From a virus, in IMG/VR virus record IMGVR_UViG_3300020204_002343, positions 1 to 20,123 of that record: a DNA stretch of 20,123 nucleotides; one strand, written 5' to 3'. The number at the start of each line of letters is the position of its first letter. The stretch's first letter is position 1. Position numbers and translations under genes: made by a program. Of the stretch, positions 1 through 20,123 are shown one piece after another. Under the pieces are notes generated by a model. It saw nothing but the letters and a program-made list of their open reading frames with translations, searched no databases and had not been told where the DNA came from.

Positions 1-25
1 AATCCAAATTTTAAATAACTTAAAT

Positions 26-268
26 ATGAAAAAGATTTTTGTGGTTTTATCAATTGCATTGATGTCTTGCGATTTTACTCCTTCAAAAAAAAGAAAACTA
101 GTTATTAGGAAATGTTTAATTGACAGCGTAGTATTTTATGGCGTAGGGCAAAAAAGCACCCTTCAATTTTCTCCTATATGGGAGGCCCATACTGATTGCG
201 GGATAATAAACGTAAGCAGAAGTGTTTGTAAAGGGGACACTATTGCTAAGCTTGGATACACCTTTTAA
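26..268 (+). CDS. Small putative lipoprotein, function unknown
   Basis: An 80-residue protein with a short export signal: a lysine pair at the N-terminus, a hydrophobic stretch (about residues 4-13), then LMSC with Cys15 as the likely lipidated residue. The Met at -2 makes this a loose lipobox, which Bacteroidota tolerate. The mature part is short and basic at first (SKKRK) and has three more cysteines (30, 58, 68), with a TDCG stretch near residue 56 and GDTI near residue 70. I do not recognise a family. The ATG at 26 has an AT-rich leader and no Shine-Dalgarno site. A 10-base gap separates it from the next gene, so it is probably in the same transcription unit. It could be an outer-membrane protein made during infection, for example for superinfection exclusion, but nothing in the sequence proves that. 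Confidence 0.6.
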   Translation: MKKIFVVLSIALMSCDFTPSKKRKLVIRKCLIDSVVFYGVGQKSTLQFSPIWEAHTDCGIINVSRSVCKGDTIAKLGYTF

Positions 269-278
269 GTACTAAATA

Positions 279-494
279 ATGGAAAACTTACACCAAAATT
301 ACACTAAACCTATGAATAAAGAACTAGATTCAAGAAAATACGGACAATGGGTATCACGTATCGGTATCACAAGGATGCAACAAGAGATTGACAACCTTAC
401 TTTTATCACAGAACACCTACCCATCTTCAGCGAAGTCGCTGTTGACCTAGCGACAAAGAAGCTAGCACAAATCAGAAAGGAGCAACAGAACTAA
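279..494 (+). CDS. Short hypothetical protein
   Basis: A 71-residue soluble protein without signal, membrane segment or recognised motif. It looks mostly helical in its second half and has a charged C-terminus (KKLAQIRKEQQN). Two starts are possible: ATG 279, or ATG 312, which would give a 60-residue protein beginning MNKELDS. Neither has a convincing Shine-Dalgarno site. The stop codon overlaps the next start as TAATG at 492-496, which indicates translational coupling and supports the gene being real. Function is unknown. Confidence 0.55.
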   Translation: MENLHQNYTKPMNKELDSRKYGQWVSRIGITRMQQEIDNLTFITEHLPIFSEVAVDLATKKLAQIRKEQQN

Positions 495-856
495 TGGAGC
501 ATCTTGTTGGAGTGTATGGTACACTAAAGAAAGGCAACGGTAACCAAGGAGTTATGCAATATGCTGGTGGTAAATTCGTAGCAAATGCTAAAACAAAACA
601 TCCAATGCGATTGTGCATAAGTGGCCTACCATACTTGATAAAAGGAATACACAAAGATGGACACTTTGTGCATATGGAGTTGTACCTTGTGAACGATTTG
701 GGATTGAAAACGCTTGATGCACTTGAGGGGCATCCCCACTTCTATGAAAGGGAGAAGCTCGAGGTAGTTACTACCGAAGGGGAAGAAATGACCCCTTGGG
801 TGTATCAAGTGGGGGAGATGTACGATAAACTATTGGACTACTATGAAGAGTACTAA
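494..856 (+). CDS. Gamma-glutamylcyclotransferase-fold (AIG2/YtfP-like) protein
   Basis: A 120-residue protein matching the small single-domain GGCT/AIG2/YtfP family. The family signature VYGTLKKG is at residues 7-14, where the backbone forms the substrate-binding loop. The LDALEGHPHFYER segment at about residues 74-86 carries the glutamate (Glu78) expected at the catalytic position, followed by the usual aromatic and arginine residues. Known members act on gamma-glutamyl amines or peptides and release 5-oxoproline; the substrate here cannot be told from sequence. Its start overlaps the upstream stop (TAATG), and an AAGGAG-like site lies at about 477-483, one of the few such sites in the window. 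Its end overlaps the next gene by 14 bases. Such genes recur in phages, usually with unknown role. Confidence 0.85.
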   Translation: MEHLVGVYGTLKKGNGNQGVMQYAGGKFVANAKTKHPMRLCISGLPYLIKGIHKDGHFVHMELYLVNDLGLKTLDALEGHPHFYEREKLEVVTTEGEEMTPWVYQVGEMYDKLLDYYEEY

Positions 857-1232
857 TGAAAAGATTATAGAGGAATGCCGAGCTGTTGAGTCTCTGCTCC
901 TCGAAAAAAACACCGCCTATGGGGACGCAGCGACAAACCCATCAAACATATTCAGCACAAACTCCCCAAGAGCGTCTATATGCGCTAGGATTGATGACAA
1001 ACTTAACCGCATCAAGAATAGAGGTATCAACGACTCTACGGAGGACACAGTTACAGACCTTATCGGTTATTTAATTCTACTTAAAATTGTTTTAAAAGAT
1101 GAACAACATTCTAGACAAGAAGGTCACGATATTCAAGAGCCTGACGGACACTCAAACACCATACGTACAAACACTTGGACAAGTACTGGAACATATAAGG
1201 TCCCCGAAAACATCTTCTTTAGCGACTATTAA
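843..1232 (+). CDS. DUF1599/Nmad1-like phage protein with a 3' extension overlapping the helicase gene
   Basis: Residues 1-85 resemble the DUF1599 family (also called nucleotide modification associated domain 1). The family pattern is visible: LLLEKNTAYGDAATNP (18-33), NIF and a short serine/proline stretch, then ARIDDKLNRI (48-57), and DTVTDLIGYLILLKI near 68-82. Family members are common in phages near nucleotide genes; their biochemical role is not settled. The usual family length is about 85-90 residues, whereas this frame continues to 129. The extra 40 or so residues lie on the opening of the helicase gene in another frame and look like an out-of-frame translation. A T TTA AAA heptamer at 1091-1097 in the reading frame would allow a -1 shift ending at TGA 1100-1102 after 86 residues, overlapping the helicase ATG. 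Confidence 0.75.
   Translation: MKSTNEKIIEECRAVESLLLEKNTAYGDAATNPSNIFSTNSPRASICARIDDKLNRIKNRGINDSTEDTVTDLIGYLILLKIVLKDEQHSRQEGHDIQEPDGHSNTIRTNTWTSTGTYKVPENIFFSDY
1091..1097 (+). other. Candidate -1 frameshift slippery heptamer (T TTA AAA)
   Basis: The heptamer fits X XXY YYZ in the frame of the upstream ORF, with TTA at 1092 and AAA at 1095. A -1 slip there would read one AGA codon and then stop at TGA 1100-1102, overlapping the helicase start as ATGA. The shortened product (86 residues) would match the family's usual length. I see no strong upstream Shine-Dalgarno-like stimulator, so chance or an ancestral base loss remains possible. Confidence 0.35.
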
Positions 1233-2916
1233 CAGGATTCGTAGCGGTCAGGCTACGAAGGATGAGAAGAAACAACTCCCGATTATATGCTTTTCGGGAG
1301 TTTTTTTGTCTAGGGACGATTCGTCTCTGCAAGAACACTCAGGGTTGATGGTAATTGACTTTGACAAGATTGATGCAGAGGAGGCAAAAAGAAATCTGTC
1401 TCTAGACAAGCACACGCTTGTTTGCTTTATATCCCCATCAGGCAAAGGTGTTAAGGTTGTTGTGCGTATCACAAACCCTGAAAGGCATCGTGACCACTAC
1501 AGAAGCATTATGCGCTACTACGATGCCAACTATGGATTAGAAGTAGACTCAACAGGGATAAACGAATCTAGAGCCTGTTTCTTTAGCTACGATGAGGCAT
1601 TAGTCTATAGAGACGATGCGGAGGCTTATGGTAGCTTCTTAACGGAGAAGGCTGACAATCAGCAGATAGAGGTAAAGACAGCAGGGATTACGGACTACGA
1701 GCAGTTAAACATCGCTTGCCGTATGATTCGCAGAGCAGAAAACGGAAGCAAGCACGATGTTCTTCTACGTGCGTCAATACTCTGCGGTGGATACATAGCT
1801 GCCTCTATGATGGAGGAGGAGGAGGTTGTAAGGGTTCTTCTTAGGGAGATAGAGAAGAAGGACGTTGACTCTATGCACACCGCTATAAATACCATCAGGG
1901 ATGGTATTGAAAGAGGGAAGATGCTACCAATCAAGAATGTATTGGATGAGCGTGACAAGATGCGTAGAGAGCTGTTGATTAGCGATGGGGATATGTCTTT
2001 CATATCCTCCGACTCAGAGGACTACAAGTGGATTACGATGTTCGCTGAGGGGGAGATACCTCAAGGTCTTTCCGTTGGTATCGAGCAAGTTGACAGCCAT
2101 TGGAGGTTCAAGAAGAACTTCACCATCATCAACGGACATAGTAATATAGGCAAGACCACATTCGCATTGTATCTGCAAGTAGTAGCCTCTATGAGGCACG
2201 GATGGAGATGGCTGGTGTACACCTCAGAGAACAAGACAGCAGCCGTTAAAATGAAGCTGATGACTTTTGCGATGGGTAAAAGCGTTGAGTCTATGACCTT
2301 TAACGAAAGAAAGATAGCTTACGATTGGGTGAGGAAGCATTTCACGGTCATTGAAAACAACAAGACCTACTCCTTCTATGATATCCTGATATTCACGGAG
2401 AAGATGCTGAGGCAAGAACCTCTTGATGGGGTATTCATCGACCCATACAACAGCTTGAAAAGGGATATGAGGCAGGGTAGTACGCTTGGCGTACACGAAT
2501 ACGACTACGAGGCTATTAGCGAAATGCTCACGATGTCAAACGCCAACAAGATGGCTGTATGGCTTAACGCACACGCTGTCACTGAAGCTCAACGTATGAA
2601 GGGGGACGATGGGTTGCCTATCGCACCATTCGCAGAGCAGACAGAGGGAGGCGGTAAGTTCGTGAACAGGGCTGACGACTTCCTTACGTTCCACAGAAAG
2701 ATACAGCACCCTGAGATAGCGATGAGGCGAACTGTTGAGATGCACGTGCGTAAGATTCGTGAGACAGAGACTGGCGGTTCCCCTACGTCTTTCAATGAGC
2801 CTCTAAGATTCGAGTGCAATGCAGATAGAAACACCTTCTACTACATCAATGGTATCCTGATGTTTAACCCCCTGAATTGTGGAGAAGTAAGTAGAACTTT
2901 ATTTGGAGGAAGCTAA
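1099..2916 (+). CDS. Primase-helicase: VirE_N/BT4734-type N-terminus fused to DnaB-like RecA ATPase
   Basis: A 605-residue replication protein. Residues 1-180 match the VirE_N/BT4734-like domain that has a PrimPol-type fold: VTIFK at 9-13, LPIICFSGVF at 60-69, VIDFDK at 85-90 giving the acidic pair Asp87/Asp89, SPSGKG at 112-117, and VDSTGINESRACFFSYD near 149-165. A helical linker follows (about 195-290). The C-terminal half is a DnaB/Twinkle-like RecA ATPase: Walker A GHSNIGKTT at 346-354, Walker B DGVFIDPY at 443-450 with Asp448, and a WLNAHAV segment at 488-494 in the sensor position. It probably unwinds the fork and may also make primers. The start at 1099 is supported because conservation begins near residue 9; this puts 134 bases in overlap with the upstream ORF. 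Two strong hairpins lie inside codons 47-70. Confidence 0.92.
   Translation: MNNILDKKVTIFKSLTDTQTPYVQTLGQVLEHIRSPKTSSLATINRIRSGQATKDEKKQLPIICFSGVFLSRDDSSLQEHSGLMVIDFDKIDAEEAKRNLSLDKHTLVCFISPSGKGVKVVVRITNPERHRDHYRSIMRYYDANYGLEVDSTGINESRACFFSYDEALVYRDDAEAYGSFLTEKADNQQIEVKTAGITDYEQLNIACRMIRRAENGSKHDVLLRASILCGGYIAASMMEEEEVVRVLLREIEKKDVDSMHTAINTIRDGIERGKMLPIKNVLDERDKMRRELLISDGDMSFISSDSEDYKWITMFAEGEIPQGLSVGIEQVDSHWRFKKNFTIINGHSNIGKTTFALYLQVVASMRHGWRWLVYTSENKTAAVKMKLMTFAMGKSVESMTFNERKIAYDWVRKHFTVIENNKTYSFYDILIFTEKMLRQEPLDGVFIDPYNSLKRDMRQGSTLGVHEYDYEAISEMLTMSNANKMAVWLNAHAVTEAQRMKGDDGLPIAPFAEQTEGGGKFVNRADDFLTFHRKIQHPEIAMRRTVEMHVRKIRETETGGSPTSFNEPLRFECNADRNTFYYINGILMFNPLNCGEVSRTLFGGS
1238..1259 (+). 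promoter_or_regulatory. Perfect 8-bp hairpin inside the helicase gene
   Basis: TTCGTAGC at 1238-1245 pairs perfectly with GCTACGAA at 1252-1259 across a 6-base loop. It starts 5 bases after the TAA (1230-1232) that ends the overlapping upstream ORF, and lies 14 bases before a second hairpin with a T-tract. In the helicase frame it encodes part of a stretch conserved in VirE_N proteins. The pairing is read directly from the sequence; a role as pause or attenuator is inference. Confidence 0.5.
1274..1307 (+). terminator. Terminator-like hairpin with T-tract within helicase coding sequence
   Basis: AACTCCCGA at 1274-1282 pairs perfectly over 9 bases with TCGGGAGTT at 1294-1302 around an 11-base loop, and is followed by more T residues (seven in a row from 1301 to 1307). 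This is the form of an intrinsic terminator on the + strand, but it sits at about codons 59-70 of the helicase, encoding the LPIICFSGVF motif. Ribosomes on the helicase frame should keep it open, so it may act only when the helicase is poorly translated. It could also be a chance result of the conserved protein sequence. Confidence 0.45.
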
Positions 2917-2933
2917 CTGCTTGACTATATTCG
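2902..2933 (+). promoter_or_regulatory. Possible Bacteroidota-type promoter before the first nuclease gene
   Basis: TTTG at 2902-2905, a 20-base spacer and TATATTCG at 2926-2933 match the Bacteroidota promoter pattern TTTG-N19/21-TAnnTTTG with one mismatch. Transcription would start almost at the ATG at 2937, giving a near-leaderless message. The upstream part lies in the end of the helicase gene. Confidence 0.3.
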
Positions 2934-2936
2934 CCA

Positions 2937-3482
2937 ATGGCTAAAACCAAAAATCTTAAAAATAAAAAACATACATATGATGGCATCGAACTTAAATCGT
3001 CTCTCGAACTCTACTGCTATAAAAAGCTTAAAGAAAATGGTTTCATCTTTGAATATGAGCCTGAGTCTATTACGCTTATGGATGGGTTTAGGAATGAAGT
3101 TCTATATTTTAAATGCACTAACGGCTCTAAGACGATGGTGGACAGGACTAATAGCAAAGAGTACCCCATCACCTACAAGCCTGACTTCGTGTCCCACGAA
3201 CACAAGTTCTACATCGAAACAAAGGGATTTGTCCCCTCGCAGCACACATTCACGCTCAGGTGGAAGCTGTTTCTCTACTGGCTACAAATCAACGGAATGT
3301 CAGACTATAAAATCTTCCTACCGAAAAACCAAACCCAAGTCGACCAAACCATAAACATACTCCTTGGAAATGAACAAGAGACTATCCGAGTACTACCTGA
3401 TGTCACTAAATCAGGTACAAAAAAACACAACAAACCTGTACGAAAGTTTACACGACGAAAAAGGAAACCCACTAGTCGATGA
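2937..3482 (+). CDS. PD-(D/E)XK-type phage endonuclease
   Basis: A 181-residue protein with a recognisable PD-(D/E)XK nuclease core. Glu24 lies in the first helix (SSLELYCYKKL), the acidic residue is in KPDF (Asp83), and ETK gives Glu94 and Lys96, followed by glycine. This layout resembles small phage endonucleases of the T7 endonuclease I and DUF1064 kind, which cut branched or recombining DNA, so a Holliday-junction-resolving or packaging-related role is plausible. Residues 1-12 are lysine-rich. The last 30 or so residues are also strongly basic (KKHNKPVRKFTRRKRK); they could bind DNA, or be an out-of-frame extension, since they overlap the next gene by about 113 bases. It starts 20 bases after the helicase gene. 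Confidence 0.75.
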   Translation: MAKTKNLKNKKHTYDGIELKSSLELYCYKKLKENGFIFEYEPESITLMDGFRNEVLYFKCTNGSKTMVDRTNSKEYPITYKPDFVSHEHKFYIETKGFVPSQHTFTLRWKLFLYWLQINGMSDYKIFLPKNQTQVDQTINILLGNEQETIRVLPDVTKSGTKKHNKPVRKFTRRKRKPTSR

Positions 3483-3582
3483 GGTAGCGGTACGGAAGTT
3501 GACACTTGACTTTATTCAATCTGTACGCAAAGAGTTAGAGTTCATTAGAGATGCCGTAAGAGAACACGTAGAGGGCGAATAA
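3370..3582 (+). CDS. Small helical hypothetical protein
   Basis: A 70-residue protein from ATG 3370 (an upstream TTG at 3364 is possible but less likely). It is highly charged and predicted to be mostly alpha-helical, with heptad-like spacing in the C-terminal half (FIQSVRKELEFIRDAVREHVEGE) that could form a coiled coil. No signal or membrane segment, and no family recognised. About 113 bases overlap the end of the nuclease gene in a different frame. Its stop overlaps the next start as TAATG (3580-3584), which suggests coupled translation and supports the C-terminal part being a real protein. Confidence 0.55.
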   Translation: MNKRLSEYYLMSLNQVQKNTTNLYESLHDEKGNPLVDEVAVRKLTLDFIQSVRKELEFIRDAVREHVEGE

Positions 3583-4094
3583 TGCGTAGCCAATATCCGA
3601 ACTCCATTGCGGAGGGAGTTTCAGCAGAGACTAGGTTTACCGCTGATTATCTTTTGTCTTACCCCGATAAATTCAAGCTGTTTCGCAGGGCTACAAGACA
3701 CGAGGATATGCGAGAGCATTGGGATGTGTGCATCAACGATGTCAAGATAGACGTTAAAGCAAGGAGAAGGTTGAACAGAAACTCCGATTACTGCAACGAC
3801 TTCGCTATCTTTGAAATCAAGAACACCTACGGAACAACTGGTTGGGGATACGGTGGAGCTGACTTCATCGCCTATGAGTTTGAATCCGATTGGGTTGTCG
3901 TTAGTAGAAAGCTACTAGCGTCATTCGTTGAAACAAATATCACCGATGAAACCGTATACGATAAGTTCAAGGGTCCCTACTTGAAGCAATCAAGGAGAGG
4001 CAGAGAGGACTTGTTTGTATGGATACCGACAGACGAACTTAGAACAATATCACACTACACACTTAAAAAAACAATAATAGAAAATGCTATTTAG
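3582..4094 (+). CDS. Putative PD-(D/E)XK-fold nuclease-like protein
   Basis: A 170-residue soluble protein with a pattern suggestive of the PD-(D/E)XK fold. Glu16 lies in a starting helix, Asp48 is in HWDVCIN, and IDVKARR carries Asp57 and Lys59 on the expected second strand. Downstream is an aromatic and glycine-rich segment (TTGWGYGGADF, about 85-95), and then a strand-rich region (DWVVVSRKLL). This could be a restriction-like or repair-like nuclease; activity is inferred from the motif alone. It starts in a TAATG overlap with the upstream gene and overlaps nrdB by 11 bases, so it is part of the replication and nucleotide operon. Confidence 0.55.
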   Translation: MRSQYPNSIAEGVSAETRFTADYLLSYPDKFKLFRRATRHEDMREHWDVCINDVKIDVKARRRLNRNSDYCNDFAIFEIKNTYGTTGWGYGGADFIAYEFESDWVVVSRKLLASFVETNITDETVYDKFKGPYLKQSRRGREDLFVWIPTDELRTISHYTLKKTIIENAI

Positions 4095-5073
4095 TCATAG
4101 AGTCGCATACAAACCATTTGAATACCCCATCTACTTCACCGAGGGGTGGATGAAGCAAGCACAAGCCTTTTGGCTTCATACGGAGATACCAATGCAGAAC
4201 GATGTCAAGGACTTCCGTGAGAACCTACAACCTCACGAAACTAACCTTGTTGGGAACATTCTTTTGGGCTTTGCTCAGACCGAGTGTGCTGTGTCTGACT
4301 ATTGGACAAATCAGGTAACGAAGTGGTTTCCGAAGCACGAGATTATCCAAATGGCGATGATGTTTGGCTCTCAGGAGACTATCCACGCTGCTGCATACAG
4401 CTACCTCAACGAGACACTTGGTCTTGAGAACTTTGAAGGCTTCTTGCACGAGGAGTCCACAAGAGAACGATTTGATAATCTTATGAAGACTCAAGCGGAT
4501 TATACCCACACAGAGCTTTCTACAATGCCGAAGGCTAGACTTGAAGTGGCTAAGTCCATCGCTGTGTTCTCTGCCTTTGCTGAAGGGGTGTCGCTGTATT
4601 CATCATTCGCTGTCCTGTACTCCTTTCAGATGAGGAATCTTCTCAAAGGGATAGGCCAACAAATGAAGTGGTCTGTACGTGACGAGTCTCTTCACTCGAG
4701 GATGGGATGCACGCTGTTCAACCATATGTGCAGCGAATACCCTGAGCTTCGTGAAAAAGCCAAGGAAAGCATCATTGAAGCTGCTAGGTTAGCCGTTGAG
4801 CTTGAGGAAAAGTTCATCAGCAAGATGTTTGAGATGGGGGATTTGGAGAATCTAAAAGCAGAAGACCTCATTGAGTTTATTAAGAAAAGAGCCAACGAGA
4901 AGCTTATTGAACTAGGATACGAAGCTATTTTTGCAGTTGATGAAGCTAAGGCTAGTCAGTTGGATTGGTTTTATCATCTGACTGGTGGTCTTACACACAC
5001 AGACTTTTTCGCTCTAAGGCCAACGGATTACTCCAAGGCCAACGAGGGGGAAGACTTTGAAGACGTATGGTAG
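4084..5073 (+). CDS. nrdB: Ribonucleotide reductase class I, beta subunit (NrdB)
   Basis: A 329-residue ferritin-like protein that holds the di-metal and radical cofactor of class I ribonucleotide reductase, passing a radical to NrdA for making deoxynucleotides. All six metal ligands can be placed: Glu67 (AQTEC), Glu98 and His101 (QETIH), Glu167 (FAEG), Glu201 and His204 (DESLH). Tyr105, four residues after His101 (HAAAY), sits where the radical tyrosine of E. coli NrdB is, which argues for a tyrosyl-radical enzyme and against the tyrosine-free subclasses. The first ligand is Glu rather than the Asp of E. coli. The acidic C-terminus ending FEDVW is the usual tail that docks into NrdA. It overlaps the upstream gene by 11 bases and lies 12 bases before the small gene preceding nrdA. 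Confidence 0.96.
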   Translation: MLFSHRVAYKPFEYPIYFTEGWMKQAQAFWLHTEIPMQNDVKDFRENLQPHETNLVGNILLGFAQTECAVSDYWTNQVTKWFPKHEIIQMAMMFGSQETIHAAAYSYLNETLGLENFEGFLHEESTRERFDNLMKTQADYTHTELSTMPKARLEVAKSIAVFSAFAEGVSLYSSFAVLYSFQMRNLLKGIGQQMKWSVRDESLHSRMGCTLFNHMCSEYPELREKAKESIIEAARLAVELEEKFISKMFEMGDLENLKAEDLIEFIKKRANEKLIELGYEAIFAVDEAKASQLDWFYHLTGGLTHTDFFALRPTDYSKANEGEDFEDVW

Positions 5074-5085
5074 AACCTTTAAACT

Positions 5086-5298
5086 ATGGATATGAAACTA
5101 AAACAAATGAACCCAAGAGAATATCGCAAGTTAGTTGACGATATTTGTGACTCAATGCTTGAGGACGAATTGGAGTTGCTAACCGTAGCCTCAGCAGACA
5201 TAGAGGTGAAAGGAAAGAAAGCCTTTTTGGTGATAATCACCGAGTCTGACGACTTATCGGATGGAACCATTAAAGAAATTGAAAGCAAATTTGAATGA
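5086..5298 (+). CDS. Small acidic protein between nrdB and nrdA
   Basis: A 70-residue acidic protein with a helical N-terminal half (NPREYRKLVDDICDSML) and a strand-like second half (GKKAFLVIITE). It has no CxxC pair, so it is not a glutaredoxin or NrdH; no family is recognised. ATG 5086 and ATG 5092 are both possible starts. The stop overlaps the nrdA start as ATGA (5295-5298), which indicates coupled translation. Its place inside the reductase operon invites the guess that it works with the enzyme, but no motif supports this. A 13-base near-palindrome (5229-5241) lies within it and is probably chance. Confidence 0.6.
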   Translation: MDMKLKQMNPREYRKLVDDICDSMLEDELELLTVASADIEVKGKKAFLVIITESDDLSDGTIKEIESKFE

Positions 5299-7076
5299 GA
5301 AATTACGGAAAAGAATTAGGATGGGAGGTCGGAGTAGACTTCCCCGTATGGGGTAACACAGAGGAGTATGTGAAGACCATTAGCAATGGGTATCTAATTG
5401 GTCGTGAAACGCCAAGAGATGCTTATAGAAGAGTATGTAGGGCCATAACCAACAGATTGAATCAGACTCAGGCGTTTGAGGACAAACTGTTTATGTACAT
5501 TTGGAATAATTGGTTGTGCTTAGCTACTCCAGTCCTAGCCAACACAGGCACAGACAGAGGCTTACCAATCTCTTGCTTTGGTATTGATATTGGTGACAGC
5601 ATTCAGGACATCGGTACTAAGAACCTTGAGATGATGCTTCTTGCTAAGCACGGGGGCGGTGTAGGTGTGGGTATGAATATGCTACGTCCAGCTGGCTCCC
5701 CCATCTCCAACTCCAACGGCACAACAGATGGAGTAGTCCCGTTCTGTAAAATCTACGACTCAACGATTCTGGCTACCTCTCAGGGTAACGTGCGTCGTGG
5801 CGCTGCTAGCATCAACTTAAACATTGAACACGATGACTTCTGGGAGTGGATTGAAATCCGTGAACCAAAAGGTGATGTGAATAGACAATGCCTCAACCTG
5901 CACCAATGCGTGGTTGTCTCCGATAAGTTTATGCGTAAGACTGAAGAGGGAGACCAAGAGTCACGCAGAAGGTGGGCCAAGGTATTGCAGAAGCGCAAGG
6001 CCACTGGAGAACCCTATGTGATGTTCCGAGGGAATGTGAACAAGGCTAATCCTGAGATGTACAAGAAGAATGGACTCAAGGTGTTTATGACAAACATCTG
6101 TTCGGAAATTGCTTTGTACACAGACGAGTCTCACTCATTCGTTTGCTGCCTTTCCTCGCTAAACCTAGCCAAGTATGACGAATGGAAGGACACCGACCTA
6201 GTGTACACCGCTACGTTTTTTCTTGATGGAGTTCTAGAAGAGTTCATTCAGAAGGCTAAGAATATGAGGGGCTTTGAGAACTCTGTTCGCTCTGCGGAGA
6301 AGGGTCGTGCTTTGGGGCTTGGTGTCCTAGGCTGGCACACTTACCTACAGCAAAAGGGTATGTCCTTTGAAGGGTTACCATCTCAGATGCACACACGCTC
6401 TATATTCTCTCATATCAAACTTGAGAGCGAGAGAGCATCTAGGGATATGGCTCGTATCTATGGTGAGCCTCTATGGTGTCGTGGATTCGGTATGAGGAAC
6501 ACTCATTTACGAGCTGTTGCGCCTACGGTTAGTAATTCAAAATTGTCGGGTAATGTGTCGGCTGGGATTGAGCCTTGGGCTGCTAATGTCTTTACAGAGC
6601 AATCTCTCAAGGGTACATTTATTCGTAAGAACCAAGAGCTAGAGAGAGTCCTCCGAAGGATTGGTATGAACACCAAAGACGTGTGGGATAAAATTCTTGA
6701 AGATGGAGGTAGCGTCCAAGGATTAGACTTCTTGGATGAGTGGGTGATGGTTGGTGGGGATATCCGAAAAGTAGATGAGCCAAGGAAAACCCACGAACTA
6801 GCTGAGCCTGTTAAAGAAGTCTTCAAGACCTTCAAAGAAATCAATCAGCTTGAGCTCATCAAACAAGCAAGCATCAGGCAGAGGTATGTAGACCAATCGG
6901 TGTCTTTGAACCTAGCTTTCCCTACGGAGGCAACCCCTAAGTGGATTAACCAAGTCCACATCGAAGCTTGGAAGCAAGGTATTAAGACCCTATACTATAT
7001 GAGAACTGAGTCTGTACTTAGAGGGGACATTGCTGCTAGGGCCACAGACCCAGCTTGCGTCTCTTGCGATGGTTGA
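5295..7076 (+). CDS. nrdA: Ribonucleotide reductase class I, alpha subunit (NrdA), without ATP-cone
   Basis: A 593-residue catalytic subunit that reduces ribonucleotides to deoxyribonucleotides. Visible active-site residues are Cys94 (PISCFG), Asn267, Cys269 and Glu271 (TNICSE), Cys284 (VCCLSSLNL) as the partner of Cys94, and the radical-relay pair Tyr567/Tyr568 (LYYMRT). The C-terminal redox pair is Cys588/Cys591 (CVSC), which would be recharged by a host thioredoxin or glutaredoxin. The protein begins almost directly at the barrel entry (ETPRDAYRRV, about 38-47), so the N-terminal ATP-cone that lets dATP shut off the enzyme is missing; at 593 residues it is well below the roughly 760 of E. 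coli NrdA. The start overlaps the upstream stop (ATGA). Confidence 0.96.
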   Translation: MRNYGKELGWEVGVDFPVWGNTEEYVKTISNGYLIGRETPRDAYRRVCRAITNRLNQTQAFEDKLFMYIWNNWLCLATPVLANTGTDRGLPISCFGIDIGDSIQDIGTKNLEMMLLAKHGGGVGVGMNMLRPAGSPISNSNGTTDGVVPFCKIYDSTILATSQGNVRRGAASINLNIEHDDFWEWIEIREPKGDVNRQCLNLHQCVVVSDKFMRKTEEGDQESRRRWAKVLQKRKATGEPYVMFRGNVNKANPEMYKKNGLKVFMTNICSEIALYTDESHSFVCCLSSLNLAKYDEWKDTDLVYTATFFLDGVLEEFIQKAKNMRGFENSVRSAEKGRALGLGVLGWHTYLQQKGMSFEGLPSQMHTRSIFSHIKLESERASRDMARIYGEPLWCRGFGMRNTHLRAVAPTVSNSKLSGNVSAGIEPWAANVFTEQSLKGTFIRKNQELERVLRRIGMNTKDVWDKILEDGGSVQGLDFLDEWVMVGGDIRKVDEPRKTHELAEPVKEVFKTFKEINQLELIKQASIRQRYVDQSVSLNLAFPTEATPKWINQVHIEAWKQGIKTLYYMRTESVLRGDIAARATDPACVSCDG

Positions 7077-7091
7077 TTGGGTGTATATTTG
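7063..7091 (+). promoter_or_regulatory. Possible Bacteroidota-type promoter of the glycosyltransferase operon
   Basis: TATATTTG at 7084-7091 matches the Bacteroidota -7 element TAnnTTTG exactly. The best -33 candidate, CTTG at 7063-7066, is 17 bases upstream, slightly closer than the usual 19-21. It lies at the end of nrdA and in the 28-base gap before ATG 7105, the only real gap in this part of the window, where the gene content changes from nucleotide supply to sugar chemistry. Confidence 0.45.
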
Positions 7092-7104
7092 CATCTAATT
7101 GAAT

Positions 7105-8289
7105 ATGAATACAAAACCTATCGTAGTAACTACGATATACCACCAAGAAGAGAGCGGAGCTGCGTTCTATCGCCTCAATATGCCGAACTCGTGGATGGAG
7201 GATAACACGGATATCTTTCAGTTCAGGAACTTCACGGGATTCGGCAAGATGTCGGATACAGACATCCTTGAAACGGATATCTTTGTCGTCAGCCGTGTGA
7301 TTGACACGAAGTCCCCCGAGGGAGTTCAAGAGGCAGCTAAGGCATTGAAACAGTTTGATGCTAAGCTAATCCTAGACCTTGATGACTACTGGGTTCTGAA
7401 CAAAGACCACGTATCCTACAAGCACTACAAGGATAACAATCTCACGAGAATCATTGAGGAGAACATCCGTGTAGCGGATTGGGTGACTTGCTCAACAGAG
7501 TACTTGGCTAGCAGAGCTGCGGTAATCAACCCAAATGTCGTTGTCATTAAGAATGTCCCATACCCTGATAAGTACCATCAGTATGTGCCTGTACAAAAAC
7601 CAGCTCCTTATGTGAGGTTTGGTTGGTTCGGTGGGGCTCAGCACATCGAGGACATTGCTTTGATGGAGAAGAGTATGAAAATGCTTTGCAACGATAAAAG
7701 CCTCAACGGCAAGTACACCGTTACACTTGCTGGGTACAACGACAACGCATCCTACAACTACTATCAAAAAGTATTTAGTGCAAACGGTCAAAACAAGCAC
7801 TACAATCGCATCCCTGCAAGGTCTGTGTACGAGTATATGTACGGGTACAACGATGTAGATGTCACTTATGCCCCCGTAAACAAGACAGAGTTCAATCGTT
7901 CTCGTTCAGAGCTGAAGGTCGTTGAGGCTGGATGGATGGGTAAGGCTCTTATCTGCTCCAATATGGATTACTACACCGAACATATCAAGCACGGGGAGAA
8001 CGGATTCATTGTAAGCAAAGCAGAAGAGTCTGGATGGTATCGCTACACCAAGCAGCTAATCCTAGACAAAGACCTCAGAGAGGGGATGGCGAAGAACTTA
8101 CAGGAGTACGTTAAGAAGAACTTCCCTCATCAAGAGATATTCTCCAAGAAGGGGAACCTGTATCGTAGGTTGTACGATGAAAACCAAATGCAAAACAGAT
8201 TTGATACATTACTAGCCAATGGAACAATTAAATACGCAGAACCAACAGATGGAGCCACAGACGCTCAATCAGTTGAGCCCCAAGCTTAA
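7105..8289 (+). CDS. GT-B fold glycosyltransferase (GT4-like)
   Basis: A 394-residue protein from ATG 7105; an upstream TTG at 7099 is less likely. It has the two-lobed layout of GT-B glycosyltransferases. The N-terminal lobe includes LILDLDDYW (about 88-96), ADWVTCSTEYLA (124-135) and NVPYPDKY. The C-terminal lobe has FGWFGGAQH (172-180), then the donor-binding region: RSRSELKVVEAGWMGKA with Glu269 and Glu274, and KHGENGFIV (295-303). It probably transfers a sugar from a nucleotide-sugar donor; the acceptor is unknown. The last 23 codons overlap the next gene by 71 bases in another frame and read as low-complexity sequence. It begins a four-gene sugar-modification operon behind a possible promoter. 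Confidence 0.85.
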   Translation: MNTKPIVVTTIYHQEESGAAFYRLNMPNSWMEDNTDIFQFRNFTGFGKMSDTDILETDIFVVSRVIDTKSPEGVQEAAKALKQFDAKLILDLDDYWVLNKDHVSYKHYKDNNLTRIIEENIRVADWVTCSTEYLASRAAVINPNVVVIKNVPYPDKYHQYVPVQKPAPYVRFGWFGGAQHIEDIALMEKSMKMLCNDKSLNGKYTVTLAGYNDNASYNYYQKVFSANGQNKHYNRIPARSVYEYMYGYNDVDVTYAPVNKTEFNRSRSELKVVEAGWMGKALICSNMDYYTEHIKHGENGFIVSKAEESGWYRYTKQLILDKDLREGMAKNLQEYVKKNFPHQEIFSKKGNLYRRLYDENQMQNRFDTLLANGTIKYAEPTDGATDAQSVEPQA

Positions 8290-8947
8290 CCACTTCTACC
8301 ACATCTACGCTGGAGATGAATGGCTCTTAACCGTCCATCAGCACTTCGTAACGCTTAACGCTTACGGGCTTATGGATAGCCTTGAGAATATCTATGTAGG
8401 CATTGTAGGTAAGGAGGAGAATAGACAAGCTGTTATTAATCACTTGTCAAGCTATGACAACCCAAAGATTGTCGTTGCTGTCCAGGCGGAAACAGGCTAT
8501 GAGGGTATTACGCTCAACAAGCTATGGGAGTTCGCTAAGACTGACGATGGGTACATCTTCTACGCTCATACGAAAGGTAGCTCAAGGGGAGGATTGGTGA
8601 ATCAGTTATGGTGTCGTTCAATGCTCTTCTTTAACGCTGTAAGGTGGCAGTTCGCAGTAACTGAACTAGGCAAAGAGAACATTGATGCTGTTGGTTGTCA
8701 TTATGTGTGCAAGGAGAAATTCCCTGAGTACTTTGAGATGTACAGGGAACACCATCCCAATAAGTACCCATTCTTTGCTGGTAACTTCTGGTGGGCTAAG
8801 TCTGGTCACGTGAAGTCCTTGCAAACCCCACAGACAGAGGACAAGTACTCCTCTGAAGGATGGCTTGGTAGCAACAATCTTCTCAGGAATGTCGAGCTGT
8901 TTGAGGGGATGCCATCGTTGCACTTGTTTCAAAATGTAACCTTTTAA
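8219..8947 (+). CDS. Glycosyltransferase-like protein with HTKGS motif
   Basis: A 242-residue protein. It resembles glycosyltransferase-like proteins of capsule or cell-wall polysaccharide clusters that share an HTKG motif, here FYAHTKGSS at 114-122, followed by a tryptophan/arginine segment (LWCRSM), then FFAGNFWWAKS at 185-195 and SEGWLG at about 212-217. No clear DxD motif is seen, so family assignment is tentative. The likely core begins at KLNHFYHIY (about residue 22), so ATG 8249 could also be the start; ATG 8219 overlaps the upstream gene by 71 bases, ATG 8249 by 41. It lies 8 bases before the methyltransferase gene, with which it is probably co-transcribed. Confidence 0.65.
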   Translation: MEQLNTQNQQMEPQTLNQLSPKLNHFYHIYAGDEWLLTVHQHFVTLNAYGLMDSLENIYVGIVGKEENRQAVINHLSSYDNPKIVVAVQAETGYEGITLNKLWEFAKTDDGYIFYAHTKGSSRGGLVNQLWCRSMLFFNAVRWQFAVTELGKENIDAVGCHYVCKEKFPEYFEMYREHHPNKYPFFAGNFWWAKSGHVKSLQTPQTEDKYSSEGWLGSNNLLRNVELFEGMPSLHLFQNVTF

Positions 8948-8955
8948 AAAAAAAT

Positions 8956-9459
8956 ATGTATAGTCACATTAATAGAGAAAGCCCAATCGTTGCCGTAGAG
9001 ATTGGTATATGGGAGGCAGCTAATGCTAAACGTCTCTTGGATGAATTTTCAAACTTAACGCTGATAGGGATTGACCCATTTGAAGGATATCAAGACTGGC
9101 ATATGTACATACAAGGTAGTTATATGTCAGAGCGAGAGAAGATTGCGATGGAAACGATGAAGCCATACATTGAGTCTGGTAGGTTTTCCCTTATACGCAA
9201 ATACAGCGATAAGGCTCTTGAAGACCTTGAAGATGGCAAATACGATTTCATTTACATAGACGCAGACCACTCTTATGAATGGGCTCTCCACGATATGACC
9301 AATTATTGGGAAAAAGTAAAAGATGGTGGTGTATTGTGTGGGCACGATAGGAACCTCCCTGGAGTTAATAAGGCCCTAGAAGAGTTCACCGCTATAATCG
9401 GAAAGAACTTCACTCCATCAGAAGAACCTCAAATAGAAAGCTGGTACATAACAAAATGA
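8956..9459 (+). CDS. SAM-dependent methyltransferase (Methyltransf_24-like)
   Basis: A 167-residue class I methyltransferase. The SAM-binding strand and turn is VAVEIGIWEAANA (12-24) with Glu15; the family usually has more glycines there. GIDPFEGY (38-45) supplies the acidic residue that binds the ribose. FIYIDADHSYE (98-108) and GGVLCGHD (124-131) are hallmark segments of the Methyltransf_24 group, whose members often sit in sugar and surface-polysaccharide clusters, consistent with its neighbours here. It may methylate a sugar hydroxyl to cap a glycan, but the substrate is an inference. An A9 tract (8946-8954) lies just before the ATG, typical of Bacteroidota leaders without a Shine-Dalgarno site. 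Its stop overlaps the next start (ATGA). Confidence 0.85.
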   Translation: MYSHINRESPIVAVEIGIWEAANAKRLLDEFSNLTLIGIDPFEGYQDWHMYIQGSYMSEREKIAMETMKPYIESGRFSLIRKYSDKALEDLEDGKYDFIYIDADHSYEWALHDMTNYWEKVKDGGVLCGHDRNLPGVNKALEEFTAIIGKNFTPSEEPQIESWYITK

Positions 9460-10205
9460 GGACTGCTATTGCTTGCATTGCCAAAAACGAAGACCTTTAC
9501 ATCAAGGAGTGGGTGGATTACCATTTAGCTTTGGGCTTCGACAAGGTGGTAGTCGTTGCTAACGATTGGGATTATGAGCCTCATAGAGATGAGATTATGA
9601 CCTTAAAGATTCCTTCGTTTGAATACAAGATACAAATGCAGTGTACGGCATACAACGCATTGGTTGACAGATTTAAAGGAATCTATGATTGGGTCGCTTT
9701 CTACGATGTTGATGAATACTTATGCTTGAAGAAGCACAGCAACGTGAAGGATTTTATTAAGTCGTTCTATCCTTATAAACCAAAGTCAATAGCCGTTAAC
9801 TGGGTTTTCTTTGGTGATAATGAACTTGAAAAACCCGATGGGGATTATAGTCTATTGAAAAGATTCACAAAGAGACAAGAGAACGCTGACAAACACATAA
9901 AGGTAATTGTCAACACGAAGTATAAGCATATTTTTGATGGGCAACCTCATAGTTCAAATCTAGAGTGGATAGACCAATCATTCAGTACTGGAAATGGCCC
10001 GTTCAATGAAGGTGGCAGCATAGATGTAGCTCAGATAAATCACTACTGGTGCAAGACCAAAAAGGAATATGAAGCTCTCAAGATGCCAAATGGGCAGAAT
10101 TGGTCTCCTAATTTGTCTAGAAAGCTAGAAGACTTTCAGAACCACAACTTCAACGAAGTAGAGGATACAATAGCGAGAGACTTTATCGCCTCATCCCGCT
10201 CATAA
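9456..10205 (+). CDS. Glycosyltransferase, Glyco_tranf_2_4/GT92-like
   Basis: A 249-residue GT-A type glycosyltransferase. ACIAKNEDLYIKEWVDYHLALGFD (about 6-29) is the typical opening of this group. DWVAFYDVDEYL (78-89) carries the DxD metal-binding motif at Asp84 and Asp86. The C-terminal part has an INHYWCKTKKEY segment (about 194-205), also usual for the family. It probably adds a sugar to an acceptor prepared by the neighbouring enzymes. The start overlaps the methyltransferase stop as ATGA, so translation is coupled. It is the last + strand gene; its 3' end overlaps the end of the - strand spanin-like gene by 23 bases, and no clear terminator is seen there. Confidence 0.85.
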   Translation: MRTAIACIAKNEDLYIKEWVDYHLALGFDKVVVVANDWDYEPHRDEIMTLKIPSFEYKIQMQCTAYNALVDRFKGIYDWVAFYDVDEYLCLKKHSNVKDFIKSFYPYKPKSIAVNWVFFGDNELEKPDGDYSLLKRFTKRQENADKHIKVIVNTKYKHIFDGQPHSSNLEWIDQSFSTGNGPFNEGGSIDVAQINHYWCKTKKEYEALKMPNGQNWSPNLSRKLEDFQNHNFNEVEDTIARDFIASSRS

Positions 10206-10611
10206 TCAGTAGTAGCACGCAGAGTCCCCAAACTGCAACTCCGATATACTTGAAAGGCGATTCTTTTTTCGCTTCCTTGTAAATAATCTTTTCGACTGGT
10301 ATCCTAACCACCCGCACGAGTGTATCCGATTTGCAAGTCCCAGCAAGTCTAATAGTGTCATTTTGTCTTATAATTTGTATGTGGAGTTTGTCTTTGATAA
10401 GCTCAATGGTGTCGTACTTACTTGTGACGAAAGTATCTGTGACGTGGACCTCTGGGGTGTAGAACGTGTCATTGAGGACGACGGTGTCCTTGACCACTAT
10501 CATCGGGTCCTTTTTTATTGCACGTCTTAGATGCCAGTTTGCCGAGCAAGAGGCCAACAAACAGAAGAATACTGTTAAACATATTGCGAGTGCAAATTTA
10601 CTTCTCTTCAT
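10183..10611 (-). CDS. Putative unimolecular spanin-like lipoprotein
   Basis: A 142-residue envelope protein. The N-terminus has a type II signal peptide (hydrophobic 6-20) with lipobox LLASC and Cys22 as the lipidated residue. The C-terminus has a membrane helix (about 121-138, KYIGVAVWGLCVLLLIMSG) followed by GMRR. Between them is an extended, threonine- and valine-rich periplasmic segment of about 95 residues with repeated D-T dipeptides. An outer-membrane lipid anchor plus an inner-membrane helix in one small protein is the layout of unimolecular spanins such as phage T1 gp11, which fuse the two membranes at lysis. The function is inferred from this layout; no sequence similarity is claimed. 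The start overlaps the end of the giant gene by 14 bases. No holin or endolysin is visible in the window. Confidence 0.6.
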   Translation of the reverse strand: MKRSKFALAICLTVFFCLLASCSANWHLRRAIKKDPMIVVKDTVVLNDTFYTPEVHVTDTFVTSKYDTIELIKDKLHIQIIRQNDTIRLAGTCKSDTLVRVVRIPVEKIIYKEAKKESPFKYIGVAVWGLCVLLLIMSGMRR

Positions 10612-13600
10612 CTCTTTTTATTTTGGCATACTCTTTGGCAATTCTTATGTTTTGCTCTCTATTTATATTCCTACCAACAGCTGAAGTGTAATCCCCCATA
10701 TAGTTGTATATCTCTTGGTCGGTCATATTTTGGTCGTAGATGTATAATATTTTAGCTCTGGCTACATCATCTGCAGCAAACATCAACTCATTATACTGCT
10801 GAGGTATATCTGGCCCTTTTTTCGCTACTGCATTAATTCTGTTTTTGAAAAACTCTGCGTCCTTTTCATCAAGCTTTCTTACTTCAGCCTTTATTGAATC
10901 GATAGTTCTATTGTATGTTTCCGCACTTACCTTTTGTTCGTTTAGATTGTAAAGCTTTTCACCCCACTTATCTGCTTCTTTCTTTAGAAACAATCTTCTG
11001 TCATTGCTTTCTATGTTAGCTTTGTCGACTTCTTCTCTCTTTCTGTAACTTTTTGTATCTGGGTTTGTTACTCCGACAAATACCTTCGTGGCATCAGCCC
11101 CCAACCTTTCTCCTACACCCTTAGATATATCTTGAACATCTTGAATTTTCATACCATTCGGGCCCTCTAGTTCGTATTTCCTAGAAAAAGCGTCAAGTAT
11201 AGAATACGAACCCATAACAATCAGAGAACTATGAGGGCTTGTAATAACTTTTTCTGTAGCTGCTTGCAATCTTTTTGGCCCTAATCCCAATCCTTGTCCG
11301 ATAGCTTTATAAAAATAAGGTACATCCTTATTGAATAAATCCTCGTATTGGGGAGATGGTTTTCCTTGAGAAGTTTGTTTTGCGTAGTCCCTGCTAACAA
11401 TTTGGTCTCTAAAGGCATCATAATTTGAACTGTAAGTGTACATAGCTGCGAAAACGGGGACTGCGGTCATTATCTCCTTGTCTAATTTACCGATGTCTTT
11501 TGGAAGATATGACCCTACAGTTTTAAGTGCAATCTTTGAAATGTCATCATTTATCCTTGGGTCACGGTTGTTTTGACTAGCAACGTATGCCTCAGCTCCA
11601 ATTTCCAACAAGTTGGCGAAAGCCTGTAGCTGTTGGGTTTTTGCTATCTTTAAGTAATACCTATTACCATCTTTATCTTTAAATGGGGTTAGTATAATCC
11701 AGTTCCTGAATTTTATTTCATCGGATATATCCTCCATATCATCGTCCCCAAGTGATGCATTAAACAGAGCTAAGGCAAAAATGGCTACCGATAACTGGGC
11801 TAGCTTGAAGGCAAACTGTTTGGGGTTGTTTGCTATATAACTTGTAGATACCCTAAATCCCTGAAACGCTGCGTTAAGATATGGTATGGCGGACTCTCCA
11901 GCCTTAGTTAATTCACCTCCTTGAGAGAAATCTATTATCTCTCTAACCAAAGCAACAGCTTCTTCTATTATAGGCTTAGCTGCTTCGCTATTAATATCTA
12001 CCCCCGCCTCTTCAAGCCTCTTCTCAACTAATGACTGAAATATACCTAGCCTTGGAGCTATTTCAGATAGCTCGCCTAGATAGCCCAAGTACTCTCTACC
12101 CTTGGTTAAAACTTCAGAAGCCTTCATACCAAGGCGAGCCATTCTTCTCTGCTGAGCTGAAGATGGATTACCAAGTCCAACACTTTCCTCTCCTTCCGTG
12201 GAAAGAAACTCCATACCACCTCCAAACTTTATGTAAAGTTTAAACCACTTGTCATCAGTAATCTTACTCTTAGCACCACGGATGTAGTCCATTCCTAGCT
12301 TAAACATTGCTATTGGTAGCGGTACGTTATCGTAAAAATCAGTGAACATTAATATATGAGTAAAATCCCTAGGTACGTTCTTGACAACAAACAGCGGGTT
12401 AAGTTGAGTTGCCAACATTTTTAACAGTCTTGAAAAAGTGGCTATGCCGAGAAGTTTTTGGGCTTGAGGAGAAAGTAACCCATATCGCTTCATATCATTA
12501 AGAGAGCTGTACAAGTCGTTCCTAAGATAAAACTTTTGCTGAACCCCCTGCTTTCTTCCTTTTTGCGTATAGTACACAATTTCGCTAAAACCAGTTTTAG
12601 CTGTTTTAGATATCCAAGAGGCATTGGTTGGAATATCAGCCGCTTTACCCAACTCTACGTGTATTTTGTTTTTAGCCATCCTAGTAAAGGCATTTTTTGC
12701 GTATATACGTAGTAAGTACCTCGAATTGAAAAGCATTTCTTTATCACTACCCTCTTTAAGCCTTTGGATTATTGGACCAGTGAACCTGTGTTCACTCATC
12801 ATATTTGAGTCCATATCTTCAAACATATGATCAAGAAACACACGAGGCTGATAGTCGAGCCCAGCTAACTGCTCATAAAGTTTTTCGCTTATCATACCCT
12901 CTCTATACAGCTCATCGAGTATTGACGAAAATGCGTCAAAGTACTCGTCAGCTCTTTCATTTAGCTTAGCAAACGCTTCATCTCCCATTTCAGCTTGGAG
13001 TCTTGATAGCTCAAGAGATGCGGTTAAACCATCTATATTTTCTGGATGTGTTGGTGGCTTTGCTTCCGCCATCTTTTTTTGAGCATTTAACGCTTTTCTT
13101 AGCGTCTTATCGTAGGCTGGCGTATTAGGCTGAAGATTTTGAAGTTTAGCCATCGCATCATTGTACTCAGCCAATGCATCATCAAACCTTTCGGCAAAAT
13201 TTGCATCAATCGTAGATATCCTACGGAGGACAATAATCTTGTCAAGAAGAGTATTTTCCTCTTGGCTAAGCCCTTTATAGATTCTTGACTCCCAAGATTT
13301 TACAAATGCCAATGCCCTTGAAGATGCCCCAGCTTTGTTGACGATTAAGTTTTTCGCTCTGTTCAAGCCAGCTTTAAGAACTTCCGCCTTAATAAGGTGC
13401 TGCCTATCCAACAGTTTGACTATAGCGTTCTTTATCGTAAAAATTGCTTTGTTTGTTTCTCTTTCAATCTTAGACATAGAGTCTAGATAGGCTTTGTCTA
13501 TGTTCCCTGTGTAGCTCTGTGCGTCCAATGCGTTAGCGGGGACATTGTCATTAGCGACATTATCATAAATATCAGCGGCCTCTTGTGCCCCCATAAAACT

Positions 13601-16600
13601 GCTAGCGACTCTTATGAATTCCGCTCTGTCAACAAACATCGTGACATTCCCATTAACATCTTTTTCAGAATGACCTAAAAGATAAGCGTAAAGCCTACCT
13701 TTATTAGTACCTAAAGCCATTCTTTTAACCTTACCGATATCTTTTGATATCGCCATCCGCTTGACTTTGGGGGGTTGTTGTTGAGATGAGGGTGGCCTAA
13801 CCATCAATAACTGCTTAGATGGCGGGATTGTTGGATTTACTGTTGAAAATCCATTGCCCTTCAGTTTTTTTGTTATCGTAGAATATTCTTCTTTACCAAA
13901 ATTGTCAGCAACATTAACGAATCCAAACTTCTCATAGAATTTTGCTAATTTCTCTGGAGTATTAAGTGCTTTGGCTACAGCTTTTCCAACGCCAGTCATT
14001 TTGTTTCCGTAAATTGGGCTTGATACAAGCTCTATGGTTAGGCCGTATTTGTCTGCCATATCGGATACTATCTGCATTATCTTTGACCCGTTACCAGTTC
14101 TTTTCCCAAAGTCCCGAGCTTGTACCTCTTCTATGTACAAAGAACCATCGTTTGAGCCTTCGTACACTGATAATCTTCCTAATATATTGATATTCTTTAA
14201 CGGGACACCCTTATTGGGCTTTTCGGATATAATAAATCCAGGTTGAAATGGGGCTGTGCGATACATTCCCTCTATCTCGTCAAAGAATTTATCACGCCTT
14301 TCTTTAGGAGTACCCTCTATCGCCATCCGCTTGACTTTAGCCGACGGCTTTTCAAACCCTGCAGGTAGTATCACAGCCTGTTCAGCTCTAAGCCTGTCCT
14401 CCGACATACTAAAAGGCGTTGCCTTCCTTTCTTCCTTAGACATCAATGCCCTTTTTTCAGCATTTCTGGCCTCTGCCTCTCCAGCAAATAGCATATAAGC
14501 GTCATCAACATCTATCTTGCCATCAAGCAATCTATCTAATGTGAGGTTTAATCTTCCTAGCTTTTCCTGACTTGATTCGACAAGCTGAACATAGGTTTTA
14601 TATTCATTGTAACGAGCGATTGAGCCATAGTTATCAAAGTTTGAAAGCTCGCTTGATGACTCTTTGGTCAAATTATCCAAAGTTTTGCCATACAAGTCTT
14701 CTAGTTTTTCTTTTAGCTCCTTAGACTTAATCAAAGCGGTTTTTCTTAATTCCTCGGTAGCCTCTATGGCTTCTTCTAGTAAATTTTTTGCCTGTGCTGG
14801 ACTAGCACCCCAATTTAAATTATCGATGTGCTGAATTGCGTGTTGTACCTCGTGAACTATATCCAGATAAACTTCATTCATCCCAGCATCAACAACATTT
14901 TTATCTATCTGTATAATCCTATCAAAAGGGTTATAAATTGTACCTTGCCCATATGGGCCGATAAGCACGTCAATATATTGCAAATCTGGATAGTAGTCTA
15001 ACACAGTCTCGTTCTCTTGAGTGCGAGGCTCATCTATAGGTCTTTCGACTATTAAATCAGCAAGATTTACAATTTCATCGTGAACTATTAAATTATTAAG
15101 CGCATTGTCAGACAGCTTTATTGGCTCAAGTTCATATCTCCACACTTTATCAGCCCCACGTTCCCATCCAGTTTGATAATATATTTGCTCTGGGTTAAGG
15201 CCTTTATCCTCTAGCGCAATAGCTCTCTTCATAGATTCACTAGCCCAGGAAGACATCAATTCTAGGTACTTCCCGTCTTTCCCCATTCTCCTAGAACTCA
15301 TAAGCGATGAACCAAATCTTTTCCCGCTAATAATCTGGGCTTTAGTTCTTTTAATTGGCTTCTTACCGTCCCTTGACCTTATGTATGAGTCAAGTGTTTT
15401 TGGGGATTCTGCTTTGTTGCCCTCGTCCCAGCTAGACTTATCGGCCTTATCAACAGTTCTCTTAAACTCAATAACATCGCTCATAAAGCTACCTTCATTA
15501 AGCGTTGAATTTTTATTGGTAAAAGCTCTATAGTAGTCGTTGCTTAAACGTAAAGCCTCGTTCCTAATCTTTGGGTCAATATTGGGGTCTCTATGTATTT
15601 CATAGAAATAATGACCAAGACCGTCTGGTATTTTCCATCCAAGCCTTTCTTGGACTTTCCTTAAAGAAGCCCTAGCTTCGTCTCTTTTCTCTGAGTTAAA
15701 CCAAGAAACACCGTCTTTTGCAAGGTATCCCTCTGCCGTCATAACTTGAATCTCGGCTATAAATCCACCAATGATATCAGCGACCTCTATAAGTCTTTTA
15801 GGATATCCTAGCTCTGTGCTTTCGTTAACTCGCCTTTCTTCATTTTTCTTTCGAGGATATTCTTTTTGTATAAGGTTATATATCTTATTAGCATCGTCTT
15901 CGTTTTCCACAATGATATTAACCCTTGCTCCGTCTCCAAGTTCTTCGGTAGCACCAAAATACCATCGCAAGGCTTTTACAGCCGCTCTTGATGGCCTTTT
16001 GATAGAGAAAGTGCTAACAAAAGCACCGTCAGCTTTTGACGCAAAAGATTCCGCTATTTCATTTAGTTTTCTGCGAAGAGCATAAAAGAATGTCTTATTA
16101 TAAGCAAAGGTAGACTCAATTACTGGCTGGACTTCCTTCCTTATCTCGTCAAGACGTTCTTGCTTGTCTTTAGGTAATTTCTTCTTCTGTTCACTTAGTA
16201 TAATCTCTTCCTCTCTTAATTTCTTATACTCAGCAATCTTTTTCTCAGTGCTAGTTAAGGTCGTTTTGAACTCTTTAAGAAAGTTATCTCTAGAATATCT
16301 TCTGATGTCATATCCTTCGTCGTTTTTGTCTTTTGGCTTGTATCCTTTTGGCTTGAATTTGGCTTCTTCCCCTGCGTAGTAGTAGGATTGTCTAATCCTA
16401 ATATTTGCTCTAACATCGACATTGCTTCCGAGTACCTCATTCCATATTTTTTGGAATTCTCTGAGTTGTTGTTCATAGTTTTCTTGTTTTCGTTTATAAT
16501 ATTCTTCGTTTGATTCGTCTGCTTTTTTCGCCCATTTCCCAAAGGGAAGGTGGATAATAGATATCTTTATTTCGTTTTTATTGACAGAAAAAGAATCGAT

Positions 16601-19600
16601 TAATTTTGACTCGTTAAGAGCCAAAGATAAAGCATTAACCTGCTCGTTCGTCATTTTTTCTTCAAACTCAATAAATATTTGTGGGTAATGGTCCAGATTA
16701 CTGCCTTCATCCCTTTCAAAAAAGGGCATATTTATAAGATTATTTTTGTAATCCTCCTCTTTATAGGACCTCTTTTCAATGATAACTGCATCTTGGTTGT
16801 ACCTTTCGGCAAACCTAGAAATCATATCAGATATAGCCTGTTCGTTGGATTCTGGGGTAAGTATCAACCTCATATTCAACGAAGGCTCAAAGATTTCATT
16901 CCAACTGCCAATATAGTTATCACCAAACTGTACAGCCACACCTCTGTGCTTAGCCACCTCGTTCTTTATTGTCCTTCTAGCTCCTTCAGTGATTTCCTGT
17001 CCAAGCTCTTCTAACCGTTGTCCATACTTGATTTCATCACTTATATTCCCTTGTTTAACCGCTTCATCAAATTTTTCCGACAAATCCTTAATTACAAATC
17101 TCTTTTCTTCGGATACCCTATACTGCACCCTTTCAGTGGTTGCTGGAGTTATCAGAACATCAAGACTCTCCACAAGTTTAGGTATTGACCCCAATGGAGT
17201 CATTATCTTCATCTGCTTAACCTTGCGGACAGGGACTTTTGCAGCTTTTTCAATCTGTTTCTCGTCTTTAGTTATTGAGTACCTCGTAGGGGTATCTGGG
17301 GCCATCGCCTTTTGAATGGCGGTTTTTTCTAGATTTTGGAGTTCGTCCCCGTAAATTATATTGCCTTCCGAGTCTTTCCCTTTTGGTTTTCTCCTCTTCC
17401 TTACTTCTTCCGACATTATATCAAAGGAAAAAATTCTTGCGTCTGGAATTAGTATGGGTTCTCCTTTGATGCCGTTAGGATATGTTCCGTGAATGCCAGC
17501 GTTTTCAACAATTTCAGTCGGTTTGTAAATATTTAAAATTTCACCTTCTTGAAAGTCATACTCTCTATAATATCCATCTCTAGCATCGTCAAAGTTGTCA
17601 GGATGAAGGCCATATTTATCAAGAAACTTATATAGTCTTGTTCCCACTAAATCTCCTTTTTTGCCAGGAGGAGATATCTTAATATCAGATTCTTTTATAA
17701 AACCAATAGCCTCTCTAATCCTTTTGTACGTACCAAGGTTTTCGCTTTCTATTCCAGAAAGCATTTCGTCCCAACTCGTCATATTTTCAGCAAAAGACAT
17801 TATTCCTTCTATCTTTGAAATATCTGTTAATTCCGCTTTAAAATCATTGATATCTGGAAATGCTTGCCTAGCTCTATCTACCCATATTTTATTAAAAACT
17901 CTGTTATATTGCATCATCTTAGTTGGATGGCCACTTATATGAGCAACATAATCTGGAACTTCGTTACCTACTGGGCTTTCAATTAGAATGTTATATAGTG
18001 TAAGAGCTGCACCCCCAGCAGACCAAACATCCCCATTTTTTTTATTTTCTGGGTCAACCATAAAACTAGGACCGCCATCTAAAAAGTATTTTTTCTTCGT
18101 ATAAGGGTCAACATAAGTCCCCCTGCCAAACTGGTCTGCATACCAAAAAGAAAAAATCTTTCCACGCCTTACCTCTTCTTTTAAGAATGCTACAATGTTC
18201 CCCACATCCGACTTAGTGACTTTTGATAATGGATATGTTCCGCTTTTAGGAAATACGATACTGTGTCTCTTTACATTAGTTGGTGCGACTATGTTAGTCG
18301 TGATAAATGGAACAGATTCGATGTCACCATTAGCCATCTCTTCTAGCTCCCCCTTACTAAAGTCTACATTAAACGCTTTTGAGATTTCACCAATATCTTC
18401 CCCAGAACCAATCTTTTCAGACAAGTCGGCTAGCATTTCCAAAAATTGACCTTGAGTTGGTCTTACATCAATACCGACAAGCCCCAACAACTTGGCAAAC
18501 TGTTCCATAAACGTGTCTATAATTCCACGCTTAACTTTGACGCTTACGGAACCATCCGCTATAAGTGACGCTAGTTCTACAACAAACTCTTCTCCAACCT
18601 CCCCCTTCTTATATCCAGCGCCAAACTGTTTAAAATACTCATTTAGCAATGGATTGCTAAGCAAAGACCTGCGTATACCATTGAACAAAATATTTACACC
18701 CTTTTGACCAAAAACAGCTGGAATAACTTCGTGTAATCCTTCGTGGTAGGCGGTATTTGCAAGTAAATGAGGCACAAAAAGAGCAATATTTGTTTTACCT
18801 TTCCCACCACCAAGATATAGGCCTCTAGATTCATCTACAACTTTTCTTGCTTTTCCTTCAGTATATCGTTTCCCATTTTCATCCAGCCCATAATTCATCA
18901 AGTAATCTACAAGTGACTCCTTTGTATAAAAAAGACTAACATCAATCTTTTTCCCAAGAGCATTGATTGCTTTGATTACATTCGTTATAGATTCAGCGGC
19001 TCTTGCTGCTTGTCTTTTACTGCTTTGATTTGTAAAGAAAGTATTAGCAGCGTTTTTAATAAAATCATATAGAGTATTTCTGATGTTTTCAGCACCCTGA
19101 CTATCCACGTCTGTAAAAGAATCTGGGTTTCTCGCTGGTTGAGACTGCTCTAGGTTATCGGCATTCTGCCTGGCTTGTTGTTTTTCTTGCTCAGATTCTT
19201 GAAAAACTCCACCTGTTTCAGTCGCTTGAGCGCCTGTTTCATCGAGCTGTACTCCCCCAAGTTCTTGCCCTGCAGCGACTTCACTTGATACTTGTTGTTT
19301 TTCTTGGCTATCATATTTACTTTCTATAGTTTCTATTTTGGCCATATCGGCCTTGATTTGTTCGACAATTGCCTTTCTCCCTATGCCAAAGGAAGCGTCC
19401 CTAAACGCTTGCATATTAGCCACAACAGATTGCTGCAGGGCATAGGTCTCTTCCTTATCCTCTTGGGAATATTGCCCGTAAAACAGCATATCCTTATCGG
19501 CCCTTGATTTCTGTTCCGCCAGAAGGTCTCTTAATCTCCTTTCAAGATTAATCCTTTCTGGGGAATTAATTGCTAATCCAGACTTGCTAAGAATCTGATA

Positions 19601-20123
19601 AATCTGTGCGATTTCGGAGTCCATTTCAAGTCTAGTCCTCATACCAGGAATTCGACCTAATACATTAGGGCTTTTAGCTAAAACAAAAGACCCACCACCC
19701 ATAACTCCCCCAAGAAGTGCCGCATCAGCTAATTGAAAACCATCAAACTCTTTGCCTTCTACAGCCATTTCCATCCCTTGAGTAACAACATCAACAATTG
19801 CTTCTTCAAAACCTTCCTCAACTATAGCTCTTGCAGCGCCTGGTAAGAAACCAAACATAATATCTCCTAACGCTTTTTTGCCAGTCTGTCGCGAAAATCT
19901 AAGCGCACCGCTCAAAAGATCTCTATCGTATCTAAATATTTTTTCTGTGTAATATTCAGCAGCTCCAGCTATAATAGAGTAAACTGCTTTTTCAGCAACA
20001 TCATATGCTGGGTTGTCATCTACACGAGTCCAAGCTTTTCCAGCTGCACTAGTACCCATTGCAAGCAATCCAGCTTCTCCAAAAGCCGCAGCAAATAGTA
20101 ACTGCGGAACCATTTCTACGGCA
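10598..20123 (-). CDS. Giant polyvalent virion-type protein (5' end outside window)
   Basis: At least 3,171 codons from ATG 20113, but the frame stays open to the window edge, so the true start lies further right. Residue numbers here count from ATG 20113. Modules in order: a hydrophobic, glycine-rich start (1-170); a Gln-rich linker (about 268-335); an HEGLH metallopeptidase-like region (457-461); an unknown module with DGGPSF (679); an unknown module with FEPSLNM and NQDAVII (1075-1112); a RelA/SpoT-like region (1340-1505); an LPD23-like region with HEVQH (1754-1758); a GNAT domain (1933-2115); an LPD38-like region with NPLFVVKNVPRD (2572-2583) and a hydrophobic stretch (2771-2789); then a charged helical tail. 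Such polyvalent proteins are thought to travel in the virion and enter the host with the DNA. It is the probable head of a late operon. Confidence 0.85.
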   Translation of the reverse strand, partial: AVEMVPQLLFAAAFGEAGLLAMGTSAAGKAWTRVDDNPAYDVAEKAVYSIIAGAAEYYTEKIFRYDRDLLSGALRFSRQTGKKALGDIMFGFLPGAARAIVEEGFEEAIVDVVTQGMEMAVEGKEFDGFQLADAALLGGVMGGGSFVLAKSPNVLGRIPGMRTRLEMDSEIAQIYQILSKSGLAINSPERINLERRLRDLLAEQKSRADKDMLFYGQYSQEDKEETYALQQSVVANMQAFRDASFGIGRKAIVEQIKADMAKIETIESKYDSQEKQQVSSEVAAGQELGGVQLDETGAQATETGGVFQESEQEKQQARQNADNLEQSQPARNPDSFTDVDSQGAENIRNTLYDFIKNAANTFFTNQSSKRQAARAAESITNVIKAINALGKKIDVSLFYTKESLVDYLMNYGLDENGKRYTEGKARKVVDESRGLYLGGGKGKTNIALFVPHLLANTAYHEGLHEVIPAVFGQKGVNILFNGIRRSLLSNPLLNEYFKQFGAGYKKGEVGEEFVVELASLIADGSVSVKVKRGIIDTFMEQFAKLLGLVGIDVRPTQGQFLEMLADLSEKIGSGEDIGEISKAFNVDFSKGELEEMANGDIESVPFITTNIVAPTNVKRHSIVFPKSGTYPLSKVTKSDVGNIVAFLKEEVRRGKIFSFWYADQFGRGTYVDPYTKKKYFLDGGPSFMVDPENKKNGDVWSAGGAALTLYNILIESPVGNEVPDYVAHISGHPTKMMQYNRVFNKIWVDRARQAFPDINDFKAELTDISKIEGIMSFAENMTSWDEMLSGIESENLGTYKRIREAIGFIKESDIKISPPGKKGDLVGTRLYKFLDKYGLHPDNFDDARDGYYREYDFQEGEILNIYKPTEIVENAGIHGTYPNGIKGEPILIPDARIFSFDIMSEEVRKRRKPKGKDSEGNIIYGDELQNLEKTAIQKAMAPDTPTRYSITKDEKQIEKAAKVPVRKVKQMKIMTPLGSIPKLVESLDVLITPATTERVQYRVSEEKRFVIKDLSEKFDEAVKQGNISDEIKYGQRLEELGQEITEGARRTIKNEVAKHRGVAVQFGDNYIGSWNEIFEPSLNMRLILTPESNEQAISDMISRFAERYNQDAVIIEKRSYKEEDYKNNLINMPFFERDEGSNLDHYPQIFIEFEEKMTNEQVNALSLALNESKLIDSFSVNKNEIKISIIHLPFGKWAKKADESNEEYYKRKQENYEQQLREFQKIWNEVLGSNVDVRANIRIRQSYYYAGEEAKFKPKGYKPKDKNDEGYDIRRYSRDNFLKEFKTTLTSTEKKIAEYKKLREEEIILSEQKKKLPKDKQERLDEIRKEVQPVIESTFAYNKTFFYALRRKLNEIAESFASKADGAFVSTFSIKRPSRAAVKALRWYFGATEELGDGARVNIIVENEDDANKIYNLIQKEYPRKKNEERRVNESTELGYPKRLIEVADIIGGFIAEIQVMTAEGYLAKDGVSWFNSEKRDEARASLRKVQERLGWKIPDGLGHYFYEIHRDPNIDPKIRNEALRLSNDYYRAFTNKNSTLNEGSFMSDVIEFKRTVDKADKSSWDEGNKAESPKTLDSYIRSRDGKKPIKRTKAQIISGKRFGSSLMSSRRMGKDGKYLELMSSWASESMKRAIALEDKGLNPEQIYYQTGWERGADKVWRYELEPIKLSDNALNNLIVHDEIVNLADLIVERPIDEPRTQENETVLDYYPDLQYIDVLIGPYGQGTIYNPFDRIIQIDKNVVDAGMNEVYLDIVHEVQHAIQHIDNLNWGASPAQAKNLLEEAIEATEELRKTALIKSKELKEKLEDLYGKTLDNLTKESSSELSNFDNYGSIARYNEYKTYVQLVESSQEKLGRLNLTLDRLLDGKIDVDDAYMLFAGEAEARNAEKRALMSKEERKATPFSMSEDRLRAEQAVILPAGFEKPSAKVKRMAIEGTPKERRDKFFDEIEGMYRTAPFQPGFIISEKPNKGVPLKNINILGRLSVYEGSNDGSLYIEEVQARDFGKRTGNGSKIMQIVSDMADKYGLTIELVSSPIYGNKMTGVGKAVAKALNTPEKLAKFYEKFGFVNVADNFGKEEYSTITKKLKGNGFSTVNPTIPPSKQLLMVRPPSSQQQPPKVKRMAISKDIGKVKRMALGTNKGRLYAYLLGHSEKDVNGNVTMFVDRAEFIRVASSFMGAQEAADIYDNVANDNVPANALDAQSYTGNIDKAYLDSMSKIERETNKAIFTIKNAIVKLLDRQHLIKAEVLKAGLNRAKNLIVNKAGASSRALAFVKSWESRIYKGLSQEENTLLDKIIVLRRISTIDANFAERFDDALAEYNDAMAKLQNLQPNTPAYDKTLRKALNAQKKMAEAKPPTHPENIDGLTASLELSRLQAEMGDEAFAKLNERADEYFDAFSSILDELYREGMISEKLYEQLAGLDYQPRVFLDHMFEDMDSNMMSEHRFTGPIIQRLKEGSDKEMLFNSRYLLRIYAKNAFTRMAKNKIHVELGKAADIPTNASWISKTAKTGFSEIVYYTQKGRKQGVQQKFYLRNDLYSSLNDMKRYGLLSPQAQKLLGIATFSRLLKMLATQLNPLFVVKNVPRDFTHILMFTDFYDNVPLPIAMFKLGMDYIRGAKSKITDDKWFKLYIKFGGGMEFLSTEGEESVGLGNPSSAQQRRMARLGMKASEVLTKGREYLGYLGELSEIAPRLGIFQSLVEKRLEEAGVDINSEAAKPIIEEAVALVREIIDFSQGGELTKAGESAIPYLNAAFQGFRVSTSYIANNPKQFAFKLAQLSVAIFALALFNASLGDDDMEDISDEIKFRNWIILTPFKDKDGNRYYLKIAKTQQLQAFANLLEIGAEAYVASQNNRDPRINDDISKIALKTVGSYLPKDIGKLDKEIMTAVPVFAAMYTYSSNYDAFRDQIVSRDYAKQTSQGKPSPQYEDLFNKDVPYFYKAIGQGLGLGPKRLQAATEKVITSPHSSLIVMGSYSILDAFSRKYELEGPNGMKIQDVQDISKGVGERLGADATKVFVGVTNPDTKSYRKREEVDKANIESNDRRLFLKKEADKWGEKLYNLNEQKVSAETYNRTIDSIKAEVRKLDEKDAEFFKNRINAVAKKGPDIPQQYNELMFAADDVARAKILYIYDQNMTDQEIYNYMGDYTSAVGRNINREQNIRIAKEYAKIKRDEEK
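11354..12676 (-). other. LPD38-like module of the giant protein
   Basis: About residues 2480-2920. The signature NPLFVVKNVPRDFTHIL begins at 2572, followed by long helices, a DFSQGGELTKAGESAIPYLNAAFQG segment and a hydrophobic run at 2771-2789. This resembles the C-terminal LPD38 region of large phage polyvalent proteins. The hydrophobic run could contact membranes during DNA entry, which is inference. Confidence 0.55.
13748..13768 (-). repeat. Direct repeat copy 2, encoding KVKRMAI, downstream of GNAT module
   Basis: All 21 bases are identical to 14318-14338, in the same frame (residues 2116-2122). A diverged third copy at 13712-13732 encodes KVKRMAL (2128-2134) with different codons. Confidence 0.9.
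13769..14317 (-). other. GNAT acetyltransferase module of the giant protein
   Basis: Residues 1933-2115, lying exactly between two identical 21-base repeats. SLYIEEVQARDFG is the central strand, GKRTGNGSKIM (2003-2013) is the acetyl-CoA pyrophosphate loop with GNGS at 2007-2010, YGLTIELVSS is the following strand, and LAKFYEKFGF (FYEKFGF from 2059) is the usual GNAT end motif. The acceptor is unknown. Confidence 0.75.
14318..14338 (-). repeat. Direct repeat copy 1, encoding KVKRMAI, upstream of GNAT module
   Basis: A 21-base exact direct repeat shared with 13748-13768. It is in frame in both places and encodes the 7 residues KVKRMAI (1926-1932 here). It marks the N-terminal border of the GNAT module. 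Confidence 0.9.
14384..15316 (-). other. LPD23-like module with HEVQHAIQ of the giant protein
   Basis: About residues 1600-1910. TGWERGADKVWRYEL (1648-1662), a VHEVQHAIQ helix with HEVQH at 1754-1758, and a GEAEARNAEKR segment (1878-1888) followed by EERKATPF occur in the order seen in many phage polyvalent proteins of the LPD23 type. HEVQH again has the HExxH form, so the giant protein has two such motifs. The LPD23 name is from memory of the motif set. Confidence 0.6.
15599..16096 (-). other. RelA/SpoT-like nucleotidyltransferase module of the giant protein
   Basis: About residues 1340-1505. The order of motifs follows the RelA/SpoT fold: a basic IKRPSRAAVK segment (Lys1372 to Lys1380), then ELGDGARVNIIV with GDGAR at 1393-1397 in the place of the metal-binding Asp strand, a GYPKRLIEV strand (near 1433), FIAEIQVMT with Glu1454 of the EIQ motif, and a closing GLGHYFYEIHRD helix. 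The fold call is by motif only; synthetase activity is not shown. Confidence 0.55.
18314..19036 (-). other. Metallopeptidase-like module (HEGLH) of the giant protein
   Basis: About residues 360-600. The segment TAYHEGLHEVIP carries HEGLH at 457-461, an HExxH zinc motif on a helix following a hydrophobic strand-like run (NIALFVPHLLA). A third zinc ligand cannot be placed with confidence. A downstream EEFVVELASLIADG helix fits an extended zinc-ligand helix. Polyvalent phage proteins often carry such modules, which may process the protein itself or a host target. Confidence 0.55.

Follow-up and report, generated by a model that had tools for sequence, protein, structure and literature searches.

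Can one stretch of DNA encode a conserved protein motif and at the same time carry a signal that ends transcription? The question is raised by the 5' part of a primase-helicase gene in a virus record of 20,123 bases, which was analysed as a whole and is here called the window. The features concerned are:

843-1232, + strand: overlapping upstream open reading frame (ORF), encoding a 129-aa protein (phrog_1485) without known function
1099-2916, + strand: primase-helicase gene (605 aa; PF08800, BT4734-like N-terminal domain; phrog_18375), which contains both hairpins
1238-1259, + strand: hairpin 1, TTCGTAGC-GGTCAG-GCTACGAA, with 8 perfect pairs and a loop of 6, covering helicase codons 47-54
1274-1282/1294-1302, + strand: hairpin 2, AACTCCCGA-(11 nt)-TCGGGAGTT, with 9 perfect pairs and a loop of 11
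1301-1307, + strand: T-run of seven, its first two T within the hairpin 2 stem and five beyond it

We assign a probability of roughly 0.6 to the reading that hairpin 2 and its T-run would constitute an intrinsic (Rho-independent) terminator of the phrog_1485 gene, embedded in the helicase gene and gated by translation; like the other readings discussed below, it is judged from sequence.

The two hairpins and their surroundings

The primase-helicase ORF begins inside the upstream ORF, and the two overlap by 134 bases in different frames. That the upstream ORF stops five bases before hairpin 1, as the initial annotation stated, is seen directly (TAA at 1230-1232). Between the end of this stop codon and hairpin 2 lie 41 nt, and the helicase ATG is 175 nt ahead of the hairpin. 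An Rfam 15 covariance-model scan of the window gave 0 matches at the gathering score, and a nucleotide search of 900-2916 against a phage collection gave no match. Judged from relatives, the hosts of this phage group are probably Bacteroidota.

The 8-bp perfect hairpin at 1238-1259 was confirmed in the sequence. Hairpin 2 coincides with the protein motif L-P-x4-S-G-x-F and forms the stem of the terminator-like element; its folding energy was -12.2 to -13.1 kcal/mol, depending on the stretch folded. With its nine perfect pairs it has the stable G+C-rich stem-loop of an intrinsic terminator, and a T-run directly follows the stem on the same strand. The initial annotation had placed seven T after this hairpin; the nine pairs stand, whereas two of the T belong to the stem and five follow it. 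A pattern scan with a loop limit of 8 did not list hairpin 2, the loop being longer.

Codon shuffles were used to compare the hairpins with chance. In the over-folding test, 1522 coding windows (step 12) from 12 ORFs of the 20 kb were compared with 60 codon shuffles per gene, and the 78-nt stretch with both hairpins was the lowest (rank 1/1522, z -5.55), so that the comparison with codon-shuffled genes proposed in the initial annotation came out in favour of the hairpins. With a home-made terminator score (stem energy plus weighted T count), hairpin 2 and its T-run scored 22.5 against a codon-shuffled mean of 6.9, and 0/200 shuffles scored as high, in agreement with the earlier suggestion that the hairpin was fitted in by synonymous codon choice. 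For hairpin 1 alone, 0/200 codon shuffles were equally stable, both in the window and in its relative L004. Both hairpins are real, beyond chance. A further perfect 9-bp stem with a loop of 3 is present in the helicase gene at 1888-1908, and 8/9 of its pairs are kept in L004.

Conservation among the closest relatives

The stop of the upstream ORF has an equivalent position in L002-L004 and in L016-L023. L002 and L003 (99% protein identity) show two base differences from the window in 1190-1330, both outside the stems. L004 is more diverged, with 349/1818 bases differing from the window (81% nucleotide and 87% protein identity), and of its three longest stretches of identity to the window, the ORF overlap excluded, two coincide with the hairpins (27 bases at 1275-1301, 26 at 1948-1973 and 26 at 1237-1262). 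Counting degenerate codons for which the amino acid is conserved, and with the ORF overlap excluded from the gene-wide set, 19/21 codons in 1237-1302 are unchanged in L004 compared with 259/465 gene-wide (hypergeometric P 0.0005; P 0.0004 when stratified by degeneracy). With a gene-wide search in place of a pre-named site the permutation P was 0.014-0.157, depending on segment length. Moreover, L004 keeps 17/17 pairs of the two hairpins, including a double change from A-T to G-C at pair 1274/1302; a neutral codon simulation kept 17/17 pairs in 51/100,000 trials (0.0005). The T after the hairpin 2 stem is shortened to TTTT before a C. Among the other perfect stems of at least 7 pairs in the helicase gene, L004 keeps 8/9, 7/7 and 3/7 pairs, and since two of these three are also well kept, the evidence from L004 is not conclusive by itself.

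The peptide is nearly the same in the next clade, L016-L023 (80-81% protein identity), where both stems and the T-run are missing. The initial annotation had offered conservation of the stems in close relatives as a check; it is borne out in L004, with one compensatory change, and fails in L016-L023, where the loss of the stems despite the kept peptide argues against conservation by that annotation's own criterion. On these alignments we count the loss against conservation, and wider sampling altered the picture (see below). Between the window and L016, 3/21 conserved-residue codons in 1237-1302 are common compared with 213/459 gene-wide; this region has diverged unusually fast between the two clades, with the peptide kept in both.

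Within the sequences sampled, hairpin 1 is peculiar to the window and its nearest kin. It is present only in the window, L002, L003 and L004, and a search for its exact core matched just three viral contigs, which belong to these relatives. All 8 degenerate codons of 1237-1260 are identical in L004; the stem is missing from L016-L023, and L016 has a different hairpin at this site (P 0.015). Among the 74 lineages described below, P<=0.05 was obtained at the hairpin 1 site in 5, which is near chance expectation, and we therefore reject the idea that hairpin 1 generally belongs to the element; no lineage besides the window and L004 reached 0/200 shuffles.

Recurrence at the conserved motif

Relatives were collected in two scans. 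The first used an alignment of distant members as query and the best 80 of 480 relatives, and together with loci from other searches the first set comprised 92 genes including that of the window, giving 50 lineages less than 95% identical to each other. The second used another lead sequence and the best 80 of 491 relatives, and yielded 65 locus ids not seen before, part of them on contigs sampled earlier, with 24 new lineages among them. Two loci in the sample are bacterial copies. Excluded from the counts were fragments without the N-terminus (L024, L025), more distant members (L008-L012, L039-L042, L044), duplicates of the same contigs, and lineages with at least 95% protein identity to one already taken.

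Scanning of whole genes in the first 50 lineages gave 21 sites with a score of at least 20, a threshold chosen after the first scores had been viewed. Nineteen of these are at residue 68/69 (window numbering), which is the site of hairpin 2, and codon shuffles of the same lineages predicted 2.8 sites anywhere. The independent test consists of the 24 later lineages only, as the first 50 prompted the idea; these were drawn mostly from element-poor groups and gave five sites of at least 20, three at residue 69 (three positive lineages), one at 120 and one at 62, with expected numbers (10 shuffles each) of 0 at residue 69 and 2.3 anywhere. Together, 22/74 lineages, which are related to each other and include the window and L004, carry a strong hairpin with a T-tract at the motif, where 0.12 were expected (37/22,200 codon shuffles); the terminator-like hairpin 2 of the initial annotation hence has counterparts at the same site. 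For the stem alone, with the T-run ignored, P 0.05 against codon shuffles was reached in 21/22 positives and 6/52 negatives. A universal role is made less likely by the 52/74 lineages, some of them with weaker versions, that score below 20, and these include the nearest clade, L016-L023, with its almost identical peptide. Selection on a terminator-like structure inside the coding sequence is, on these comparisons, well supported.

The codons for Leu-Pro ... Ser-Gly-Val-Phe (CTN CCN ... NGG GTT TTT) might be complementary and T-rich without selection. Pro and Gly codons are always able to pair in part, shuffles can score high (the highest shuffled terminator score was 31.3), the structure can be lost while the peptide stays, as L016-L023 show, and the window-L004 pair taken alone leaves the gene-wide permutation range given above. 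We nevertheless find coincidence improbable, as shuffles that keep the peptide reach the score at the rate stated above compared with 22/74 real lineages, and as the stems use different registers between groups.

Six named phages have distant homologues of the gene (Panino, elemoE_10-3D, phi46:1, P12024S, phi18:2 and MW202828). Over the gene's first 900 nt, none of them has a site of at least 20 at the motif, which was not placeable in four of the six; phi18:2 is the only one with such a site, at codon 130, and MW202828 has a weaker site (16.0) at its motif. In L228, outside the 22, a hairpin at 2621-2650 (GACAGGGAGGC...CTCCCTGTT then GTTTTGTT; it ends 150 nt into the match) lies about 7 codons 5' of the usual site, at residue 62, and resembles a shifted counterpart.

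The element is built differently in the different groups. The window clade pairs CTCCCGA with TCGGGAG, and L026, L133 and L134 pair TCCCAG or TCCCCG with CTGGG(G/A) or CGGGGA, followed by six T. The largest positive group, with 17 lineages, pairs CTCCC(C/T)G or CTCCCCA with CGGGGAG or TGGGGAG, in a register two bases off that of the window; its T-run is mostly four T before a C (three in L137, five in L177), and its strongest fold pairs the T-run with upstream A/G. Three lineages of this group have ATT...AGT where the other 14 have GTT...AGC, a G-C to A-T double change with the pair kept; the three are close kin, so this is probably one event. A single codon is used for the commonest residue in 9/400 codon columns of the 17-lineage group and 6 of these 9 are motif columns (60, 62, 65, 67, 68 and 69), a conservation of stem codons that is partly built in since positives were defined by score. 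On a quick protein tree of the 50 lineages the trait needs 7 changes and is found on both sides of the midpoint root, so that the element has repeatedly been lost or gained.

In the first set, TTT encodes the Phe that follows the motif in 19/19 positives and 17/31 negatives, positives being chosen partly for T content. Grouped by stem, TTT is found in 24/28 strong-stem lineages compared with 24/46 others (Fisher P 0.005), and the former figure is biased upward because T was required in selecting 22 of the 28; two of the remaining six have TTT. These data bear on whether selection maintains the hairpin as RNA structure for another purpose, e.g. as a site of mRNA stability or processing, a ribosome pause or a protein binding site. 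Selection on the stem does not in itself demonstrate termination; the four-T tract carried by most members of the largest group is weak, strong stems persist in L190 and L043 with no T-run after them, and hairpin 1, which lacks any T-run, is fully kept in L004. We consider such a role unlikely but deserving of attention, given that TTT accompanies strong stems (with the bias stated) and that six or seven T end the stem in the window, L133, L026 and L134.

Alternatively, the signal could act at the DNA level, with a single-strand hairpin as replication or primosome site. The gene that holds the hairpin encodes a primase-helicase, and origins within replication genes are known from other phages. 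Two observations make this reading highly improbable. Stem strength and a T-run on the coding strand tend to co-occur, subject to the same selection bias toward T, and in the 17 positives the tract of the opposite strand, i.e. the Lys codons (AAA/AAG) before the stem, varies, as does the second loop codon, while Phe69 is TTT in all.

A putative translation-gated terminator

The best reading of the element is a putative embedded terminator that is leaky or translation-gated. Its relation to the two ORFs recurs: the stop of the upstream ORF is 28-43 nt ahead of the Leu codon of the motif in 21/22 positives (28-37 nt in 19/22), with L253 as the exception (137 nt), and the helicase start is 144-183 nt ahead of the motif in 22/22. 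The overlap to which the initial annotation drew attention is therefore widespread among positives and has the layout that a translation-sensitive terminator needs, since the terminator lies inside an ORF that could block it when translated. The stop-to-motif distance is, however, 37 nt in 27/51 negatives measured, and since many negatives share these distances the geometry belongs to the gene pair rather than the hairpin; alone it is no argument for a terminator.

The same distances are relevant to a recoding role, in which the hairpins would promote a +1 frameshift at the stop of the upstream ORF, or its read-through, and so yield a fusion protein. Hairpin 1 is only 5 nt past this stop and the ORFs differ in frame; however, hairpin 1 is limited to the nearest kin of the window, the motif lies well beyond the stop in the 19/22 positives just mentioned, and a fusion at the stop would lose approximately the first 44 helicase residues. 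We judged this reading unlikely in the extreme and rejected it.

For the terminator reading, measurements on lambda tR2 in E. coli offer a comparison (PMC4824070): termination is repressed just after a stop codon and maximal at >27 nt, the terminator is active within the initial 100 bp of an ORF, and deeper in the ORF the outcome depends on the dynamics of ribosome and polymerase. By this analogy the 28-43 nt spacing would be long enough for an intrinsic terminator to function in E. coli; the hosts, probably Bacteroidota, may couple transcription and translation in another way. At the pyr leader an advancing ribosome inhibits the terminator and ribosome stalling restores termination, according to the part of PMC5021804 available. 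If the same inhibition applies, ribosomes translating the upstream ORF would not obstruct the hairpin, and those on the helicase ORF might.

Specifically, a ribosome finishing the upstream ORF would halt 41 nt before hairpin 2, leaving the hairpin free to form, and part of the transcripts would then end at the T-run. A ribosome coming from the helicase ATG, 175 nt 5', could cover hairpin 2, and RNA polymerase would continue into the helicase, nuclease and nrd genes. From the comparisons above we regard termination at the element as likely and its gating by translation of the helicase as plausible.

The initial annotation suggested a translation-controlled attenuator. Its terminator-like hairpin 2 and the overlap geometry stand, and no antiterminator of an RNA switch was found: in 0/22 positives was an upstream antiterminator complement better than codon shuffles at P 0.05, which makes an RNA-switch attenuator unlikely. 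An 8-bp complement in the window, 1203-1210/1291-1298, was rejected as antiterminator (P 0.135 against shuffles; not the best pairing in L004). Nor did we find a short leader peptide with regulatory codons, the upstream ORF encoding the 129-aa phrog_1485 protein.

Intrinsic terminators and terminators inside ORFs are already known. As in the former, the element has a G+C-rich stem followed by a T-run on the coding strand shortly past a stop codon; it differs in being wholly within a translated downstream gene, in its mostly four-T run in the largest positive group, and in being known from sequence alone. The lambda tR2 reporters of Li et al. 2015 (PMC4824070), as far as described in the available text, likewise have a stop codon >27 nt upstream, and one construct has a second ORF through the terminator. 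These are engineered E. coli reporters with the second start 30 bp before the terminator, whereas the present arrangement is natural, has its start 144-183 nt before, and is found repeatedly in uncultured phages. Attenuators under ribosome control, such as the pyr leader (PMC5021804 and PMC4824070, available parts) are similar in that a following ribosome would block the hairpin and let transcription continue; here, the ORFs are those of a 129-aa protein and a 605-aa helicase instead of a short leader peptide, and no competing antiterminator was found. The attenuator survey PMC2965389, in the part available, also describes terminators near the 5' end of the controlled gene that are recurrent across lineages, but these are 5' UTR terminators, 1,004 of which overlap ORFs with an annotation as short hypothetical proteins, and the present element is inside a long conserved replication gene. 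A limited search of the open-access literature gave no conserved intrinsic terminator inside a phage primase-helicase gene, and the available text on phage LUZ100 (PMC10134795) holds nothing comparable. Within that search, we regard as new a terminator-like element that recurs, inside the codons of a conserved protein motif, where two genes overlap.

If the terminator reading is true, the locus is a natural case in which selection acts on one DNA stretch for two things at once, a conserved protein motif and a signal that stops transcription, the latter of which could limit the amount of message for later genes. Compact phage genomes with overlapping genes would then punctuate transcription without intergenic space, and terminator predictors that skip coding regions would miss such an element. 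Lineages with, without, with differently built or with shifted elements would provide a comparative system, probably in Bacteroidota, for the interplay of ribosome and RNA polymerase at an internal terminator. More tentatively, and at less than even odds, this phage group may control its replication genes with a translation-gated valve, consisting of overlapping genes and a terminator concealed among conserved codons of the second; the valve would be old, selected over deep divergence in varied registers, sometimes shifted, and present at more than one junction.

Other hairpins were seen in the relatives. In L133 (1090-1119), L026 (1096-1131) and L134 (1090-1125), three lineages at 60-61% protein identity, a second terminator-like hairpin is located approximately 35-40 nt into the next ORF and just past the stop of the previous one, i.e. 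the same layout at another junction. L144 (5265-5302), L165 (5267-5304) and L253 (5266-5303) have a strong hairpin followed by a T-run of about 7, inside a 167-169-aa ORF 3' of the helicase. Finally, in the ORF preceding the one that overlaps the helicase, L182 has a 40-nt hairpin at 2028-2067 (GCTCGTGT...ACACGAGC) without a clear T-run, and similar hairpins are present in L145, L174, L183 and L253.
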